Below are positions 1 through 64,000 of a DNA stretch of 64,000 bases, piece after piece. Origin of the DNA: a virus. The notes beneath the pieces are model-generated. The model was given only the letters and a program-made list of their open reading frames with translations. It made no database searches and was not told the DNA's origin. The number at the start of each line of letters is the position of its first letter. Positions within the stretch are counted from its first letter, which is position 1. Made by a program: the position numbers and the translations under genes. The DNA is taken from the IMG/VR virus record IMGVR_UViG_3300006051_000001, positions 124,001-188,000 of that record; one strand, given 5' to 3'.

Positions 1-2
1 GC

Positions 3-71
3 ATTAACTCAAAAGAAGCAAACCACTGGGCAGCGAAAGCTGACGAAGCTGAGAAAGCCCTGGGTCTGTAA
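3..71 (+). CDS. C-terminal end of an upstream gene (partial)
   Basis: An open frame enters from the left edge and stops with TAA at 69-71, giving 22 visible residues ending in ALGL. The visible part is Ala/Lys/Glu-rich and looks helical. The gene starts before the window, so nothing can be said about its function. It is followed after 19 nt by a small membrane-protein gene on the same strand. Confidence 0.5.
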   Translation: MNSKEANHWAAKADEAEKALGL

Positions 72-90
72 CCCAGAAGGATGCAACAAG

Positions 91-261
91 ATGAACTTTA
101 AACTCATCGTTACGACAGTCTCATTAACTGCCGCTGGAATAGCGGCTTCTTATGCTGCGTACCGAATAGTGAAGAAGTCCCGTGAGGAAGGTACTCCAGT
201 CCTCACGGTTATTGTGCAAGCCTACAACACCACCGTTGATGAAATCCGCAACAAGATCTAA
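91..261 (+). CDS. small single-pass membrane protein (56 aa)
   Basis: ATG at 91 follows the purine-rich stretch GAAGGATG. The product is 56 residues. Residues 4-24 form one hydrophobic segment (LIVTTVSLTAAGIAAS then YAAYRIV) followed by the basic stretch KKSREE, so the bulk probably lies in the cytoplasm. It is one of several tiny membrane proteins in the accessory clusters (compare 32856, 33204, 35462, 35886). I do not recognise a family. The gene is 26 nt upstream of the next reading frame and probably cotranscribed with it. Confidence 0.6.
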   Translation: MNFKLIVTTVSLTAAGIAASYAAYRIVKKSREEGTPVLTVIVQAYNTTVDEIRNKI

Positions 262-271
262 ATACCCTAAC

Positions 272-284
272 GACCGAGGAGGTC
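272..284 (+). promoter_or_regulatory. RBS hairpin, GNGGA class (copy 1)
   Basis: GACC (272-275) and GGTC (281-284) close the pentaloop GAGGA (276-280), which is the Shine-Dalgarno sequence. The ATG at 288 lies 3 nt after the stem. Confidence 0.7.
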
Positions 285-287
285 AAC

Positions 288-542
288 ATGAACACTGCAT
301 TCCACGAACAAGCAATCATCAAACTGAACAGCCGCTACATGGCTCTGCGTGATCGACTGAAGCTGATGGCTATCCAGCCTTGCGCTTGGCCAGTTGCTCA
401 AGACCCGCTGTTCCAACGCTTCACTGATTTGATGCTGGATACTGATCCTACTCCTGACAACATCGAGCAGATCACTTCCGGCATCAATAAACTGATTCTG
501 GTTATCGACGACGAAGTCGATGTCCTTGCTCTAGCTGATTAA
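288..542 (+). CDS. small hypothetical protein (84 aa)
   Basis: ATG at 288 sits 3 nt after a hairpin-embedded Shine-Dalgarno. The 84-residue product appears helical and soluble, with an acidic C-terminus (VIDDEVDVLALAD). No known motif is visible. It belongs to the forward run of small genes before the helicase and ends before a GC-rich hairpin at 554-571. The function is unknown; position and RBS type suggest an accessory, possibly early, phage protein. Confidence 0.75.
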   Translation: MNTAFHEQAIIKLNSRYMALRDRLKLMAIQPCAWPVAQDPLFQRFTDLMLDTDPTPDNIEQITSGINKLILVIDDEVDVLALAD

Positions 543-553
543 CTTAAACCCCC

Positions 554-571
554 GGCGGGAATGTTCCCGCC
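554..571 (+). terminator. GC-rich hairpin, attenuator or weak terminator
   Basis: GGCGGG and CCCGCC pair around AATGTT, right after the stop codon at 542. No T-run follows, but the tail AACCCCTTTCTTA closely matches the tail after a similar hairpin at 12842-12860, so the two are probably one element class. Confidence 0.5.
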
Positions 572-589
572 AACCCCTTTCTTATAAAC

Positions 590-602
590 GTCCGTGGAGG
601 AC
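590..602 (+). promoter_or_regulatory. RBS hairpin, GNGGA class (copy 2, GTCC stem)
   Basis: GTCC (590-593) and GGAC (599-602) close GTGGA (594-598). Compared with the common GACC/GGTC stem, the A-T pair at position 2 has become T-A, a compensatory change. ATG follows at 607. Confidence 0.7.
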
Positions 603-606
603 TAGC

Positions 607-1140
607 ATGAAAAACCGTAACTTTATTACTAAGACCCCAATCAACACCAAGCGTCTGGTAACTGTTCTTGATGACACCTTCGGGATGGTCGGCTACAGTG
701 TCGAGCGCAACATCGGCGATGCATTCGTGTACATCAAGGAACACGATTACTTCGTCCGCTTCAACTTCTTCACCGCTGACTACAAGGACTACGCCACAGC
801 GGCGCAGTACTTGGAGCTTCCCGTAATTACTAACTATCTGTACAACGATTATGTACAGCGGTTGGAATACGAGCAAGCAGTCAGCAATGCGCTCAGAGGT
901 GCCATCAGCGAAGTCCAAATGGATCAGCTGCGTGTGTGTCTCGATAAGCTCGATAAGAACTTCGCTGGCGCTGACTTCGACGACTACGATCAAGTAGTCG
1001 AAAGCATCTACGCTATCAAGCGTCTGGCTGTAGTTGACTCAGTCGTTGGTGTGGGCGAAGCCTTCATCGATGATCGCAGCACTTACAACCCGGCTGTTCA
1101 CTATTCGCTGAAAGTGATCCTGAGCTCCCGCCACTACTAA
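607..1140 (+). CDS. hypothetical protein (177 aa)
   Basis: ATG at 607 is 4 nt after hairpin copy 2. The product has 177 residues with no membrane segment or signal peptide and is rich in Tyr, Asp and Val. The N-terminus is basic (NRNFITKTPINTKR) and the middle is acidic (FAGADFDDYDQVVE). I do not recognise a family. A long reverse frame over 544-993 is a shadow of this gene. A strong terminator follows at 1151. Confidence 0.8.
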   Translation: MKNRNFITKTPINTKRLVTVLDDTFGMVGYSVERNIGDAFVYIKEHDYFVRFNFFTADYKDYATAAQYLELPVITNYLYNDYVQRLEYEQAVSNALRGAISEVQMDQLRVCLDKLDKNFAGADFDDYDQVVESIYAIKRLAVVDSVVGVGEAFIDDRSTYNPAVHYSLKVILSSRHY

Positions 1141-1150
1141 CCCGCAGCAA

Positions 1151-1181
1151 GAGAGCAGCTAACCCTGCTCTCTTTTTTTTT
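1151..1181 (+). terminator. intrinsic terminator
   Basis: GAGAGCAG (1151-1158) pairs with CTGCTCTC (1165-1172) and runs directly into nine T's. Unlike most other terminators here, its T-run abuts the stem. Confidence 0.9.
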
Positions 1182-1203
1182 ACCCTAAAAAAGGAATACC
1201 CCG

Positions 1204-1860
1204 ATGTTCGAACAAACCGAATCGCGTCAACTGACTGAAGCTCAGAAGAAAGACATTCAGAAGAAGTACGAGCAAGGTCTGAATCAGGACAAGGTCAAGA
1301 GCGCCCTGCACTCTGTCGACATGTCTCTGGGCATCTTCGGCGGCGGTAGCAAGATCTCCCTGATGGAGCGTCCAATCAGCCGTTTCGTCTTCCACGCAAT
1401 CTTCTCCAGCCCGAAGGTCGAATCGTTCTTCCGTCGCTGCCACGAAGCCGATACTTTCATCACGGCCGAAGAGTTCGCCGAGTTCGAAAAGATCTGCCAA
1501 GAGATCACCGTCAAGATCTCCAAGACCTCCATCGAACAGATCTTCCTGTCGGCCGCCAAGCTGCCGCACACCAATGTTGATCTGTGGGTGATCGAAGCTG
1601 ACTGGCGTGACCTGACTGCCCGCATCACCTGGACTCCAGAAATGGAAGAAGCGATCGAGCAGCAAATGGGCGGTATCTTCAACCACCTCGAGCGTCTGCG
1701 CGTACTCACCAGCCGTGACGTTCAGTACTCGACTCTGGCCGACGTACTGACCGGTGAAGCTGCCTCTGAAGCTCGTGGTAACGAAGCGCTGATGGAAGCA
1801 TCCTGCGCCCTGCTGCGTCAGTACATGCTCTCCATGCCGATGCAACAACATATCGGCTAA
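1204..1860 (+). CDS. hypothetical protein (218 aa), likely well expressed
   Basis: ATG at 1204 is preceded by AAGGAA. The product is 218 residues, largely helical and soluble, with a charged N-terminus (LTEAQKKDIQKKYEQGLNQ) and a glycine patch IFGGGSK near residue 45. Codon choice is biased to C-ending codons (ATC, AAG, CTG) like the capsid gene, which suggests high expression. It lies between two strong terminators (1151 and 1867) and so forms its own transcription unit or the end of one. I recognise no domain. Reverse frames across it are shadows. Confidence 0.85.
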   Translation: MFEQTESRQLTEAQKKDIQKKYEQGLNQDKVKSALHSVDMSLGIFGGGSKISLMERPISRFVFHAIFSSPKVESFFRRCHEADTFITAEEFAEFEKICQEITVKISKTSIEQIFLSAAKLPHTNVDLWVIEADWRDLTARITWTPEMEEAIEQQMGGIFNHLERLRVLTSRDVQYSTLADVLTGEAASEARGNEALMEASCALLRQYMLSMPMQQHIG

Positions 1861-1866
1861 ACGACT

Positions 1867-1905
1867 GGCGCTCCTTCGGGGGCGCCGCTCCACTTTCTTT
1901 TTTTT
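1867..1905 (+). terminator. terminator, UUCG hairpin with separated T-run
   Basis: GGCGCTCC (1867-1874), TTCG, GGGGCGCC (1879-1886) form an 8-bp stem. The T8 run (1898-1905) comes 11 nt after the stem rather than directly, a pattern seen repeatedly in this window. Confidence 0.8.
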
Positions 1906-1920
1906 ATCTGGAGATTGGAT

Positions 1921-2376
1921 ATGAATGGGTTAAGACCTACCGTCCGTAATGTCTTCTTCTACATGGCAGTTATTCTTCTTGTACTCGCTGCATTGAAGTG
2001 CGGCGCTGTCTACAGTAAGTACGGTATTGAAGAACCGCGTGAGGTTAAGCTGACTGAAGCTTGGTCGTACCTAAGTGGCAATAAGCAATCCATGTCCGAA
2101 CATTGGAAGGGCTATTTCATTGACGTGAAGTCAGGTAAGAGTTTCGAGCGTGAACTCGAAGGGCGTCTTTATAACCAGTTCCGTAACAACGGCCCTATCA
2201 CGATGACAGTGAACTTGCCGCGAGAATACTGGGCTGCGCCCGGCGACAGTGTTGAGAACCGTGAGGAGGCTATTTCCTTCTTCGGTAAGTGGATTCTGTG
2301 GATCGTGATAGGGTTCCTACTCCTCAAGTGGTGGTTAGGTACTTGGGGCGAATGGGGAGACAAATACAACTATTGA
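1921..2376 (+). CDS. two-TM membrane protein (151 aa), paralogue of the 3172 gene
   Basis: ATG at 1921 is preceded by GGAG 7 nt upstream; an in-frame TTG at 1915 is less likely. One hydrophobic segment lies near the N-terminus (VFFYMAVILLVLAALKCGAV), one near the C-terminus (WILWIVIGFLLLKWW), with a loop of about 90 residues between. It aligns with the product of 3172-3633 over its whole length: PREV then W, S..E...GYF.D, SG..FE, and the WGE ending. The two genes are therefore diverged duplicates in one cluster. Function unknown; an inner-membrane role is inferred from topology only. Confidence 0.8.
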   Translation: MNGLRPTVRNVFFYMAVILLVLAALKCGAVYSKYGIEEPREVKLTEAWSYLSGNKQSMSEHWKGYFIDVKSGKSFERELEGRLYNQFRNNGPITMTVNLPREYWAAPGDSVENREEAISFFGKWILWIVIGFLLLKWWLGTWGEWGDKYNY

Positions 2377-2403
2377 TGCTATGCCCACCTTGAGGATAGC
2401 ATC
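2375..2403 (+). promoter_or_regulatory. hairpin presenting the SD between two genes
   Basis: GATGCTAT (2375-2382) pairs perfectly with ATAGCATC (2396-2403), leaving a 13-nt loop that ends in the Shine-Dalgarno GAGG. The 5' arm starts inside the TGA stop of the upstream gene and the 3' arm touches the ATG at 2404. Confidence 0.55.
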
Positions 2404-2850
2404 ATGGCATCAAAAGAAAGACTGTTTGGTAATCTGGACACGCGTGAATTAGCACGTCAGGACTATCTCCTATTAGGAGACTTCTGGCGTCAAGACAAAG
2501 AGCTGGGACACATCGTTGCAAAGAAAGGCTTTCGTACCAACTACGCAAGTATCGATATCTTGCTGAAGACTGGTTTGATTTTCTTCTATGCCTTCTTGGC
2601 AAGTTACGGGGATCAGTCTGCAACCATCCACGACTGGCTGTATAGCGGCTATGGCATCGAACGTGCTAACGGCAGTATCTACTATCCTACCCGTAGAGAA
2701 TGCGATGAGATCTTCCACAGAGCCTTGCTGGATGAGGGTGTGGGACCTATCAGAGCGATGTTGTTCTACATCGGTGTAAGGTTGGGCGGCGCTTCGCATT
2801 ATTCACATGAACCAGTTACGTTTGTGCCTCAGGCTGTAATCGAGGCGTAG
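2404..2850 (+). CDS. DUF1353-like protein (148 aa)
   Basis: The central part matches the DUF1353 pattern: a TNYAS stretch, then SATIHDWLY (residues about 76-84) with its conserved His-Asp, then TRRECDEIF, and a helical end containing IGVRLGG. DUF1353 proteins are common in tailed phages; their biochemical role is not established. The length is typical. The start is set by the GAGG in the hairpin loop at 2375-2403. It lies between the two paralogous membrane-protein genes in the same forward cluster. Confidence 0.8.
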   Translation: MASKERLFGNLDTRELARQDYLLLGDFWRQDKELGHIVAKKGFRTNYASIDILLKTGLIFFYAFLASYGDQSATIHDWLYSGYGIERANGSIYYPTRRECDEIFHRALLDEGVGPIRAMLFYIGVRLGGASHYSHEPVTFVPQAVIEA

Positions 2851-2871
2851 TAGATTAATAGAAGGGCGACC

Positions 2872-3162
2872 ATGGAACGATTTCATCGTAAGAAAGAAGC
2901 AGAAGCGAGAGGATTCTACTTTCTAGATCATGAATGTACCGGTAAGGTTTACACCGGGAAGTCCATGAACATCATGAAAGAAGTATTGGCCATCAGAGCG
3001 GCCTTGAGAGTCGGGAACTGTAAATGCAAGAAGCTTCAGAAGCTCTTCAATTCAGATCCTGAGTTTGATGTGCGGTTTGTATTAACGAAGGCAATGCCTG
3101 ACGCTGCGCTACTCGAGAAAGAGTTCCGTAAAGGTAAGCCCAAACATCTATTGATCAACTGA
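2872..3162 (+). CDS. GIY-YIG-like domain protein (96 aa)
   Basis: The 96-residue product has the GIY-YIG nuclease outline: GFY at 14-16, GKVYTG at 24-29, S.NI at 31-34, KKLQKLFN at about 53-60 and a glutamate-containing LLEKEF at 80-85. The arginine normally found in the helix after the YIG strand is not obvious (MKEVLAIRAALR offers only later arginines), and YTG replaces YIG. It may be a small active nuclease, a degenerate one, or a DNA-binding derivative. The SD is probably AAGGGCG before the ATG. It lies 9 nt before the next gene. Confidence 0.6.
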   Translation: MERFHRKKEAEARGFYFLDHECTGKVYTGKSMNIMKEVLAIRAALRVGNCKCKKLQKLFNSDPEFDVRFVLTKAMPDAALLEKEFRKGKPKHLLIN

Positions 3163-3171
3163 GGTAAAGAC

Positions 3172-3633
3172 ATGAAGTCTATCTGGACTGTATTCAAACC
3201 GTGGAATCTTCCGTGGCTACTCATCACCATCGGGTTGGCGTTTACGTCGTACCACTATTACGGTGAGTATTCAGCTTACCGTAATAAGGCGCCTCGTGAA
3301 GTCGTTCTCCTCGATACGTGGAGTGAAATGCGCGGATCGAAACACAGCGTACATGAGGAGTTCGTTGGATACTTCCGCGATAACCTCACGGGTGCTGGTT
3401 TCGAGTATCCGGTAAGTGGTGGTCTTCACAAGTCGTTCTCCAAGACACTGAAGGCGATGCCTCTGAAGTTTCCGTTGGCGGAGCGCGACCTGAAGTTAGG
3501 GCAGCATAAAGACTGGATGATGTTCGTCTTCCTGATTGCCGGCATTGTGTCGTTGGTATCGCTGGTAGTACGTGTCGGTATCTGGGGCGAATCGATCAGC
3601 AAGAAGTCGTACGAGAAACACAAGAAAGAATAG
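3172..3633 (+). CDS. two-TM membrane protein (153 aa), paralogue of the 1921 gene
   Basis: ATG at 3172 follows GAGGT of the spacer. There are two hydrophobic segments, residues about 14-28 (LPWLLITIGLAFTSY) and about 115-135 (WMMFVFLIAGIVSLVSLVV), and a basic C-terminus (KKSYEKHKKE). It shares the loop motifs PREVVLLDTW, GYFRDNLTG and the WGES ending with the 1921 gene. It is last in the cluster and is followed by a bidirectional terminator shared with the convergent helicase gene. Function unknown. Confidence 0.8.
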   Translation: MKSIWTVFKPWNLPWLLITIGLAFTSYHYYGEYSAYRNKAPREVVLLDTWSEMRGSKHSVHEEFVGYFRDNLTGAGFEYPVSGGLHKSFSKTLKAMPLKFPLAERDLKLGQHKDWMMFVFLIAGIVSLVSLVVRVGIWGESISKKSYEKHKKE

Positions 3634-3640
3634 TACGCGA

Positions 3641-3670
3641 CATAAGGCCCGGCGTGAGCCGGGCTTTATG
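3641..3670. terminator. bidirectional terminator, CATAA/TTATG class
   Basis: A 13-bp stem from CATAAGGCCCGGC (3641-3653) to GCCGGGCTTTATG (3658-3670) with loop GTGA lies between convergent genes. It is followed by CTGTTCG. The same symmetric CATAA...TTATG arms recur at 16570, 17098, 40623 and 46510. Confidence 0.8.
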
Positions 3671-3677
3671 CTGTTCG

Positions 3678-6600
3678 TTACTTGATGCTGCGTTCCATCC
3701 ACAACAGCAGAGCGATGATCGTGTCCTTAGCGATCGAGTCTGGATGAGGTAGGCTCTCCACGAAGACTTGACAAACTCCCTGGTGATACCACTTATCGTA
3801 GAAATCCATGTACAGGGGATTGTCGTAATCGTAGATAGCGTCACTGAAAGCAGAGCCATCCGAGTGATCCAACCAAGTGAACCAGTAGTCCTGCTCATAC
3901 ATCGGAAGGAGCTGCTCGATCAACTTAACTGCCTGTAGGATCTCAGCTTGTGTCAATGCCTTGATCGTATCAGGAGCCTTCACTGGGATTTCACGACGGT
4001 TAATCCAAATGTCGAACTCACGTTTCTCCACCTTTTCGGTGAAGACCATGTGGCCACCGATAGAGTGAGTAGGCTTCAGATCAGTGATAGGGGTTGGGAT
4101 TTTGTTGAAGTCGGCGATAGCCTTCTCCCCCAGCTCCTTTACCTTATCCGCATCATCTTCATTGATCGCCGCGATGATCTTCGGCTTCACATCCTTGTAG
4201 ATCGATTGAACCGCGTCGTTCATGGCTTTCAGTTGACCATGGTACTTATCGCACATCCGACTAGCGTCATTCACAGCGCTACTGACAGCAGATACCGATC
4301 CCAAGAACTTACCGTTCACCGACAGTTCTTGAGCGATGCCACCACTTGATACCGTGGTATTGAAAGTCTGTTCCGACAACCATTTACTGTTGCCGAAGTA
4401 TTCTTTCAGGTATCTGTCGAGGCCTGTCGCATCGAGATGGTTGTGCTTTTCTTTAATGACGGCCTTGTTCTTGGCTTCATCCATCTTCTTCTTTGGATCG
4501 CCGACGATCAGACTTTTAATGCTCTTCAGCATGTCGGAGAAACTTTCAAAGGAAGGTGGAATAACCTTGATCTGCACAGAGTAACCATGCAGAGCCTGCT
4601 TGATATCGACAGGCACGCAACGAACGATGTTCTTGCTGACTTCGCCTTGAGTCTTGTACTCGCCAGACAATCCATTGACTGGGTTGTAGTTCGCCATCCA
4701 ACCATCTTTGACGTCAGGTTTGATCGTGTACAGGAATACCTGCAACGAATGAACATCAGCGAGTGTCAGAGGTTCGTTCGACTCGATCTCGATACGACGG
4801 CCAGTGAACTTGTAGCGGTTGAGTTTGAACTTCTTCTCGATAGCCGAGGAGATACCCAACATCACCGCTGCATCTTTATCGTCAGATGCGTAGAGCCATT
4901 CATTAGACTCGCACTTATCCCAACGAACGATCTCACCGCTACGCTGGAAGCCAGGCATCAACTCACCTTGCTTGAACGCAGAACCATGGTACAGATAGTT
5001 CGGCAGATCCACTTCTGGTTCTTCACGCATGGAGTGCGGCGCAACGGTGTCGCTCACTTCGCGGCTATAAGCAGCCGACTGAGAGTTCCAGCCTTCGCCA
5101 CCACCACGATGCATGTCGCCTTGGAAGACACCAAGCAGATCAGCAACGAACCCAGCCAGATCAGACATGAAGTCGAACACTTCCAGAGACAGAGTCTCAG
5201 TGTCCACGTTCTTGATGCCGAGGATAGATGCGGTCATTTCAGCCGACCACGTCAGGATGTCGTTACTGCGAGTGGAGATGTTTGGAGCATCGCCAGTATC
5301 CAGCAAGAAATCGAAGACGAATACTTCACTGTCTTGACCCAAGCGGGCAGCACGAGCGATTGTCTGTGTGCGAATCGCATCACGGAACGGTTGGTTCAAC
5401 ATCAGGATGGTGTTGGCTACTGTCAACGGAACGGCAGTTGACAGACTCTGGAACGTAGCCACCAGAGGATTGAGATCCTCATCCTTGTAGTACTTGGCCA
5501 CGATGGTTGGTAAGTCCTTGTTGGTCTCACCGTAAACCTTCGCTGGGGTATACCCATCGTGGTACAGTTTGTCGGCAGCAGCTTCCAGCACTTCAACGTA
5601 ACTGGTGAAGACCAGCGTCTTCTTCTTAGCCGCATCGATATACTTCTCAAGATCGATGTGTGCCAGCATGTCCAGGTGGCATGCACTGCGAGCCTTACCA
5701 AGCACCCCGCCGAGTGCTTCACCCATGATCTTCAACTTGACATATTTAACAACGCTGCGGGCACCTTTGAACTCAGCTTTCAGAGAACCATTCAGCTGCG
5801 GCATGATGGTCTTCAGCTCGTACCGATTACAGAGCTGAGCCTCAGCCTTCATGGTCATCGGATCAAATCCGCCAGATACAGTTGCAAAAGCAGATCGATA
5901 AGCATTGAACTCACGACGATCAAGATCAGTACGAAGAGTCTTCTCAAATTCATTGAGACCTTCCTTGTACTTATCTTCGTAGAACTTCCGGTTCTTCTCG
6001 TAGTAGTCCCTGCGTTCATCAATGAACTTACGCATCCGAGCGCCGATGGCTTCCAACGTATAGTCGTTACCATTAGGCATCTTCACCATGACCTGTTCCA
6101 CAGTCACCACTGTGTCTACCACGTCCTGTTTAGGAACGTGATACTTCAGGTGACCGATACGGTTACGGAGAATGTCGTTTGCGCGCTTAGCATCCTTGCC
6201 GTAGATCTTACGGAAGGCTTCTTCGCAGTTGTCATCAAAGTACGGATCGACACACTTAAGGAAAGGAATACATTCCGATCCCATCGCTTGGATTGGTGTG
6301 CCAGACATCCAGAGGCAGTAAGCAATAGTCGGCATCTTACACATCTCGACCAAGAGCTGGGTGCGGTCGGCAGCAAGACGGTTGAAGTTGTGCGACTCGT
6401 CGACGATGATCATGGCGTCTTTGAAGTCACGAGGGTTGGCTTTAACGAAATCGAAGATCGTTTGGATCGACTCGTAGTGGCAAACGTAGAAGTGCTCGTC
6501 CAGCGTCGGGAGACGACCTTCAGTACTCACCCAGTAACGACGCTTGGTCATCATGATGTCTTGGATGGTATCTTTCCAAACACGCTCTGCGGCGTTCTTA

Positions 6601-7133
6601 GGAGTGAAGATGATAACCTTCGGCGCATGTAAGCATTCACTCAGCACGAGACTAGTGACGGTCTTGCCGGTGCCTGCGCCAGCATCCAGCAGATAACCTT
6701 TAAGCTTGTAAGCAGGAACCATACGCCCGTACAGTTGAGCGAACTCACGCTGGAATGGCTTCAGCGGGAATGGTACTTGCTTGTCCACAACGGACATGTC
6801 AGTGATCGACTTGACATCACGGTCAACATCACCGAGCCAAGTCTTCTCACGCAGTTCTTCAATGACCTTAGCCAGTACACGCTTCGGAGTACGGGTCTGC
6901 TTGTCATCGTACATCGTTTGACACATGTACAGGAAGTCGAACCCGAAGAAGTGACGCATCTTGAATTCACTACTACGGACGTTCTGGAACATGTGCTTGT
7001 AGAGGGCGCTGGTTCCCCAGATACGATACACGTCCTTAAAGAACAACATCGTACTGATACCTTCCACTACAATGAAATCACGGGTAGTGGTCACGTCCAC
7101 TAATCCTAGACGACGCCTTAATCCTGCTAACAT
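3678..7133 (-). CDS. SF2 (SNF2-like) helicase with long C-terminal extension (1151 aa)
   Basis: All core SF2 motifs are visible: Q/I region with Walker A AGAGTGKT (151-158), DESH (245-248), SGTP (277-280), TLVFTSY (506-512), VATFQSLSTAVPLTVANT (558 on) and motif VI QTIARAARLGQ (590-600). SNF2-like helicases translocate on double-stranded DNA using ATP. The remaining ~500 residues are unusual: LYHGSAF (714-720) and WLYASDDKDAAVMLG (746-760) resemble the ADP-ribosyltransferase-type fold, and from about 861 there is a charged helical region (DMLKSIKSLIVGDPKKK) of the kind seen in phage internal virion proteins. It may be packaged and injected, which is inference. GGGGAA precedes the ATG. It is the only gene in its reverse unit. 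Confidence 0.85.
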   Translation of the reverse strand: MLAGLRRRLGLVDVTTTRDFIVVEGISTMLFFKDVYRIWGTSALYKHMFQNVRSSEFKMRHFFGFDFLYMCQTMYDDKQTRTPKRVLAKVIEELREKTWLGDVDRDVKSITDMSVVDKQVPFPLKPFQREFAQLYGRMVPAYKLKGYLLDAGAGTGKTVTSLVLSECLHAPKVIIFTPKNAAERVWKDTIQDIMMTKRRYWVSTEGRLPTLDEHFYVCHYESIQTIFDFVKANPRDFKDAMIIVDESHNFNRLAADRTQLLVEMCKMPTIAYCLWMSGTPIQAMGSECIPFLKCVDPYFDDNCEEAFRKIYGKDAKRANDILRNRIGHLKYHVPKQDVVDTVVTVEQVMVKMPNGNDYTLEAIGARMRKFIDERRDYYEKNRKFYEDKYKEGLNEFEKTLRTDLDRREFNAYRSAFATVSGGFDPMTMKAEAQLCNRYELKTIMPQLNGSLKAEFKGARSVVKYVKLKIMGEALGGVLGKARSACHLDMLAHIDLEKYIDAAKKKTLVFTSYVEVLEAAADKLYHDGYTPAKVYGETNKDLPTIVAKYYKDEDLNPLVATFQSLSTAVPLTVANTILMLNQPFRDAIRTQTIARAARLGQDSEVFVFDFLLDTGDAPNISTRSNDILTWSAEMTASILGIKNVDTETLSLEVFDFMSDLAGFVADLLGVFQGDMHRGGGEGWNSQSAAYSREVSDTVAPHSMREEPEVDLPNYLYHGSAFKQGELMPGFQRSGEIVRWDKCESNEWLYASDDKDAAVMLGISSAIEKKFKLNRYKFTGRRIEIESNEPLTLADVHSLQVFLYTIKPDVKDGWMANYNPVNGLSGEYKTQGEVSKNIVRCVPVDIKQALHGYSVQIKVIPPSFESFSDMLKSIKSLIVGDPKKKMDEAKNKAVIKEKHNHLDATGLDRYLKEYFGNSKWLSEQTFNTTVSSGGIAQELSVNGKFLGSVSAVSSAVNDASRMCDKYHGQLKAMNDAVQSIYKDVKPKIIAAINEDDADKVKELGEKAIADFNKIPTPITDLKPTHSIGGHMVFTEKVEKREFDIWINRREIPVKAPDTIKALTQAEILQAVKLIEQLLPMYEQDYWFTWLDHSDGSAFSDAIYDYDNPLYMDFYDKWYHQGVCQVFVESLPHPDSIAKDTIIALLLWMERSIK

Positions 7134-7238
7134 GGTGTTCCCCGTACTTCAAATAATGGAAGGTAAATGACATAAAATGTGTTGCTGCTTACTGAACGGT
7201 TTTATAGGCACACATAATCAAAGTACATAACCGCAATC
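7134..7238. promoter_or_regulatory. divergent intergenic region, promoters likely for both sides
   Basis: This spacer separates the reverse helicase from the forward 7255 gene, so transcription must start here in both directions or be read in from outside. The stretch CACACATAATCAAAGTACAT (7210-7229) resembles the CACACAT...GTACA segment in the leaders at 11149 and 32403. No convincing sigma70 promoter pair was found. Confidence 0.35.
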
Positions 7239-7251
7239 GACTGAGGAAGTC
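7239..7251 (+). promoter_or_regulatory. RBS hairpin, GNGGA class (copy 3, GACT stem)
   Basis: GACT (7239-7242), GAGGA (7243-7247), AGTC (7248-7251); the fourth stem pair is T-A instead of C-G. ATG follows at 7255. Confidence 0.7.
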
Positions 7252-7254
7252 AGC

Positions 7255-7803
7255 ATGACCGAGCTTAAAGATCCGTACGTTTTGTTTGAAGCACTGGTAG
7301 CAATTTCTAAGGGCTGCACTAACGTAACTCAGGCCAAGAGTATCGCAGCACAAGCGCTTAAAGACTACAGCGCTGGTGATGTACGTTTGGCTGTGAAGTC
7401 TGGCGTAGACAAAGTGACTGGCGCGGTGTTCCAACCTGTTACTCCGGGAATGTATACGAAGCCTGGCCAGAACTTAACTAGCTACGTTCTGGACATTCCT
7501 TATAACGACGAATGCGAATACCGCTGCGTGTACGTCAGTTATCGTAACGGCGATTCCACTCGATTCATCCTTGAGACTCCTAAAGGCGTTGATACTAACG
7601 TACTCAAGAACGAACTCAAGGATGCTGGTCTCGGTTGGTATCTGCGTAACAATCCTGAATTCAAATACTGGATTCTGGATGATGTCGCTAAGACCAAGAT
7701 CGAAGCAGACTTCAAACCAACCACTCCGGTAATCACAATCCGCGAGTGGAACCACAATAAACGTTTCCGCCATGGCTACATTGTGGTGGGTAAACACTCA
7801 TGA
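7255..7803 (+). CDS. hypothetical protein (182 aa)
   Basis: ATG at 7255 follows hairpin copy 3. The first ~50 residues look helical (LFEALVAISKGCTNVTQAKS), the rest strand-rich with a basic tail ending RHGYIVVGKHS. No recognised motif, no membrane segment. Its stop codon overlaps an ATG of the next frame (ATGA at 7800), so the two genes are likely translationally coupled or at least cotranscribed. Confidence 0.8.
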   Translation: MTELKDPYVLFEALVAISKGCTNVTQAKSIAAQALKDYSAGDVRLAVKSGVDKVTGAVFQPVTPGMYTKPGQNLTSYVLDIPYNDECEYRCVYVSYRNGDSTRFILETPKGVDTNVLKNELKDAGLGWYLRNNPEFKYWILDDVAKTKIEADFKPTTPVITIREWNHNKRFRHGYIVVGKHS

Positions 7804-7814
7804 GGAACCCATCG

Positions 7815-9140
7815 ATGTCCAGCACTACTTCCATTGCGTTCTCCACCGTCAACCGTTACGCGCCTCAAGCGGCTTACCTGGTCGGCAATCCTGTCAGCGT
7901 ACTTCCTGACGAGATCACTGCTGCAAACTTGGCTGAACATTTCTGCCACCGGAAAGATACATTGCACGAACGTATCTTCGATGCTTCCCAAGAGAACCGT
8001 CTGCAATTCGTCATTACCCACACGGTAAGCCAGTCTGCTAACTCGACCCTGGTTTACCACCTGTTCGGGTATTCCGATCACGACGGTAACCCTGAACTCC
8101 TGTCCGATGACATGAAGCTCTATTTCAGCCGGGCGGTCACAATCCGTTCTACGCTGATCCGCGACATCACCGGTTGCCGAACCATCTCCAACGTGGTAGA
8201 AGATGCACTGCTGACGCAGGGCTGGATGGAAGGCGCTCGGGTTCTACGTCCTAGCGACATCTTCCAGAATCTGGGTTCCGAGGCGGCTTTCAGTGCGTTC
8301 ATCACGCCCGGTATGAAATGCATCAACCTGTCTGGCGCTTTCAATAAGAATCAGGTGAAGATGATGCACACGAGTAACGAGAGTCCTGCTCGTTATATCA
8401 AGACCATCTCTGATGCACTTCACGGTGCTATCAAAGACTGCATCGCTGATCCGATAGAAATGAAAGACGACTATCTGTTCAGCGCGGCGATGGATCGTAC
8501 CTGCGAACCTTCGCTCATGCACCACTGGTTCCTCAGTGAATTGGTGCGTTCAACCAAGTTCGAATTCGACGGGTTCGTAACTCTCGGCGACTTCAAGCAA
8601 GTGTTTGAACCTGAAACGGTATCGGCGATGATCACCGAGTCTGTTGATCGTACAGACCTCACCCCGTGGACTGGCTCGGTAGAATCTTATCTGGCCAACC
8701 TTCTGATCAATACCGTCAACGCGAGCATGACTGACTACGGTTACATGTCTGTTCGCGTTGACGGGGTAATCGGTAAGGTTACAACGGCAGCGCTAAACGG
8801 TTCCAGCATGCTGGATAAGAATACGTTCGATGATCTCATTCCTGAGTTCGATATCAAACGTCCTCCGTTTGTCAGTATCGTGAAGAACGATCTGAAGGCC
8901 TTCGTGTGGAATCCAGCAGATGCGGAAATCCAGTTCAACGTGAAAGTCGATATCGCAGGCGTTGCTACAGTCAGCATTAAAGTCGGCGAAGAAGCACCTC
9001 AGATCTTCGAACGTCCGATGTACATGGTCGGTATGTTGTCCGGTCAGTGGGCGGTTGATGAATCTCTTATCGATCGCACTCGTTCGTACTTCAAGGACGC
9101 TATCAGTGTTCTGACCAGTCGGGCAATCGTTCAGCAGTAA
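7815..9140 (+). CDS. hypothetical protein (441 aa)
   Basis: I place the start at ATG 7815 because GAGG at 7802-7805 is correctly spaced; the in-frame ATG at 7800 (five residues longer) overlaps the previous stop and is a valid alternative. The 441-residue product has no membrane segment and no motif I recognise; it is mixed alpha/beta with a strand-rich last third (VKVDIAGVATVSIKVGEEAP). It could be a virion-associated or nucleoid protein but nothing shows this. It is closed by a strong terminator. Confidence 0.8.
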   Translation: MSSTTSIAFSTVNRYAPQAAYLVGNPVSVLPDEITAANLAEHFCHRKDTLHERIFDASQENRLQFVITHTVSQSANSTLVYHLFGYSDHDGNPELLSDDMKLYFSRAVTIRSTLIRDITGCRTISNVVEDALLTQGWMEGARVLRPSDIFQNLGSEAAFSAFITPGMKCINLSGAFNKNQVKMMHTSNESPARYIKTISDALHGAIKDCIADPIEMKDDYLFSAAMDRTCEPSLMHHWFLSELVRSTKFEFDGFVTLGDFKQVFEPETVSAMITESVDRTDLTPWTGSVESYLANLLINTVNASMTDYGYMSVRVDGVIGKVTTAALNGSSMLDKNTFDDLIPEFDIKRPPFVSIVKNDLKAFVWNPADAEIQFNVKVDIAGVATVSIKVGEEAPQIFERPMYMVGMLSGQWAVDESLIDRTRSYFKDAISVLTSRAIVQQ

Positions 9141-9149
9141 GCGGCATAA

Positions 9150-9192
9150 GTACCCACTCCTTCGGGAGTGGGTACTGTCACTTCTTTTTTTT
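9150..9192 (+). terminator. terminator with separated T-run
   Basis: GTACCCACTCC (9150-9160), TTCG, GGAGTGGGTAC (9165-9175) form an 11-bp UUCG stem. TGTCACTTC separates it from T8-9 at 9184-9192, which overlaps the stop codon of the convergent gene. Confidence 0.85.
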
Positions 9193-9508
9193 AGAGTTCT
9201 TCTTCCGGAATGTCCACCATCGACACCGTCTGACCAGCCAGCTCGTGAGTGCAGTCATTGAGGAATTCCCACTGACCGTTACGAATAAAGCTGTGGCAAA
9301 CAACGGCTTCCGTGCAGAACTTATTGAACTGAACCATAATGCTCGGAGAGTAAGTCGGCATATTGACGTTACCGTCCCACTGCCATTGCTGACCGCTCCC
9401 ACTTGGCTTATCGATTGCGATGTGATGCATCCACTTACAGCCTGGGCAATAGAGCCCGTGCATATGTCCAGCAAAGAGTTCGATCTTTGGTGAAAGTAAT
9501 TCACTCAT
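9191..9508 (-). CDS. DUF6527-like small zinc-type protein (105 aa)
   Basis: The 105-residue product has YCPGCKWMHHI (about 20-30), QWDGN then PTYSPSI (about 44-57), CHSFIRNGQWEFLNDCTH (71-88) and LAGQTV. This order of Cys/His pairs and the PTxSPSI box is the hallmark of the DUF6527 family, common in phages and of unknown function; the Cys and His residues may bind a metal ion. The reading frame chosen over an overlapping reverse frame (9178-9504) is the one with this conservation. A plausible SD (AGGAC) lies upstream of the ATG. Confidence 0.8.
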   Translation of the reverse strand: MSELLSPKIELFAGHMHGLYCPGCKWMHHIAIDKPSGSGQQWQWDGNVNMPTYSPSIMVQFNKFCTEAVVCHSFIRNGQWEFLNDCTHELAGQTVSMVDIPEEEL

Positions 9509-9544
9509 GATTTGTATGTCCTATAGAACCGTTGGGGAACTAAC

Positions 9545-10387
9545 ATGTTGGCCGTGATAATCAAAGGTAATCCTAAGTTCATCAATACAGCATTAGCGAG
9601 AACGTACTACTCCGACATCGAGAAGTATCTCAAAGCCCTCGGCTATAAGGTTGAATTCGATGAGGGTAATGACTACACCAGACCCCGACAAGATGCTGAT
9701 CTGTACGTCGCACACTCCCGCGGTGTCGGACGTTACGAGTTCATGGAAGAGAGGAATAAATCGAAGTTCGTGAAGCTTGGTAGTCTGGACGGTGCAATCG
9801 ATCCAGTCGATCGTAAGTGGCAGGAAGAAGTCTGGCATCCGGGCATCAAGACGCCACCGCCGCATGAACACTTCATCTTCACCGACATCCAGAAAGATGC
9901 GATCCTTCAAGTAGGCGGCGTTTCGATTGATTCGCTCAAGAAGGTAAATGGTCTATCCAGTACTCTTAGTCCAGATCTTCGAAGACTCGTAGAGCTGGCG
10001 ATGAAGGACCCTTACCTCGGGACGCCTGCATTGAAGAGCAACATGGAGAACATCACACCTCTCCTCTATAAAGGTCGCACCGTTGGTTTCGCCGTTCCGT
10101 TCCGTGAGAGCGACGGTTACTGGCGTACTGGTTCTATCTATATAGAACCCGCATTCCGGCGTAAAGGGATTGCTCACGAATGGATTGAATCCTTCATGGA
10201 AGGTAAAGCTGGACGTGCGTGGATCGATCCACGTAACGCATCGAGCATCGCAGCTTACACTGCGGCAGGCTTTACCAAGTCAGGGCGGCATGTCAAATCC
10301 CCGATCTCAGGTAATTGGTTTGATGAGTATCTAACCGAAGAAGCCGGCATGGAAAGTGCACCACCTAAGACCTTATTGACCTGGTGA
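9545..10387 (+). CDS. alpha/beta-hydrolase-like domain fused to GNAT acetyltransferase (280 aa)
   Basis: The N-terminal ~125 residues contain DLYVAHSRGVGR (52-63), like the serine nucleophile elbow of small alpha/beta hydrolases, and end with HFIFTDIQKDAI (109-120). From about residue 165 there is a GNAT N-acetyltransferase fold: TVGFAVPF, GSIYIEPAFRRKGIA with the acetyl-CoA loop RRKGIA at 205-210, and NASSIAAYTAAGF (231-243). The GNAT assignment is firm; the hydrolase part is weaker. It could modify a host or phage protein during infection; the substrate is unknown. ATG follows GGGGAAC. A promoter-like sequence lies inside its last codons. Confidence 0.75.
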   Translation: MLAVIIKGNPKFINTALARTYYSDIEKYLKALGYKVEFDEGNDYTRPRQDADLYVAHSRGVGRYEFMEERNKSKFVKLGSLDGAIDPVDRKWQEEVWHPGIKTPPPHEHFIFTDIQKDAILQVGGVSIDSLKKVNGLSSTLSPDLRRLVELAMKDPYLGTPALKSNMENITPLLYKGRTVGFAVPFRESDGYWRTGSIYIEPAFRRKGIAHEWIESFMEGKAGRAWIDPRNASSIAAYTAAGFTKSGRHVKSPISGNWFDEYLTEEAGMESAPPKTLLTW

Positions 10388-10404
10388 TCACTATTATATA
10401 TGTA
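10376..10404 (+). promoter_or_regulatory. sigma70-like promoter for the 10.4-kb RNA
   Basis: TTGACC (10376-10381), 17-nt spacer, TATGTA (10399-10404), with an AT-rich TATTATATA just before the -10. It overlaps the end of the GNAT gene and points into a structured noncoding stretch that has its own terminator. Confidence 0.4.
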
Positions 10405-10410
10405 CTAGGC

Positions 10411-10663
10411 TGCTTCGGGCTGATGAAGCCAAGTATCATGCTAGGTGGGCTCACACGCTCCTCCACCTAGCCACTGAGGTCGGGACGCTCTCCTCGACCT
10501 AGGCGTTGATGTTCGCGGGTTCGTCAACGTCTTGTTAGGTACTCAGTACTTAGCCGTTTGTTCAGGGTATTGCGAGAGCGCGCCTTGAGCAAACGGATAG
10601 CTACTGCGCCCCTGTGTGTTATCGGTATTCTCCCCACCCACTGGATTCGTCTGGTGGGTGGGG
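10411..10663 (+). ncRNA. candidate structured noncoding RNA
   Basis: The 345-nt gap between coding genes has no convincing frame but successive stem-loops: CTAGGTGG/CCACCTAG (10441-10448/10463-10470), AGGTCG/CGACCT (10477-10482/10495-10500), CGTTGATG/CGTCAACG (10504-10511/10522-10529, one wobble) and a helix of about 14 bp starting CCGTTTG (10554-10567/10583-10596, three wobbles). It begins after a promoter-like sequence and ends in a 10-bp hairpin. It is not a tRNA. Role unknown; it may regulate translation or act as a decoy. Confidence 0.5.
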
Positions 10664-10667
10664 TTTA
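10632..10667 (+). terminator. terminator of the candidate RNA
   Basis: CCCCACCCAC (10632-10641) pairs perfectly with GTGGGTGGGG (10654-10663), then TTTATGCTGCG. The TTTATGCTGC tail recurs after other terminators here. Confidence 0.65.
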
Positions 10668-10732
10668 TGCTGCGTTAATAAACCGCAGTCACACATTACC
10701 ATTTTAGATACACCAACCAAAGGAGAAGTTCC

Positions 10733-11125
10733 ATGACTCACATGCTGAACATCACGCTGGATAAGAACGATCGCGATAAACACTTCACCACTTACAAAGG
10801 TCGTAAGATCTACATCTCACCTCTTGCCGATAGTCGCGATAAGCCAGCCGCACCTGTCATCGCATTCAAAGGTCTTCTAGAAGGACATCTGACCGTCCAC
10901 ATGGTTAAGACTTTTGACGGATACACTGACGAGTATCGACACACAATCCACAGTGGCGATTATAAGGGATACGTCTTCGTACTCGACCACGGATTCAAGA
11001 TCAGCGTAGAAGAATTCAATAAGCGCTTCTATCCACATTACTACAAAGAAGATGGCGATAGAATCTGGCGCTGTCCTACACGTAGTTTAGACGAAGCGTG
11101 GGAGCATTCAGAAGAATACATTTAA
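10733..11125 (+). CDS. hypothetical protein (130 aa)
   Basis: ATG at 10733 follows a good AAGGAG. The 130-residue product is charged and strand-rich (KGRKIYISPLADSRDK, YKGYVFVLDHGFKISVEEF) with no membrane segment. Not recognised. Upstream, CAGTCACACATTACC (10686-10700) resembles the conserved leader element at 11142 and 32396, so the gene may have its own promoter. The next gene begins after a 93-nt leader. Confidence 0.75.
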   Translation: MTHMLNITLDKNDRDKHFTTYKGRKIYISPLADSRDKPAAPVIAFKGLLEGHLTVHMVKTFDGYTDEYRHTIHSGDYKGYVFVLDHGFKISVEEFNKRFYPHYYKEDGDRIWRCPTRSLDEAWEHSEEYI

Positions 11126-11134
11126 ATCGTAGTC

Positions 11135-11200
11135 AAATTAATTACAGTCACACATAGCGAGAGTACATACACACAACGATATCCATTCCGGATACGTTAA
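11135..11200 (+). promoter_or_regulatory. duplicated leader, copy A (promoter-like box plus hairpin)
   Basis: AATTAATTACAGTCACACAT starting at 11136 is also present at 32390. Further on, TATCC/GGATA (11180-11184/11190-11194) closes the loop ATTCC; the 32.4-kb copy has TATCA/TGATA around the same loop, a compensatory change. It precedes RBS hairpin copy 4. The TTAATTAC stretch resembles the AT-rich early promoter type reported for phiKZ, which is inference. Confidence 0.55.
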
Positions 11201-11202
11201 AC

Positions 11203-11215
11203 GACCGTGGAGGTC
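11203..11215 (+). promoter_or_regulatory. RBS hairpin, GNGGA class (copy 4)
   Basis: GACC (11203-11206), GTGGA (11207-11211), GGTC (11212-11215); ATG at 11219. An apparent GTG start inside the loop is the SD itself. Confidence 0.7.
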
Positions 11216-11218
11216 AAC

Positions 11219-11611
11219 ATGTCTGCAATCACTATCGCTACTATCGAAGCCACCCTGCGTGCAGTACTGACCGCTCCAGAAGGCGCTCAGGTAATTACCT
11301 TCTCTCAAGGTGCTCTCGATCAGATGAATGAAGTAACCGACGTCATCATCACTGCCACCGGCTACGATGAAACCAAGGTTACTGAAGAAGAGCTGATGAT
11401 CGCTGCTGCCTTCGCCAACCACTTCACCAAAGACGCAGTTACCGGCGAGGTAGTGGATGGCGTTATCCAGCCATCGCCTGAAGTAGAGTTCCGTGCCGAA
11501 GTTGTTCGGGTGAAAGAACTCTACAGTCTGGGTAGCGAGATGCACGGCGTAGCTCTGCCTGTAGTCCTGCTTTGCAAAGTGTTCAATTCCCTGACTCACT
11601 TCACTCGCTAA
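11219..11611 (+). CDS. hypothetical protein (130 aa), tandem paralogue of the 11638 gene
   Basis: The start is ATG 11219, not the in-frame GTG at 11207, which lies in the SD hairpin loop. The product begins MSAITIATIEATLR and is predicted helical and acidic. It aligns along its length with the next gene: IE..LR.V.TAP.GA, a Q...V.D segment, A.....K..-TGE-.V.G and a C-terminal VLL.K.FN/A region. The two are a tandem duplication, each with its own hairpin RBS. Function unknown. Confidence 0.8.
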   Translation: MSAITIATIEATLRAVLTAPEGAQVITFSQGALDQMNEVTDVIITATGYDETKVTEEELMIAAAFANHFTKDAVTGEVVDGVIQPSPEVEFRAEVVRVKELYSLGSEMHGVALPVVLLCKVFNSLTHFTR

Positions 11612-11621
11612 TCAAACCAAC

Positions 11622-11634
11622 GACCGAGGAGGTC
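11622..11634 (+). promoter_or_regulatory. RBS hairpin, GNGGA class (copy 5)
   Basis: GACC (11622-11625), GAGGA (11626-11630), GGTC (11631-11634); ATG at 11638, 3 nt later. Confidence 0.7.
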
Positions 11635-11637
11635 AAC

Positions 11638-12024
11638 ATGAGCAATATCACTGTAGCTCTTATCGAAGAGCAGCTTCGCAATGTTATCACCGCTCCTACT
11701 GGGGCTCACTTGATCGTCATCCCGGAAGCTTCGTTGAAGCAACTCCAGCAGGTGAGTGATGCGTTTGTTGAGGCTAGCAACCTCGACCTCAACAACGTTT
11801 CCGATGACGCATTGCAAGCCGCCTGGATGGCTGCTGAGATGTACAGCAAGAATCACATCACCGGTGAGATCGTTGCCGGTGAGTTGATCACTTACAATCA
11901 GGAAGCATTGGACAAGAACCTCAAGTCCATTCGTGAGAACCCTGACTTCGTCAATGAAGGCTTGGCTCTCACCATCTACCTGCTGAACAAGATCTTCGCC
12001 GAAGTCAAACAATTCCGTCGTTAA
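11638..12024 (+). CDS. hypothetical protein (128 aa), tandem paralogue of the 11219 gene
   Basis: ATG 11638 is chosen over an upstream in-frame start at 11572 because the latter lies inside the previous gene and the hairpin RBS fixes 11638. The product (MSNITVALIEEQLRNVITAP...) is helical and acidic, ending KIFAEVKQFRR. It is a diverged copy of the preceding protein, sharing TAPTGAHLIVIP / TAPEGAQVITFS and HITGEIVAG / AVTGEVVDG blocks. No family known to me. It is followed 10 nt later by a membrane-protein gene. Confidence 0.8.
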   Translation: MSNITVALIEEQLRNVITAPTGAHLIVIPEASLKQLQQVSDAFVEASNLDLNNVSDDALQAAWMAAEMYSKNHITGEIVAGELITYNQEALDKNLKSIRENPDFVNEGLALTIYLLNKIFAEVKQFRR

Positions 12025-12034
12025 GGAGATTGAG

Positions 12035-12355
12035 ATGCGCTGGGTAGAAGTCCATGGATTAACGATCGCTGCTGTCATGGTGATTATCGCATCACTGATA
12101 CTCATCGGCATGGTGCTTTACAAATACAGCCGCTATAACGATGAGACTCACGAATACTGGGAACGGGTTATCAAGAAGACTATCAATCAGATTGATAAGC
12201 TCTCCCAGAAGAAAGGGTACAGGCTCAAGCCAGCTGATTCAGCAATGATCATCTGGGCTGGGCATCACTGTACCGTGAAGAACTTCCGCAAGGAAGAGCT
12301 GGAAACGTATTTCATTCAATTGAAAGACGTGCTACACTCGATTGAGAAACACTAG
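12035..12355 (+). CDS. small membrane protein (106 aa)
   Basis: ATG 12035 follows TAAGGAG, a strong ordinary SD with no hairpin. One hydrophobic segment lies near residues 8-28 (LTIAAVMVIIASLILIGMVL), followed by a charged cytoplasmic-type domain with YKYSRYNDETHEYWERVIKK and a helical end. It is cotranscribed with the preceding paralogue pair and with the next gene. Function unknown. Confidence 0.75.
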   Translation: MRWVEVHGLTIAAVMVIIASLILIGMVLYKYSRYNDETHEYWERVIKKTINQIDKLSQKKGYRLKPADSAMIIWAGHHCTVKNFRKEELETYFIQLKDVLHSIEKH

Positions 12356-12365
12356 ACCACCTATC

Positions 12366-12378
12366 GCCCGAGGAGGGC
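12366..12378 (+). promoter_or_regulatory. RBS hairpin, GNGGA class (copy 6, GCCC stem)
   Basis: GCCC (12366-12369), GAGGA (12370-12374), GGGC (12375-12378). The second stem pair is C-G instead of A-T, another compensatory change. ATG is at 12385. Confidence 0.7.
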
Positions 12379-12384
12379 AACATC

Positions 12385-12831
12385 ATGTTCTGCGCAACCC
12401 GTAATGAAGTAGCACTGACCAAGAAACGTTTTGAAGCTAAAACTCAAGACGACTTCACGGCCGGCATGTACACCATCGCGACTAAGCTGAACAAGTTCGC
12501 CGATTTCGCAATGTTCGATTCGTCTCACAACAATGACGGCATTCGGATGACTTTCTTTGTAGAGAATGCAAAAGGCGAGGAAATCGTTAAAGGGATCTAC
12601 CGCAAGTGGGCTCAGCTTCTGGCTAGCTCAATGCCAACCGGTGGCGTGAAGCGCAAGATGTACGCTACGACTCAAATCGCCGTACGTCAAATGCGTCACC
12701 CGTACGCGGAAGGTCGTGATGTCCCAGTCTGGGTTTGGGAGATCTCTACCGGGTACGAACCTCGCACCAACGTTGGTACAGTCTACGAGCTATTGAAGAC
12801 TGCTATCGAATACGTTGAGAAGCATCATTAA
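12385..12831 (+). CDS. hypothetical protein (148 aa)
   Basis: ATG 12385 lies 6 nt after hairpin copy 6. The product has 148 residues, soluble, slightly basic, with a helical start (EVALTKKRFEAKTQDDF), a central strand region (DGIRMTFFVENAKGEEIVKG) and aromatic VPVWVWEISTGYEP near residue 117. Not recognised. A GC-rich hairpin follows at once. Confidence 0.75.
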   Translation: MFCATRNEVALTKKRFEAKTQDDFTAGMYTIATKLNKFADFAMFDSSHNNDGIRMTFFVENAKGEEIVKGIYRKWAQLLASSMPTGGVKRKMYATTQIAVRQMRHPYAEGRDVPVWVWEISTGYEPRTNVGTVYELLKTAIEYVEKHH

Positions 12832-12841
12832 TTGAAACCCA

Positions 12842-12860
12842 GGCGGGGTTCCTCCCCGCC
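12842..12860 (+). terminator. GC-rich hairpin, same class as 554-571
   Basis: GGCGGGG (12842-12848) pairs with CCCCGCC (12854-12860). It is followed by AACCTCATTTCTTA, nearly the same tail as after 571. Probably an attenuator or terminator without a full T-run. Confidence 0.5.
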
Positions 12861-12889
12861 AACCTCATTTCTTATTTAGGAGCTTCACC

Positions 12890-13600
12890 ATGACTGCTAC
12901 AAATAACGCTGTACGGGTAATGGCTGCACTGGTTGAATCCGGTGGTCGTTACATCGATGGTCACAACAACCAGACGACCGCCGTCAAGTACGCTGCAATC
13001 TTCAAGCGTCCTGACATGGAAGACATGGTTGTACCTCTCCTCACCAACACTTACTTCTCCTTGAGCGCCATCGAGGTCAATGAGGATGGTGTACTCCGCA
13101 TGTCTCCGTGGTCTGTCGGCGGTGTAGTCGATAGCCGTGGTCTGACCATGGAACAAACTATCGCTGCTTTCAACGAGTCCTACAAGACCAGCTCTCTGGT
13201 AGAGCTTACCGAGTTCGAAGCGAAGCCTGAGCCTAAGGAAGAGAAACCTTTCTTCCTGCGCCGTGAAGCTTTCTACAGTGGCAACACTGAAGGTGAGACT
13301 CACGATGCTGAAGGTACGATCTTCTACCGTAACTCTTACCACAACACCATCAGCGACAAGCCGGCTGTTGACTGGCAGATCGCACGCGCCACTGGGTTGA
13401 AACCGAACGACGTCTATGTTCGTGAGTACACCGAAGAAGGCAAGATCCGCAACTACGTTCACCTGCCGGTGATGGAGAAGCTGATCGAGTACAGCGACTT
13501 CTGCAACGCCAACGGTATCCAGTGCGCCGAGATCCGTAATCTGGATGCTATCAAAGCGGCCATCGCTCAGTTCTATCAGCTGCGCGGCATCATCTGCTAA
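12890..13600 (+). CDS. hypothetical protein (236 aa)
   Basis: ATG 12890 follows AGGAG. The 236-residue product has an N-terminal alpha/beta region, a Pro/Glu/Lys linker (EAKPEPKEEKPFF, about 110-122) and a C-terminal helical region with NANGIQCAEIRNLDAIKAAI. Two apparent domains joined by a flexible linker is all that can be said. No family recognised. Closed by a UUCG terminator at 13608. Confidence 0.8.
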   Translation: MTATNNAVRVMAALVESGGRYIDGHNNQTTAVKYAAIFKRPDMEDMVVPLLTNTYFSLSAIEVNEDGVLRMSPWSVGGVVDSRGLTMEQTIAAFNESYKTSSLVELTEFEAKPEPKEEKPFFLRREAFYSGNTEGETHDAEGTIFYRNSYHNTISDKPAVDWQIARATGLKPNDVYVREYTEEGKIRNYVHLPVMEKLIEYSDFCNANGIQCAEIRNLDAIKAAIAQFYQLRGIIC

Positions 13601-13607
13601 TTAGGGT

Positions 13608-13635
13608 GGGGACTTCGGTCCCCATTCTTTTTTTT
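13608..13635 (+). terminator. intrinsic terminator
   Basis: GGGGAC (13608-13613), TTCG, GTCCCC (13618-13623), then ATTC and T8 (13628-13635), then GTCG. Confidence 0.85.
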
Positions 13636-13639
13636 TGTC

Positions 13640-13974
13640 GTAATCCGTAATTAGTTACAGATGGCGATGTACTACTATGTAGAAACACCCTCGTTGATTA
13701 GTCAACGCCCAGTTGATACACCTAGCTCTTTTACAATTTGGGTCTCCCTGCCGATAGTCTTGAGTACGGTGCCAATACGGTCACGCTCTTGCTTCCCTCG
13801 CATAGACAACTCGCTTAGCTGGTATAAAGCCCAGCAAACCCCTAGCGGTCTGACAGAGTCTGATCGCGTTCCCTAAGAGTTTGGAATAGTACCAGTACAG
13901 TACGGGTTCAATCGCCGCGATTGCTTTAGTACTCGAACAAACGTGCCGGGCCTTTCGGAGCATCCCGTAAGAAA
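13640..13974 (+). ncRNA. noncoding stretch with stem-loops, possible RNA gene
   Basis: About 335 nt lies between a terminator and another terminator-like hairpin with no supportable gene; 60-90-codon frames here lack an SD. TTACAG (13654-13659) matches the element upstream of other units. CGTTGA/TCAACG (13693 region) and CAATCG/CGATTG (13909 region) form short hairpins. A GGTTCAATC stretch resembles a tRNA T-loop but no cloverleaf fits. A transcript from about 13670 to 14000 is plausible, not shown. Confidence 0.35.
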
Positions 13975-13977
13975 TAT

Positions 13978-14002
13978 AAAGCCCGGCCTCGCGCCGGGCT
14001 TT
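13978..14002 (+). terminator. terminator hairpin, TTTATGCTGC tail
   Basis: AAAGCCCGGC (13978-13987) pairs with GCCGGGCTTT (13993-14002), followed by ATGCTGCATG. Same family as 3641 and 16570. Confidence 0.7.
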
Positions 14003-14088
14003 ATGCTGCATGCGTAATAAAAGAAAACAGAGTCTTATATTGTACACTTGAATCTATACCGCCCCTAATACCCGCACGGAGCATCAAC

Positions 14089-14886
14089 ATGTCTGCCTAC
14101 CTGTCGCAACAAGATCAAATCAAAGTCAACATTCTGGAAGGCTACGCTCCTCGCAAGCTTACCAATGTGGAAGTCATCATCAACGAGATCCGTCTGTTCG
14201 ATTGGACCTATCCTGATAGTGACTGCCCTAAGGCCTACAGGGCTGGCGCTGAGCGTAAAGAAGTTCTGCGTAGCGCTATCTCCTACACGCTTGGCGATAA
14301 CCCGTCTCTCGCTACTCTGGCGCGTGCTGCGCTGGAAGGTCAACAGGCCCGTAACGATCTGTTTGACAAATACCCGTACGTCAAGCACTTCGATCTGATG
14401 AATGCCAAGCACCACAAAGGTCTGCTCGGTTGTCATCTGGCTGGTATTGAAGAACATCGTGTCCGTGGAGCCATCAGCTTCCTCAAAGACCTCTACGACG
14501 TCGTTGTAGCGCTTCCAGCGAACAAGAGCAACGTATTCATCTCCACCAATAGAACGCCGATGTATCGCGAGCTGAGAGCCATTGCTACCAACTCCAAGGT
14601 TCCGGCTCTCTTCGGTATGGCGATCCCGGCTCCGCTTCAGAAGCAGGTCTATGAACTCCTGCGTATCAACACGTATACGCTCGACACCATCCAGACGTAC
14701 AGCCTGCACTGCACCGACGAAATGATGGATTACTACAAGAACCATCCGAGCGCCAAAGAAGCTTTCCGCGTCTTCAATATGTTTGAAGTCGTTAACTGCC
14801 CTTACGTGCAGGATGCGAAGTATCTTCAGGTCATCATGAATGATCGGTACTACTCGTTCTACGTCAAGCGTAATCAATTCGTGTAA
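14089..14886 (+). CDS. hypothetical protein (265 aa)
   Basis: ATG 14089 is preceded by ACGGAGC, a moderate SD. The 265-residue product is mostly helical, soluble and near neutral, beginning MSAYLSQQDQIKVNILEGYA. The segment HHKGLLGCHLAGIEEHRVRG near residue 105 is the most distinctive. No motif recognised. It stands alone between two terminators, so it is a monocistronic unit or the last gene of one. Confidence 0.8.
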   Translation: MSAYLSQQDQIKVNILEGYAPRKLTNVEVIINEIRLFDWTYPDSDCPKAYRAGAERKEVLRSAISYTLGDNPSLATLARAALEGQQARNDLFDKYPYVKHFDLMNAKHHKGLLGCHLAGIEEHRVRGAISFLKDLYDVVVALPANKSNVFISTNRTPMYRELRAIATNSKVPALFGMAIPAPLQKQVYELLRINTYTLDTIQTYSLHCTDEMMDYYKNHPSAKEAFRVFNMFEVVNCPYVQDAKYLQVIMNDRYYSFYVKRNQFV

Positions 14887-14893
14887 CTAGGTG

Positions 14894-14929
14894 GGAGGCT
14901 TCGGCCTCCTGCCCCTCCTTCTTTTTTTT
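14894..14929 (+). terminator. terminator with separated T-run
   Basis: GGAGGC (14894-14899), TTCG, GCCTCC (14904-14909), then a pyrimidine spacer and T8 (14922-14929). Confidence 0.8.
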
Positions 14930-14940
14930 GGGTGATTTCC

Positions 14941-15747
14941 GTGAGCGATATTAAAGTCATGGTTAGCGGTGCAGTGGGCGTTGGTAAGAGTCACGTATTG
15001 GCGGTCATTGAGCGAGCCTTGAATGAGGCTTACGGAGATACCATCAAGATCGAATGTGAGGACACTGAGAGCGAGCGTCGATCTATCGGTGAAGACATCC
15101 GTGAGTGGCAGCAGCCTACGGTTGAGAAGATCATTCTAACGCCGTATACGGCGTGGCGTCGAGAAGAGATCGTTGAGGATGGCGACGTACCTGCCCTCGA
15201 TTACTTTAGTGAGTGGACGACAGGTCGGGTAAGTGAAGTAGTCCCTGCTAATCTGTCTCCGTCTGAAGTCAGCGATATGGTTAAAGCTTTCGATGAACTG
15301 TATCCTCCGTTCAAGCCTCGGTACGAATCGCTGAATGGTCGGATCATTCGGATGGATGAAGGTCATCCAACTGCGGCTAAAGCAGCTCTCGCCAAACTGG
15401 CTGAGTCTGCGAACTTACTGCACGTCGAAATGTTCATGCCGGGTGATACCAACCAGATGATCGGGCTGGGTTACATGAATGACGCCAACCTCGCAGTGCA
15501 GTACGCGAACCTTATTAAAGGCATGGTCTTCGATATGGCATTCGTTGAACCGTACTTCGGTGATCAGGAAAAGGTCACTACGTTCCGTAATGTAGAAGTC
15601 CAGTCTGCGATGACTCAAAAGAATGACGGTAAGACTTCAGCGTCCGTTGGATTCAAAGTCGGTAAGATGCGCGTCCACCTTCGGAATAAGCACGACAACG
15701 ATCCATTGCAGTTCGGCATTCCTCTTGGCGTTACCGAGGAAAGCTAA
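14941..15747 (+). CDS. P-loop NTPase (268 aa)
   Basis: A Walker A motif SGAVGVGKS is at residues 9-17 (counting from the GTG at 14941), followed by a helix typical of P-loop NTPases. A later acidic IIRMDEGHP near residue 140 could supply a Walker B-like aspartate-glutamate. It is a small ATP/GTP-binding protein of unknown role. The start is uncertain: GTG at 14932 and GTG at 14941 are both possible, neither with a strong SD (GGGTGA precedes 14941). Its T-run-bounded upstream end suggests some readthrough of the 14894 terminator or a promoter inside it. Confidence 0.7.
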   Translation: MSDIKVMVSGAVGVGKSHVLAVIERALNEAYGDTIKIECEDTESERRSIGEDIREWQQPTVEKIILTPYTAWRREEIVEDGDVPALDYFSEWTTGRVSEVVPANLSPSEVSDMVKAFDELYPPFKPRYESLNGRIIRMDEGHPTAAKAALAKLAESANLLHVEMFMPGDTNQMIGLGYMNDANLAVQYANLIKGMVFDMAFVEPYFGDQEKVTTFRNVEVQSAMTQKNDGKTSASVGFKVGKMRVHLRNKHDNDPLQFGIPLGVTEES

Positions 15748-15748
15748 T

Positions 15749-15955
15749 CCGTAATTAATTACGGGTGATGGAATCAGTATGTGAGAACGTCCTCCGACCA
15801 TTAAAGTCCTAAGCTTGGTCGCCCAATGTCCTGCGTGGTCGTGGGGTGTCTTCACGTTCAATGAGAAGTTGTACGGTTGCGGTATTTCCTGTGCTTAAAC
15901 TCTCATCCGCTCATTGAACATCTTGCACTCCGTCGGTGGCTTCGGTCATCGACGG
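15749..15955 (+). ncRNA. candidate structured noncoding RNA
   Basis: No coding frame is supportable. The region starts with the perfect palindrome CCGTAATTAATTACGG (15749-15764). It then has CGACCA/TGGTCG (15795-15800/15816-15821), a long-range perfect 10-bp helix GTTCAATGAG/CTCATTGAAC (15856-15865/15910-15919) and a closing terminator hairpin. The nested layout resembles a discrete structured RNA rather than spacer. Role unknown. Confidence 0.45.
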
Positions 15956-15965
15956 GGTTATTTTT
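15930..15965 (+). terminator. intrinsic terminator
   Basis: CCGTCGGTG (15930-15938) pairs with CATCGACGG (15947-15955; one G-T pair), then GGTTATTTTT. GCTTTATGCTGCATG follows, the recurrent tail. Confidence 0.8.
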
Positions 15966-16034
15966 CGCTTTATGCTGCATGTTAGGGATCGTATGTAGTG
16001 AATTGGTTCGCTACTTTTAGCAAGGAACTTCACC

Positions 16035-16559
16035 ATGAAAGTGAATATCGCTATCACCGCCAAGGCTAACATCTTGGCAGCAATCAACGCGGCCAACGCT
16101 GCAACGTCCACCAACATCACTGAAGCTCAAGTGACCTGGGAGTTGCCTGTCGTATCCGCCGGCATTGCCGGCCGTAACACTAGCGTAACTCTGTTCGGCA
16201 TTGACGGTCAAGGCATCGAAGGTGGTCGTACCTTCTCATACACCCGTCAACCGCTGAGCGGCGGCGCTATCGCCACCACCGCCCCTGCTTTCGTACCAAT
16301 CCTCGAGGCCGACACCCGTCCTCAGGTATTGGCGAAGGTCATCACCGCTCTGGGCCTGCTGGCCAGCGAGATCGAAGACATCTCGTACACCGCTCCTGTG
16401 GATCTCGCCACTCCGGGCACCATGCAGATCGCGGCAATCGCGAACAGTTACCTGTACTACGATCTGAAAGACGTCGAAATCCGTCTGGCAGACCTGGACG
16501 TACCGTTCGCTGAAATCGCTCCAATCGTTGACTTGGATGCTTTCGAAGCTGAAGAGTAA
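16035..16559 (+). CDS. array-family virion protein, two-unit beta domain (174 aa)
   Basis: Start ATG 16035 follows AAGGAA. Unit 1 runs from ANILAAINAAN to a GRTFSYTRQ strand, unit 2 from VLAKVITALGL to IANSYLYYDL. The C-terminal stretch DVPFAEIAPIVDLDAFEAEE closely matches the end of the reverse gene at 17133, so these are close paralogues on opposite strands. C-ending codons dominate, suggesting high expression. By family it is a structural (tail or baseplate) protein, which is inference. It is one of only two array members on the forward strand. Confidence 0.75.
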   Translation: MKVNIAITAKANILAAINAANAATSTNITEAQVTWELPVVSAGIAGRNTSVTLFGIDGQGIEGGRTFSYTRQPLSGGAIATTAPAFVPILEADTRPQVLAKVITALGLLASEIEDISYTAPVDLATPGTMQIAAIANSYLYYDLKDVEIRLADLDVPFAEIAPIVDLDAFEAEE

Positions 16560-16569
16560 TTGATGTAAA

Positions 16570-16599
16570 CATAAGGCCCGGCTTCGGCCGGGCTTTATG
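16570..16599 (+). terminator. terminator, CATAAG/CTTTATG class
   Basis: CATAAGGCCCGGC (16570-16582), TTCG, GCCGGGCTTTATG (16587-16599): a 13-bp stem with a UUCG loop, followed by CTATGCG. Confidence 0.8.
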
Positions 16600-16643
16600 C
16601 TATGCGAGGGGTGTTTATACTCTTCACAGTTTGAGGGTTCCTT

Positions 16644-17090
16644 ATGAAAATCAATTTGGCGATCAGTTCCGTTGCCAACGTATTGGGTTTGATCAACGAG
16701 AAGAATGGATCGAACATCACCGAGTCTCAAGTTACTGTCGATGAAATTATCGAGAGCGATGAGAACCCAGGCGATAACACCAAGATCACGTTGTCAGGGA
16801 AGAACGGCCACGGTATTGATGGAACGCGTTCGTTTTACTACGGACGTGTAAATGTGGTGTCGCAACAGTCGCCACCGACAGGGATCGTCATCTTGGCTCC
16901 TGGCGAAGTAGGTGGTGAGGCTGTGGCGAAGATCCTCACACAACTCAACATCCGGCTTGAAGACATAGCCTACGACAATTGGGTATTCCCAACTGAAGGC
17001 GTGGATGGTGGTGTAGATATCTGGGGGTTGGAAGGTTCGCCTATCTATACTCCAGATGTAATCAGAGTCACCCTTACGCAGTCAGCGTAA
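16644..17090 (+). CDS. array-family virion protein (148 aa)
   Basis: The N-terminus MKINLAISSVANVLGLINEKN mirrors that of the preceding gene (MKVNIAITAKANILAAI), marking a tandem duplication. Unit 1 is clear (DNTKITLSGKNGHGIDGTRS then FYYGR); unit 2 is diverged (AVAKILTQLNIRLEDIA, then DVIRVTLTQSA). Unlike its neighbour it lacks the acidic C-terminal tail and is less codon-biased. Start ATG follows GAGGGTTCCTT. It converges on the reverse array with a shared terminator. Confidence 0.75.
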   Translation: MKINLAISSVANVLGLINEKNGSNITESQVTVDEIIESDENPGDNTKITLSGKNGHGIDGTRSFYYGRVNVVSQQSPPTGIVILAPGEVGGEAVAKILTQLNIRLEDIAYDNWVFPTEGVDGGVDIWGLEGSPIYTPDVIRVTLTQSA

Positions 17091-17097
17091 TCAACAG

Positions 17098-17127
17098 CAT
17101 ACAGCCCGGCTTACGCCGGGCCTTATG
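17098..17127. terminator. bidirectional terminator between convergent genes
   Basis: CAGCCCGGC and GCCGGGC pair around TTAC, with CATA/TATG outer arms. It closes the forward pair and the 15-kb reverse array. Confidence 0.7.
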
Positions 17128-17132
17128 TCGCG

Positions 17133-17789
17133 TTATGCTTCTGGATCGAAACCCGGAAGGTCTGTTACAGGAGCAACGGTAGCGAATGGAACATCCGAAT
17201 CAGTGGAGCCGATGCGGATTGTCGTGCCTGGCAAGAAGTAGATACTGCTAGCCAGAGTTGTCAGCAAGATCGAAGTAGCGTCCGGCGCGATAGGTCCATC
17301 GGCCACATCTGTTTGATCTAGCTTCACGGTGAACTTGGTATTGATAGCCGCCAAGGTCTCCCAGATGGTAGCGCCCACCGTTGCCGGTAGGCTCAACGTC
17401 TGTCCATCGAAAGCATCCGATATAGGCATGCGAGCGTAGACAAACGTGTAGCTACCAGAATACCCTGAACTCTTTCTCGCGGTTACAAGAATGGTCGTGT
17501 TGTTCGACGTCTGAGTGTCAGGGTTTGGCTGTGGTGTGGCGAAGGTCAGCTGAGACGCGATGAAGTTTACAGCTTTCTCTTTATTGATCGCCGCCAGTAA
17601 CCCGTCCTTACCAAACAAGTTAAGGTTTGGGCGCTTCACCACATCCACTAGCGCGTAGCCACTTACACGCCGAAGCGTGACAGGCTCCACAGCGTCGGCA
17701 AGCGTATAACCATCGATCGCACGAACTTCAAATGTCGGTAACGATCTTACAGCTACGTAAAGGTCAACACCCCGCAAGGTAGTAGACAT
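17133..17789 (-). CDS. array-family virion protein with N-terminal short repeats (218 aa)
   Basis: Residues 1-55 hold imperfect repeats of about 17 residues (TLRGVDLYVAV, EVRAIDGYTLADA, TLRRVSGYALVDV), also seen in the 21655 gene. The two-unit domain follows: DGLLAAINKEKA through GSYTFVYARM, then TIWETLAAINTKFTVKLDQTDV through SSIYFLPGT. The ending DVPFATVAPVTDLPGF matches the 16035 protein. AGGAG precedes the ATG. It is the last gene of the reverse array. The repeats may attach it to the adjacent LamG-like proteins (inference). Confidence 0.75.
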   Translation of the reverse strand: MSTTLRGVDLYVAVRSLPTFEVRAIDGYTLADAVEPVTLRRVSGYALVDVVKRPNLNLFGKDGLLAAINKEKAVNFIASQLTFATPQPNPDTQTSNNTTILVTARKSSGYSGSYTFVYARMPISDAFDGQTLSLPATVGATIWETLAAINTKFTVKLDQTDVADGPIAPDATSILLTTLASSIYFLPGTTIRIGSTDSDVPFATVAPVTDLPGFDPEA

Positions 17790-17800
17790 AAGTACTCCTA

Positions 17801-18874
17801 TTACGATGTAGGGGTAATGACCAATTCAAGATCACCCACGTTAGTCGCATTCAACTTACTTCCACCTGGGAGGGTGTTAGTGAGTATACCGCCTGCGACG
17901 TTGACTGTCGTCCCACCTGGAGACGGAGTCATGCCAACCGGCACCGTGTCGTTACCTGAATAACTGAAGTTCACATTGAAGTTCTGGCCGTCGGTAATCT
18001 TGGTCGATGCGACCTTTACATCTACACCAACCACATCCACTACTCCGAGGGCACTATTATCAAACTTCAGATGAAGCGGGGTGTTGCCGGCTGGCATGAC
18101 GACGTTCGGCGTATTCAGACTGGCAGTACCTTCGCGACCTGTGTTCAGTACACTTGGCATATCCGATCCATCGGATGTGGTATACCCAGAACCTACAGCG
18201 GAAAGCACAGGGAGTCGCTTCACGCTAATCGGACCAAGTCTTTCGAGTGGAACTGGCGCGTCGTTACCGTCATCACACATCGCGTAGATATCCGAGAACA
18301 TCCAGACGTCTTCAGGAGCACCGGCAGGAATCCAGCTAGCGTTCGGTTGACCGATACCCCACCAAGCCACGGTACTGATCGTCGTCCTACTGAAGCCAGA
18401 GATCGTACCTGTAGCGGCCTGGACGTCATCGACGAATCGATACCATTTACTGGCAGTGAAGTCCATGACGATTTCGACGTAGCAGTCATCTGGCAACGTA
18501 CTAGCAGGACAATAGACCCCAAGATCAGCAGCGACCGCCGATGCTGATCCACGCACTACGAATGCGTTAGGTGCGCCAGTCGTTGCGGCTAGACGCTTAA
18601 ACCTAAATCCAATGACTACCCAATTAGGGCTAGCAGCATCGCCGATCATTTTACTGATCTTCATCACGTTCTGGCCGGAAGAGGCAGCGGCGTTACCGAT
18701 CGTTTTCCCAACCACGAGTTTGTTGGCAGAAATACGTGCCGGTGACAAGATCGAAAGTGTGGTGACGCATATCGGCGCCAACTCATGGTACGATAAGCCG
18801 TAGCATGTGGCTGGCGTACCAATGGCGTTACCTTCCGGCAGATTATCGAAACCGAAAAGCCTGAGTTTCTTCAT
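17801..18874 (-). CDS. LamG-like virion protein (357 aa)
   Basis: It opens MKKLRLFGFDNLPEG, the family's FGFD signature. The first ~200 residues have a concanavalin/LamG-like strand pattern with DDCYVEIVMDFTASKWYRF near the middle; the usual WxNG is here RFVDD. The C-terminal ~110 residues are a second beta domain but lack the NPxGxxWT motif of its relatives. LamG-like folds usually bind carbohydrate or serve as structural sandwiches, so surface or fibre-tip exposure is possible. Start ATG lies just after the TGA of the upstream gene. Confidence 0.7.
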   Translation of the reverse strand: MKKLRLFGFDNLPEGNAIGTPATCYGLSYHELAPICVTTLSILSPARISANKLVVGKTIGNAAASSGQNVMKISKMIGDAASPNWVVIGFRFKRLAATTGAPNAFVVRGSASAVAADLGVYCPASTLPDDCYVEIVMDFTASKWYRFVDDVQAATGTISGFSRTTISTVAWWGIGQPNASWIPAGAPEDVWMFSDIYAMCDDGNDAPVPLERLGPISVKRLPVLSAVGSGYTTSDGSDMPSVLNTGREGTASLNTPNVVMPAGNTPLHLKFDNSALGVVDVVGVDVKVASTKITDGQNFNVNFSYSGNDTVPVGMTPSPGGTTVNVAGGILTNTLPGGSKLNATNVGDLELVITPTS

Positions 18875-18879
18875 GAGAG

Positions 18880-19977
18880 TCAGCCTGTCGTCAGTTTGAG
18901 TTTAGCGGCCTGAAGTGCCGATCGAGTCCAACGGATGCCGGCAGGCGACTTCTCAGCCAGATACAATCTGTATCCAGATGTTGGAGTGTTCGTCAGGTTA
19001 GCATTGACGTTCGCCGAACTGTTAGCGCCGGATACGACTTGACTACCGACGATCCCTGACGCGCCGTCTTTCTTACGTCCAGCCATGGTGAGAATCACGC
19101 CATTGATCTGACCTTGGAAATTAGGCACCGATAGACCGATGTTTGCAATAGGGTTAGCGATATCTGTAGTTACGATGGGTGTCGCCAGACTGGCCGTGTC
19201 AGTGATGTCGGTATTCAGAGCTGATGTCACGTCAGCTGCACCAGTCGCTACCCATGTAGGTTGGTCAAGGTTAGCTACTGTAATAGGAACTACCTGTTGG
19301 GGACCCAGGAAGTTATCCGCAGTACCGTCGCCAGTCTTCTCGATCAGGTACATGTCCTTGATCCACCAGCTGTAATCTAATCTCGCAAGAGTGGTGGACC
19401 CAGGGTTGTAGCACCCCATGATAAGCCGTGCAGTTCCCGCGCCGAATGCGGTTACGATGTTCGAGTCCATCACTTTATCGGCGATAGCCACACCGTCGAC
19501 ACGCCGGCGAATTACGGCTGCGGGTACATCGTACTGAGCTTCAAGGTAATACTCTTTACCGGCCGTCCACCCAGGGATATCTCCGAATGAAAACGCTGAA
19601 CCGAGGATGATGTTTGCCTGGCTCAACCCAGCGACAGTGATAGCTATCGGGTGCGGCCAATGCGTAACCAGTGTTACAACGGCAGGACAAACCCACCGCA
19701 AACCAACCGTCACTACGGAAGACGCTGTCGGATTAAGTCCGACCTCCTGTAAGGTATTGGTAGTGTAATTGTTTTTAACGCCCTGTGTGCTGCTGTCCGG
19801 CGCGGTGTTCTTACATTTCAACCACCCACCTTCTTTAAGGTAGGTAACCCCACCGACACCAGCTGTTGTACCTGGTTTGAAAGCAAACGGCAATGGCGGT
19901 AGCAGAACAGTAATTGCAATCTGCTCACCAGCCGGCACCGGTACGTCATCGAAACCAAAGAAATTACGAATAGCCAT
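18880..19977 (-). CDS. LamG-like virion protein (365 aa)
   Basis: MAIRNFFGFDDVPVP opens the protein. GKEYYLEAQYDVPAA and RRRVDGVAIADK mark the LamG-like strand pair. The C-terminal domain ends with EKSPAGIRWTRSALQAAKL, the NPxGxxWT motif common in phage tail proteins. It is one of five paralogues between 17.8 and 24.4 kb. It is 5 nt from the next gene, so tightly operonic. Confidence 0.75.
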   Translation of the reverse strand: MAIRNFFGFDDVPVPAGEQIAITVLLPPLPFAFKPGTTAGVGGVTYLKEGGWLKCKNTAPDSSTQGVKNNYTTNTLQEVGLNPTASSVVTVGLRWVCPAVVTLVTHWPHPIAITVAGLSQANIILGSAFSFGDIPGWTAGKEYYLEAQYDVPAAVIRRRVDGVAIADKVMDSNIVTAFGAGTARLIMGCYNPGSTTLARLDYSWWIKDMYLIEKTGDGTADNFLGPQQVVPITVANLDQPTWVATGAADVTSALNTDITDTASLATPIVTTDIANPIANIGLSVPNFQGQINGVILTMAGRKKDGASGIVGSQVVSGANSSANVNANLTNTPTSGYRLYLAEKSPAGIRWTRSALQAAKLKLTTG

Positions 19978-19987
19978 ATTGAATCCC

Positions 19988-20530
19988 TCAGCTCCAACGG
20001 ATAATTGGATCGCTAAACAGAGCTGCGAATGAAGGCAGTTGTTTACCTGCCATGACTTTAGACCCTGCGGTGAAGAAGTAGCTGCCGGACTTGACCGTCA
20101 GCTCTACCATACTCGCCTCAGGATCGATTGGACCGTCCTCGACATCATTCTGGGTGAGGACCATCCCTGAACCAGCATTGATGACTGCAAGGGCTCCGTA
20201 GATCGTTGTAGCGGAACCGAGATCGATATTGGAGAGACTAACGCTCCTACCAGCAATCGAAGCTCGGTTATACCGTACGACCATCTGCCCCTTGTAACCC
20301 TGACCAACAATAGAGTCCAGAGTCACCTGGGTATTGAAGCGGGCATCGCCAGATGGAGTATCAACTGGCGGACCGACAGTAACCTGACGAGCCAGCAACG
20401 TGACACTGTTTTCAAGGTTGATCTGTGCGATGATACCGGCACCATCAGCAGCCAAGGGCTTCGGCGTGCTGATGGTGGTGTACATCACCCAGGCGTCAAG
20501 TGACCTGAGAGCTTGTTGTGGATTCGCCAT
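19988..20530 (-). CDS. array-family virion protein (180 aa)
   Basis: Unit 1: GIIAQINLENSVTLLARQV to GYKGQMVVRYNRA. Unit 2: TIYGALAVINAGSGMVLTQ to SGSYFFTAGSKV. The N-terminus keeps one relic of the short repeat (ALRSLDAWVMY). The end resembles the 21655 gene (F.AGS...G..PS.A.LF). It sits directly between two LamG-like genes (2 nt from the upstream one), supporting a paired role. Confidence 0.75.
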   Translation of the reverse strand: MANPQQALRSLDAWVMYTTISTPKPLAADGAGIIAQINLENSVTLLARQVTVGPPVDTPSGDARFNTQVTLDSIVGQGYKGQMVVRYNRASIAGRSVSLSNIDLGSATTIYGALAVINAGSGMVLTQNDVEDGPIDPEASMVELTVKSGSYFFTAGSKVMAGKQLPSFAALFSDPIIRWS

Positions 20531-20532
20531 GA

Positions 20533-21642
20533 CTACACCTTAGGCTTGACTTTGACTGTCAATCCAGCCAAATTAGGTTGAGTCCAGGCCTGCCCGGACG
20601 GGTTCTTGTCCGTGATGAATACCCTGTCCGTGAACGACTGAGTAACTCCGTAAGTGACATCGACATCCGATGTTTCAACACCACCTACAGTTAGCGATAC
20701 GCCAACCTTACCGATCGGAGCAGCTGTCCACTGCACACCACGAGTCTTGACGTTAACGCCGCGGATCTTGGCATTCAGTGGAATAGCCGAAGCATCGTAA
20801 GTGATTACAGCTGGCGTCAGCGCTTCGGCACTAAGCACCAGAGGTGTTGTGACGCCACTAGTAGGGTTGCTATAACCGCGTTGCATCGCAGCTAGTGTCG
20901 TACCTGAAGCTGGGTTAACCGGCGCCCATCCGTTAGCATCCACTGCGGCGATAGGCAGCTTGTTGATGTTCACAGGACCGAGAGGCTGAGGAGTCTCACC
21001 AGCTTCCCACTCGACGTAATACATGTCACGCCACGACCAGAAGCATGGGTTGCCGGGCGAGACGCTTGAACTAACGAGTGCGCCTAGGGCTAACCAGATC
21101 TCCTGCCCAGCCGGTGTCGCTGAAACAGCCGTCTTCATGAAAGCTTCCATCGGCACAGATGGGAGTTTCTTCCCGTCTACCCAACGGTTGATGACGTTAT
21201 TCGTGAAGTCCAACTGGTGCTCAAGGTAGTACTCTTTGTTGAGAGCATATCCCGGCAGGTCAGTTTTAGCGAACACGAGTGTAGTGTTAGTACCACCAGC
21301 GTCGTAGCTGTTCATGTAGCTGAGAACTTGACTATCCGGTGATACCGACGCTACCGAATACCGGATGCCGTGGAACAGGTTCGAGGTCGGACCTATTGTT
21401 GGGATCGCTGTCTTCAAGTTACCTGCGATACGGTTGCGCCAGTTACCGTAGTTGGATTGAGTGATGGTGGTGTACACCATCAACCAGCCAAGAGCAGTCG
21501 TCTGTGCAGTGATGTACTCGTCACCGTTAGTGGCCATGATCTCAAACATGGTGTTTGGGATTGGGCCACGACCCATGTTGGGACCACTACCGCCAATCGA
21601 CGTAGTCGGCACGTCCCAACCAGACATTAAATGAATCTTCAT
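20533..21642 (-). CDS. LamG-like virion protein (369 aa)
   Basis: MKIHLMSGWDVPTTS replaces the usual FGFD start. NKEYYLEHQLDFTNN then NRWVDGKKL is the LamG signature around residues 145-170. The end TDKNPSGQAWTQPNLAGL carries the NPxGxxWT motif. A central Trp- and Gly-rich part differs from its paralogues, so binding specificity may differ. It overlaps none of its neighbours and belongs to the same reverse operon. GGAG precedes the start. Confidence 0.75.
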   Translation of the reverse strand: MKIHLMSGWDVPTTSIGGSGPNMGRGPIPNTMFEIMATNGDEYITAQTTALGWLMVYTTITQSNYGNWRNRIAGNLKTAIPTIGPTSNLFHGIRYSVASVSPDSQVLSYMNSYDAGGTNTTLVFAKTDLPGYALNKEYYLEHQLDFTNNVINRWVDGKKLPSVPMEAFMKTAVSATPAGQEIWLALGALVSSSVSPGNPCFWSWRDMYYVEWEAGETPQPLGPVNINKLPIAAVDANGWAPVNPASGTTLAAMQRGYSNPTSGVTTPLVLSAEALTPAVITYDASAIPLNAKIRGVNVKTRGVQWTAAPIGKVGVSLTVGGVETSDVDVTYGVTQSFTDRVFITDKNPSGQAWTQPNLAGLTVKVKPKV

Positions 21643-21654
21643 GATTGGGCTCCT

Positions 21655-22335
21655 TTACGGGAAGAGTAGCATGTCAGACTTGAAGATACTTGCCAGCGTA
21701 GGTGTGTTGCCGACGTTAACAGTAGATCCAGGCTGGAAGATATAACTGGTAGCTGCTGCGGTAAGGGTGACCTCAACAGAACCAGCCACGATTGGATCGT
21801 TGACAAGATCCGCTGTAGTCAGCACCATGCCAGTGGCCGTGTTGATGGCTGGGATCAATGCATGTACGTTAGCTGCCGAACCAATAACGATGTTGGCGAT
21901 GTTACCTGCACTGGACAACTTACTCATTGGAGAGCGGTTGTAGTACCAGTACATGCTACCGCCCAGCAGCGAGGCTGGGAGCGCCGTCAGCAACGCCTTG
22001 GTGTCAAAGCCTGGCTCTGTACTAACTTCTACAGGACCGAGCGTAAACTGCGACGCAGGACGTACAGACTTAGACTTCTGAAGGATCAGAGTCATCAACG
22101 CTGTAGGGCCGTTAGCCCCAACCGGCAACTTAGCGAATGGCACCATCGCGTATCCGCCTAGCTGACGGAGAGCAACGGTGTTAGCTTGGGCCGCCATGGC
22201 GTAGCCACTAAGCTGACGCAAAGCGACCGGGTTGGGTGGTGCGATCAGGCCGTAAGCCTGAATGGTAGCCACCTTAGCTCCCATCGCCGGACGCGTCAGG
22301 GCGTAACCCTGAAGTGTGGAAACGTTAACAGACAT
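21655..22335 (-). CDS. array-family virion protein with four N-terminal short repeats (226 aa)
   Basis: Residues 1-72 contain clear tandem repeats with the core VALRQLSGYAM / VALRQLGGYAM, plus VATIQAYGLI and STLQGYALT. The two-unit domain follows: TALMTLILQKSK through GGSMYWYYNRSP, then HALIPAINTATGMVLTT through TSYIFQPGSTV. The repeats are the best preserved of the array. It may form a spacer or oligomerisation stalk. GGAGTA precedes the start. Confidence 0.75.
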   Translation of the reverse strand: MSVNVSTLQGYALTRPAMGAKVATIQAYGLIAPPNPVALRQLSGYAMAAQANTVALRQLGGYAMVPFAKLPVGANGPTALMTLILQKSKSVRPASQFTLGPVEVSTEPGFDTKALLTALPASLLGGSMYWYYNRSPMSKLSSAGNIANIVIGSAANVHALIPAINTATGMVLTTADLVNDPIVAGSVEVTLTAAATSYIFQPGSTVNVGNTPTLASIFKSDMLLFP

Positions 22336-22345
22336 GGACTACTCC

Positions 22346-23314
22346 CTACGCATCAGGCGATAAGATGAAATCCGTGGCGTCAATACTCGCAGCGTCCCAC
22401 GTCCCACCGGCTGGGTTCTTATGGAATACGCCGGCGCTAGCATTATAGCCGTACGCACCAGAAGGACCAACCATCGGGAGACCGGCAACCTCATTGGCGC
22501 CGTTCTTGATCTTGGTCGCGCAGGTAACCGTACCGGCACCGTTCGAACTAAGACCAGCTACCACCTCAATGGCGGCGACGACGGTTCCTACTGGTATCGT
22601 GGCTTTCAAGCTAGCCGCCAATGGACCTTTGGTGGTGGTGTTAGATGTCGCGATCTTGGCAGTTGGTACTGTGCCTGCTTCATAGATCGCGGTAGCCAAC
22701 GCCGTTCCACCCGGAGTAGTGGTCCAATCAGAACCGGTAGCGGAATCGATGCTAATCGGAATAACGGACTGCGCGCCCAGCGGTCCAACCGGCAGACCTT
22801 GCGAGGCCCCCTGGTCGTCGCAGATGTAGAAGTCCCGGTAATCGAAACGGCCATTCAGACTACCTTTGGCTTCAAGACCAAAGGTCATGCTACGACCGCC
22901 GGCGGCGGCGGCGTTACCGATCGACACACCGTTGACCCAACGCTCTACCACACCTGTATTCACGTCGTACGAGAATTCGATGTAAACTGTGTTACCGCTA
23001 GCCGGGAGAGTGTAGTCCAAAAGGACGTAGCTTGTGCCGAAGTAAACGATACCAGCGCCGCCGTTGACGTTGGTTACGATACGGCAGCGATAACCTATCC
23101 AGATCTTATTGACAGGTGCTTCAAGATACTTGTCTAATGGAATGCTGACGCGTTCGGCGCCAGCGGCTTGCGACTGACTTACGAGCCATCCGTTGACAAT
23201 CGTATTCTGCAACGATAAGTCTTGGTTACGCGTTATTCCGTGAGTGGCGTAGTTAGCCCAGTTCACGTCATTCTGCGGCAAGTGCTCGAAGCCTATAACT
23301 GCTCTAATTGCCAT
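22346..23314 (-). CDS. LamG-like virion protein (322 aa)
   Basis: MAIRAVIGFEHLPQN opens it; the LamG-like pair NTVYIEFSYDVNTG and ERWVNGVSI is near residues 110-135. It ends KNPAGGTWDAASIDATDF, the shared C-terminal motif. It is the shortest LamG-like member, with a compact C-terminal domain. It is nearest in sequence to the 23332 product, and the two genes are adjacent, implying a recent duplication. Confidence 0.75.
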   Translation of the reverse strand: MAIRAVIGFEHLPQNDVNWANYATHGITRNQDLSLQNTIVNGWLVSQSQAAGAERVSIPLDKYLEAPVNKIWIGYRCRIVTNVNGGAGIVYFGTSYVLLDYTLPASGNTVYIEFSYDVNTGVVERWVNGVSIGNAAAAGGRSMTFGLEAKGSLNGRFDYRDFYICDDQGASQGLPVGPLGAQSVIPISIDSATGSDWTTTPGGTALATAIYEAGTVPTAKIATSNTTTKGPLAASLKATIPVGTVVAAIEVVAGLSSNGAGTVTCATKIKNGANEVAGLPMVGPSGAYGYNASAGVFHKNPAGGTWDAASIDATDFILSPDA

Positions 23315-23331
23315 GATTATAAAACCTCTTA

Positions 23332-24378
23332 TCAGACACTGGTGTCAGGTGTCAGTTTGACGGCTGTGGCGTCGAGCTTGGCTAAGGTCCACGTAGCTCC
23401 ATCAGGCGCTTTAGTCAGCAGACTGATCTGAGATACAGCCTGTGCAGCCGCCGGCGAGGTAAGGAATTTAGCTGCAAGCGTCGTTCCACCTTGCGTGACT
23501 TCGACTTTGCTACTAGATCCCGCATCGCCAAGACTACGACCGGTGAGTGAAAGTTTTACAGCACTGATGCGTGCTCCAGTCGGGATTGAGTGCTTCAGGC
23601 TCGTAACCAACGGAGTCTTATCTGTCGCAGACGTCACCGCGTTTGCAGCTGGGAGAGGTGCGTTCAATGTATCCATGATCGAACCGCCACCTGCTGCTAC
23701 CCACCCTGCACCATCAGCAGCATCTAGTGTAACAGGATACATACGCTGAGAACCGAGTGGTCCAGTCATGCCATCGCCAGCGATGTCATCCAGAACGTAG
23801 ATGTCCCGGATAGCGTAGCGTCCACCGTTGACCGTGCCGAGTCTGAACATCAGGCACCCAGTACCAGCCACGAATGCAGCCTTACTACCTGCCGACATCG
23901 CAGGAGCTGTATAGTTGGCGATAGCGACACCGTTGATCCATGTAGCCACAACACCGGTCACGAAGTCGTACGTATGCTCTACGTAATACTCAGTGCCAAT
24001 GCCAGTGAGCCACGGAGCACCGGCAGAACCGGCTAGATACATGTAGCAGGTCAGATCGTTCGGTGTCGTATCGGCAGTAAGATGGCAGATGGAATGTCCA
24101 CTTGCGTACGCAACCAACGTCTTGATACGATAGCCGATGGTCAGCTTGTTAGGATTGTTTGGAACCAATCCATTCAGGAAGATCGGAACCATTTGGTCCT
24201 GACCGTTAGACAGAGCCGAGATCCAACCATCCTGGTCGATCGCGCAGCGGGCGATGTTCGTTCCCTGACCGGCGCCCGGAATACCGGACAGCGTCCACCA
24301 ATCAGGGAATGCTGGAGTAGCAACCGCCGGGTTGGTGGTCTTCAAGGCATTATCTGTACCGAAGATTGCACGAAGCAT
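23332..24378 (-). CDS. LamG-like virion protein (348 aa)
   Basis: The start MLRAIFGTDNALK is preceded by GAGGAG. GTEYYVEHTYDFVTG and TWINGVAIAN (about 128-155) form the LamG signature; the end is KAPDGATWTLAKLDA. A basic loop near residue 80 (NKLTIGYRIKTL) is shared with the 22346 product. It is the upstream-most LamG-like gene of the reverse array, following the C-module protein. Confidence 0.75.
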   Translation of the reverse strand: MLRAIFGTDNALKTTNPAVATPAFPDWWTLSGIPGAGQGTNIARCAIDQDGWISALSNGQDQMVPIFLNGLVPNNPNKLTIGYRIKTLVAYASGHSICHLTADTTPNDLTCYMYLAGSAGAPWLTGIGTEYYVEHTYDFVTGVVATWINGVAIANYTAPAMSAGSKAAFVAGTGCLMFRLGTVNGGRYAIRDIYVLDDIAGDGMTGPLGSQRMYPVTLDAADGAGWVAAGGGSIMDTLNAPLPAANAVTSATDKTPLVTSLKHSIPTGARISAVKLSLTGRSLGDAGSSSKVEVTQGGTTLAAKFLTSPAAAQAVSQISLLTKAPDGATWTLAKLDATAVKLTPDTSV

Positions 24379-24382
24379 GATA

Positions 24383-24754
24383 TTACTCCTCGCTAGCGGC
24401 TGGTTCAGCAGACTCTTCTACAGCCGGATCATTCCAGCAGAGGTACAGGCGCCCGCATGGCGCCACAGAGCCCTCTGGGAACTTCACACAGAGCGCGTAC
24501 TTGAAGATGCTGAAGGTAGGCAGGCTATGGTCGTTAAGCCCGTTATAGAGGACCTCAACGCCGAACGTCGAGTACTCACGCAAGTCAGCCTGAGCGTTCC
24601 ATTTACTGCGATCTTCTTCGGGACCGTAGTTAGCCAGAACGCTGGAGAGGAGTTGCATGTTGCGAATGTCGCACTGACCCAGCTGTATCCCCGCCAGCAG
24701 CTCACCCATTTCAGTGAAGTCAGCACGCAGCAGGTAATTTGGCCAATCGTTCAT
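24383..24754 (-). CDS. free-standing C-module virion protein (123 aa)
   Basis: I start it at ATG 24754, with GGGAA upstream, rather than the in-frame TTG at 24760. It lacks the two-unit domain and consists only of the module found at the C-terminus of larger array proteins: a helical part, GLNDHSLPTFSIFKYALCV, then GRLYLCWNDP. It is likely the other half of the neighbouring 24773 protein, split or fused in evolution. The Ala/Glu-rich tail is unusual. Confidence 0.7.
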   Translation of the reverse strand: MNDWPNYLLRADFTEMGELLAGIQLGQCDIRNMQLLSSVLANYGPEEDRSKWNAQADLREYSTFGVEVLYNGLNDHSLPTFSIFKYALCVKFPEGSVAPCGRLYLCWNDPAVEESAEPAASEE

Positions 24755-24772
24755 TTTCAAATTCCCAATTAA

Positions 24773-25267
24773 TTAGAAGGCCTGCAACGTGTTACCGTTG
24801 AATGCAGTGGCGATGTCAGGATAGCCGCCGAACTTCAGAGTAGCGGAGCCTGTCCAACCGAGATGGTTAGGACCAACCTCAATCTTGACGTTAACCTTAC
24901 CGTCTGCGGTAAAGCTCGGGTTATCAACCAACTCACTCACAAGGAATGGAACTCGAGTGTAGGCGAAGACGATAGGAACCCACGTCGCTACTGGAGCTGC
25001 GTCTGGACAGACGCAGAGATTGAGGTTGAAGTTCTCCAGCGGTTGCAGTGGAATGCGATCGTAGAAGACCGTCGTGAAACCAACCGTCTTGGTGGACGCT
25101 GGAGCTGAGTTCACTTGAATGGCAGTGTTCTTGCCGTACTTGGTAACCTCCGCGCCTGTCGCTGCACGAGGAGTACCGAAGACAACGTCGGCTTCTACAA
25201 GCGATAGACCAGAAGCTACGTTGATCATCGCGACAAGGTCAGCCGCACTAGATACGAAAATAGTCAT
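24773..25267 (-). CDS. array-family virion protein (164 aa)
   Basis: Unit 1: DLVAMINVASGLSLVEADVV to GFTTVFYDRIPL. Unit 2: WVPIVFAYTRVPFLVSEL to NHLGWTGSATLKFGG. With the 18-nt-distant 24383 gene it equals one full-length fused paralogue such as 26230, so this pair looks like a split form. Start ATG follows AGGGTCC. Confidence 0.75.
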   Translation of the reverse strand: MTIFVSSAADLVAMINVASGLSLVEADVVFGTPRAATGAEVTKYGKNTAIQVNSAPASTKTVGFTTVFYDRIPLQPLENFNLNLCVCPDAAPVATWVPIVFAYTRVPFLVSELVDNPSFTADGKVNVKIEVGPNHLGWTGSATLKFGGYPDIATAFNGNTLQAF

Positions 25268-25275
25268 GGCGGACC

Positions 25276-26175
25276 CTATACTTTATATTGAAGGACACAC
25301 CGGCCGGTAAACCAGCTATCGGCACTGGATTGGATAAGCACAACCGTGTTGTACTTGACGGAGTCGGCTTCTGGCACGTTGGCATTAGGTAGCGTGTAAC
25401 GATACCACTGAATGTTCGCAGTGCCGCCGGGCGTATTGGCGTTACCAATATTCCACCCGGTTTGGCCGGAGTTAGCATTCAGCCAATCGCAGATCTGCTG
25501 AAGCCCGGCGTTAGCGCCGCCTGGTGGAACCCATGCACTTGGGATGGTTTGCAAGATCGTTTTGATCTCGGTAGCATCCTGAGTGATAGTCATGAACTCG
25601 CCTGTTGGTTTACGCCCAACGGAGAAGTCGTTACCGCCTGGATATAGGCGTCCAACCAGTCCACGGTTCGCATCGGTAATCAGGTCAGTGATCGGACGCT
25701 TACCGAGAGTCCATGCGACAGTGAAAGTACCTTTATAACACAAACTAGCGGCGAGGATAGTTTGCGTTGTGTTGTTACCGGTCACAATAATCGGACTACC
25801 GTTGATATCAGCAGCTACTAAGCTGACACCGTACTTTGCCGTATAAGCCGGAAGCCAAACCGAAAGAGGTATTGTAGATCCACTGTACCAGATATCCAAT
25901 CTCTGAGTAGTGTTCTTAAATAGCTTAGTCAGGTCGATACGACGATACTTGACAGTGACCTTACCGATACCACCGGAAGCGGCTGTCGGCGTAACCAGAA
26001 TGCTGGTGTCATTCTTGAACGGGTCAGCGCCATCCACCGTAATGGCGGTTGGGGTTCCGAACGTCACAGAGCCGATCGGATATACATCTTTGAAGCCGGG
26101 GTTACTTTTCTCAATCAGATCGTAGATCATCTCTGATTGAGGTTTACGGTAATCTGTAGGGACCGCAGTAGCCAT
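25276..26175 (-). CDS. array-family virion protein with C-module (299 aa)
   Basis: The start is MATAVPTDYRK at 26175, with GGGAG upstream; a longer frame to 26229 crosses a hairpin and is not used. Unit 1 ends GKVTVKYRRIDL, unit 2 has VWLPAYTAKYGVSLVAADI and LCYKGTFTVAWTL. A YPGGNDFS linker leads into the C-module ending GRCVLQYKV. Family structural protein. Confidence 0.75.
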   Translation of the reverse strand: MATAVPTDYRKPQSEMIYDLIEKSNPGFKDVYPIGSVTFGTPTAITVDGADPFKNDTSILVTPTAASGGIGKVTVKYRRIDLTKLFKNTTQRLDIWYSGSTIPLSVWLPAYTAKYGVSLVAADINGSPIIVTGNNTTQTILAASLCYKGTFTVAWTLGKRPITDLITDANRGLVGRLYPGGNDFSVGRKPTGEFMTITQDATEIKTILQTIPSAWVPPGGANAGLQQICDWLNANSGQTGWNIGNANTPGGTANIQWYRYTLPNANVPEADSVKYNTVVLIQSSADSWFTGRCVLQYKV

Positions 26176-26197
26176 GAGTATTCTCCCAATGGAAGTA

Positions 26198-26223
26198 GCA
26201 GACGGGTGTTGCCACCCGTCTGC
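26198..26223 (-). terminator. intercistronic hairpin in the reverse array
   Basis: GCAGACGGGTG and CACCCGTCTGC form a perfect 11-bp stem around a 4-nt loop. No T-run follows on the reverse strand, so it may attenuate or protect the message rather than end it. Confidence 0.5.
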
Positions 26224-26229
26224 ATCCAC

Positions 26230-27108
26230 TTATGTCGCGTTCGGATCGAACGGATCGTTGTAGTGGAGATACATGACACCGGCTGGCGTGAGTACCGCTG
26301 GATCAAGCTGCAACGCCAGTACGTACTTGTACGCAGGGTTGGTTGGAAGCGAGACGGAGTTCAGACCGTTGCTAACAACTGTTGCACCGGACACGTTCCA
26401 AGCAGTACCGCCCGGAGTGTTGGTCCACAGCGCTTTACCAGCCGAGATGTCAACAGCCTTGAGCATGGTGACCAATGCATCAGCTTGAGTGCTGTTGATG
26501 ACGCCAGGAGTCAGCGTCTGCACCTGAGTGAAGTACGACGTGAAGTCGTATCCGTACAGATACAGTTGACCGTAGGTATCACTATCCAACGCGGTCGGGT
26601 AGTTAAGGCCCGGCAGCGAGGTAACTTGAACCATCTCGTTGATCGGCGCAGAACCTTTCTTAACGATCACGCTGACGTTACCGATCCAACCGATCGAACC
26701 CGGCTTAGCGGACAGGATCGCTGTCCACGTATTGTCGCCGTTATCCGTCAGTGGGTTATCGATGAGGTCATCGGTGGTGAAGTGAATGCCGGTCCAGTAA
26801 GCGATCATTGGAATCAGATCGTGTACCGAATCTTTGTTATACGCAGAGATCCGGAAACCCGGAATATGCGCGGCGGTGAGTTCGTTCAACTTCAAGCGAT
26901 CGAACGTCAGCACTTTGGTGCCTTGGTACTGCCCGCCCGGTTTGGCCGTAAGGCGCAGAGCGGTGTTGTGGGTGGTGACTTGACCTTGCCAAGTACCTTC
27001 TACAACTTGCGGTGTACCAATGACAACGTCTGCTATCGTGAACGCCGTCGAGTTGGCGGTATTGATGGCCGCCAAGAAATCGTCGACTGACAGATTCATG
27101 TAAGACAT
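26230..27108 (-). CDS. array-family virion protein with C-module (292 aa)
   Basis: Unit 1: DFLAAINTANSTAFTIADVV to GTKVLTFDRLKL. Unit 2: DLIPMIAYWTGIHFTTDDL to GSIGWIGNVSVIV. After LPGLNYPTALDS and LYLYGYDFT comes the C-module, ending GVMYLHYNDP. The start is ATG 27108 with AGGAT upstream; ATG 27099 is possible. A full three-part example of the family. Confidence 0.8.
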   Translation of the reverse strand: MSYMNLSVDDFLAAINTANSTAFTIADVVIGTPQVVEGTWQGQVTTHNTALRLTAKPGGQYQGTKVLTFDRLKLNELTAAHIPGFRISAYNKDSVHDLIPMIAYWTGIHFTTDDLIDNPLTDNGDNTWTAILSAKPGSIGWIGNVSVIVKKGSAPINEMVQVTSLPGLNYPTALDSDTYGQLYLYGYDFTSYFTQVQTLTPGVINSTQADALVTMLKAVDISAGKALWTNTPGGTAWNVSGATVVSNGLNSVSLPTNPAYKYVLALQLDPAVLTPAGVMYLHYNDPFDPNAT

Positions 27109-27119
27109 TGTTTCTATCC

Positions 27120-28061
27120 TCAGACGTTGAAGTGGACGTAGTTCCGACCAGGGCCGAAGTCAGCCAGCATGGACTCAGGAGTTTCCCACGTCAACAGGCG
27201 GTTGAAGTATTCAGAGTTCGCCTCTGGGTACTTCGTCGATGGAAGAGTGACGACTTCGAAGACGTTGTTCGGTACGCCGTTCCATGCAGCGTTGATCGGG
27301 AAGGCCGTACCCAAATCGGCGTTGAGCTGACCGAACACGAAGTTGAGGAACTGTGCCGAGAGTGGGTAGTTCCCGAACACAACGAAGCTGTTTGGGTAAC
27401 CACTCCATGGGTTAGTGGCCAGACGCCCACTCCAATCGTACGCGTACGCGGCGTTACTCATGATCGGACGACGCTCACCAGTGAAGTCGTTACCGCCTGG
27501 GTACATACGTGCATTCAGGTCAGTCACGGTGATCATGGAGCTGAGGTCTTGTGGAGCACCTTTCCACTTCAGCGCGAACGACCCGGTGTACGCCAAGCTT
27601 GTAGCCTTGGTAGCCACGGTAACGGTACGGGTATAGAAGCCATCTTCCAGAGTCGAGCCACGGGTGATGTTCTGATCCACCACGTCGTCTTGAGTCAGGT
27701 TGATACCGTACTTCGCATTGATCAGCGGAAGCAGACTGTACACCGAGAACACAACTGCACCAGCGCCAGCAGCGGCACCTTGGTTAGCCGAGTAGCGTTC
27801 GATCTGGATCGTGATACTGCGGAACAAGACAGCCATGTCGCGACGGCGATAGTTAACTTCCTTACGACCGATGAAATCGGCGTTGGGGAGCGAGTTCAGC
27901 ATGATCTTGGTGTTCATTGCCGAGTTGCCTGGAACAGTAGCTGGCGCAGGCACCCCCAGAAGAACGTTGGTCTTCGTCACTGGAATCCAATCAGGACCAG
28001 CGTTTGCCAAGTTGATAAGGTCATAAACCTCATCGATAGGCGGTTTGCTAAAAATAGGCAT
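27120..28061 (-). CDS. array-family virion protein with C-module (313 aa)
   Basis: Unit 1: VYDLINLANAGPDWIPVTK to GRKEVNYRRRDM. Unit 2: SLLPLINAKYGINLTQDDVV to LAYTGSFALKW. A YPGGNDFTGERRP linker as in 25276 is followed by the C-module, ending GRNYVHFNV. An alanine-glycine loop (GAAAGAGAVV) lies between the units. The ATG follows GAGGC, next to the upstream stop. Confidence 0.8.
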   Translation of the reverse strand: MPIFSKPPIDEVYDLINLANAGPDWIPVTKTNVLLGVPAPATVPGNSAMNTKIMLNSLPNADFIGRKEVNYRRRDMAVLFRSITIQIERYSANQGAAAGAGAVVFSVYSLLPLINAKYGINLTQDDVVDQNITRGSTLEDGFYTRTVTVATKATSLAYTGSFALKWKGAPQDLSSMITVTDLNARMYPGGNDFTGERRPIMSNAAYAYDWSGRLATNPWSGYPNSFVVFGNYPLSAQFLNFVFGQLNADLGTAFPINAAWNGVPNNVFEVVTLPSTKYPEANSEYFNRLLTWETPESMLADFGPGRNYVHFNV

Positions 28062-28066
28062 CTTGA

Positions 28067-28867
28067 TTAAGCCTCTTCGAGGATGTTGTAGTGAAGATAC
28101 ATCGGCCCGATCAGCTGGTCGCTGTAGAAGCCAGCCTGAACAACCACGCGGTCAAAGGCAGGGTTACTATCTTCGATAGCCGAGGTCGGATAGTCGGCAA
28201 TATAACCTTCAGCCCAACCGGGAATACCCAGATACGAGCAGGCGTTCTGAAGAGCAGCCCAATCGGTGTAACGCGCCCCAGGATTTGTAGGCTTGATCGC
28301 ATCACGAAGACTGGTGAAGTCAACATCCCACGTAACCATCCGAGCGGACATCTTCGAATTCACCGGGTCCGGGTGGTTACGGACTGGGAGGATCTTGATG
28401 CCAACGATGCTATCAAGCAAGGACTTGGCGTGGGTGATGTTGATTACCGCTGAGCCGATGAAGCCACGACTGGTTGCCCGCGCGGTCAAGGTCAGTGTGT
28501 CAGCCTCGCCATTGGCCGGATTAGGCGGCGTAAACGGTACGAAGTCATCAACGGTAAGGAATAGGCCGAACGCGCCGTTAATCAGCGATACGATGCTTTC
28601 CTGCGTGAACACTTCTTCACTACGAACGTCCGCATCCTGAATGATGTCGCCAAGCACCAGACGTTTGTAATAGATGTCGACTTCGTTGTAGTAACCACGC
28701 CCCGGAACCGACTTCACAGTCAGCTTGGTATTCGCAGTTTCCGTATCAACGACTTCGAGGTCTATCAGGCTGACGTTCATTTCAGTGAACGTCTTCGGCG
28801 GCACGTTGAGGATGTTTAGTTCCTCAATGATTTTACTGGTAGCAGACGGAACTGGAGGAACGGCCAT
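28067..28867 (-). CDS. array-family virion protein with C-module (266 aa)
   Basis: Unit 1: KIIEELNILNVPPKTFTEMN to YYNEVDIYYKRLVL. Unit 2: SIVSLINGAFGLFLTVDDFV to SRGFIGSAVINI. The C-module contains RMVTWDVDFTSL and ends GPMYLHYNILEEA. AGAGG precedes the ATG. Its linker region (KMSARMVTWDVDF) matches that of 29725 (LDMATWGLDFSYY), linking these two more closely. Confidence 0.8.
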   Translation of the reverse strand: MAVPPVPSATSKIIEELNILNVPPKTFTEMNVSLIDLEVVDTETANTKLTVKSVPGRGYYNEVDIYYKRLVLGDIIQDADVRSEEVFTQESIVSLINGAFGLFLTVDDFVPFTPPNPANGEADTLTLTARATSRGFIGSAVINITHAKSLLDSIVGIKILPVRNHPDPVNSKMSARMVTWDVDFTSLRDAIKPTNPGARYTDWAALQNACSYLGIPGWAEGYIADYPTSAIEDSNPAFDRVVVQAGFYSDQLIGPMYLHYNILEEA

Positions 28868-28878
28868 GACTACACCTC

Positions 28879-29712
28879 TTAATCCACAATCGGATCGTTA
28901 AAGTGAAGAACCAGTTGGCCAGACCAACCCAACGACTTGGTGTCATCGAGATCGACGATGATCACGTTGTCATAGTCCTGGTTGGAGATAGGTTCGCCAG
29001 AGGTCGGCCCTACGTAGCTAACGACCGCCCCATCCAAGGAGAAGCGGGAAGCGCCGACGAGCTGCCACGCATCGCCAGAGGCCGCCACAAGGGCATCCTT
29101 GATGATACCGAGACTATCTTGTCCAGTAACCACCGTACTTAGAGTAGCGTAGTAGCCACTCATGTTACGCCAGTAGGAATAACCGACCGAAGCGTAAGGT
29201 TTGGTGATCTGAGCCGAAGGGTAGTTCAAGCCCGGCAGTTGAGTGACGGTGATCACGTCAGATAGAGGCTGTGCCCCCAGAGCGAGACTGAACGTAACTG
29301 TGCCAACCCAACCCATGCTATCAGCTTCAGCCACCAGCGTAACTTCACCAGCACCGTTCACCAAGGTCAATGGCGAAGAGACGATGTCGCCCGGCTCAAA
29401 GCCGATACCGTGCCGTTTGTTCAGCATGGCGACGAAGTCGTCAGTGGTACTGATGTCGTAGCCCTTGATGTTCGAGCTGATCAGGATCAGAAGATCCGCC
29501 AGATCCAAACGCTTATAGCGGATGGTAGTCGAACCATCGTAAGGACTCAGTGGGTTGAGTGCAGTAACCAGCAACGAAGTGTTAGTGCCTGATGCGTCCG
29601 GAGCAACTGCCGTAGGCGTACCGAACGTATACTCACCCGCAATCAGTTCGACGTTGTTTAACGTCTTGATCGCTTCGAGGATGGCATCAAGCGGTCTTTT
29701 ATACAAAGCCAT
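28879..29712 (-). CDS. array-family virion protein with C-module (277 aa)
   Basis: Unit 1: AILEAIKTLNNVELIAGEY to DGSTTIRYKRLDL. Unit 2: DFVAMLNKRHGIGFEPGDI to SMGWVGTVTFSL. The connector TQLPGLNYPSAQI is close to that of 26230 (TSLPGLNYPTAL). The C-module ends GQLVLHFNDPIVD. AGAGG is upstream of the start. Part of the same reverse operon. Confidence 0.8.
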   Translation of the reverse strand: MALYKRPLDAILEAIKTLNNVELIAGEYTFGTPTAVAPDASGTNTSLLVTALNPLSPYDGSTTIRYKRLDLADLLILISSNIKGYDISTTDDFVAMLNKRHGIGFEPGDIVSSPLTLVNGAGEVTLVAEADSMGWVGTVTFSLALGAQPLSDVITVTQLPGLNYPSAQITKPYASVGYSYWRNMSGYYATLSTVVTGQDSLGIIKDALVAASGDAWQLVGASRFSLDGAVVSYVGPTSGEPISNQDYDNVIIVDLDDTKSLGWSGQLVLHFNDPIVD

Positions 29713-29724
29713 ATCGAAACCTCT

Positions 29725-30522
29725 TTATGACCGGTTGAAGTGAATATACGCGTCGCCTTTGTAGCCGTTGATGTCAACGCCCGTCTGGATGCAGACGTTG
29801 GTGAAATCTTGGTTGGCTTCAGGTACGTCTTTGGTCGAATACGACTTCACTGATTGAGTCATGAACACAGGGATGTCTGGGAAGCCCATCTCAATGAACA
29901 TCTTCTGGACAGCAGGCCAGTTGGTCCAACCGTACCAAGCAACGCCCAGAATGTTGGAGTAGTACGAGAAGTCCAGGCCCCACGTCGCCATGTCAAGGGA
30001 AGGTTTACCCAAGTCCAATGGATTGTGGTGGGATAGGACGTCCAGCTCTTTCTCCGCGATCGCTACTTCAAGCAGCGGACGGATACGGATGAACTGGATA
30101 ACAAACGTGCCTTCATAACCCAATGAGTTCGGGCTAGCCTTGATCACCAAGTTCGCCTGTTCGTTACCACCCAGCCAGTCAATCGGCTCGTTGATGATAT
30201 CGATAGGTTGTAGGTTCAGGCCAAGACGTTTGTTCAGAATTGGGAGCAACCGATGGATGGTTGTCTGACCCAAGTCTTGGATGATCGGACGCACACCACC
30301 AAAGACCTTATCGAAGTTGATGCGACGATATTTCCACCGCGCGTATCCTTCGTAGTCCTCGTTGTTGTACATCGTAACGGAGGGAAGTTCGATCGATCCA
30401 TCAGCCAACGACTTCACGTTGCCGTAGTAAAGACCGCCTACTTCCAGCGGTACAGCCAAAGCGTTCTGTTCGTTGATGAGACCGACCAGCGCTTCTTCCG
30501 ACGATCCCGGTAAAAGTAACAT
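29725..30522 (-). CDS. array-family virion protein with C-module (265 aa)
   Basis: Unit 1: EALVGLINEQNALAVPLEV to YARWKYRRINF. Unit 2: RLLPILNKRLGLNLQPIDII to SLGYEGTFVIQF. The C-module ends GDAYIHFNRS. AGGAG precedes the ATG. A reverse-strand terminator-like hairpin lies just upstream at 30565-30594, so this gene may begin a distinct transcript or be attenuated relative to the genes before it. Confidence 0.8.
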   Translation of the reverse strand: MLLLPGSSEEALVGLINEQNALAVPLEVGGLYYGNVKSLADGSIELPSVTMYNNEDYEGYARWKYRRINFDKVFGGVRPIIQDLGQTTIHRLLPILNKRLGLNLQPIDIINEPIDWLGGNEQANLVIKASPNSLGYEGTFVIQFIRIRPLLEVAIAEKELDVLSHHNPLDLGKPSLDMATWGLDFSYYSNILGVAWYGWTNWPAVQKMFIEMGFPDIPVFMTQSVKSYSTKDVPEANQDFTNVCIQTGVDINGYKGDAYIHFNRS

Positions 30523-30564
30523 AAGGCATCTCCTGGAGTCGAAGCTGACTTAAACGGTAAATAA

Positions 30565-30594
30565 GAGAGGACGAGGCCGAAACCCCGCCCTCTC
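30565..30594 (-). terminator. terminator-like hairpin in the reverse array
   Basis: Reverse-strand GAGAGGGCGGGG and CCTCGTCCTCTC pair over 12 bp with wobbles around a 6-nt loop, followed by TTATTTAC. It separates three single-domain genes from the longer C-module genes downstream. Confidence 0.55.
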
Positions 30595-30627
30595 AGATTT
30601 ATTTGTATTAAGGCAGTGGTGAAGACC

Positions 30628-31152
30628 TTACGCTACTGGAACGTAGGTCAGACCGTTCAGTTCAGTCACGGTCAGGTATTCAGCCAGGTCGATCTCGTCG
30701 GACTTCAGATGGAAGGTCAGGCTGCCGATATACGCCAGCGAGTCAGCCTTCGCCACGACTTGTACGTCGTGAGTTTCGTTCGGGATACCACCGGTGAAGG
30801 TTGGCAGCACGCCGTCGACGAAGTCTTCAGCCTGGAGATTGATGTTCAGGAGAGCGTTCAGCTCTGGGATGATGTCAGCGATGTTGACCGCGTCACCCAG
30901 GTTGAAGGTTGCGTCCTTGCCCGATGGCACGAGGATCGCGGTGTTCAGGTGCAGACGGTTGTACTTGAACGTCTGGCTACCGACGAAACCCGAACCAGCT
31001 TTGGCGGTCAGGGTCACGGAGGTGTTCTTGTCGCCAGTGCTGTTTACGGTTGGCAGACCGATGTCGACGACGCCGTAGGTGATACCTTTGCCGTTGTCGG
31101 AGTTGATAAGGTCAAGGACTACGACCTTGCTTGCTTTAGTCATATCGCTCAT
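30628..31152 (-). CDS. array-family virion protein, clearest two-unit example (174 aa)
   Basis: The two halves repeat each other: LDLINSDNGKGITYGVVDIG with TAKAGSGFVGSQTFKYNRL, then IPELNALLNINLQAEDFVDG with VAKADSLAYIGSLTFHL. The end is LTVTELNGLTYVPVA, matched by the next gene (LPVTDLNGLTYEPVV). Alternative start MTKASK at 31143. No C-module. C-ending codons are frequent, suggesting stronger expression than the downstream genes. Confidence 0.8.
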   Translation of the reverse strand: MSDMTKASKVVVLDLINSDNGKGITYGVVDIGLPTVNSTGDKNTSVTLTAKAGSGFVGSQTFKYNRLHLNTAILVPSGKDATFNLGDAVNIADIIPELNALLNINLQAEDFVDGVLPTFTGGIPNETHDVQVVAKADSLAYIGSLTFHLKSDEIDLAEYLTVTELNGLTYVPVA

Positions 31153-31223
31153 TACAGGTACTCTTCAGTAAGTAAGGACAAGTCGGCCTTGGCCAACCAC
31201 ATAGAATTCTACTTATACACGGA

Positions 31224-31751
31224 TCAAACAACCGGCTCGTAAGTCAAGCCATTCAGATCAGTGACAGGTAGATACGCGCTCAGAGGAATCAATTCAGGCT
31301 GCACTTCAAGAATCAATGAGCCAAGGTACACCATCGAATCGAACGTCACCTTGAGTTCAATGTTCGCCGACAGATTTGCACTGAGATCTGGCAGAGGTTT
31401 GTCGATGATCTTGCTTGCTGTCAGGTTGATGTTCAACCGTTCGTTAATAGCCGGCAAGAGATCGGACAGGTTCACTTCATCCGTGATAGTGAACTCTAGC
31501 GACGTCGTATCAGGATCTACGAAGTCTACTAGTCTTACTCGGTTGTAATAGAAGCTTTGACTACCTTCATAGCCTCTGCCCGCGACAGCCGTACCAACCA
31601 TCAGGGTATTACGATTCACCCCAGCAATAGGGGTATAAACGCTCGGAGTGCCAAAGGTCACCTGACTGGACGTTAAGGTCCTGTTCTGGTTATCTTGGCG
31701 AATGAGATCGATAACGACGTCTATCTCACTCCGTGTGTAGTCAATGGCCAT
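31224..31751 (-). CDS. array-family virion protein (175 aa)
   Basis: Unit 1: VVIDLIRQDNQNRTLTSSQV to GSQSFYYNRVRL. Unit 2: DLLPAINERLNINLTASKII to DSMVYLGSLILEV. It shares the LNGLTYEPV ending with the 30628 product; the two are adjacent sister paralogues without a C-module. The predicted start is MAIDYTRSE with GAACTCGTGT upstream, a weak SD. Confidence 0.8.
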   Translation of the reverse strand: MAIDYTRSEIDVVIDLIRQDNQNRTLTSSQVTFGTPSVYTPIAGVNRNTLMVGTAVAGRGYEGSQSFYYNRVRLVDFVDPDTTSLEFTITDEVNLSDLLPAINERLNINLTASKIIDKPLPDLSANLSANIELKVTFDSMVYLGSLILEVQPELIPLSAYLPVTDLNGLTYEPVV

Positions 31752-31794
31752 ACACGAGTTCTCGTTAAGGAATCAGGAGGTCATAGAATTTCGG

Positions 31795-32334
31795 TCAGTG
31801 GACTAACTGATCGTAAACTCCGCCGTCGGTCATTGGCTCGCCCCCAGGCGCTACAAGGCCGTTCAAAACGTTGTTCGGGAATTGTGACGCTAGGGTGAGG
31901 ACTCCTTGGCTTGCGTTGAGTACAAGCGTTCCTAGCCACACGAAAGACCTATTCGAAACGGTGATGGTGACAACGCCGTCCACGTTGGTGTAATCTTTGA
32001 TATCGTTCAGGCTCAATACGAAGTTGTACTTGAGCTTCAGGGCATTCACCACAGACGCAGGTGTGATCTCTCCCTGTACTTCGACACTGACATCGGGCTC
32101 GCCAATATCGATGAATGCTTGCTGCATATCCAAGCGGTTGTAATAGTAGACGTAACTGCCGGTGATCTGCCTACCACGAGCCGTAGCACCCACCTTCGTA
32201 TTCTTTCCATCGAACTCGCCCAGCACCAAACCGGTGAAAGACAGGTTCGACGTACTAAGCGTTACGCCGTATCCTTCCAAGATGGCCTGATTCGCTACCT
32301 GAATCATCTCGGCCAGCATTTCCTCACCGGTCAT
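31795..32334 (-). CDS. array-family virion protein, first gene of the reverse array (179 aa)
   Basis: Unit 1: EMIQVANQAILEGYGVTLS to GSYVYYYNRLDM. Unit 2: VVNALKLKYNFVLSLNDI to SFVWLGTLVLNA. The end NNVLNGLVAPGG is shared with the 49633 product (NNVLDGLWPPAF), tying the two array loci together. AGGTATCGACT precedes the ATG. A promoter-like sequence lies just upstream on the reverse strand. Confidence 0.8.
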   Translation of the reverse strand: MTGEEMLAEMIQVANQAILEGYGVTLSTSNLSFTGLVLGEFDGKNTKVGATARGRQITGSYVYYYNRLDMQQAFIDIGEPDVSVEVQGEITPASVVNALKLKYNFVLSLNDIKDYTNVDGVVTITVSNRSFVWLGTLVLNASQGVLTLASQFPNNVLNGLVAPGGEPMTDGGVYDQLVH

Positions 32335-32361
32335 AGTCGATACCTGTGCATAAATGGATTA

Positions 32362-32390
32362 ACTCTACATCCTATTTGGATTGGAGTCAA
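32362..32390 (-). promoter_or_regulatory. sigma70-like promoter for the reverse array
   Basis: On the reverse strand: TTGACT, 17-nt spacer, TAGAGT, pointing to the first array gene 28 nt away. It abuts the forward leader element, so a divergent promoter region is likely. Match quality is moderate. Confidence 0.35.
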
Positions 32391-32455
32391 ATTAATTACA
32401 GTCACACATTGTCTCGGTACAACATAACAACGATATCAATTCCTGATACGTTGCA
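32389..32455 (+). promoter_or_regulatory. duplicated leader, copy B (promoter-like box plus hairpin)
   Basis: It repeats the 11.1-kb leader, with AATTAATTACAGTCACACAT from 32390. TATCA/TGATA (32434-32438/32444-32448) closes loop ATTCC, covarying with TATCC/GGATA in copy A. It drives the second small-gene cluster and is followed by an RBS hairpin. Confidence 0.55.
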
Positions 32456-32457
32456 AC

Positions 32458-32470
32458 GACCGAGGAGGTC
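32458..32470 (+). promoter_or_regulatory. RBS hairpin, GNGGA class (copy 7)
   Basis: GACC (32458-32461), GAGGA (32462-32466), GGTC (32467-32470); ATG at 32473, only 2 nt later, the tightest spacing of the set. Confidence 0.7.
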
Positions 32471-32472
32471 AC

Positions 32473-32793
32473 ATGGACAATAGTAAACTCGCTAACACGT
32501 TGATGGGTATGGCTACTGAGCTGATGATTCAGTTCAATCGTACCACTGCGTTGAGTGAGACACTGCACAACCAGTACATGGAGCGTACGTCTGTAAAAGG
32601 ACGGCACGAGTGCAGTAAGCCGGTGGATGCAAATGCCGAGGAGTTGGCTATTATCAGCAACTCTTTAGGTAAGCGGGTTCTTGAGATCGCTAATCTCTTG
32701 CGTCTGCTGCATCCGGCATACGAAGTCAAGATACCTGAAAGGGTTAAGTTGACTTACGTATCCACTGAGCTCGAGCTAACGCCTCGATCTTAG
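32473..32793 (+). CDS. small hypothetical protein (106 aa)
   Basis: ATG 32473 follows RBS hairpin copy 7. The product is mostly helical (LANTLMGMATELMIQFNRTT, AIISNSLGKRVLEIANLLRL) with a charged C-terminus and no membrane segment. Not recognised. It is the first gene of the second forward small-gene cluster, downstream of leader copy B. A 9-bp hairpin without T-run follows (32808-32829). Confidence 0.75.
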   Translation: MDNSKLANTLMGMATELMIQFNRTTALSETLHNQYMERTSVKGRHECSKPVDANAEELAIISNSLGKRVLEIANLLRLLHPAYEVKIPERVKLTYVSTELELTPRS

Positions 32794-32807
32794 TCGGCCG
32801 GCTACAG

Positions 32808-32829
32808 ACGGGTGGAATTCTCCACCCGT
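32808..32829 (+). terminator. intercistronic hairpin
   Basis: ACGGGTGGA and TCCACCCGT pair around ATTC. There is no T-run, so attenuation, mRNA processing or 3' protection is possible. Confidence 0.4.
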
Positions 32830-32838
32830 TACCATAAC

Positions 32839-32851
32839 GACTGAGGAAGTC
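32839..32851 (+). promoter_or_regulatory. RBS hairpin, GNGGA class (copy 8, GACT stem)
   Basis: GACT (32839-32842), GAGGA (32843-32847), AGTC (32848-32851); ATG at 32856. Confidence 0.7.
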
Positions 32852-32855
32852 TAAC

Positions 32856-33185
32856 ATGATGAACATCCCTACATTCTTGAAGCTGTGTGCAGTAGTTGCT
32901 ACCGTTGGTGCAGCAGCAGGTGCTACAGTTGGTTACTTCGAAAAGAAAGAACGCGATCGTCAGGCTGAGGTTGTTAAGCGCAATATCAAAGACCTCACCG
33001 CTCTCTGCAATGACATCATTGACGTCCACGGCCAGAAGGCTCTCAGCGCTAACCAGCTGGCGAACCTGCTGGAGATACGTCGGCGCATCGGTTCCGACTT
33101 CAGCAACATGAAGTACCACGAGATCATGGTTCTTCAAAGCCAGATCGAAGTGATCTACAACGTTCTTAATTCTGCTCGCAAATAA
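32856..33185 (+). CDS. small membrane-anchored protein (109 aa), paralogue of the 33204 gene
   Basis: An N-terminal hydrophobic segment (residues 7-27, LCAVVATVGAAAGATVGYF) is followed by KKERDRQAEVVKRN, so the C-terminal domain is probably cytoplasmic. The domain has DLTALCNDIIDVHGQKALSA and QLANLLEIRR, matched in the next gene. The pair is a tandem duplication, each copy with its own hairpin RBS. Function unknown; membrane-bound host-modulating proteins are common in such phage clusters. Confidence 0.75.
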   Translation: MMNIPTFLKLCAVVATVGAAAGATVGYFEKKERDRQAEVVKRNIKDLTALCNDIIDVHGQKALSANQLANLLEIRRRIGSDFSNMKYHEIMVLQSQIEVIYNVLNSARK

Positions 33186-33186
33186 C

Positions 33187-33199
33187 GACCGTGGAGGTC
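33187..33199 (+). promoter_or_regulatory. RBS hairpin, GNGGA class (copy 9)
   Basis: GACC (33187-33190), GTGGA (33191-33195), GGTC (33196-33199), beginning 2 nt after the upstream stop codon; ATG at 33204. Confidence 0.7.
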
Positions 33200-33203
33200 T
33201 GTC

Positions 33204-33542
33204 ATGATTTCTGATGTACTCAAGATAGCAGCAGGCGTAACAATACTCGCCAGTGCCATTGGTGGAGCGATCTATTACGTCACCAAGAAGGATAACGAGA
33301 ACAAGTTGGCAAGTATCAAACGGCAGGTGGGCGATAACCTGGACTTCATCGACGCTTACATCGCGTTGATGACCAGCGATGCGCTGTCTGTGAAGCAGCT
33401 GGGTGAGTTGGAGAAATTGCGTGAAGCGCACCAGACTCAATTCGCTGGAATCCCTTACAACGTGATGGTCGTTATGTTGGCTCAGTCCAACGGTATCTAC
33501 ATGACCGTCCGTGATGCTGCAAAGGCACATCAGAAGAAATGA
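33204..33542 (+). CDS. small membrane-anchored protein (112 aa), paralogue of the 32856 gene
   Basis: The hydrophobic segment spans residues 7-24 (IAAGVTILASAIGGAIYY), then VTKKDNENK. The cytoplasmic part has QVGDNLDFIDAYIAL, ALSVKQLGELEKLRE, AGIPYNVMVVMLAQSNGIY, parallel to its neighbour's ALSANQLANLLEIRR and YHEIMVLQSQIEVIY. Function unknown. 104 nt without a gene follow; they hold a short ATCGGG/CCCGAT pairing and then the next RBS hairpin. Confidence 0.75.
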   Translation: MISDVLKIAAGVTILASAIGGAIYYVTKKDNENKLASIKRQVGDNLDFIDAYIALMTSDALSVKQLGELEKLREAHQTQFAGIPYNVMVVMLAQSNGIYMTVRDAAKAHQKK

Positions 33543-33628
33543 TCGGGAAAGACCCTGATCTACCTACCCGATGAACCGCGGATCTTCAAAGAAGCTTTCC
33601 GCTGGCAATACCAACCCGAACCCGAATC

Positions 33629-33641
33629 GACTGAGGAAGTC
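33629..33641 (+). promoter_or_regulatory. RBS hairpin, GNGGA class (copy 10, GACT stem)
   Basis: GACT (33629-33632), GAGGA (33633-33637), AGTC (33638-33641); ATG at 33647, 5 nt later. Confidence 0.7.
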
Positions 33642-33646
33642 CTACC

Positions 33647-34177
33647 ATGCAAGATATCCAAAAGCAAATCGAAGATGACGTTAGCAAAGTCATTCGCGAC
33701 AAGAACACTCTCGCAGCTATCGACGCTGCTATTGAAGTTGGTGCGGACTACGAAACAAAGTTCCACGCCAACTGGATGATCGCTCGTGGTTTCTATAACC
33801 TCGGCATCGTCACCGCGCTGTTCCATGCTGCTGATCGCGCCATCGAACGGATCGCTAAAGATCCTGAAGAACTCGGTTGCAAGATGGCATTCATCGACAA
33901 AGATGGACGCGAGTGCATCATCATCGCAGGGCACCATGGCTACGTGTTCATGTATGCCAATGGTTACGTCTCTATCCATAGCGGGTATCACTGCGATAAC
34001 CTCGATGTCTTGATGGCCCTTGACGGAATTAGCTTAAAGCAAACATTCCGTGACCTCATGGTACAAGGCTTGCCATTCATGGGGCTGATTCCTATCCTCG
34101 ATTCGATTGTAGAAAACCGATCGAACCAGGAAGAGATGACTCGCCTCCACGCAAAATTCAGAAGCTACTTGGCTTAA
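33647..34177 (+). CDS. hypothetical protein (176 aa)
   Basis: ATG 33647 follows hairpin copy 10. The product is helical at both ends, with a central strand region (MAFIDKDGRECIIIAGHHGY, about 85-104) and a hydrophobic stretch near the C-terminus (LPFMGLIPILDSIV) that may be amphipathic rather than transmembrane. Not recognised. It is 10 nt from the next gene. Confidence 0.75.
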   Translation: MQDIQKQIEDDVSKVIRDKNTLAAIDAAIEVGADYETKFHANWMIARGFYNLGIVTALFHAADRAIERIAKDPEELGCKMAFIDKDGRECIIIAGHHGYVFMYANGYVSIHSGYHCDNLDVLMALDGISLKQTFRDLMVQGLPFMGLIPILDSIVENRSNQEEMTRLHAKFRSYLA

Positions 34178-34187
34178 GGAAACAATC

Positions 34188-34541
34188 ATGTCACTCGTAT
34201 CTGTAACCATCATGGGTAACGACCTGGTTCTCGGTTCTCAATCCGACCCACCGGTTGGTCACCGGATCGGCACAGTTCCGTTGAAGTTTGATAACGGTAA
34301 GACCGAGCATATCTGCGTGTTCGGTTCTGTCCACATCTACACCGATTCGAGAGAGCGTGATCACTTCGAGGCAGAGCTGCGTAAGTTCTGCCAAGATCCT
34401 GATACCGTTCAGAAGGTTCTCGACATCACCGGGCAATCTGCCTACGCTAAACGTTTCAATCCATCGCGGTCCCAAACGGATCGCGGCTGGTATCGTGCCG
34501 GTAAAACCGGTGGTCTAGAAACCCAACATAGCTGCGCGTAG
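34188..34541 (+). CDS. hypothetical protein (117 aa)
   Basis: ATG follows AAGGAAACAATC, an ordinary SD. The product is strand-rich at the N-terminus (LVSVTIMGNDLVLGSQSD), has KTEHICVFGSVHIYTDS in the middle, and a helical, basic end with FNPSRSQTDRG. No motif recognised. Member of the 32-36 kb accessory cluster. Confidence 0.7.
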   Translation: MSLVSVTIMGNDLVLGSQSDPPVGHRIGTVPLKFDNGKTEHICVFGSVHIYTDSRERDHFEAELRKFCQDPDTVQKVLDITGQSAYAKRFNPSRSQTDRGWYRAGKTGGLETQHSCA

Positions 34542-34553
34542 GAGTGGTCCTGA

Positions 34554-34910
34554 ATGCGTGGACGATGTGAGTTGACCACAGATAGTAAACGCAGCAAAGA
34601 GCAGATGCTTAACAAACTGATGCGGATCAACCTCGCAATCGGTAAAGATCCTAGGTTCGCTGATCTACTGAATGACGAGATGTTTATTCAGAATCTGAAA
34701 GAGGCGCAAAAATACCTCAATCTGATGATCAACGATAATACTCTAATGGGTCGTGATCTTCGACACGTAATCACGTTATACCACGCACATGTTCACGAAT
34801 GGCTAGACGCTATACAAACCCATTGCGACTATAACCAAATCCTCGAAATAAATTTCAGGACTACGACTCTGGGTGAGTTGATCGAAGCCTTAGAACCGAC
34901 TACAAAGTAA
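34554..34910 (+). CDS. hypothetical protein (118 aa)
   Basis: ATG follows TAGGAG; the SD lies in an AGGA/TCCT mini-stem. The product is helical (KEQMLNKLMRINLAIG, LKEAQKYLNLMI) with ITLYHAHVHEWLDAIQTH, rich in His. Not recognised; a His-rich helix could bind a metal, but there is no support beyond composition. 12 nt from the previous gene. Confidence 0.7.
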   Translation: MRGRCELTTDSKRSKEQMLNKLMRINLAIGKDPRFADLLNDEMFIQNLKEAQKYLNLMINDNTLMGRDLRHVITLYHAHVHEWLDAIQTHCDYNQILEINFRTTTLGELIEALEPTTK

Positions 34911-34927
34911 TACCCATTATACCCAAC

Positions 34928-34940
34928 GACCGTGGAGGTC
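34928..34940 (+). promoter_or_regulatory. RBS hairpin, GNGGA class (copy 11)
   Basis: GACC (34928-34931), GTGGA (34932-34936), GGTC (34937-34940); ATG at 34944. An in-frame GTG in the loop is the SD, not the start. Confidence 0.7.
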
Positions 34941-34943
34941 AAG

Positions 34944-35462
34944 ATGTCTACTTACAAAGCATACAAACTTGAAGGCCGTAAAGTTGTTCTCTCCGAGAAT
35001 GGCGTATCCAAAGTAATCATCCCGCCAGTCGGCATCTGCTTCAGTGAAATCCGCAACACTTGGCAAGCCAACATTCTCGATGATGAAGGCAACTGGATGG
35101 CGGTGCGTTACAGTGCCAACGCCCACGGTTTCATGGAAGCGCTTCAAATGGCAATGGATGTGCGGGAACTGTCTCTGACATTCCTCCTGAACGTTCGTAT
35201 GCTTCCACGCTTGCGTAAAGCTTATGACATCAAAGAAGTCGGTGGTCTGTACCGCGTCCGAGATCCTCTCGAGAAGTGCTACAAGTTCTTCACATCCCGT
35301 AAGTTCGCTGAAGCTTTCAACAAGGAAGTAACAGCGAAGTGGGTTGATAAGCACACCTTCGACACAAACGAAATGGTTCAACCGTACATGCCAACGATTC
35401 CACTTGTACGGATGGATTACCTCACCGCCATTAGCCCAGCTGCCTCACGGAGCATTCACTAA
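34944..35462 (+). CDS. hypothetical protein (172 aa)
   Basis: Begins MSTYKAYKLEGRKVVLS at ATG 34944 after hairpin copy 11. The first ~60 residues are strand-rich (KVIIPPVGICFSEIRN, WQANILDDEGNW); the rest is helical and basic, with KFFTSRKFAEAFNKEV. No known domain. Its stop overlaps the start of the next gene (TAATG at 35460), so translation is probably coupled. Confidence 0.75.
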   Translation: MSTYKAYKLEGRKVVLSENGVSKVIIPPVGICFSEIRNTWQANILDDEGNWMAVRYSANAHGFMEALQMAMDVRELSLTFLLNVRMLPRLRKAYDIKEVGGLYRVRDPLEKCYKFFTSRKFAEAFNKEVTAKWVDKHTFDTNEMVQPYMPTIPLVRMDYLTAISPAASRSIH

Positions 35463-35620
35463 TGAATAAGCCAGGGATTCCGTTGGAAGATGTAATCGAC
35501 GCTTCCGTTAAGCGCCGCAAGCGTCGTAACCGCGATAAGGCTATCCGCGCATTCTGCGCAGTATTCATCGCGCTCAACTTTGTCTTCATCATCGGCTATG
35601 CGGTGAAGACCTATGTCTGA
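35462..35620 (+). CDS. tiny membrane protein (52 aa)
   Basis: ATG 35462 overlaps the preceding TAA by one base. The N-terminus is strongly basic (SVKRRKRRNRDK, residues 15-26), followed by one hydrophobic segment (AFCAVFIALNFVFIIGYAV, 30-48), giving a likely N-in topology. It overlaps the next gene by 8 nt. Three small membrane genes in a row (35462, 35613, 35886) suggest a membrane-targeted module, but no holin or spanin signature is visible. Confidence 0.6.
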   Translation: MNKPGIPLEDVIDASVKRRKRRNRDKAIRAFCAVFIALNFVFIIGYAVKTYV

Positions 35621-35831
35621 GGTAGAGTCTGAGTTTGAAGAAGACGGGGTTGATAACCTGACCCTGTGGTTACTCGCAGCCGCTCTCTCGTTCGCGTTCT
35701 CTGTCTCGATGGTATTCATCGATTGGCACGAACAGATGAGCCGCTGCGTCGGCCCTAAAGAAGTGGCTAAGGCTGGTATCACTTTGGACGTAAGTTCAGG
35801 GGTAGTTGTTCGAGACTGTCCAGTCGAATAA
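35613..35831 (+). CDS. small membrane protein (72 aa)
   Basis: ATG 35613 lies inside the end of the previous gene (8-nt overlap), pointing to translational coupling. The N-terminus is acidic (SEVESEFEEDGVDN), then one hydrophobic segment (LWLLAAALSFAFSVSMVFI, about 15-33), then a short domain with HEQMSRCVGPKE and a final Cys. The charge pattern is opposite to that of its overlapping partner, so a complex is conceivable. Confidence 0.6.
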   Translation: MSEVESEFEEDGVDNLTLWLLAAALSFAFSVSMVFIDWHEQMSRCVGPKEVAKAGITLDVSSGVVVRDCPVE

Positions 35832-35885
35832 ATTACAGATAGATATCATCCACCTGCAATTATCCCCTAATGCAAGGAGTTGGAC
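35831..35885 (+). promoter_or_regulatory. intergenic with TTACAG element
   Basis: AATTACAG (35831-35838) matches the box in the 11.1, 32.4 and 40.7-kb leaders. A good SD AAGGAG lies before the ATG at 35886. The promoter role is inferred from recurrence only. Confidence 0.3.
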
Positions 35886-36029
35886 ATGCGTGAAGTACTG
35901 TTGATCAGCTTTGGTATTGGCCTCGGCTATTACATTCGTCATCTGCGCGCACAGCGTGATGACCAGGAACTGAGAATGAAAGGTGCTGAAGCTGCGGCTA
36001 AAGCATCTGCTTCAGCGGCAACGGCCTAA
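35886..36029 (+). CDS. tiny membrane protein (47 aa)
   Basis: AAGGAGTTGGAC precedes ATG 35886. Hydrophobic residues 4-16 (VLLISFGIGLGYY) form a short membrane segment, followed by a basic, then Ala/Ser-rich tail (AAAKASASAATA). Good SD and immediate terminator support it as a real gene despite its size. Function unknown. Confidence 0.6.
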   Translation: MREVLLISFGIGLGYYIRHLRAQRDDQELRMKGAEAAAKASASAATA

Positions 36030-36035
36030 CGGCAT

Positions 36036-36080
36036 AGAGAGCGTGGCGCAAGCCACGCTCTCTTTACTTCTTTTTTTTTG
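36036..36080 (+). terminator. terminator, duplicated class (see 57578)
   Basis: AGAGAGCGTGGC (36036-36047), GCAA, GCCACGCTCTCT (36052-36063), then TTACTTC and a T9 run. The 57.6-kb copy has the same frame with two compensatory base pairs. Confidence 0.85.
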
Positions 36081-36088
36081 TCGTGAAA

Positions 36089-37633
36089 TCAGTCGTCGAA
36101 GTCACGCCAGTCATTACCACCTTCGCCATTAGTAGTACGCGCACCTACTTTCTTATACGAAAGATCTTCGTCAAGAAGCAGATCGTACTTGAAGCCCATC
36201 ATCGGGTAATCCAAGAACTTCAATGCGTAATACTTATCCTGTTCCTGAGTTGCACCGATCTTACGATGCTTACCCCATTGGAACTCAGCCCATGCTTGAC
36301 CTTGGTGGATAGTCTTCGCGGTAAAGACCTCATAGTCAAACTCGGTGTTGAGCTTCTTGGAGCCCTCGTAGTAGCCTTTATCTACCAGACGCTTGATGTA
36401 GTCGTCAGGATAGGTTCGAGCCAAGTCACGAGTCGCTGGAGACAGTTGGTGAGCTGTGTACGCAAAGATGTTGTTCGGAGACGTGAACTTACGGACGCGA
36501 CGGTGCGCTCCTTGAATCTCGTCACCGGCAACAGCAGCCACGATGTTGTTTTTTGTCAACAGGTTGATGTAGTCGCAACCAGCCGAAACAATCTCGTAAC
36601 CTTCTTTGATGAATTGCTTCAAGTCATCGATATAGTCATCGACGTCTGCACCACGAGTGTAGTCCAGAATCATGACGTGCCAGCCATTGGCTGTCATCTT
36701 ATCGAAAACGTACTGGGCGATCTCACGGGAGTCGACGCCCTTGGTTACAACAGGTAGACCAAACTCGTATTGCATCAACAGGGTGTATAGCTTCTGAAGA
36801 ACCAGCTCGGGTTTATCTTCCGCAGTAGCAAATACATGTAGCGGTTTCTTCGTCTCATCAAACAGCACGGGACTGTTGAAGATACAGAATGCAAACAATT
36901 GATCCAGCAGAGTACCGGACTTGTTCATACCCGGCAATGCGGATACGTTAGCCCACTCACCACGTCGTGCGCCTTCCTGATCGCCGGTCATCCGGTTAGC
37001 AGCCTTGAAGCCGTACTTGAGGATAGCCCGTGGATCAATAGCAAGCTGAGCCATCGCGTAGACTTCCGACAGACTTTCAACGTCACTGATGTCAATGCGA
37101 CGCATCGCACCACCAGCTTGACGCTTACCAGACAGTGGAAGCTCTGTCATCTTGGCGATGATCTCTTCACGGAAGCGCGCTACGTCGCCGACCTTCTCAC
37201 GATCAAAGCCGAGCTTACGTGCAGCGTCCCGCAGGAGTTTCGTGAACTCCTCTACACCAATGAAGTCGTACAGCTCAGCTGTTGCTTCATCGAGTTTATC
37301 CTTGGCTGCGTCCGGATCGTCTACCAATAGAATGGTGCGGGTAAATAGATCATATAGGCGATCATTATCCCCTGCGGCGATTCGGATGCGACCCATTAGG
37401 TCGTTAATGTCGTACGGATGCTCTGATCCTTTCTTCTTCATCCAGATGACTAAGTTCCGAACTCGGGACAAAGCGTTGTGTTCCCGGTTGGAGTTTGAAG
37501 CATCATCAGTTAGATGAAGGTGATCGAGTGTACGATCGATTACATTGAGCAAAGCCTCAGGGTCATTCTTGCCCGAATGACTCGAGTAGTACATGGCACT
37601 GATGGCCTTGGCTAACAGTAGCTTAATTTCCAT
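36089..37633 (-). CDS. DnaB-like replicative helicase (514 aa)
   Basis: The C-terminal half is RecA/DnaB-like: P-loop variant SALPGMNKSGTLLDQ (231-245), HVFATAEDKPELVLQK (266-281), a strand EIVSAGCDYINLL (347-359) in Walker B position, and TAHQLSPATRDLA, the conserved DnaB glutamine motif. The P-loop lysine precedes the second glycine (NKSGT), a form I recall from some phage DnaB-like helicases. The role would be unwinding at the replication fork. The N-terminal ~220 residues are helical and unassigned. GGTGAGGCGG precedes the ATG. It is divergent from the 37672 gene across a 38-nt gap. Confidence 0.7.
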   Translation of the reverse strand: MEIKLLLAKAISAMYYSSHSGKNDPEALLNVIDRTLDHLHLTDDASNSNREHNALSRVRNLVIWMKKKGSEHPYDINDLMGRIRIAAGDNDRLYDLFTRTILLVDDPDAAKDKLDEATAELYDFIGVEEFTKLLRDAARKLGFDREKVGDVARFREEIIAKMTELPLSGKRQAGGAMRRIDISDVESLSEVYAMAQLAIDPRAILKYGFKAANRMTGDQEGARRGEWANVSALPGMNKSGTLLDQLFAFCIFNSPVLFDETKKPLHVFATAEDKPELVLQKLYTLLMQYEFGLPVVTKGVDSREIAQYVFDKMTANGWHVMILDYTRGADVDDYIDDLKQFIKEGYEIVSAGCDYINLLTKNNIVAAVAGDEIQGAHRRVRKFTSPNNIFAYTAHQLSPATRDLARTYPDDYIKRLVDKGYYEGSKKLNTEFDYEVFTAKTIHQGQAWAEFQWGKHRKIGATQEQDKYYALKFLDYPMMGFKYDLLLDEDLSYKKVGARTTNGEGGNDWRDFDD

Positions 37634-37671
37634 ACCGCCTCACCGCAGGCAAATTGAATTGGGGATATCTC

Positions 37672-38199
37672 ATGAGTAAGCCAGTCAGTATTCGCTACAT
37701 CCCAAAATGGTTGAGCGGTGCTATGACGCACTACGGGACTGACATCAAAGAATTCGAAAGCATAGTATCGAGACACGATGTTGATCTTTACAAGTTGGCG
37801 AACCATCTGTTCCGCGCTCGTCTGAACAGTATGGGTCTGGAAGAGTTTGATTTCCCAGACGCCGATGCTGGTAAAGGCTTCAGCGCAGATGATGCTGTGT
37901 TCGCTCTGTTCGGGGGTAACCCACAACAGCTGGCGATCCCTCAGTTCGTCCTGGGCTACTTCGACATCTATCCTGACAAGTACGATGGTATCATCATCGT
38001 CGAGCGGGAAGGTGGTGAAGTAAAGGATGTTATGAAAGAACTGCTGAAAGCTGTCGCCCTTTATCGGGGCGTCGATGTGGCTTACGCGTCGGTTGTCTTC
38101 AGAAGATATCTGGAGAAAGTAAATAAAGACCTTGAGCCCGGCAGCAGTCATGCGGTCAACCTTACTCGTGAATTGGCGAACAACGACCAGCACGAGTGA
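37672..38199 (+). CDS. hypothetical protein (175 aa)
   Basis: Start ATG 37672 with TTGGGGAT upstream; the longer frame from 37654 lacks an SD. The product (MSKPVSIRYIPKWLSG...) has a helical N-half and a central strand DGIIIVEREGGEV. It is immediately upstream of the capsid gene's structured leader but need not be cotranscribed with it. Not recognised; a small virion or scaffold-type role is possible but unsupported. Confidence 0.75.
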   Translation: MSKPVSIRYIPKWLSGAMTHYGTDIKEFESIVSRHDVDLYKLANHLFRARLNSMGLEEFDFPDADAGKGFSADDAVFALFGGNPQQLAIPQFVLGYFDIYPDKYDGIIIVEREGGEVKDVMKELLKAVALYRGVDVAYASVVFRRYLEKVNKDLEPGSSHAVNLTRELANNDQHE

Positions 38200-38216
38200 T
38201 AAGTGATACATGTTAT

Positions 38217-38378
38217 GCAAATCACTGCTATTACGGTGATATGTATAAACACACGGTTTCCATAACGCCTGCGGGACGTAGGATCGCTGTCTCTAGTCGA
38301 CTAGTGACAGGTCGGCGTCGATCCTAAAATAGAAGCTTCTATCCTTCAGCAACACCAAATTGCAATTTGGAGCAATTC
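38217..38378 (+). promoter_or_regulatory. highly structured leader of the capsid gene
   Basis: TAGGATCG/CGATCCTA (38279-38286/38319-38326) encloses CTGTC/GACAG and the palindrome CTAGTCGACTAG (38293-38304). Then ATAGAAGCTTCTAT (38329-38342) and CCAAATTGCAATTTGG (38355-38370) are perfect palindromes. The last overlaps the SD (GGAG, 38369-38372), so it could control capsid translation. ATCAC/GTGAT pairs upstream. Confidence 0.55.
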
Positions 38379-40565
38379 ATGAGCAAGATCGTAATTGACA
38401 AAAAATCCGGTATGCCGGATCTGGAACACGTTTCCGCAGTGAAGATCAAAGATCACCTGCTGAACGGTAATGGTTACAGCACCGAAGCCAGCGACATGCT
38501 GAGCGCCCTGCAAAACGGCAGCTTCGAAGCTCGTAGCACCCTGTCCCAGATCGCTGGTGAACTGGCCGGCGTCCTGCAAACCACCGTTGAAAACCAGAAA
38601 GCCGAATACGCCAACCCTGCTGGTCTGGCCGCTGCGTCCTTCCTGAAAGCATTCGGTAGCAAGCCTTCCGAACTGCTGCGCCTGCAAACTTCGATGGAAG
38701 GCAAGTCGCTGACCGACGGCACCCGTTACGCTCACGCTGACGGTTCCGAGTACGACAGCGTCTACTCCACCGAATCGTACGACAACCAGTCGCTGATCGA
38801 CCACCTGTCGATTTCGATCGGTCTGAACTACAAGATCGCTCGCCAAGGCCCGGCCATGGAAATGATCTACCGCACTGTGCCTCTGTCCCCAGAGCAAGGC
38901 GGTATCGACATCCAGATCCCGAACCTGTACGTCGAAAACACCCTGCAACACGCCCTGGACGGTTCCGAGTCGGACTTCGGCCTGCGCCGTGTAATGGACT
39001 CCGCGATCGACTTCACCGTTCTGAACGACAACAGCACTCAGCTGATCCCTGGCTACAACGCCACTTCCGCTGCGAACTTCGTCGCCACTTCGGTTATCAC
39101 TCCGTTCGACTACGTCAACGGTCGCCGCACTGTCAAGACCTCCGGTCTGGCCGTTGGCAAAACCATCAACCTGCTCGGCATCGGCCAGATCGATTCCGTA
39201 CAGCGCGTTGGCCAGGCTGACTACACTGAAGCACTGGACCGCAACATCGGTATCGAATCCGTGTTCCTGAGCCTCGGCGCAGACACCATCCGCTTCGACA
39301 CCAAAGGCCTGCCGTACAGCCGCTTCGTGAAGACTCCAGAGCAAGGCGGTCGCGCCATGGCGCTGAACTTCCCGCTGACCACCCTGGAAATCAACAAGGA
39401 CACCGTTGCCTACGACGACGCTGCCCTGGCTGGTTCGGTCTTCGGCACCATCGCTACCGGCGACTACAAAGTCCGCCTGAAAACCATCATCAACGGTCAA
39501 GCTGACGTTGAGCGCGGTACTGTGAACATCAACGCCGGTTCGCTGGAAGTGATGTACATCAAGAACGCCGCTGGCGACAAGATCGACGTTGCTGCTGGCG
39601 TTGGTAAGACCATCGTTGATGGCCTCGCTGCACTGACCACCTCTGCCTGGTGGCCTGATGCTCGCCTGACCAACACCAACCATCGTCACCTGGGCCTGAT
39701 GCTCAACGTGCGTAACGTGACCGAACGTCTGCTGACCCGTCAGCGCGCGCCGTTCTTCGTTCCGTACCCACTGAGCGAAAACCGCGACCAGACCGTAATG
39801 GACTGGTTGACCTTCGCCGTTGGTTCCTACATCAACAACGAAGCTGTCGGCACCCTGATCGGCTACCACGAGCGCCTGATGCGCCTGACTGGCGGCCTGC
39901 GCGGTGAGCTGACCGGCGGTGACTTCGAAATCAACGCACTGCCTATCGAAGGTATTGGCCGCTGGTTGGTCAACCCTTACGTTCAGGAACTGGACGTTGA
40001 CCTGATGGAAACCGCTCAGTCGCAGGAAACTGTGGCAAACGTGGAAAACGGTATCGAAGTGCTGGTCAACACCCTGCGCTCCGTGTCCTTCGACATCCTG
40101 CAACGCACCAACTACGAAAACGCCTGCCGTTACATGGACGGTGGCGAGATCACTTCGAAGTGGCGCATTGCCCTGGTTACCAGCAAGAAGATCGAGCGCT
40201 TCATGACGATCCAAGGCGACAGCCGCACCCTGGGTGCCGGCCTGAGCTACCAGCTGGAAGCCGACGTCGACCAACGTCTGTCGGACGTGATGTACCTCAC
40301 CATCGTTCGCGATGGCGAAGGCGTGGACGCTCTGTCCGCCGGTGCAATGCTGTTGACTCCGACCCTCGTGTCGACCATCAGCGTTACCCGTAACAACCGT
40401 CCTGGTAACGAAGCTGTTGTACAGCCTCGCTTCCAGCACTACAACTTCCTGCCGATCATCGTCAAGCTGAACATCAAAGGCGTCGACGAGCTGCTGGAAC
40501 AGACCCTGCCTTTTCGTATCAAAGGCGACGTTAATACCACTGAAGTTGGCGGCACCCAGCCGTAA
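38379..40565 (+). CDS. major capsid protein (728 aa)
   Basis: Size (728 aa), very strong bias to C-ending codons, structured leader and a nearby RNA polymerase-type gene fit the phiKZ-type major capsid protein (phiKZ gp120, about 750 aa). I start at ATG 38379 (MSKIVIDKKSG) with GGAG upstream, not at the in-frame TTG 38367. phiKZ-type capsids are trimmed by a prohead protease at S/A-x-E sites; GSFE (47-50), SME (105-107) and AME (159-161) are candidates. No HK97 motif can be verified by eye. A 697-codon reverse frame over the gene is a codon-bias shadow. Confidence 0.7.
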   Translation: MSKIVIDKKSGMPDLEHVSAVKIKDHLLNGNGYSTEASDMLSALQNGSFEARSTLSQIAGELAGVLQTTVENQKAEYANPAGLAAASFLKAFGSKPSELLRLQTSMEGKSLTDGTRYAHADGSEYDSVYSTESYDNQSLIDHLSISIGLNYKIARQGPAMEMIYRTVPLSPEQGGIDIQIPNLYVENTLQHALDGSESDFGLRRVMDSAIDFTVLNDNSTQLIPGYNATSAANFVATSVITPFDYVNGRRTVKTSGLAVGKTINLLGIGQIDSVQRVGQADYTEALDRNIGIESVFLSLGADTIRFDTKGLPYSRFVKTPEQGGRAMALNFPLTTLEINKDTVAYDDAALAGSVFGTIATGDYKVRLKTIINGQADVERGTVNINAGSLEVMYIKNAAGDKIDVAAGVGKTIVDGLAALTTSAWWPDARLTNTNHRHLGLMLNVRNVTERLLTRQRAPFFVPYPLSENRDQTVMDWLTFAVGSYINNEAVGTLIGYHERLMRLTGGLRGELTGGDFEINALPIEGIGRWLVNPYVQELDVDLMETAQSQETVANVENGIEVLVNTLRSVSFDILQRTNYENACRYMDGGEITSKWRIALVTSKKIERFMTIQGDSRTLGAGLSYQLEADVDQRLSDVMYLTIVRDGEGVDALSAGAMLLTPTLVSTISVTRNNRPGNEAVVQPRFQHYNFLPIIVKLNIKGVDELLEQTLPFRIKGDVNTTEVGGTQP

Positions 40566-40578
40566 CTTGGACCTGCCG

Positions 40579-40594
40579 CCGGAAGTAATTCCGG
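40579..40594 (+). terminator. short hairpin after the capsid gene
   Basis: CCGGAA, GTAA, TTCCGG, a perfect 6-bp stem just downstream of the stop. Probably 3' protection or part of a double terminator with 40623. Confidence 0.4.
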
Positions 40595-40622
40595 TTGCAC
40601 CCTAAGTGGATTGACGGGTTAA

Positions 40623-40654
40623 CATAAAGCCGGGACTTCGGTCCCGGCTTTATG
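40623..40654 (+). terminator. terminator, CATAAAG/CTTTATG class
   Basis: CATAAAGCCGGGAC (40623-40636), TTCG, GTCCCGGCTTTATG (40641-40654): a perfect 14-bp UUCG stem, followed by CCGTC, without a T-run beyond CTTTATG. Confidence 0.8.
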
Positions 40655-40680
40655 CCGTCTACGGCTATTAGTGGATAAAG

Positions 40681-40700
40681 AAATTACAGCCATACATTAC
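40681..40700 (+). promoter_or_regulatory. promoter-like TTACAG element
   Basis: AAATTACAGCCATACATTAC resembles the leader box at 11135 and 32389 (ATTACAGTCACACAT). It is 90 nt before the next gene. Confidence 0.35.
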
Positions 40701-40770
40701 TAAAATAGGCGTAGTAGGAAAGAGTAAAACAATTGGGGACCGTAGTTATATACACAGGGGCAATAAGGTT

Positions 40771-41886
40771 ATGGATAGTTCGGGACGTCGTTTTGTTCCG
40801 TTCGATAAGTTCACCTCTAGAGCAGAGTTGAACGACCCCGACTTGAAGGGTCGCGAGAACGCAGCGTTTACAATGCGCTATGTTAATGCGTCAAGTCGGA
40901 CTCTAAGCGTCAAAACCAGAATGGGCGTGCATTCGATTCTCAAACCGAAGCAGTACACTCAGGGCGGTGAATACATTGACGTCTTTCTCGAATGGACTAT
41001 GACTAAGGAATCTTACAAATCGACCTATGTTGATTTCTTAGACCGGCATCACAATCCGCAGGGGTTAGCAGCGGAGATCATTAATGCCTTTGAAGCCAGA
41101 TTGAATTCCTGGTCTCATGCAGGCAAGTTGTCTACTCTACAGATCCATGTGGAGATTCAGCTTAATGATGTTGTTAATGCTGGCGGCACTGTGTACCTGG
41201 AAGAGTTGGATCTGCTGATCTCGCTTGAGCCAGAAGTTGAGAAGTTCGAGGAACATCCGTTCAGTAACTTTAATCGGTTGCAGTACGGGTTAGCCGCTGA
41301 CCTACCTCACTTGGGTAAAGATACTCTGCTGTTCTCGATCAAAGCCGTAGACAATAGTTCTCTTAGGAATCGACATGATCGGTTTATCCTATTGGGTAAT
41401 ACCGTTCACCACATTCCAATTGAACGCGATTTAAGGTTACGTGACGGTGTACATGTCACAACTCGGCGACCAGCCGCTGTGAAGAACGTCGTAGGGTCTG
41501 GTGCAACCATCCACACTGAACATCTGTCGTTTGAAGATGCAGATGCTCGGTACAACTTAGCTGACAGTATTGAGAAAGCCCAAGCTGGTGTTAGTTGGCA
41601 AGAAATGCGTAAAGAAGAAATCGCTCGTAGGGCTCACGATCAGAAGATGAAAGAATTTGATCGGGCGGGTGAGAAGGCTGATACAGACCACACGTATACA
41701 CGAGAGAAGACAGAGTCCGAAAGGGCATTCGCTCGTGAGCGTGAGGAATGGCTTCGCTGGAAACATCGCGAAGACGATGTTAAGGAGAAGACTAAAAACT
41801 TGGGCGACTGGATACGTCTGGTCGGTGGGATAATCACATCGTCGCTAACTGTGTTAACGATGGTGGCTAAAATGAAACCTTCATAG
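40771..41886 (+). CDS. coiled-coil protein with C-terminal membrane segment (371 aa)
   Basis: SD AAGG before ATG 40771 is moderate. The N-terminal ~230 residues are mixed alpha/beta; a strongly charged coiled-coil region (about 265-335: ARRAHDQKMKEFDRAGEK, ARERE repeats) follows, and the last ~22 residues hold a hydrophobic segment (LVGGIITSSLTVLTMVA). Tail-anchored topology. I do not know the family. It is followed 17 nt later by the polymerase-like gene. Confidence 0.7.
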   Translation: MDSSGRRFVPFDKFTSRAELNDPDLKGRENAAFTMRYVNASSRTLSVKTRMGVHSILKPKQYTQGGEYIDVFLEWTMTKESYKSTYVDFLDRHHNPQGLAAEIINAFEARLNSWSHAGKLSTLQIHVEIQLNDVVNAGGTVYLEELDLLISLEPEVEKFEEHPFSNFNRLQYGLAADLPHLGKDTLLFSIKAVDNSSLRNRHDRFILLGNTVHHIPIERDLRLRDGVHVTTRRPAAVKNVVGSGATIHTEHLSFEDADARYNLADSIEKAQAGVSWQEMRKEEIARRAHDQKMKEFDRAGEKADTDHTYTREKTESERAFAREREEWLRWKHREDDVKEKTKNLGDWIRLVGGIITSSLTVLTMVAKMKPS

Positions 41887-41902
41887 ATGGGCAGGGGATG
41901 GA

Positions 41903-43555
41903 ATGCATACTTGGTTATTTGACGACTTGCAGCAAAGGATGCCTGTTTTCAATCAGGACATTCTGGATGGCCTCGCCTATCGCGGCCTGGACGATGCTAA
42001 AGGCCTCGTAGATCAGACTATTGCGTGTGCTGAAAACAGTTATCCAGATGACTTTGAGTACAACGGATCTTACATCTGTAGTCCTCAAGAAGCGTACAGC
42101 GTTATGTCATCTTCGCTGACACGCTCCGATCGTTCCACCCCCTCCATCGACTTAGCGCAAAGCGATGTCTACATGGTGAAGTATCAGTTCTCCTGTAATG
42201 GCGTTCCGCTATACCCGCGGTACTTCTGTCTGCCAGCACCGCGGCGCGGTGGTTTGCTCACAATTACAGGAAAGCAATTTGCCATCGGCGATGTTCTCAC
42301 AGACCCTGGCCTTTCGATAGGCCAGGACTTTGTGTTCATCCGTATGTCACGCGCTCCGGTTACATTCAAGCGCCTGATCTACACCGTTTTGAAAGATGGA
42401 GAAGATTACTCCGAGTACATTGCTTATTCTTGGTTGCACCATCGGTCTGCCAACAATAACAAGAAGTCGGAAAGTGACACCATCACGCTAGGTAAGGTGA
42501 TGTCTACTCTGCCGCATTATCTCTTCTGCCGTTATGGCTTGAAGGAGACGTTCGCTCGGTTTGCGTATTGCGATGTTGCAATCGTTACCGAAGAGTTCTT
42601 GGCGGAGAACCCTGTTGACCCGGACAAGTACACCGTAGTCAGATCAGCCAAGTCCCGGCCGGCTGCATTGAAGCTGCGTGTGCATTACCCTGATATCGCT
42701 ACAAATCTCTGCTTGATCATTCCTAAAGCGGCTACCAATCAACTTACCATGGCTTTCGCCCTGGCCTTCTTCTATCTCGTGGATCTGTTTCCTCAGGATC
42801 TGCTGGTTGAAGACTTGCTGGGTGATGACATCTGGAAGCGCTGGATGGGTTACGTTCTCTTTGGCGACCAGATGTCTGTTGGTAAGCTGGTTGAGAACGT
42901 GGTGAGTCACCTCATCAGTCTGGATGATTACGTAGACATCGAGGTACGCAAGACTCTGCTGGATGAAGAGAACTTGGATGTTGAAAACCTCTACGAGTTC
43001 TTCGCTTACATCCTCGTTCAGATCGATCACCTGATCGACTCGAAAGCGGAATCCATTGGCTCCATGTATGGAAAACGCTTGGTGACTGCGCAGTATGTAC
43101 TGCGTGACATCTACGAGCAGATCTTCCGGTGTCTCTTTGAGATCACAAACAACCGGAAGCGTAAGCACACAGCGGATGACTACAACAAGATCTTGGGTAA
43201 GTTCTTTATGCCCACGATCATCTTCAACCTTCGCAAGACCAGCAGCAAACCGTTTATGTCCAGCGTGTCTACACCTGGCGACAACATGTTCTTCCGAATC
43301 ACATCTCGCTTGGTAATGCAGGCGCAAACAAGCGCTGGGCGTAAATCCCAGAACTTGAACGTGAACGATCCACAATCGTGGCTCGACGGTTCGATTGCTG
43401 AAGGGGGTAACCACCTTATCCTTCCGAAGCACTCCCCACTGGGTCGTAATACGATCAACCCGACAGTGGAACTGGACGAGAAGAACACGATTGTGCGGAA
43501 AGAACACATGAAGCCAATCGTTGCGCATATCGACGCCGCTATCGGCCGTAACTAA
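41903..43555 (+). CDS. probable RNA polymerase beta-subunit fragment (phiKZ-type, 550 aa)
   Basis: Residues 100-160 (VPLYPRYFCLPAPRRGG, LLTITGKQFAIGDVLTDP, FVFIRMSRAPVTFKRLIYT) resemble the beta-subunit protrusion, where a strand-turn reading ...ITG.... precedes RSPG in cellular enzymes. The C-terminal part (SVSTPGDNMFFR, SWLDGSIAEGGNHLIL, HSPLGRNTINPTVEL) resembles what I recall of phiKZ gp123, the N-terminal beta fragment of the non-virion polymerase, whose gene is also close to the capsid gene in phiKZ. Polymerase subunits are split in such phages, so a single fragment is expected. Not verifiable by eye. AGGGGATGG precedes the ATG. Confidence 0.55.
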   Translation: MHTWLFDDLQQRMPVFNQDILDGLAYRGLDDAKGLVDQTIACAENSYPDDFEYNGSYICSPQEAYSVMSSSLTRSDRSTPSIDLAQSDVYMVKYQFSCNGVPLYPRYFCLPAPRRGGLLTITGKQFAIGDVLTDPGLSIGQDFVFIRMSRAPVTFKRLIYTVLKDGEDYSEYIAYSWLHHRSANNNKKSESDTITLGKVMSTLPHYLFCRYGLKETFARFAYCDVAIVTEEFLAENPVDPDKYTVVRSAKSRPAALKLRVHYPDIATNLCLIIPKAATNQLTMAFALAFFYLVDLFPQDLLVEDLLGDDIWKRWMGYVLFGDQMSVGKLVENVVSHLISLDDYVDIEVRKTLLDEENLDVENLYEFFAYILVQIDHLIDSKAESIGSMYGKRLVTAQYVLRDIYEQIFRCLFEITNNRKRKHTADDYNKILGKFFMPTIIFNLRKTSSKPFMSSVSTPGDNMFFRITSRLVMQAQTSAGRKSQNLNVNDPQSWLDGSIAEGGNHLILPKHSPLGRNTINPTVELDEKNTIVRKEHMKPIVAHIDAAIGRN

Positions 43556-43581
43556 TTCAACCTCACTAATAGGGAAGCTGT

Positions 43582-45525
43582 ATGTCACGCGACCAACGCG
43601 AATCTGAACGGATCTGGAACCTCGTCTTTGACGAGACCGTCCGTTACATCGAGGCAAAGGCTGATGGTGTCGATGTACGGGATGATTTCATTCTGGATCT
43701 TCGCCGCAGTTACGCTGAGAACCTCGGCAAGCATCGTTACAACAACAACAACATGGACAAGCTGGTCAAGTTGACCTTTGTGAACCTTCGCGAAATCGAA
43801 GACGAACTGGGTCAACGTGGTGATCGCGAGAAAGACGTCATCCGTATGGGTGTTGAAGCGATGGTGGATGGTCACTTCGCTGAATCCGTCTTTGCCGATC
43901 CGAAGCTTGTTCGGGAACTACCGCGTGATGCTGAGCGCGGTATGGAAGAAGCAATGCGGTTGGCTGGTAAGCTGGCCGGCGGTGGACGCCGTCGTGGTGG
44001 TCGTGATGATCGTGATGACGATCGTGGCGGTGGTGGGGCTCGTTGGAGCAATCGTGATGATCGTGATGATCGGGACCGTGACCGCGGTGGCCGTGATCGT
44101 GATCGTCGTGATACTCGCCGTAGTGGTCCTCGTGATAGTCGTGCTGGTAACGATAGCGACGACATTCACGATATCCTCTCTGACATCGGTGTTGCTAACG
44201 ATGAACGGGATGATCGGGACGACCGCGATGAGCGTGATGACCGTCGTGATGAGCCACGGCGTGAACGCGAACCTGAGCGTGAACGCGAGTACGAACACCC
44301 TGCTGAACCGCTGCCGCATCTGGAAGCACGTAACACCCACGTAGATGGTCCTGACCATACGCGTGCAAACCCGTACGAAGATTACTGGGTGGATGATGAG
44401 CATTGGCGTGTCGCTCACTTGTCCGGCTGGAAACTTACTGGCGATGGTGAATCCCTGATCACTCTCGTCCCAACCCTTTACGACGTAAACCAGTACATCA
44501 AGTACTACGTCATGAATAGCAGCGGCGAAGTCCGCGAGGAGTTAGTTGAAGTGGATAACGAAAACAAGCAATTGGCACACAGCCTGCGTGAAGACACCCA
44601 AGGTATCGACATCCCGAAAGCAGCTCCTACCGGCGGTATCTCGCTGAAGGCTCTGAAAGAAGGTACTACCGAAATCAGCCTGGAGCTGGATAAGCCTGGT
44701 CTGAAGCTGGGTGACCTGATCAAGCAGATCCCTACTGACCAGTTGACCTTCAGCAATGCTCTCGCCGCCGACAGCATCGCAAGCTCCGTATTCCAAGGGC
44801 GTGTACGCCTGAACTCGGAAGAAGCACCTGTTCGCGTTGATGTGCAATTCCTGCGTACCCCAATCGCTGTACAAGACATCGGTCAACTCGACCTGGTTGC
44901 TAAAGTCGGCGCCGCTGGCACCCTGACCCAAGCCGCTGAGCTGATGGAAGAACTGAAGCCACAATTCGAGAAGCCTGTATTCGAGCTTCTGAACAAACGC
45001 TTCACCGAAAACCTGCTGCGCTCCGCGAAATTCCAGTTCCAGTTCGACAAGGTTGCTAAGCTGAACTTCAGCCAGCACTACGGCCGCTTCCTGACCGCTT
45101 ACGGCAATGTCCGTGGCGCTGGTGAAGCTGCGCAGTTCGCACAGCGTGTTGGTCACGTCACCACCCTGTCGACCGCTTACGTATCTGCTGAAGAAATCGC
45201 CGACATCGCCGGCGATCTGATCGTTGATGTGAAGAATCCGAAAGCTCTGGTCTTCCTCGACGTTCTGGCTGTTGCATCCTTCGCTGCTACCATCGACGAA
45301 CTGGGCATCGGCCTGGCTCTGACCATGGACGAAACCGGTCTGGCTGTAACTCAGTCTACCAACCGCGACCTGTTCACCACCCTGCGCGGTCTGTACTCGG
45401 CTCTCGAGCAGCAGACTCCCCCAGGCCTGAAGCCTCGCCTCTTGCTGTCCACCTCTGACAACCGCCTGATTGAAGTACTGCCTTACGCCTGCCGCCTGGA
45501 ATCTTTCATCCTGGCTGCTGTGTAA
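43582..45525 (+). CDS. large virion-type protein with Arg/Asp-rich disordered region (647 aa)
   Basis: Residues 1-130 are helical. Residues 133-236 are low-complexity, dominated by Arg, Asp and Gly (GGRRRGGRDDRDDDRGG style), then 300 residues of normal composition with strong C-ending codon use and a beta-rich C-terminal domain. The mixed-charge region is expected to be disordered and could bind nucleic acid or drive condensation. Start ATG follows AGGGAAGCTGT. It lies directly after the polymerase-like gene; a terminator follows. Function unknown, possibly an internal head or DNA-associated protein. Confidence 0.75.
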   Translation: MSRDQRESERIWNLVFDETVRYIEAKADGVDVRDDFILDLRRSYAENLGKHRYNNNNMDKLVKLTFVNLREIEDELGQRGDREKDVIRMGVEAMVDGHFAESVFADPKLVRELPRDAERGMEEAMRLAGKLAGGGRRRGGRDDRDDDRGGGGARWSNRDDRDDRDRDRGGRDRDRRDTRRSGPRDSRAGNDSDDIHDILSDIGVANDERDDRDDRDERDDRRDEPRREREPEREREYEHPAEPLPHLEARNTHVDGPDHTRANPYEDYWVDDEHWRVAHLSGWKLTGDGESLITLVPTLYDVNQYIKYYVMNSSGEVREELVEVDNENKQLAHSLREDTQGIDIPKAAPTGGISLKALKEGTTEISLELDKPGLKLGDLIKQIPTDQLTFSNALAADSIASSVFQGRVRLNSEEAPVRVDVQFLRTPIAVQDIGQLDLVAKVGAAGTLTQAAELMEELKPQFEKPVFELLNKRFTENLLRSAKFQFQFDKVAKLNFSQHYGRFLTAYGNVRGAGEAAQFAQRVGHVTTLSTAYVSAEEIADIAGDLIVDVKNPKALVFLDVLAVASFAATIDELGIGLALTMDETGLAVTQSTNRDLFTTLRGLYSALEQQTPPGLKPRLLLSTSDNRLIEVLPYACRLESFILAAV

Positions 45526-45617
45526 GCTTTACCATCAGGTTCCTGCTACGCCAAGCACAGAGGTGGCCCGCAATGTGGCCGCACCCAACCATCTAACCGT
45601 AATACTGTAGGACGAAT

Positions 45618-45672
45618 CCGTACACCCTTCAATGGGTGTACGGTGCATTATCCGAGAGGTAATGTTTTTTTT
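45618..45672 (+). terminator. terminator with distant T8 run
   Basis: CCGTACACCC (45618-45627) and GGGTGTACGG (45634-45643) pair perfectly; T8 is at 45665-45672, 21 nt further. A preceding GTGGCC/GGCCGCAC region may fold too. Confidence 0.65.
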
Positions 45673-45696
45673 GTTTGGAAACCACAGGGGATGACG

Positions 45697-46335
45697 ATGA
45701 CTTCTATCATCGAACGCTTGGCATTTGCTAATCCCGAGGAAGAAGCTTCTTTTGAAGCCTCCGGGATGGAATACGAAAACGAGATTTACATCTCGGGTTA
45801 TGATCTTAATCAGATCGTCACCACAGCGACGTATCACGAGGGTCAGGAGCAATGGGGGATCTTTGTACCCAAGTCTGATCAGAACGCCTCCAGCGGCTCC
45901 ATACGCGTTCGTATGACCGAACATGAAGACGCTTCGGTTGTGTACGAGCAAACTACGAAGACTGACGCTAAAGAGAAGGGTAAACTCGAGAACGAGCGTC
46001 CTTCTGATGAAGTAATGTTCGGCCAGTTCAAACTGATGGCTGATCAGGGTCTCATCAAGATGCGCTACGTCATCGAAGCTCAGACTCGTGACGGCGAACC
46101 CTTCAAGTTTGAAGTGGACATCTTCCGCAACGGTAAAGGTGAAGTAGTTCCATGGGCGAAGATCGATGCTGAACTTCCTGACGGTTATGAACTGACCCCA
46201 GAAGAGATCCCGTTCACTCATGATGAACTCATCATCCTGACCCCTGCCATGAAAGTGGACCGTCAGGCTGAAGTGAATAAGAAGGTCGCTAAGTTGTACG
46301 AGACCTACTTCCGTAGCCCGAACGTTCACGTATGA
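45697..46335 (+). CDS. CYTH-like protein (212 aa)
   Basis: I choose ATG 45697, 6 nt after AGGGG; ATG 45691 and the long upstream extension are less likely. Features recalling CYTH/triphosphate-tunnel proteins: SIRVRMT (68-74), TTKT (86-89), KMRYVIEA (121-128), FEVDIF (138-143) and AKIDAELPDG (154-163). The N-terminal ExExK motif is not conserved (YENEIYISG is the nearest), so it may not hydrolyse triphosphate. CYTH domains bind organic phosphates or cyclise ATP. Assignment moderate. Confidence 0.5.
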   Translation: MTSIIERLAFANPEEEASFEASGMEYENEIYISGYDLNQIVTTATYHEGQEQWGIFVPKSDQNASSGSIRVRMTEHEDASVVYEQTTKTDAKEKGKLENERPSDEVMFGQFKLMADQGLIKMRYVIEAQTRDGEPFKFEVDIFRNGKGEVVPWAKIDAELPDGYELTPEEIPFTHDELIILTPAMKVDRQAEVNKKVAKLYETYFRSPNVHV

Positions 46336-46343
46336 GGTGCTGT

Positions 46344-46496
46344 ATGTACGCCAACAAGTTAGCCTTGGCTATCAGTGCCGTTATCCATTCCAAAGCTTAT
46401 ACAGATCAGCAGCGCCGGGATGATATTGCTTGGCTGCGTAGTTTGTATGAGATCACGGAACCTAATGTGGTTGGCACTATCGGTCACGTTAGTTAA
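46344..46496 (+). CDS. small hypothetical protein (50 aa)
   Basis: ATG 46344 lies 8 nt after the previous stop, with GAGGTGC as SD. The 50-residue product is helical (LALAISAVIHSKAYT, DDIAWLRSLYEITE) and soluble. Coupled to the CYTH-like gene and ended by a strong terminator. Function unknown. Confidence 0.6.
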   Translation: MYANKLALAISAVIHSKAYTDQQRRDDIAWLRSLYEITEPNVVGTIGHVS

Positions 46497-46509
46497 TGGC
46501 ATAAGCCGA

Positions 46510-46559
46510 CATAAAGACCGTGGGTTTCCCCACGGTCTTTATGCTCATTCTTTTTTTTT
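46510..46559 (+). terminator. strong terminator, CATAAAG class plus T9
   Basis: CATAAAGACCGTGGG (46510-46524) and CCCACGGTCTTTATG (46529-46543) form a perfect 15-bp stem, then CTCATTC and T9 (46551-46559). It combines both terminator styles of the window and lies between convergent genes. Confidence 0.9.
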
Positions 46560-46584
46560 GTGTAACCACCCTAACAGTGAGTTA

Positions 46585-46995
46585 TCACATCGAAGCCAGC
46601 ACTTTGATCAACTCAATGATTTCCGGGATGTTCAAGCCATTCTTGGCTGCGACCAAGGTGGTGACAAACAGAATACCAAGACCAACCAATTTCTGAAGCT
46701 CACTCGGCGACCATGGAACTGTTGGCGCTTGAGCTGTCGCAGGGGTTTGGAGAGGGGCAGGAGTCGGATTCTGACCACCGGCAGCTACGCCGAGACTCGA
46801 AGTCAAAATCATATCCTGAGTAGCCGCGTCCAGGGTTGCGAGTGCATCCTGGATCTCCTTAGCTTCTGCGGTGCTTGGGTCCAACTGACGATCACTTGGA
46901 AGGAAGCCATTGACCAGAGCGATCAATGTAGGCTCCCAGGTGAAGCCCACCGCCGGGTTCTTTGCCATAAGCGAGATAGCATCTCTTACGTTCAT
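46585..46995 (-). CDS. small membrane protein, possible holin or internal protein (136 aa)
   Basis: ATG 46995 with GGTGG upstream is preferred over GTG 47004. Residues 1-75 are soluble and helical, a Pro/Ala/Gln linker follows (TPAPLQTPATAQAPT), then one hydrophobic segment near the C-terminus (LVGLGILFVTTLVAA, about 106-120). A single C-terminal transmembrane segment after a soluble domain is compatible with several roles; holin is only a guess. It is the last gene of this reverse block. Confidence 0.65.
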   Translation of the reverse strand: MNVRDAISLMAKNPAVGFTWEPTLIALVNGFLPSDRQLDPSTAEAKEIQDALATLDAATQDMILTSSLGVAAGGQNPTPAPLQTPATAQAPTVPWSPSELQKLVGLGILFVTTLVAAKNGLNIPEIIELIKVLASM

Positions 46996-47023
46996 GGGAA
47001 CCACCAGATGTCATGTTAAGTGC

Positions 47024-47044
47024 ATGACGGCCTAAGGCCATCAT
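47024..47044 (-). terminator. hairpin between two reverse genes
   Basis: Reverse-strand ATGATGGCC and GGCCGTCAT pair (one wobble) around 3 nt. No T-run follows; probably attenuating. Confidence 0.4.
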
Positions 47045-47065
47045 TTATCTACATTAACTCCATGT

Positions 47066-47659
47066 CTATGTAAATGCTTTAGCGGCGTCCAGAGCAAGGA
47101 ATCTGCAAACTGTGATACCGTCAACGGAGTGTTCGTCAAGATCCTTGATAGAGACCCCCTCCCCCTCAATGATGTTATCATCATCCATGATAAATTGACG
47201 AATTAATTCTTTATCGGTTTTATATTGCCCAACAGGGCACACCGCTTTCTTTGCCTTACCTGGAGAGACTTCAACGAACTGTAAAGTCCGTCTATGTTTA
47301 TAACAGGTATCGTCCAAGTACTTCATGGCCGTTACCAGTGTCCGGTAGGTGCTGATGTTCAGGTGAGAGAACGGAGCCTCACATCCTACGATATCAGGAT
47401 CGTACTCTTCTAAGATTTCTGCAAGGCGTTCATTAACAACCAGCAGACGTGCGTCAAGGTTGCCTCTGTTCGCTGCAACCCCCGCGTGCTTGTTATAAGC
47501 CGACTTGTCGGCAGTAACAGTTTCAGCAAAGATTACAGTTGATACACCTGTACGGAGATCGTGGTCTATGATTGTAAACCCGACCGTATTGGTGCCGTTG
47601 TCGATACCGAGAATCCGATATATCCAATGGCCACTGAATCCTGGCTTAAGCTCGAACAT
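47066..47659 (-). CDS. RuvC-like Holliday junction resolvase (197 aa)
   Basis: RNase H-fold nuclease motifs in RuvC order: ILGIDNGTNTVGF with Asp20, DIVGCEAPF with Glu94, and DEHSVDGITV with His177 and Asp180. RuvC-like enzymes cut branched DNA; in large phages they resolve replication intermediates before packaging. Length is typical. The start has no clear SD and follows a hairpin with a UUCG loop (47668-47687); no other ATG is available. The gene lies among virion genes, as packaging-linked resolvases often do. Confidence 0.75.
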   Translation of the reverse strand: MFELKPGFSGHWIYRILGIDNGTNTVGFTIIDHDLRTGVSTVIFAETVTADKSAYNKHAGVAANRGNLDARLLVVNERLAEILEEYDPDIVGCEAPFSHLNISTYRTLVTAMKYLDDTCYKHRRTLQFVEVSPGKAKKAVCPVGQYKTDKELIRQFIMDDDNIIEGEGVSIKDLDEHSVDGITVCRFLALDAAKAFT

Positions 47660-47667
47660 AGCTGGTA

Positions 47668-47687
47668 GGCGCTACCGAAGTAGCGCC
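47668..47687 (-). terminator. UUCG hairpin at the end of the 47696 gene
   Basis: Reverse-strand GGCGCTAC, TTCG, GTAGCGCC, an 8-bp stem ending 8 nt before the RuvC start codon. It may stop transcription or shield the RuvC start. Confidence 0.45.
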
Positions 47688-47695
47688 ACTCCTGT

Positions 47696-48580
47696 TTAAA
47701 CGGACTCGCCGATCGTTTCAAGGGTAGGGATCGACTGCGTGCCGAGCATCGGGATTTGGTTACCGACGTCGAATTGCAGAGTCAATTCCTGTTCGTTGTA
47801 GTACAACGCCTTGTGGTCAGCTGCGAACGCGTAGATTTGAGTACCGATCGCTTCGTTGAACTGGGTAGTACCCGAAGTGGTCTGTACGGTAACGGTGCGG
47901 TCAGCGGCTGTGCAGAGTGCGAACTCCGACATGATCGCGTATTCCTCGTCACCACCATACAAGATCTTGGACACGTTGACGTACTCTTGCACGTCAGTGG
48001 TGGACAGGACAACTGGCAGCAAGGCAGATACAGCCAGCTTGACGTCAGTGGTGGTGGCAGCGCCGGTGGAAGGCAGCTGGATCGGTTCTGGGTACAGGTT
48101 CGAGGTGTTAGGCACGAACACGACTTCAGTAACAATACCATCTTCGGTAGTGATCTTCTTCATCACTACAGTCACGTCATCCTGGCTGACGTGAATACGC
48201 AGACCGAAGTAAGCGTAGTAGTTGACGCCGTCAACCAACATCTCTACACGCAGAGCGTACTTGTCGCGGATGGACTTTGGAAAGTCGTCATCCACAGGAC
48301 GCATTGCCATTGGCATTGGGTTGTAGAGCGAAGCGTTGTCGGCGTAGTGGTCCAAGATCGAAGTCTTGGCAATACCGTTGTTACCGATCGACGCGGTGTG
48401 GCCTTTGTTACCGGCCATGAGGATGCAGAGCTTCACACGCTCAGTGGCGGTAGGACGGGCGTTCTCTTGAACCTCGAGACGTTCGTTCATGGTGGACTTG
48501 GCATCGATCACTGGGTTCTGACCGAGCAACAGCGACACCAGAAGTTTCGCACCGTAAACCGTGGCTTGTACCGTATTCAT
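47696..48580 (-). CDS. virion-type structural protein (294 aa)
   Basis: MNTVQATVYGAKLLVSLLLG starts it, with AAGGGACA upstream. The rest is beta-rich (RVEMLVDGVNYYAYFGLRIH, TDVKLAVSALLPVVLS, RTVTVQTTSGTTQF). C-ending codons are enriched, suggesting abundant product. It is adjacent to array-family genes and not one of them. Probably a tail or baseplate component by position; family not recognised. Confidence 0.7.
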   Translation of the reverse strand: MNTVQATVYGAKLLVSLLLGQNPVIDAKSTMNERLEVQENARPTATERVKLCILMAGNKGHTASIGNNGIAKTSILDHYADNASLYNPMPMAMRPVDDDFPKSIRDKYALRVEMLVDGVNYYAYFGLRIHVSQDDVTVVMKKITTEDGIVTEVVFVPNTSNLYPEPIQLPSTGAATTTDVKLAVSALLPVVLSTTDVQEYVNVSKILYGGDEEYAIMSEFALCTAADRTVTVQTTSGTTQFNEAIGTQIYAFAADHKALYYNEQELTLQFDVGNQIPMLGTQSIPTLETIGESV

Positions 48581-48589
48581 AATTGTCCC

Positions 48590-49618
48590 TTAACGAGAGA
48601 AGAGTGGTGGGGTGGATGCGTGGTTAAACGGCAGGTTACCGGGAACCTTGCTGTCGGAATAACGGTACGCAATCTTGAGGACACCCGTGATGTTGTTACA
48701 CCATTTGCTCAGATCGAGACAGAACACGTAATTGTACGCTGGATCTTTCACAGTGTGCGCTACGCTCACGAAGCCGTTGTAGATCACTTCAGAGCCGTGG
48801 ACGTTGAAAGGCAGTGCCTGATCAGGCACGGACACCCATTCATCACCAGTGAGCCTACGGAGCAGCTGGGGCAGCTTCTCGAGATCACTCCACACGAAAC
48901 CGGTTGGGAACGTGTACAGCCACGATTCAGCAGCGCGACGATCGTCATGAGACATGTAAGCGTCAGACAACTTCAGCTCGCCTTCTTCCAGAATCATGTC
49001 AACTGGAGGCAAGCCTTGGTTACTGTCGCTATAGAACTGACGGATGTTCAGCAGCGAATCAATCGTCGAACCCAGCAGCGTCAGAGACTGGCGCGTGATG
49101 ACCTTGAAGCTACCGACGAAGATCAGGTGGTCACCTGAGATCGTTACTCGATAGTTACTGTTCTGAAGCGCAGGTAGCGGCTCAGGTTCAGTAGGTTCAT
49201 CTTCAGGCTGGAAGCCGGGAGTGTCGGTGATCGGAGCAATCACTACGAAGTTGACGTCAGCCAACTCAATGGTGATCAGCTCAGGTTCCAACTTCAACCC
49301 GTACTGTTCGTACAGAGCGGCATTGATAGCCTCAGCTGTAAGTTCAGGAACGTGGACTGCCAGTGGCTCATCGTTCAGGAGCTGATTGATATCAACCCGA
49401 CGATACAGCAGACGCTGGACTTCTTCACTCCAACCATTAGTCGAAGCAAACTTGATGTCAACCGCCGTCAAATTCTCCTCACCTTCATGAGTGGGGAGCC
49501 CGAACTGTAGCTGCTCGGGTTTAAGCAAGCGGTTGTTTGTAGCGTTGATATAATCGACCAGCAAGTCTTTTGAGTTCTTGCTGTATCGAGATATCCGGGG
49601 TTTCTTAATCGTTTCCAT
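48590..49618 (-). CDS. array-family virion protein with C-module (342 aa)
   Basis: The start is METIKKPRISRYSK at 49618 with GAGAGGTG upstream, not the longer frame to 49651. Unit 1: LLVDYINATNNRLLKPEQL to QRLLYRRVDI. Unit 2: INAALYEQYGLKLEPELI to HLIFVGSFKVIT, with an inserted EPEDEPTEPEPLP linker. The C-module ends GVLKIAYRYSD. Distant locus of the 17-32 kb family. Confidence 0.75.
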   Translation of the reverse strand: METIKKPRISRYSKNSKDLLVDYINATNNRLLKPEQLQFGLPTHEGEENLTAVDIKFASTNGWSEEVQRLLYRRVDINQLLNDEPLAVHVPELTAEAINAALYEQYGLKLEPELITIELADVNFVVIAPITDTPGFQPEDEPTEPEPLPALQNSNYRVTISGDHLIFVGSFKVITRQSLTLLGSTIDSLLNIRQFYSDSNQGLPPVDMILEEGELKLSDAYMSHDDRRAAESWLYTFPTGFVWSDLEKLPQLLRRLTGDEWVSVPDQALPFNVHGSEVIYNGFVSVAHTVKDPAYNYVFCLDLSKWCNNITGVLKIAYRYSDSKVPGNLPFNHASTPPLFSR

Positions 49619-49632
49619 AATCACCTCTCGCC

Positions 49633-50142
49633 CTAAAATGCAGGCGGCCACAATCCGTCAAGTACATTGTTCGAGAAAGCGTCAGAGAGAAGGATCGTAG
49701 TCCCAGGCTCTCCCAGCGTTACTGTCGTTTCACCAACCCATCTCAACGAATTCGGCTTGGCCTTGAGAGTAAAGCTGCTGCCCTGTACGAGCGCATTCTC
49801 AAAGTCCATATCCGTAATCACCAAACCTGAGGCCAGCGCGATGTTGTTCATCACGCCCTTCACCGTAATAGGTGGCGTCAGATCCAGACTCATACCACCG
49901 AAGACGTCCGCTACGTGCAATCTATTGTAGCGGTACGTCATCTGACCTGTATGCTGTCTGTAGATGTTTTCATCTATAGATTCATGCGTGGTGATCACCA
50001 CGTTGGTCACGGCACCTTCAACAATCATCGGAGGACCGATGCTTGCGAACTCTGCTCTCAGGTGGAGATTGAAATGGTTATTGGCCATGATCAGTAACGC
50101 CACGGCAGGATCGAACTTCAATAACCGTAGCGTGTCAGTCAT
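49633..50142 (-). CDS. array-family virion protein (169 aa)
   Basis: Unit 1: VALLIMANNHFNLHLRAEF to GQMTYRYNRLHV. Unit 2: MNNIALASGLVITDMDFE to SLRWVGETTVTL. The end SNNVLDGLWPPAF matches the first gene of the main array (31795). No C-module. The start MTDTLRLLKFD follows GGGTAACCC, a weak SD. Confidence 0.75.
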   Translation of the reverse strand: MTDTLRLLKFDPAVALLIMANNHFNLHLRAEFASIGPPMIVEGAVTNVVITTHESIDENIYRQHTGQMTYRYNRLHVADVFGGMSLDLTPPITVKGVMNNIALASGLVITDMDFENALVQGSSFTLKAKPNSLRWVGETTVTLGEPGTTILLSDAFSNNVLDGLWPPAF

Positions 50143-50160
50143 GGGGTTACCCGTTAGGTC

Positions 50161-51120
50161 TTAAGATGTCCGAGTGTATTCAACCAAGATGGCGCCGCAG
50201 TAAGCCAACGAGTTGTTAGCGAACGTCACTGGGAAGGAAGCTTTAGCTCCTACCGCAAGCGTAGGCATCGCAGTTGGCTTGATGTCGGTTGCTGTTATCG
50301 CACATCCCATTTGCGTCGAAAGTAACGCAGCAAGTTGTGTCATGTTCGCATAGCCAGGCCCACCGAACTTAACAGGGCGTCTGAAGGTCAATGGCCACGA
50401 TCTACGACCGTAGTAAACCGTCAGTGCCCCGATGTAAGGAACGCCGTTGAACGTCAACAGGAGAGCTGTGTTGTCACCAGCATCCTGAGGCCCATTCTCA
50501 CTAACTTGCGAGATGGTGAACATGTTCGATTGAATCGGAGTGTTCAATGACGCAGCATTCATCAAGTTCAAGTGCATCGCAATCTGATTCTTGATGTTAA
50601 GGCTAATGAACGCATCGGTGTGAGACAACGTCAACGTATTAACCAGAATTCGGCCAGCGATCTCAAGACCAAGGCGGGCAATCACGCAATCAACTTCACC
50701 TACCCATCGATAGGAGTCAGCAGCTGCGATAACCGAAGCTGTACCCAATTGGGTAAAGGTATCATCGATGAAGTCTGTCTCACCGATTGGAACCTTGAAC
50801 GGCCAGAAGAGATTACCCATCAAGTCCTTAGGAGTTGCTGGAACTTCAGCCGCTACAGACAGATCCACCCCAGACAAGAACGTAGGGAGGTTGATCCGCT
50901 GGTATTCGAACGTGAATGAACCGTCACGATCCCACAGACTAACCGGAGCCCTACTCTTGTCGATAGACACCTTAACGCTGGTATTGACACCACCGAGAGA
51001 GACTGGCTTTTCTATCTTCAGGTATGTAGCTTTGAGGGGAGCTTTTAACTTCTCCCCGATTTGAGCCCTCAACGCATCGAGTGGATGCATCTTCAAGAGT
51101 GTTTCTGGTGCAATGCTCAT
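50161..51120 (-). CDS. array-family virion protein with two tandem copies (319 aa)
   Basis: It carries the two-unit domain twice. Copy 1: DALRAQIGEKLKAPLKATY, SFTFEYQRINL, then DSYRWVGEVDCVI. Copy 2: QIAMHLNLMNAASLN, GALTVYYGRRSW, then QLAALLSTQMGCAITATDI and NSLAYCGAILVEY. A tandem duplication inside one gene. Its 3' neighbour is a single-copy paralogue, so internal and intergenic duplication both occurred at this locus. The start is MSIAPETLLKM, preceded by AAGGATGC. Confidence 0.75.
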   Translation of the reverse strand: MSIAPETLLKMHPLDALRAQIGEKLKAPLKATYLKIEKPVSLGGVNTSVKVSIDKSRAPVSLWDRDGSFTFEYQRINLPTFLSGVDLSVAAEVPATPKDLMGNLFWPFKVPIGETDFIDDTFTQLGTASVIAAADSYRWVGEVDCVIARLGLEIAGRILVNTLTLSHTDAFISLNIKNQIAMHLNLMNAASLNTPIQSNMFTISQVSENGPQDAGDNTALLLTFNGVPYIGALTVYYGRRSWPLTFRRPVKFGGPGYANMTQLAALLSTQMGCAITATDIKPTAMPTLAVGAKASFPVTFANNSLAYCGAILVEYTRTS

Positions 51121-51130
51121 GAGTGCATCC

Positions 51131-53359
51131 TTAGATACCCAGGAAGTTCTTTCTACGCGCTTCTGTCAGAAGCTCATACCCGGCAAGGGTATCGTCGATA
51201 ACCAGATCACCCAATGGTCGTTTAGGAATCGCAAGATACCCAACAACATCAGTCTGAACGATCTCACCGATATCAGTCTGAGGACTTTCAATCAGCGTCA
51301 TTCTTGGAAGCGGCATGTCGATCTGTTGTTTCAGCTCGATGCTACCTACAAGTTTGATTCCGACGTCAGCAGGAACCTTAGCCATTACCCGCAGGTCTTT
51401 GGCCACCATGTTGACTTTCGGATACGGCATCAACTGCTGCATGTACATCTTGCCGTTCTCATGAAGGTTCATGATAGTGGGCAAGCGGTTCTCTACGTCG
51501 TAGTAGCTGTCAGACCATTCTTTAGGAATGGAAAGCTTCGGGAACTTACCATCAACAATCTTAATAGGACTGTCGTTGATCTGACCGATGTATTGAACCG
51601 TGTACGAGGACAGCGCAGTCATCACGCGAAGCATCGCGGAGTGGACTTCACGAACACGCGTTGCGTTAGAAAGGTTACTGCCTGTAGCTGTGTTGAAGAT
51701 CTGGTCAGCCATCATGGAGAATTCAAGATCCCCCATGCCGGTAATGTCGATGCCGACACTATTCAACCAGTTGTCGTAGTTCATCTCACCCGCAAGGTCA
51801 ATGCGGATGTCCATGTAGCAATGGTCGATGATCGTGTGCAGTTCACCTTCGGTTTTGTAGTCGCCGTTGTAGTTCCGCATGTCACGATGATGCAACATCA
51901 AAGCCTGGATGTCTTTACAGGTGTCGCGGAATGCCTCGATGCTGACGTACGTGCCGATCTGCACCTGAGTATCCAGAATGTAGTCGACGTAGTATTCAGG
52001 CACCTTCTTACGCGTTGTCATGCTCATCAGCTTCGCCTTGGTAGGCAAAGGGATACGACGAACACGGCGAGCGTTTACGATCGGAACGTGAGAAAGCTTC
52101 TGACCGATAGAACGGTTGTAGGCGTAGAGGTAGAAAATAAAGGCATTCTTAACCGAGAGACGATAGAGATCACCGTTCGCAGGGTTAGTGAACACGACCA
52201 CGGAATTAAAGCGTTTGTAATGAGACAGATAGATCCAATGGTTGAGCAGCACCTCTGTCAGCGTGAATGGCTCAGCATCGGTTCGGTCAACGACGTTCGA
52301 CTCAAGCACTTTCGTCTTAAGTTTGTTGCCCTTGAACTTATTCATCTCAGCGAAGACATCTTCTACGACGTCGTCTTGAATAACGATGTTGTCACGAGCA
52401 AGCGGAGTCTCGAGCTCGAGAAGTTCCTGAGGACTCCTAACACTGCTACCCATCGCAGGCTCAATACCGTTGATGGTCTTACGGACGAATACAACCAGCG
52501 GCTTCAGATCAATCGTCAGCCTTTCGTAATCATGCTCGAGGTCGTAACCTGCCAGCGAGAAGCCACGGTCAGTCAGATACTTCTGAGTAATCAGATCGAA
52601 GGTTTCCCCACGACCCAAGTTCAGGTTCAGGTAACGGATGTTCCGGTACGTGAACAGTTTCTGCTTGAGCGTCATGAGATCGAACTCATCACCTACAGCT
52701 TGGTTAAAGCTGCTGATGTACTGACGCAGGTGGTAGCTGTGAGCTTGATCCGTTTTACAGACAGCCTTACGGCTGTTGATGATCACTTGGGTCAGTCGTG
52801 TGTACAGAATGCCCAAGAACGCCGGATAGTAGTACGGCTCGAACAAAGCGTAGTCCGAGTTGTCCCACCGTTTAAAGCAGTGAGTGATGTAACGCTGGAT
52901 ATCAGGAATCAACTGCTGCTCTGAGGCTTCCACCAAAGACGCGTCATACTTGAGGATAGTATGGTCAGCGGCTTGGATAGCTGTCTCTATGTCAATCGGG
53001 TTAATGATCCCGTTGATCAGCATCTTCTGGTCCGGGTACGCAGCTACCAGTTCTTTATAGTAGGTAGTCCCGTAGGTGTATTCCTTTCGCGTTGCAGCAT
53101 GGATCTTTAAGTTGGCTTGCGTGAAGTCAATGATCGTGTTGTCGTCGAGGGAGGTTACCTGCATCAACGTGTTGCTGGAGTGATACAAACCCGCGTTGTT
53201 CTTGTAGTACTTCCAGCTGTACGGATCATTGAGGTTAACAGCTATCCCCGCTTTAAGTAACCGCTGGTTCATCATGTTGGCGGTGTAGCTACTTTTAATC
53301 ACGAGTGTCGCGACAAGCTTTATAATGCTTTTGATGTAAAGCCTGTAGTAGGCATTCAT
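51131..53359 (-). CDS. large structural protein (742 aa)
   Basis: No known domain is visible by eye. The first 30 residues are hydrophobic and basic (YIKSIIKLVATLVIKSS); the rest is long, alpha/beta and rich in Tyr, with many charged loops. Its position next to the portal and array-family genes suggests a virion role, perhaps tail or baseplate. GGGGTAAGTC precedes the ATG. A 603-codon forward frame over it is a shadow. It is divergent from the portal gene across 32 nt. Confidence 0.7.
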   Translation of the reverse strand: MNAYYRLYIKSIIKLVATLVIKSSYTANMMNQRLLKAGIAVNLNDPYSWKYYKNNAGLYHSSNTLMQVTSLDDNTIIDFTQANLKIHAATRKEYTYGTTYYKELVAAYPDQKMLINGIINPIDIETAIQAADHTILKYDASLVEASEQQLIPDIQRYITHCFKRWDNSDYALFEPYYYPAFLGILYTRLTQVIINSRKAVCKTDQAHSYHLRQYISSFNQAVGDEFDLMTLKQKLFTYRNIRYLNLNLGRGETFDLITQKYLTDRGFSLAGYDLEHDYERLTIDLKPLVVFVRKTINGIEPAMGSSVRSPQELLELETPLARDNIVIQDDVVEDVFAEMNKFKGNKLKTKVLESNVVDRTDAEPFTLTEVLLNHWIYLSHYKRFNSVVVFTNPANGDLYRLSVKNAFIFYLYAYNRSIGQKLSHVPIVNARRVRRIPLPTKAKLMSMTTRKKVPEYYVDYILDTQVQIGTYVSIEAFRDTCKDIQALMLHHRDMRNYNGDYKTEGELHTIIDHCYMDIRIDLAGEMNYDNWLNSVGIDITGMGDLEFSMMADQIFNTATGSNLSNATRVREVHSAMLRVMTALSSYTVQYIGQINDSPIKIVDGKFPKLSIPKEWSDSYYDVENRLPTIMNLHENGKMYMQQLMPYPKVNMVAKDLRVMAKVPADVGIKLVGSIELKQQIDMPLPRMTLIESPQTDIGEIVQTDVVGYLAIPKRPLGDLVIDDTLAGYELLTEARRKNFLGI

Positions 53360-53391
53360 GACTTACCCCGATCTTAGTAGGAGAGGATTAA

Positions 53392-56253
53392 ATGGCAGCA
53401 GATGACGAACGCGCGCAGAAGAAAGTCTCGCAGTTCAGGAATTTAAGTAAGGCTGATGAACGCGTTCTTGGTCGTCTGGTCACTGACCGTACTGATCCGA
53501 ACCGCGGGAAACTTAAGGATATCGATCTCAGTGCCGTAGGGGCAGTAACTCGCCGCACACTTCGTGACGCCACTGATATCCGTAACATCTTCCAAGTTCA
53601 GCCGGACTTGAACATTGCTCGAGAAATTCTGGTCAGCGCTGTGGTATCGCCAGGCGATCTATCGTCGACCACATTGATCTTCAGCAGCAAGATCGACGGC
53701 AAAGAAACGGCACTCACCGCCCAGATGGTGGATGTCATCGAGAACTTCTTTATCAATGAGAAGAACCTCGACAAGAAAATCACTGGCTGGATCGATGATG
53801 CATTGGTCTGGTCAGGCGCACACCCGATCATGATTATCCCCGAGGCTTCTATCGATCGGATGATCAACGGCGCTCAATCGGCCAGTATGGAATCCGTGGC
53901 GAGCTTTGACGGAGAGTGGACTAATGGATGGTATCGTCCAAAAGGCATCTTCGGTCTAGCTCTACCAACCGCAAAGGGCATCGACTACGTCAGCTTGGAG
54001 TCAAGCCAACGGAGGATAAACACCGCGGATATGGCGGATTATCATACCATCAAGATGATGGGTGGAGCCAAAGAAACGAAGGGCAAGAAGATCTCCCTTC
54101 CTATTAAGGTTACCGACAACTTGGCTGCGTTCCGTATGCCAATGGTGATGGAAGCCAAGCGCACCAAGATGCGTGAATCGGTTTACGGTAATCCTTCGAT
54201 GGAATCCCGCCGTCGCCGTCGGGCTCAGCGTGATGCTGATGCTGCTCAGAATGACAATGGTGAAGGTACTGGCGCTGGCAAGAAGACTGCCGCTCAGTCT
54301 CCAGGTGCTATCCACAGTCAGTTCTTCAAACCCCCACAGGGAATGAAGCGTAGTCGCCTTGAGGTCGTGCCTACTCGTAAGCAGGTCGGTGGCGAAGCCA
54401 TCGGTCACCCTCTCGAGTATCACCTCGCTATCGAAGCCGTGATGCCTATCTGCGTTCCGGGTGATCCGACCAACATTGTTGGGTATTTGGTAGCTCAGGA
54501 TCAGAATGGATTCCCGCTATCATTCTCACGGCGAGTGGATTATTACAGCGACATCCGTCGCGGTGCAATGGGTGGTGATCAGGTTGGCTCCAGTAGTCAG
54601 GTTTCTGGTGAACTACTCAACATGGCAAACGAAACCCTCAACGGGGGTATCTCTAATGCCAGTGATGCACTGATCGACCGTTTGGTTCAGTTGCACGGTG
54701 AAGTGGTTGAACACGACATTATCGCTCGGATCTCTTCTGGTCTGCTCGGTGGTGAAGTTGAGATCGCTCGTAGCGAACACATCGACAAGCTGATGTTTGC
54801 ACGGACCATGAAGAACCAACAAACCATCCTGCTGTACGTTCCTGCCGAACTCATGATCTACATGTGCTTCGATGTGAACGAGTATGGTGTTGGTAAATCG
54901 ATCCTTGACGACGCTAAGGCGTTGGCAGCAATGCGTGCAACTCTGCTCGTAGCCAACATCATCGGCGCTGTGAAGAACGCGATTCCTGGTAAAGACATCA
55001 ACATCACGTTGGACGCTAAGGACGGTGACCCGGTTGGTACGGTTACATTCCTGTCGAACGAAGCGATGGCGCTGTCCTATCACCAGTTCCCAACTGGTAT
55101 CATCAGTGTTCAAGGTTTGGCCGAACAACTTCAGATGTCGGGTTACTCGGTTAACGTAACGGGTCACCCTGCTTATCCTGAAGTATCGACCACCATTACG
55201 CCGCGTGAAAGCAACTACGTCCCTGTGGACACTGATCTGCTGAACTCTCTGCGTAGTGACCTGCATCGGGTGTTCTCCCTGACGCCTGAGATGGTCGATG
55301 GCGTGAATGAGCCTGACTTTGCTACAACGGTGGTGGCTAACCACTTGATGCTCCTGAAACGCGTCATGGTGCTTCAGAACATCGCTAACCCACAGATCAC
55401 TGACTACGTGCGTGTCTTTACGTACAACTCGGGGATTCTGCTGGAACAGCTGATGGACATCATCGATAACAACGAGAAGCTCATCCCTGATGAGTACAAG
55501 GAAGACCCGGAGGCTTTCCTCGAAGCTTTCCTGAACTCCCTCGTAGTTAACCTGCCAGCGCCTAGCACTGACAACCTGACCAAACAGATCGAGCTGTACG
55601 ATAAGTACTCTGAAGCGTTGGACAAGATCATTCCTGCCTACGTTACTGAGGAATACTTCCACGGCTACACGAGCGACACGGTCAAGGAAGCAATCCCAAC
55701 AGTTATCGCATCGCTCAAGGGTATCGAGCTGCGTCGTTGGATGCGCGAACGCGGGTTCTTCCGTGAGTTGGATATCTTCGTTAATACCGAAGATGGCAGC
55801 CCACTGCTGAATCTCAACGAAGAAATGAAGCAACACGTTACAGCAATGATCGCCGGCCTCGGCGATTACATCAAGATCGTCGCTGAAGATGCTTATAAGC
55901 ATCGTAAGGGTCAGGAACGTCTGAAGAAGCTTGACCAGAAAGTGAAAGATGCAATCGCTGAACTGGGTGCTGAATCGGAAGAAGCTGCTCCTGACTTCGA
56001 CGCAGAAGCTCCAGTACCGGATATGGGTGAGCCGGATGCTGAAGAACAACCTGCTGATGATGAGCTCTCCCTCGATGAAGAACCAGCTCCAGAGGAAGAA
56101 CCTCTTGAAGAGGAGAAACCTGAGGAGGAGTTGGAAACTCCTGAAGAAGAGAAGCCAACTGAAGAAGAGCCTGTAGAAGAAGAGGCTCCTGCTGAAGAAC
56201 CTACTGAAGAGAAGCCTGCTTCTCCTGAAGATGAGTTCAAGTTGGACCTGTAA
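53392..56253 (+). CDS. probable portal protein (953 aa)
   Basis: Length and pattern fit a T4/phiKZ-type portal: EILVSAVVSPGDLSSTTLIF and WIDDALVWSGAHPIMII early, then LLYVPAELMIYMCFDVNEYGVGKSILDDA in the middle (cf. the gp20 region before the stem) and VLQNIANPQITDYVRVF. Portals form the dodecameric ring at one capsid vertex through which DNA is packaged. The last ~95 residues are an acidic Glu/Pro tail, atypical for portals. AGGAG precedes the ATG. Not verifiable without a profile search. Confidence 0.6.
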   Translation: MAADDERAQKKVSQFRNLSKADERVLGRLVTDRTDPNRGKLKDIDLSAVGAVTRRTLRDATDIRNIFQVQPDLNIAREILVSAVVSPGDLSSTTLIFSSKIDGKETALTAQMVDVIENFFINEKNLDKKITGWIDDALVWSGAHPIMIIPEASIDRMINGAQSASMESVASFDGEWTNGWYRPKGIFGLALPTAKGIDYVSLESSQRRINTADMADYHTIKMMGGAKETKGKKISLPIKVTDNLAAFRMPMVMEAKRTKMRESVYGNPSMESRRRRRAQRDADAAQNDNGEGTGAGKKTAAQSPGAIHSQFFKPPQGMKRSRLEVVPTRKQVGGEAIGHPLEYHLAIEAVMPICVPGDPTNIVGYLVAQDQNGFPLSFSRRVDYYSDIRRGAMGGDQVGSSSQVSGELLNMANETLNGGISNASDALIDRLVQLHGEVVEHDIIARISSGLLGGEVEIARSEHIDKLMFARTMKNQQTILLYVPAELMIYMCFDVNEYGVGKSILDDAKALAAMRATLLVANIIGAVKNAIPGKDINITLDAKDGDPVGTVTFLSNEAMALSYHQFPTGIISVQGLAEQLQMSGYSVNVTGHPAYPEVSTTITPRESNYVPVDTDLLNSLRSDLHRVFSLTPEMVDGVNEPDFATTVVANHLMLLKRVMVLQNIANPQITDYVRVFTYNSGILLEQLMDIIDNNEKLIPDEYKEDPEAFLEAFLNSLVVNLPAPSTDNLTKQIELYDKYSEALDKIIPAYVTEEYFHGYTSDTVKEAIPTVIASLKGIELRRWMRERGFFRELDIFVNTEDGSPLLNLNEEMKQHVTAMIAGLGDYIKIVAEDAYKHRKGQERLKKLDQKVKDAIAELGAESEEAAPDFDAEAPVPDMGEPDAEEQPADDELSLDEEPAPEEEPLEEEKPEEELETPEEEKPTEEEPVEEEAPAEEPTEEKPASPEDEFKLDL

Positions 56254-56263
56254 TGTGATTGGG

Positions 56264-56292
56264 GTAGACAGGATCTTAATGGTCCTGTCTAC
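56264..56292 (+). terminator. terminator hairpin after the portal gene
   Basis: GTAGACAGGA (56264-56273) and TCCTGTCTAC (56283-56292) form a perfect 10-bp stem, followed by TTCGATTTATGCTGCG. T-run poor; the recurrent TTTATGCTGC tail is present. Confidence 0.6.
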
Positions 56293-56363
56293 TTCGATTT
56301 ATGCTGCGTGTTAATTATTCACTATCACACTTGCTTTTATGTTAAAGAGCTTTCTTCCTTATT

Positions 56364-56468
56364 CTAGAGGAGACGTAGTAACCTAGACTAGAAGTCTAGG
56401 GGACGAAGTCGACGATGGACTAACGTGAAGGAGTCGTAGACGACTGAACCTCTCTAGTTCTTTACTAG
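56364..56468 (+). ncRNA. structured leader or RNA with alternative pairing
   Basis: CTAGAG (56364-56369) can pair with CTCTAG (56452-56457), enclosing CCTAGACT/AGTCTAGG (56382-56389/56393-56400) and AGTCG/CGACT (56432-56436/56441-56445), a three-way junction. CTAGT (56454-56458) could instead pair with ACTAG (56464-56468). Such mutually exclusive stems are typical of switches. It lies in a 304-nt gap without a gene, upstream of the 56558 gene. Confidence 0.4.
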
Positions 56469-56557
56469 GGAAGGGGAGGGGGCTTTTTGCTGTATAGTTA
56501 AATTTACTTGGGTGATACATTACAAACCCGATATGTAAACCCCCGAGGAACAACACC

Positions 56558-57184
56558 ATGATTACTGGCACGATGAGATTCGCAGCAGGTTGTGTATTAG
56601 CCGCAGGCGGCCTCTTGGTGACGTATAAGGCAGGGATGGACCTGTACGACAAGCATCAAGAGAACAAGAAGATCCGCGCCTATCTAGAGGCGCTTAGAAT
56701 CCACAACAGCTATTACGAAGAAGAGTACAAGCTGTCCAAACACGACTACATGGAACGACTAGCTGTACCGTTTCGTTATGTCCACCGATTTCCTTACGTC
56801 AACTGCACTAAAGCTGAGAAGTACGAAATCTTAATGTGTCCCTTCGGGGTACTCATTAATCACGACGTAGCGCTTATGCTGGCATGCGCTATGGCAGTTA
56901 AGCAGTATCAGTACGACTACCCTAAGATTCTTGGCGGTGGTCCGCTGGTGTGGTCCTCGGCGCAAACACGGTACGTCACTCAAGACAATCTGGAAAGCGG
57001 TATGCGTGACCTCTTCCATGCTGAGTACACGGCCGAACATTACCTCGATCAATGCCTGTACTTCCGTAAACAAATGAAAGAACACAAGGGAGAGGCGATA
57101 GTCCTCTTCGTCCAGAAACAATCCAAAATCATTCGCCACTTACTCAATGATGATTCATTCGAGCCCGGCGAAGACATGCTCTAA
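56558..57184 (+). CDS. membrane-anchored protein (208 aa)
   Basis: CCGAGGAACAACACC precedes ATG 56558. A hydrophobic segment is at residues 6-22 (FAAGCVLAAGGLLVTYK); the remaining ~185 residues are charged and largely helical, with RYVHRFPYVNCTKAEK and an acidic end FEPGEDML. Probably N-terminal anchor with cytoplasmic or periplasmic bulk. Not recognised. 11 nt before the next gene, so cotranscribed. Confidence 0.7.
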   Translation: MITGTMRFAAGCVLAAGGLLVTYKAGMDLYDKHQENKKIRAYLEALRIHNSYYEEEYKLSKHDYMERLAVPFRYVHRFPYVNCTKAEKYEILMCPFGVLINHDVALMLACAMAVKQYQYDYPKILGGGPLVWSSAQTRYVTQDNLESGMRDLFHAEYTAEHYLDQCLYFRKQMKEHKGEAIVLFVQKQSKIIRHLLNDDSFEPGEDML

Positions 57185-57195
57185 GGAGAGTAGCA

Positions 57196-57570
57196 ATGCC
57201 AGAAGCTAAAGAAGTACTCAGCCCTGAAGTGGAACGTTTCCACAATAACCTCGAGTTTACACTCGAGTGCATCACGACTCCTGAAACAGTAAAGAAGATC
57301 CTCGGTGATTTGGCTGCTAAAGGCTACCACCTGGAACTGTGGCAGAAGATGGCACACCCTCCCAGGCTCCCCGGTGACTTTGACTTCAACGAAACTTACG
57401 AACCTGAGCGCGGTGCTCCGGAAGCAGATGACGGCATCTACGCTAACCTGGGTTATTACATCGCACGATACACCGGTCTGAGCGTCCGTGCTGATCAGGT
57501 GGCGTACCTGATGGGTCAGATGCGTGAAGAGCTTCAGTACGAGTTCTTCTATCGTCCAGTAAGCGCCTAA
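57196..57570 (+). CDS. hypothetical protein (124 aa)
   Basis: ATG follows AAGGAGAG. The product is helical with an acidic centre (FDFNETYEPERGAPEADDG) and a basic-aromatic end (YEFFYRPVSA). No motif recognised. It is the last gene of this forward unit and converges on the endolysin gene with a strong terminator between. Confidence 0.7.
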   Translation: MPEAKEVLSPEVERFHNNLEFTLECITTPETVKKILGDLAAKGYHLELWQKMAHPPRLPGDFDFNETYEPERGAPEADDGIYANLGYYIARYTGLSVRADQVAYLMGQMREELQYEFFYRPVSA

Positions 57571-57577
57571 CGGCATA

Positions 57578-57620
57578 CAGAGCGTGGGGCAACCCACGCT
57601 CTGTTTACTTCTTTTTTTTT
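57578..57620 (+). terminator. terminator, duplicated class (see 36036)
   Basis: CAGAGCGTGGG (57578-57588), GCAA, CCCACGCTCTG (57593-57603), then TTTACTTC and T9. Same flanks and T-run as at 36036 with two covarying pairs. Confidence 0.85.
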
Positions 57621-57622
57621 GT

Positions 57623-58303
57623 CTACGCAGCGCGCAAGTTCTGAGGAAGGAAACCCTTCACCATCTTGTTGTTCACTTTGTGCAGACATTCGATACGCAG
57701 GATCTGACCATCGAGGTTGAGGTCAAGGCCTTTGTTCGGAGCGAACTGACGATCGCCAGACTTCCACATCACGTAATCATCAGGCTTGCCGATACCAACA
57801 GGCCAGATGATGCTCATGTACACGTCCCCAAGGTTCTGGATACGTTTGGCGTACGGTTTGAAGTAACGTTCGACGTAATCCAATTGCTCGATCACGGTCA
57901 TCTTCGCCAACTTCGCTGTAGTCGTACCCATTCCAGCAGCGGTAGCTTCCATGAACTGGATCAGACCGGTAGCTGTGGAGACAGGACTACGAACAGATGC
58001 CGTGAACGCTTCACCGGTTTCCCACGCCATGCAGGCCATGAGATCGTTGATGGATTCTTTCGGCAGACCGAGATTGGCGATAACCTGAGCGAGCTTAGCG
58101 ATCTCAGCCGGAGTAAACTTATTACCCCAGCAGACCTTGTTCACACCCAGAGGTTTGCTCGCATCGACAGCGCTCTTGATGAGTGCGTACATTGCGTTCT
58201 GAGAGTTTTTACCCCAGACACCATCAGCAACCCCGCAATTGAAGCCGAGTTGATTCAGGTAGCCTTGGGTTTGCTTGATCGTGAAATCCGAAGGGATTGG
58301 CAC
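57623..58303 (-). CDS. modular endolysin, lytic transglycosylase type (226 aa)
   Basis: An N-terminal peptidoglycan-binding domain (TIKQTQGYLNQLGFNCG, DGVWGKNSQNA, residues 8-45) precedes a transglycosylase domain: LMACMAWETGEAF with probable catalytic Glu95, then STATGLIQFMEATAAGMG (109-126) and YVERYFKPY. phiKZ gp144 (260 aa) has the same order and EL gp188 is related. It degrades the host peptidoglycan at lysis. No signal peptide is present, so release needs a holin. GGAGA precedes the ATG. It may also be virion-associated, which cannot be told from sequence. Confidence 0.9.
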   Translation of the reverse strand: MPIPSDFTIKQTQGYLNQLGFNCGVADGVWGKNSQNAMYALIKSAVDASKPLGVNKVCWGNKFTPAEIAKLAQVIANLGLPKESINDLMACMAWETGEAFTASVRSPVSTATGLIQFMEATAAGMGTTTAKLAKMTVIEQLDYVERYFKPYAKRIQNLGDVYMSIIWPVGIGKPDDYVMWKSGDRQFAPNKGLDLNLDGQILRIECLHKVNNKMVKGFLPQNLRAA

Positions 58304-58314
58304 AGATCTTCTCC

Positions 58315-58938
58315 TTAAATGGTTTTGAGATGAGACAATGCAACTTGCACTGCGTCAAACTCACCAGTCGGAAGGGTGACAAGGTCAACATGGTGGCTGA
58401 CCGTATCGCGAGTGTAATCGATCCCGAGGTTCTGAGAGGTGAGACTCAGTGGCTGACCAGCGACTGCGTTGAACGTCATGGTGATTTCCACGGCATCCAA
58501 CCCAGCCCACTTGGCCATGGTTTCCACGAACACCTTGCTTTGAGCGAGGATGTTTGCTTTCTCGAGATCGCCGAGCATCTCAGCCCCTGCTTCCGCGTAA
58601 TGCGTGTAGTAGGAGTTGACTGCCCAGTATTCCGCCATGATTGGCGTTGCCACGAGGCCACGGGTAAACGTGTCGAACCACTTCGTACCGTTGGGAGCAT
58701 CCAGCAGCGTCCCAGCAGCGTACTGTGCGGCGGTTTCTGGCTTACTAGAGTAAGTCATCACCTGATACTCCAACACGCCCACAGAAGCTCGTGGGCCGTT
58801 ACAGACCCAACGTGCTGCGTGGATGCGAGCGTATTGAGCCAGCCCAGGCGCTCGGTACAGAAACAGTCCACGATCCAGCCCGACGTACGGGTTAGTCGAT
58901 TGGACATTGGTAGGAATCTCTGGTACTGGCTGTGTCAT
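58315..58938 (-). CDS. virion-type protein next to endolysin (207 aa)
   Basis: Pro-rich N-terminus (TQPVPEIPTNVQ), then a helical core (YWAVNSYYTHYAEAGAEML, VFVETMAKWAG) and strand-rich end (VEITMTFNAVAGQPL, DLVTLPTGEFDAVQ). Good AAGGAAACG before the ATG. It lies in a tight reverse run with the next three genes. Not recognised; tail or chaperone role possible. Confidence 0.7.
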   Translation of the reverse strand: MTQPVPEIPTNVQSTNPYVGLDRGLFLYRAPGLAQYARIHAARWVCNGPRASVGVLEYQVMTYSSKPETAAQYAAGTLLDAPNGTKWFDTFTRGLVATPIMAEYWAVNSYYTHYAEAGAEMLGDLEKANILAQSKVFVETMAKWAGLDAVEITMTFNAVAGQPLSLTSQNLGIDYTRDTVSHHVDLVTLPTGEFDAVQVALSHLKTI

Positions 58939-58958
58939 CTAAACGTTTCCTTAAAGGA

Positions 58959-59702
58959 TCATGGTAGAGGGTTCCACGCCGCCGTCAGTTTAGTCGGTAC
59001 GTCGTAGTTGCCTTGAGTTGCAGGAATTGCAGAACCGATCGGCGCTTGACTAACACGGAACGTATCGATCCGCAAGCACGTCGAGAACGACATCGCAACG
59101 ATACCAGCCGCACCAGTGGTGATACGGCCAATGTACATTACAGATACCGATTCAGGTGGAGAGTCAGCTCGGCACTGATAGGTCACGATGCCGAACGTCG
59201 AACGAACGTAAACGTAGAACGTCTTGTTCGCTGGCGCTGGATCGATAGCCAATAGGTTGATAGACGTAGGTTGGAGAACATACGGCGTACCCGAGAGGAT
59301 GGTATTCATCACCCGCCCACAGGAAGCCACCCAACCATTGAACGTCCACTGAGCATCGACTTGAGCATCGGTCAACTCATCCACCACACCGTAACTGGAG
59401 ACAGGTACGATCGAGATCGGAACCTTCTGCCCCAACTTCTGGTTAATGGTGTTCGCCGTATACGAGCCGATGGTATCCATGTTCTCGCCGTGCGGGTTAT
59501 TTCTTAGCGCGATGTGTGCAGCCAGCGCATCACGCGCTGGCTTAAGCAGACCGAGCCAATCAAACTGATTACCGATCAGATCAGCGGTATCCGCTTCAAG
59601 AGCCAATGCCCGCTTACGAGCGAGCAGCCGCTTGATCTGTTCTTGGTAATGTCTGAAGTACTTGCTGACCAGGAGATACCCGGCCGTAACTGGACCGCTC
59701 AT
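58959..59702 (-). CDS. virion-type protein (247 aa)
   Basis: The start is MSGPVTAGYLLVSKYF at 59702, preceded by GGGAGG; the longer frame to 59849 runs into the neighbouring gene and is rejected. N-terminal ~90 residues are helical and basic (YQEQIKRLLARKRALALEA); the rest strand-rich (FYVYVRSTFGIVTYQCRAD, SVSVMYIGRITTGAAG, IPATQGNYDVPTKLTAAW). The ending resembles those of the two genes upstream (QTPRGQAIPASTGTQ, SQGSGIPLTSGTP), so these share a C-terminal module. Confidence 0.75.
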   Translation of the reverse strand: MSGPVTAGYLLVSKYFRHYQEQIKRLLARKRALALEADTADLIGNQFDWLGLLKPARDALAAHIALRNNPHGENMDTIGSYTANTINQKLGQKVPISIVPVSSYGVVDELTDAQVDAQWTFNGWVASCGRVMNTILSGTPYVLQPTSINLLAIDPAPANKTFYVYVRSTFGIVTYQCRADSPPESVSVMYIGRITTGAAGIVAMSFSTCLRIDTFRVSQAPIGSAIPATQGNYDVPTKLTAAWNPLP

Positions 59703-59713
59703 GATGACCTCCC

Positions 59714-60394
59714 TTAAGTCGTCCAACCACTGTTGATAGTGGATGGAGCCGCCTGTGTACCAGTAGACGCAGGGATAGCCTGACCACGAGGTGTTTGCGT
59801 TACCGCATACATGCCGAGTCGAACGATCTGCACCATCGCTGGAGTCCAAACACCCCCAGCGTAGTTCACAGCGCCGAAGATGATCTTGTTCAACGATTCA
59901 GTGACGTTGGTAGTCACCCCCAATGTAGCGACGCGGTTAGGCGCCAGTCCACTGATGGTGACAGTCACGTACTGTCTGGCAGATGTACTCAAGGTGAGAT
60001 TAGCTGCCGCTACGTTGACCTTACGACCTTGGTAGATCATGGTGAATGCAGGAATGTTTAGAGTCCCTGCCCCCACCGTCACCGCTACCAAAGGAACCTT
60101 ACTAACAGGTATTGCATCCTTCGGATAGTAGTTGACCTTCTGAAGATCGTACTGAGTCTTCGACATACCGCCAAGCAGGGCGAGAGTATCGCCGTGAGCA
60201 TTGACGGTGTCTTCGTGAGTCTTGACTTCCCCACGGATCAAAGCAACGAGGTCCGCAAGCGAATACCCATTGATACGATCCGTGTTGTACGCACGTACTG
60301 CGAATTGCGCAGCTTGTTTGATAAGCCTGTAGATCTCTGTCTTCCAGAGAGCGTACTTATCCTCCAAGTCCTGCCGGATCTCTTCTTCCGTCAT
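59714..60394 (-). CDS. virion-type protein (226 aa)
   Basis: The helical N-terminus MTEEEIRQDLEDKYALWK is followed by SLADLVALIRGEVKTHEDT and a strand-rich C-terminal half. Ends with QTPRGQAIPASTGTQAAPST, the motif shared with 58959 and 60397. The gene begins 2 nt after the stop of 60397, so it is translated with it. Likely part of the tail fibre or its connector, by position. Confidence 0.75.
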   Translation of the reverse strand: MTEEEIRQDLEDKYALWKTEIYRLIKQAAQFAVRAYNTDRINGYSLADLVALIRGEVKTHEDTVNAHGDTLALLGGMSKTQYDLQKVNYYPKDAIPVSKVPLVAVTVGAGTLNIPAFTMIYQGRKVNVAAANLTLSTSARQYVTVTISGLAPNRVATLGVTTNVTESLNKIIFGAVNYAGGVWTPAMVQIVRLGMYAVTQTPRGQAIPASTGTQAAPSTINSGWTT

Positions 60395-60396
60395 GA

Positions 60397-63336
60397 TTAT
60401 CTCCAGTTCAGGCGGCCAGGTGTGTTAGGCGTACCGGAGGTGAGAGGGATACCAGAACCTTGCGATGCACGAGCAAGAACCATTCCGCCAATAGCAACAC
60501 GCTTCGCAGTGATAACTGCGTTGAGACCAGCGTTCGTAGTGGTGAAGTAACCGAGGTACAACGAAGCCTCAGCCACTGGAGTAGCTGTAGAGCTATCCAC
60601 GATCTTGTACGACAACACACCGGCGATCTTCACGATCCAGACGTGATACGTCTTATTGATGTCCACCCCCGGATTCAGTTCGTAGGTAGTCTGTCCAATC
60701 GACTGGAAGACGCCGTCCAGCATTGCTGGCGCATCGTCCGAGAAGTAAACAGTCCACGCACTCACCGTCTTCTGGGAGACGATCACGATCGAGTTGTTGA
60801 TATCGGAAATCCGTGTATCGTAGATCTCAGCAAGCCCTTGAGTCGGTGGCTCGGTTGTGGCGATCAATGTCCCGATCATCTTCGTACCGCAGTCGATCTG
60901 ACCACGGATAAACTCGGACGACTTCGTGTAGTACAAACCACGGTTAGGGAAGTTCAAGAAACCACACGGAGCTACCTGAACGTAATCCCAGAACGGCGCT
61001 CCGATGAACGTCCAAACTCCGCCAGTCCATGTGGCGAGATTCATCAAAGCTTCACGGTCACCGGATACCCAGTTCACGATTGCTGGCATCAGACCCAGCG
61101 TGAAGCCGTTGCTGGTTGGACGGATACAGGTTTGGCCTGACTCAGCCCAGTAGTCCAGCGAGATGGAAACGCCCGCGCCGTAGATACTGTTGATGTATTT
61201 GAACGTACCGGTCTGAAGTGAAGCCCCTGTGACGTTCTGGCGGTTACCCGAGATATCCACACTACAGATGAACAAACGGGTGATGCGGTCACTGCCGATG
61301 AACATACCGCAGACAAATGGAGGTAAGCCACCATATCGCTGAGGGACGTTCAGTTCGAACAACACGTTCTCGCCAGTGTTAGGGCCGTAATACAAACCGA
61401 ACCCTAACGAACCCAACAGGTTGATGACCTGCTGTTTCAGACTATCCATCACAGCCTGATACGTTTGCACCGTGCCGGACGCAGTCATGTTCTCATCGAT
61501 GTTGTACGAGCGAACCAGCGGACCATCCCTGCTGGCGAAACGAGCCTGACTAACCGTTGAACCACTAGGGTCGGATTCGTTCAACAACTGAAGACAGTTA
61601 GTTTCAGGAATCCCGAGAGCCGACAACTGATACCGGTTCTTAGTTGGTGCGAAGCCGAGATAACCGAACGTGCCAGTAACGGACGAATAACGATAATTCG
61701 GAGCACCTTCCAGAACGCAACGCACACCCCACCGACCGTATTGATTGGCAGCATTACGTGAGTTGTTCACGCAGTTAACCACGTAGTCACCCACGTTGGA
61801 GTGAGCTGCGAACGATTCGGTCAGACCGCTACCGTAACGACCAGTGACGTTCAGACCGAGGGTCTTAGGTCCCCACGGGGTACGAGCATCAAAGATGACG
61901 AACGGGTCAGCGTTCTGATCATGATCCATGCGGTACAGCGTACGGGCCGTGTAGTACGTGGACGTCTGGTGAGTCCACATCTGGTTGAACTTGGTGGTGT
62001 ATAGCGACGAAGCCGACTGACCACCGAGCGTTGATCCGTAGATCCCAGAGATTTGAGCTGGGCACGCTGGACTGTCGTTGAACGTAAACACCGAGCCGTT
62101 ATAATTACAGACGGCTTTCTGGTTGTAGTAACGTGCGACGTCAATGACCTTGTTGTCAGGGATCAGGAAATTGAAGAAGTAGTTACGACCGAGCTCAGCC
62201 GTAGCGCCATCACCAGCGTAGAACTGCTGATAGAACAGCTGCCAGATGTTGACGCGACCATCTTCACGGACCATCGCCTGACGTGCAGGTGTCGAGTTGG
62301 TCAATGAGTGCAGGCCGGCAGGCTGACCAGTCAATACGAATGGGGCAGCCGGACTATCGAACAGCACGATGTCATCGCTACCGACAACGCCACCTGAACC
62401 ACGGTTAATGGTCCAGCCAGTTACTCGCTCGAACCCACCCAGCACGCCAGAGATCAGGTTAGCGACAGGGCAGCGCCATACGCGATACCCGATCTTACCT
62501 TCAGCGAACAGGTCGATTAGGAAGTAAGCCCAACCATTTTTGATGTAGCCCATCGGAACGCCACGCTGACCAGGACCTTCCTGAGCCGGCACTTCCATGT
62601 ATTGTCTTAGGACTACGTTGAAGAGATAGCCTTCAGGGATGAAGAAGCCCGTGTGTTTCGTATGGTCCATCGTGTTGTTTGTAAGCGACACGAAGTATCC
62701 GTTACGGGCACCATCCGATTTGTTACACATCACGCCGATGATGAGGTCTTGGCTACCATGAAGGATTGCCATTGCTCGTTTGTCGGCTGGGAAATAAGCC
62801 GGCTCATAGCGGGTGTTGGACATGATGATCTTACTGAGATCAGTCTCAGTCATGGCATTACGGATGTAACTGTAGTAAACCCCTTTGGAGTCACCGTCAG
62901 TGCCTGTCCGCAACATCATCAATGTACCGTTGTCTTCCATCATCATTGCAACGGTACTCCAAGGAGTCAGGTTAGAACCCGACTCGAAGGAACCCGTGAT
63001 GTTCGGTGGAAGGAACTCACGGTCACCGTAGAAAGACATTGGAACGCCAGAGTCCGCATCCAAGATGAGGTCGAGGCTGGCGTCGAACTCTGCCTTGTTA
63101 TAACTGCCAAGACTGTTCGGAACATCCTGGTGGACATTCTGACCACGCTTGTTTGTGTGCGCAGTTACTTCAGCAAGCAATTGTGCCTGAACTTGAGCCG
63201 CTGTTTTGTGCTCCAGCGTGTCCGCATAGTCAGCATGCTGGGTACGATCAGCTGGCCGTGCCAACGCAGCCGCGAGCTCAGTTTTGAAATGCCTGAACCC
63301 CGCGGTGACAGCAGCTAAGGCTGTAGTCTTCGACAT
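60397..63336 (-). CDS. large tail fibre-type protein (979 aa)
   Basis: The N-terminus is helical (AVTAGFRHFKTELAAALARP), with a short HTNKRGQNVHQDVPNSLGSYNKAEFD section like fibre attachment regions; the rest is a long strand-rich body with aromatic repeats and the ending SQGSGIPLTSGTPNTPG shared with the two genes downstream. Length and composition suit a receptor-binding or fibre protein. No catalytic motif is visible. GGAGTTTCTACG is upstream of ATG 63336. Confidence 0.75.
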   Translation of the reverse strand: MSKTTALAAVTAGFRHFKTELAAALARPADRTQHADYADTLEHKTAAQVQAQLLAEVTAHTNKRGQNVHQDVPNSLGSYNKAEFDASLDLILDADSGVPMSFYGDREFLPPNITGSFESGSNLTPWSTVAMMMEDNGTLMMLRTGTDGDSKGVYYSYIRNAMTETDLSKIIMSNTRYEPAYFPADKRAMAILHGSQDLIIGVMCNKSDGARNGYFVSLTNNTMDHTKHTGFFIPEGYLFNVVLRQYMEVPAQEGPGQRGVPMGYIKNGWAYFLIDLFAEGKIGYRVWRCPVANLISGVLGGFERVTGWTINRGSGGVVGSDDIVLFDSPAAPFVLTGQPAGLHSLTNSTPARQAMVREDGRVNIWQLFYQQFYAGDGATAELGRNYFFNFLIPDNKVIDVARYYNQKAVCNYNGSVFTFNDSPACPAQISGIYGSTLGGQSASSLYTTKFNQMWTHQTSTYYTARTLYRMDHDQNADPFVIFDARTPWGPKTLGLNVTGRYGSGLTESFAAHSNVGDYVVNCVNNSRNAANQYGRWGVRCVLEGAPNYRYSSVTGTFGYLGFAPTKNRYQLSALGIPETNCLQLLNESDPSGSTVSQARFASRDGPLVRSYNIDENMTASGTVQTYQAVMDSLKQQVINLLGSLGFGLYYGPNTGENVLFELNVPQRYGGLPPFVCGMFIGSDRITRLFICSVDISGNRQNVTGASLQTGTFKYINSIYGAGVSISLDYWAESGQTCIRPTSNGFTLGLMPAIVNWVSGDREALMNLATWTGGVWTFIGAPFWDYVQVAPCGFLNFPNRGLYYTKSSEFIRGQIDCGTKMIGTLIATTEPPTQGLAEIYDTRISDINNSIVIVSQKTVSAWTVYFSDDAPAMLDGVFQSIGQTTYELNPGVDINKTYHVWIVKIAGVLSYKIVDSSTATPVAEASLYLGYFTTTNAGLNAVITAKRVAIGGMVLARASQGSGIPLTSGTPNTPGRLNWR

Positions 63337-63363
63337 CGTAGAAACTCCTGGATGCGCTGTGGT

Positions 63364-64000
63364 TTAAAGTAACGCCAATTCACTAGCACCCTGTTCGAAG
63401 CAGAAAGCGAGCTTCATGCAGAAGTCATCGATCGAATCGAACTTCTTGCTGACCTGAGTCAGGAGCAATTGACGAGACGCCAGATCACCGTCGCGGATAG
63501 CCGCAGCGATATCAGCATTGGACTCGACAATATACTTCATGCCGTACAGATCGTAGGCGCTGTGCAAGTGCGGTGCAGGAACGAACTGAGAAGGAACCCC
63601 GATGAGGTCACCCCACGCCACTGGGCGGTTATCGTTCTGCAACGCCTCGATAGCTTGTTTGAGTGCATACGTAGAGAATGAAAATTCACCACCTACGTAC
63701 TGGCACGTCAAAAGGATGTTGGTGCTGACATCCGGGTTGACGATCTGCACTGCCGAATAGACAGCCTGCCCGGCAGCGTTGGACGCTTCCCGGTAGTAGT
63801 GAACCAGGTTGTAGTCATCGACCGCGTCCAGTTCACGGCCGTTAGCCGCATCCTTGATGATGAGACCAGAGTTGCCGAAGAACGGACCGTAGTCAGCCAC
63901 AAAGATCCGGCCTTTCACTGATCCAATCGAGTGCGCCTCATCGACCACTTTGTTGTTAGGACTAGTCCCAAACAGGTCGAGAGGATATTTGAAGATAGTG
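63364..64000 (-). CDS. virion structural protein, 5' part beyond window (partial)
   Basis: The frame is open to the right edge, reading TIFKYPLDLFGTSPNNKVVD at its visible start, so GTG 63948 is not the true start. The segments KYPLDLFGTSPNNK, DAVDDYNLVHYYREA, LTCQYVGGEFS, WGDLIGVPSQFVPAPHLH and YDLYGMKYIVE match a module I recall in large-phage tail and baseplate proteins. At least 211 residues of the C-terminus are visible. It is first in the reverse tail block. Confidence 0.75.
   Translation of the reverse strand, partial: TIFKYPLDLFGTSPNNKVVDEAHSIGSVKGRIFVADYGPFFGNSGLIIKDAANGRELDAVDDYNLVHYYREASNAAGQAVYSAVQIVNPDVSTNILLTCQYVGGEFSFSTYALKQAIEALQNDNRPVAWGDLIGVPSQFVPAPHLHSAYDLYGMKYIVESNADIAAAIRDGDLASRQLLLTQVSKKFDSIDDFCMKLAFCFEQGASELALL

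Follow-up and report, generated by a model that had tools for sequence, protein, structure and literature searches.

The window, the 64,000-nt stretch of DNA analysed here, comes from a 188-kb virus contig of a phiKZ-like jumbo phage (IMG/VR record IMGVR_UViG_3300006051_000001, positions 124,001 to 188,000). Its genes include those for a major head protein of phiKZ type, a DnaB-like helicase, virion proteins and an SNF2/DEAD helicase, the last of which is common to many jumbo phages. A homologue of PHIKZ123 lies at 41903-43552 (E = 5e-58); PHIKZ123 is one subunit of the phiKZ non-virion RNA polymerase (nvRNAP) and the one that was searched for. A search of the record for bacterial RNA polymerase families was negative, as expected for diverged phage enzymes. 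No tRNA or tmRNA was found in the window. Between a stop codon at 10387 and an ATG at 10733 is a gene-free gap of 345 nt (10388-10732), with a GNAT-domain gene on one side and a small unknown gene on the other. Nine of 12 loci have the GNAT gene directly upstream, in the same orientation. In the window the GNAT product (9545-10387) has a fused N-terminal domain, phrog_30942, known from phiKZ-like phages; the homologue in the closest relative, L002 (IMGVR_UViG_3300041411_000129), has the GNAT part only, without this domain. The predicted features of the gap are as follows.

10399..10402, + strand: TATG start motif within TATTATATATG, of the phiKZ nvRNAP late-promoter type, with a putative function and +1 expected at G10402
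10402..10670, + strand: structured non-coding RNA, a predicted transcript of about 270 nt with putative ends, supported by fold z-score, covariation in 11 copies and a held-out search
10404..10439, + strand: optional 5' hairpin region, weaker, ahead of HP1
10440..10471, + strand: HP1, a 9-bp stem with CUCC in the loop
10477..10500, + strand: HP2, a 6-bp stem with two-sided changes at 5 of 6 pairs
10486..10492, + strand: kissing strand CGCUCUC in the HP2 loop (partner 10574-10580)
10501..10532, + strand: HP3, an 11-bp stem with a GCGGGU-like loop and two-sided changes at 8 of 11 pairs
10534..10554, + strand: HP4, a small hairpin with a conserved AGCC junction with HP5 at its end
10555..10595, + strand: HP5, a 14-bp stem with two-sided changes at 12 of 14 pairs
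10574..10580, + strand: kissing strand GAGAGCG in the HP5 loop (partner 10486-10492)
10632..10663, + strand: intrinsic-terminator-type hairpin of 14 pairs including G-U
10664..10673, + strand: TTTATGCTGC tail after the terminator stem

The + strand of this region folds at -122.8 kcal/mol, compared with -93.7 +/- 5.0 kcal/mol for 200 dinucleotide-preserving shuffles (z = -5.9), none of which folded as well, and this was the folding check that the preliminary description had proposed. The opposite strand folds less strongly (z = -4.1). The row of hairpins that had been described is present, including the helix of about 14 bp (the HP5 stem), and the comparison of copies shows the hairpins to be beyond chance. 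The 10-bp terminator is also present at 10632-10663, where 10 counts perfect pairs only. HP2, HP3, HP4 and HP5 follow each other with almost no linker. That earlier reading was right in its letters and its hairpins and overlooked the strongest feature, a pairing between the loops of HP2 and HP5.

Phages of the phiKZ type initiate late transcription with their own RNA polymerase at T(-3)ATG(+1) (PMC4666361). Both features expected of an nvRNAP late RNA were found here, namely TATG at the predicted 5' end of the RNA and an encoded homologue of an nvRNAP subunit. The TATG is located 51-87 nt ahead of the structured core in 11/11 copies. A sigma70-like promoter had been proposed instead, and its letters are indeed in place (TTGACC at 10376-10381, a 17-nt spacer and TATGTA at 10399-10404), but the assignment is not supported: TTGACC lies inside the GNAT coding region and reads CTGGCT in L002, and a promoter scan did not return the TTGACC/TATGTA pair. 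The TATATATG segment is identical in L002, although the -35 hexamer has changed there. Thus, neither the comparison with L002 nor the promoter scan gave the conserved -35 and -10 hexamers of a sigma-70-transcribed sRNA. At the other end of the RNA, a tail similar to that of the window follows the terminator in the other copies and also several other terminators in the window. After many terminator hairpins of the window stands TTTATGC(T/C)G, a sequence overlapping the TATG start motif, and these sites are perhaps combined terminator-promoter units. In L020 (7189-6915, - strand), L017 and L040, the RNA runs about 250 nt past HP5, with further hairpins before the terminator.

The region is closely preserved in L002. 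Positions 10386-10558 are identical at 173/173 nt, and the exact run of 179 nt at 10382-10560, which takes in the promoter and the first two thirds of the RNA, is the longest within 14 kb. Promoter and RNA as a whole are 94% identical, and the neighbouring genes are 74-92% identical overall (GNAT gene 82%, helicase gene 92%, nearby gene 77%). HP5 and the terminator hold the differences, many of them compensatory: UUC/GAG in the window becomes AGA/UCU in L002, and a C-G pair of the terminator becomes U-A.

More distant copies were sought in jumbo-phage contigs collected by helicase alignment; the RNA region had no homologue in DNA searches against known phages, and protein searches with the two flanking genes gave no viral contigs. 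The contigs with 58-68% helicase identity and enough sequence contained a TATG-led structured RNA, 1-5 kb upstream of the helicase and on the opposite strand. A descriptor search of 120 loci, combining HP2, HP3, HP5 and the loop complementarity, returned all of these places but that in L019, along with those in L017, L020 and L040 and a few scattered other matches. We aligned HP2-HP5 from 11 sequences, forming eight sequence groups, from metagenomic and possibly incomplete contigs. In this hand-made alignment, in which N stands for a gap and which is biased towards the structure, two-sided compensatory changes occur at 32 of 42 pairs, and 94.7% of cells are paired, compared with 36-43% when slid and 69.8% when shuffled. 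The covariation score was 0.77 versus 0.26 in shuffles. The same structure, which the preliminary description had suggested looking for in related phages, is thus present in 11 copies with its fold kept while the sequence is rewritten. HP1 keeps its position in the other copies with a different stem sequence, and the 5' leader is longer in the window, L002, L010, L012, L014 and L016 and shorter in L017-L020 and L040.

A covariance model built from four sequences only (the window, L002, L010 and L012) and searched over 1.05 Mb recovered six of the seven unseen copies as its six best matches, all syntenic (L016, L020, L019, L040, L017 and L014; E = 1.5e-13 to 1.2e-5, next match E = 0.1); the copy in L018 was missed. 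With all 11 sequences, the model found one clear copy in each of 11 other records of the clade and, across 50 records, no convincing copy elsewhere. Its weak matches in L047, L044, Noxifer and others had E values of 0.001-0.05; on inspection, those in L047 and L044 were rejected.

The HP2 and HP5 loops form a 7-bp loop-loop helix (10486-10492 with 10574-10580) in which 98.7% of cells are paired and six of the seven pairs covary. The window has CGCUCUC/GAGAGCG, where L019 has CGUUCCC/GGGAACG, L010 UAUCCUC/GAGGAUA, L018 CAUUCCC/GGGAGUG and L016 UGUCCUC/GGGGACA. We compared pairing within and between genomes for 21 loop/linker pairs, and HP2-HP5 was the only convincing one (own -11.6 versus cross -6.7 kcal/mol; p about 5e-5 versus swapped loops). 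The next best, HP1-HP2, had p = 0.05, which is not significant after 21 tests. Whole-loop swaps never matched the observed pairing with 11 sequences, and did so in 3 of 20000 with 8 representatives. Pairing of the HP3 loop with a downstream CCCC stretch was no better than swapped and was rejected. Circularity from the hand alignment is lessened, though not removed, by the held-out model together with the test of all loop pairs. Since the helices and the loop-loop contact persist through changes of sequence, selection acts on shape. The covariation would fit a kissing helix within one molecule or between two molecules equally well.

A conserved reading frame across relatives, which the preliminary description had named as evidence against an RNA, was not found among the copies. 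Core lengths range from 114 to 122 nt and do not differ by multiples of three, so a shared reading frame, and with it a small protein gene, is ruled out. The genes downstream differ between lineages and belong to different families; no conserved association with one downstream gene family was found, a result that speaks against a riboswitch or leader. The GNAT gene is absent from L017, L020 and L040, where the upstream neighbour is divergent, so the RNA needs a promoter of its own. Readthrough from GNAT mRNA is possible at the loci where the GNAT gene directly precedes the RNA in the same orientation. From these comparisons of sequence we conclude that 10402-10670 is a real structured non-coding RNA, beyond merely foldable DNA. 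That it is an independent small RNA, as first proposed, is strongly supported by the covarying fold, the conserved start motif, the terminator, the lack of a conserved reading frame, the non-conserved genes downstream and the copies whose upstream gene is divergent.

Our preferred reading, to which we give a probability of about 0.68, is that of an independently transcribed structural RNA with a probable nvRNAP start at TATG and a kissing-helix fold, acting in trans. The phage nvRNAP would probably initiate at TATG (G10402), and transcription would stop at the terminator hairpin near 10663-10673. The RNA would fold into a closely packed row of hairpins, locked by the 7-bp HP2-HP5 kissing helix. 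Its action in trans would most likely depend on this three-dimensional shape, with the RNA serving as a scaffold for, or binding partner of, a protein, a ribosome or an RNA complex; antisense pairing and control of a neighbouring gene are less likely.

The covarying loops could also pair between molecules, giving a dimer, ring or cage in the manner of phi29 pRNA, ROOL and GOLLD. With HP3 and HP4 placed between HP2 and HP5 almost without linker, a straight intramolecular kiss would be awkward by rough geometry, and intermolecular kissing loops are used by other phage RNAs (PMC12286853). However, an intramolecular kiss fits the same data and no self-assembling family was matched in Rfam, so that we consider self-assembly possible, though on balance unlikely. 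Somewhat more speculative still is a new class of self-assembling phage RNA, in which HP2-HP5 contacts would join copies into a ring or cage in phiKZ-like jumbo phages for packaging, ribosome capture or a compartment, and for which another RNA in the same slot of other jumbo phages, described below as type B, would be a counterpart.

The remaining models are less supported. C-rich loops (CUCC in HP1, CUCUCCU in HP2) could bind the Shine-Dalgarno sequences of phage or host mRNAs as an antisense regulator, and CUCC is present in the HP1 loop of seven of eight sequence groups, with pyrimidine-rich HP2 loops; yet HP5 occupies the HP2 loop in every lineage and no conserved seed exceeds about 4-5 nt, making this improbable. 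The intergenic position on one strand, and the GNAT gene so often upstream, would suit a 3' UTR of the GNAT gene, or an attenuator or riboswitch acting on the gene downstream, but a cis-acting element is harder still to credit with unrelated downstream genes, three phages with a divergent upstream gene in place of GNAT and a strong terminator before the next gene. A protein sponge, for example for CsrA/RsmA, would draw on the GGA at the HP2 loop of six of eight sequence groups; this single conserved site is missing in L010 and L014, the kiss accounts for the HP5 purines, and we rejected this very improbable model because GGA is not universal. Terminator hairpins are numerous in the phage, but ordinary terminators plus chance inverted repeats, with no functional RNA, are contradicted by the covariation, the kissing helix, the synteny and the held-out recovery, and we regard this as barely credible.

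The slot upstream of the SNF2/DEAD helicase is filled differently in DT01-like phages, by type B, a structured RNA that measures about 430 nt and likewise starts at TATG.

L004 2725-3212, - strand, equal to MW735835.1 262309-262796, + strand: type B in Pseudomonas phage DT01, unannotated

Covariation was found at 33 of its 67 predicted pairs. Besides DT01, no fewer than nine related IMG/VR contigs have type B, and in nearly all of these phages a boxA-like motif follows TATG by 11 nt; the type B pattern occurs once per record in seven records searched and in none of ten records of the clade of the window RNA (type A). The two are alike in slot, TATG and covarying structure, and type B has the TATAGTATGTA start seen in L017 and L040. 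They differ in sequence, in fold and in length (type A about 270 nt), and type A lacks the boxA-like motif. As DT01 is a cultured phage, type B offers an immediate laboratory handle.

A second candidate non-coding RNA in the window (type C, 13679-14006, + strand) has a TACTATG start, a terminator at 13975-14005 and a boxA-like GCTCTTTTACA at 13725-13735. Its CGTTGA/TCAACG hairpin shows a compensatory change in L002, where type C is 89% identical versus about 74% for the upstream gene, and its MFE z-score is only -1.2. L010 and L012 contain homologous stretches, and L016 and L018 likewise have a TATG followed by a boxA. In both type B and type C, TATG is thus followed shortly by a near match to GYTCTTTAANA, the rrn boxA consensus (PMC5725501). 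A further boxA-like GCTCTTTAACA lies in a gene-free gap at 56340-56350 (- strand).

Work on structured RNAs in jumbo phages has hardly begun. The window RNA can be tested directly for expression, structure and effect on infection, since its fold is measurable, its tertiary contact covaries, its start motif is of a known type and its place in the genome is fixed. The Rfam 15 families, including pRNA, ROOL, GOLLD, OLE and 6S, gave no match above the gathering score in the window, L002 or L004, and relaxed searches gave chance-level matches only. The phi29 pRNA is a small phage RNA of variable sequence and conserved fold with two complementary loops. The window RNA is likewise small, keeps its fold despite sequence change and has two complementary loops, but it differs in its row of hairpins, its phiKZ-like host phage, the lack of an indicated packaging role and the lack of an Rfam match. 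ROOL and GOLLD, also structured RNAs from phages or prophages, have conserved kissing loops and no known function (PMC12286853); they measure about 660 to >800 nt and are often near tRNA genes, unlike the RNA of about 270 nt in the tRNA-free window. On this subject, a 2026 review goes no further than stating that phiKZ expresses non-coding RNAs (PMC13282480). Those found in phiKZ by Grad-seq, the PHIKZ298 3' UTR and the p40 5' UTR, are about 100 and 180 nt long with two stem-loops (PMC8545117). They resemble the window RNA in being described as structured and in coming from a phiKZ-type jumbo phage; however, they derive from mRNA UTRs, whereas the window RNA starts with a TATG of its own and forms at least six hairpins.
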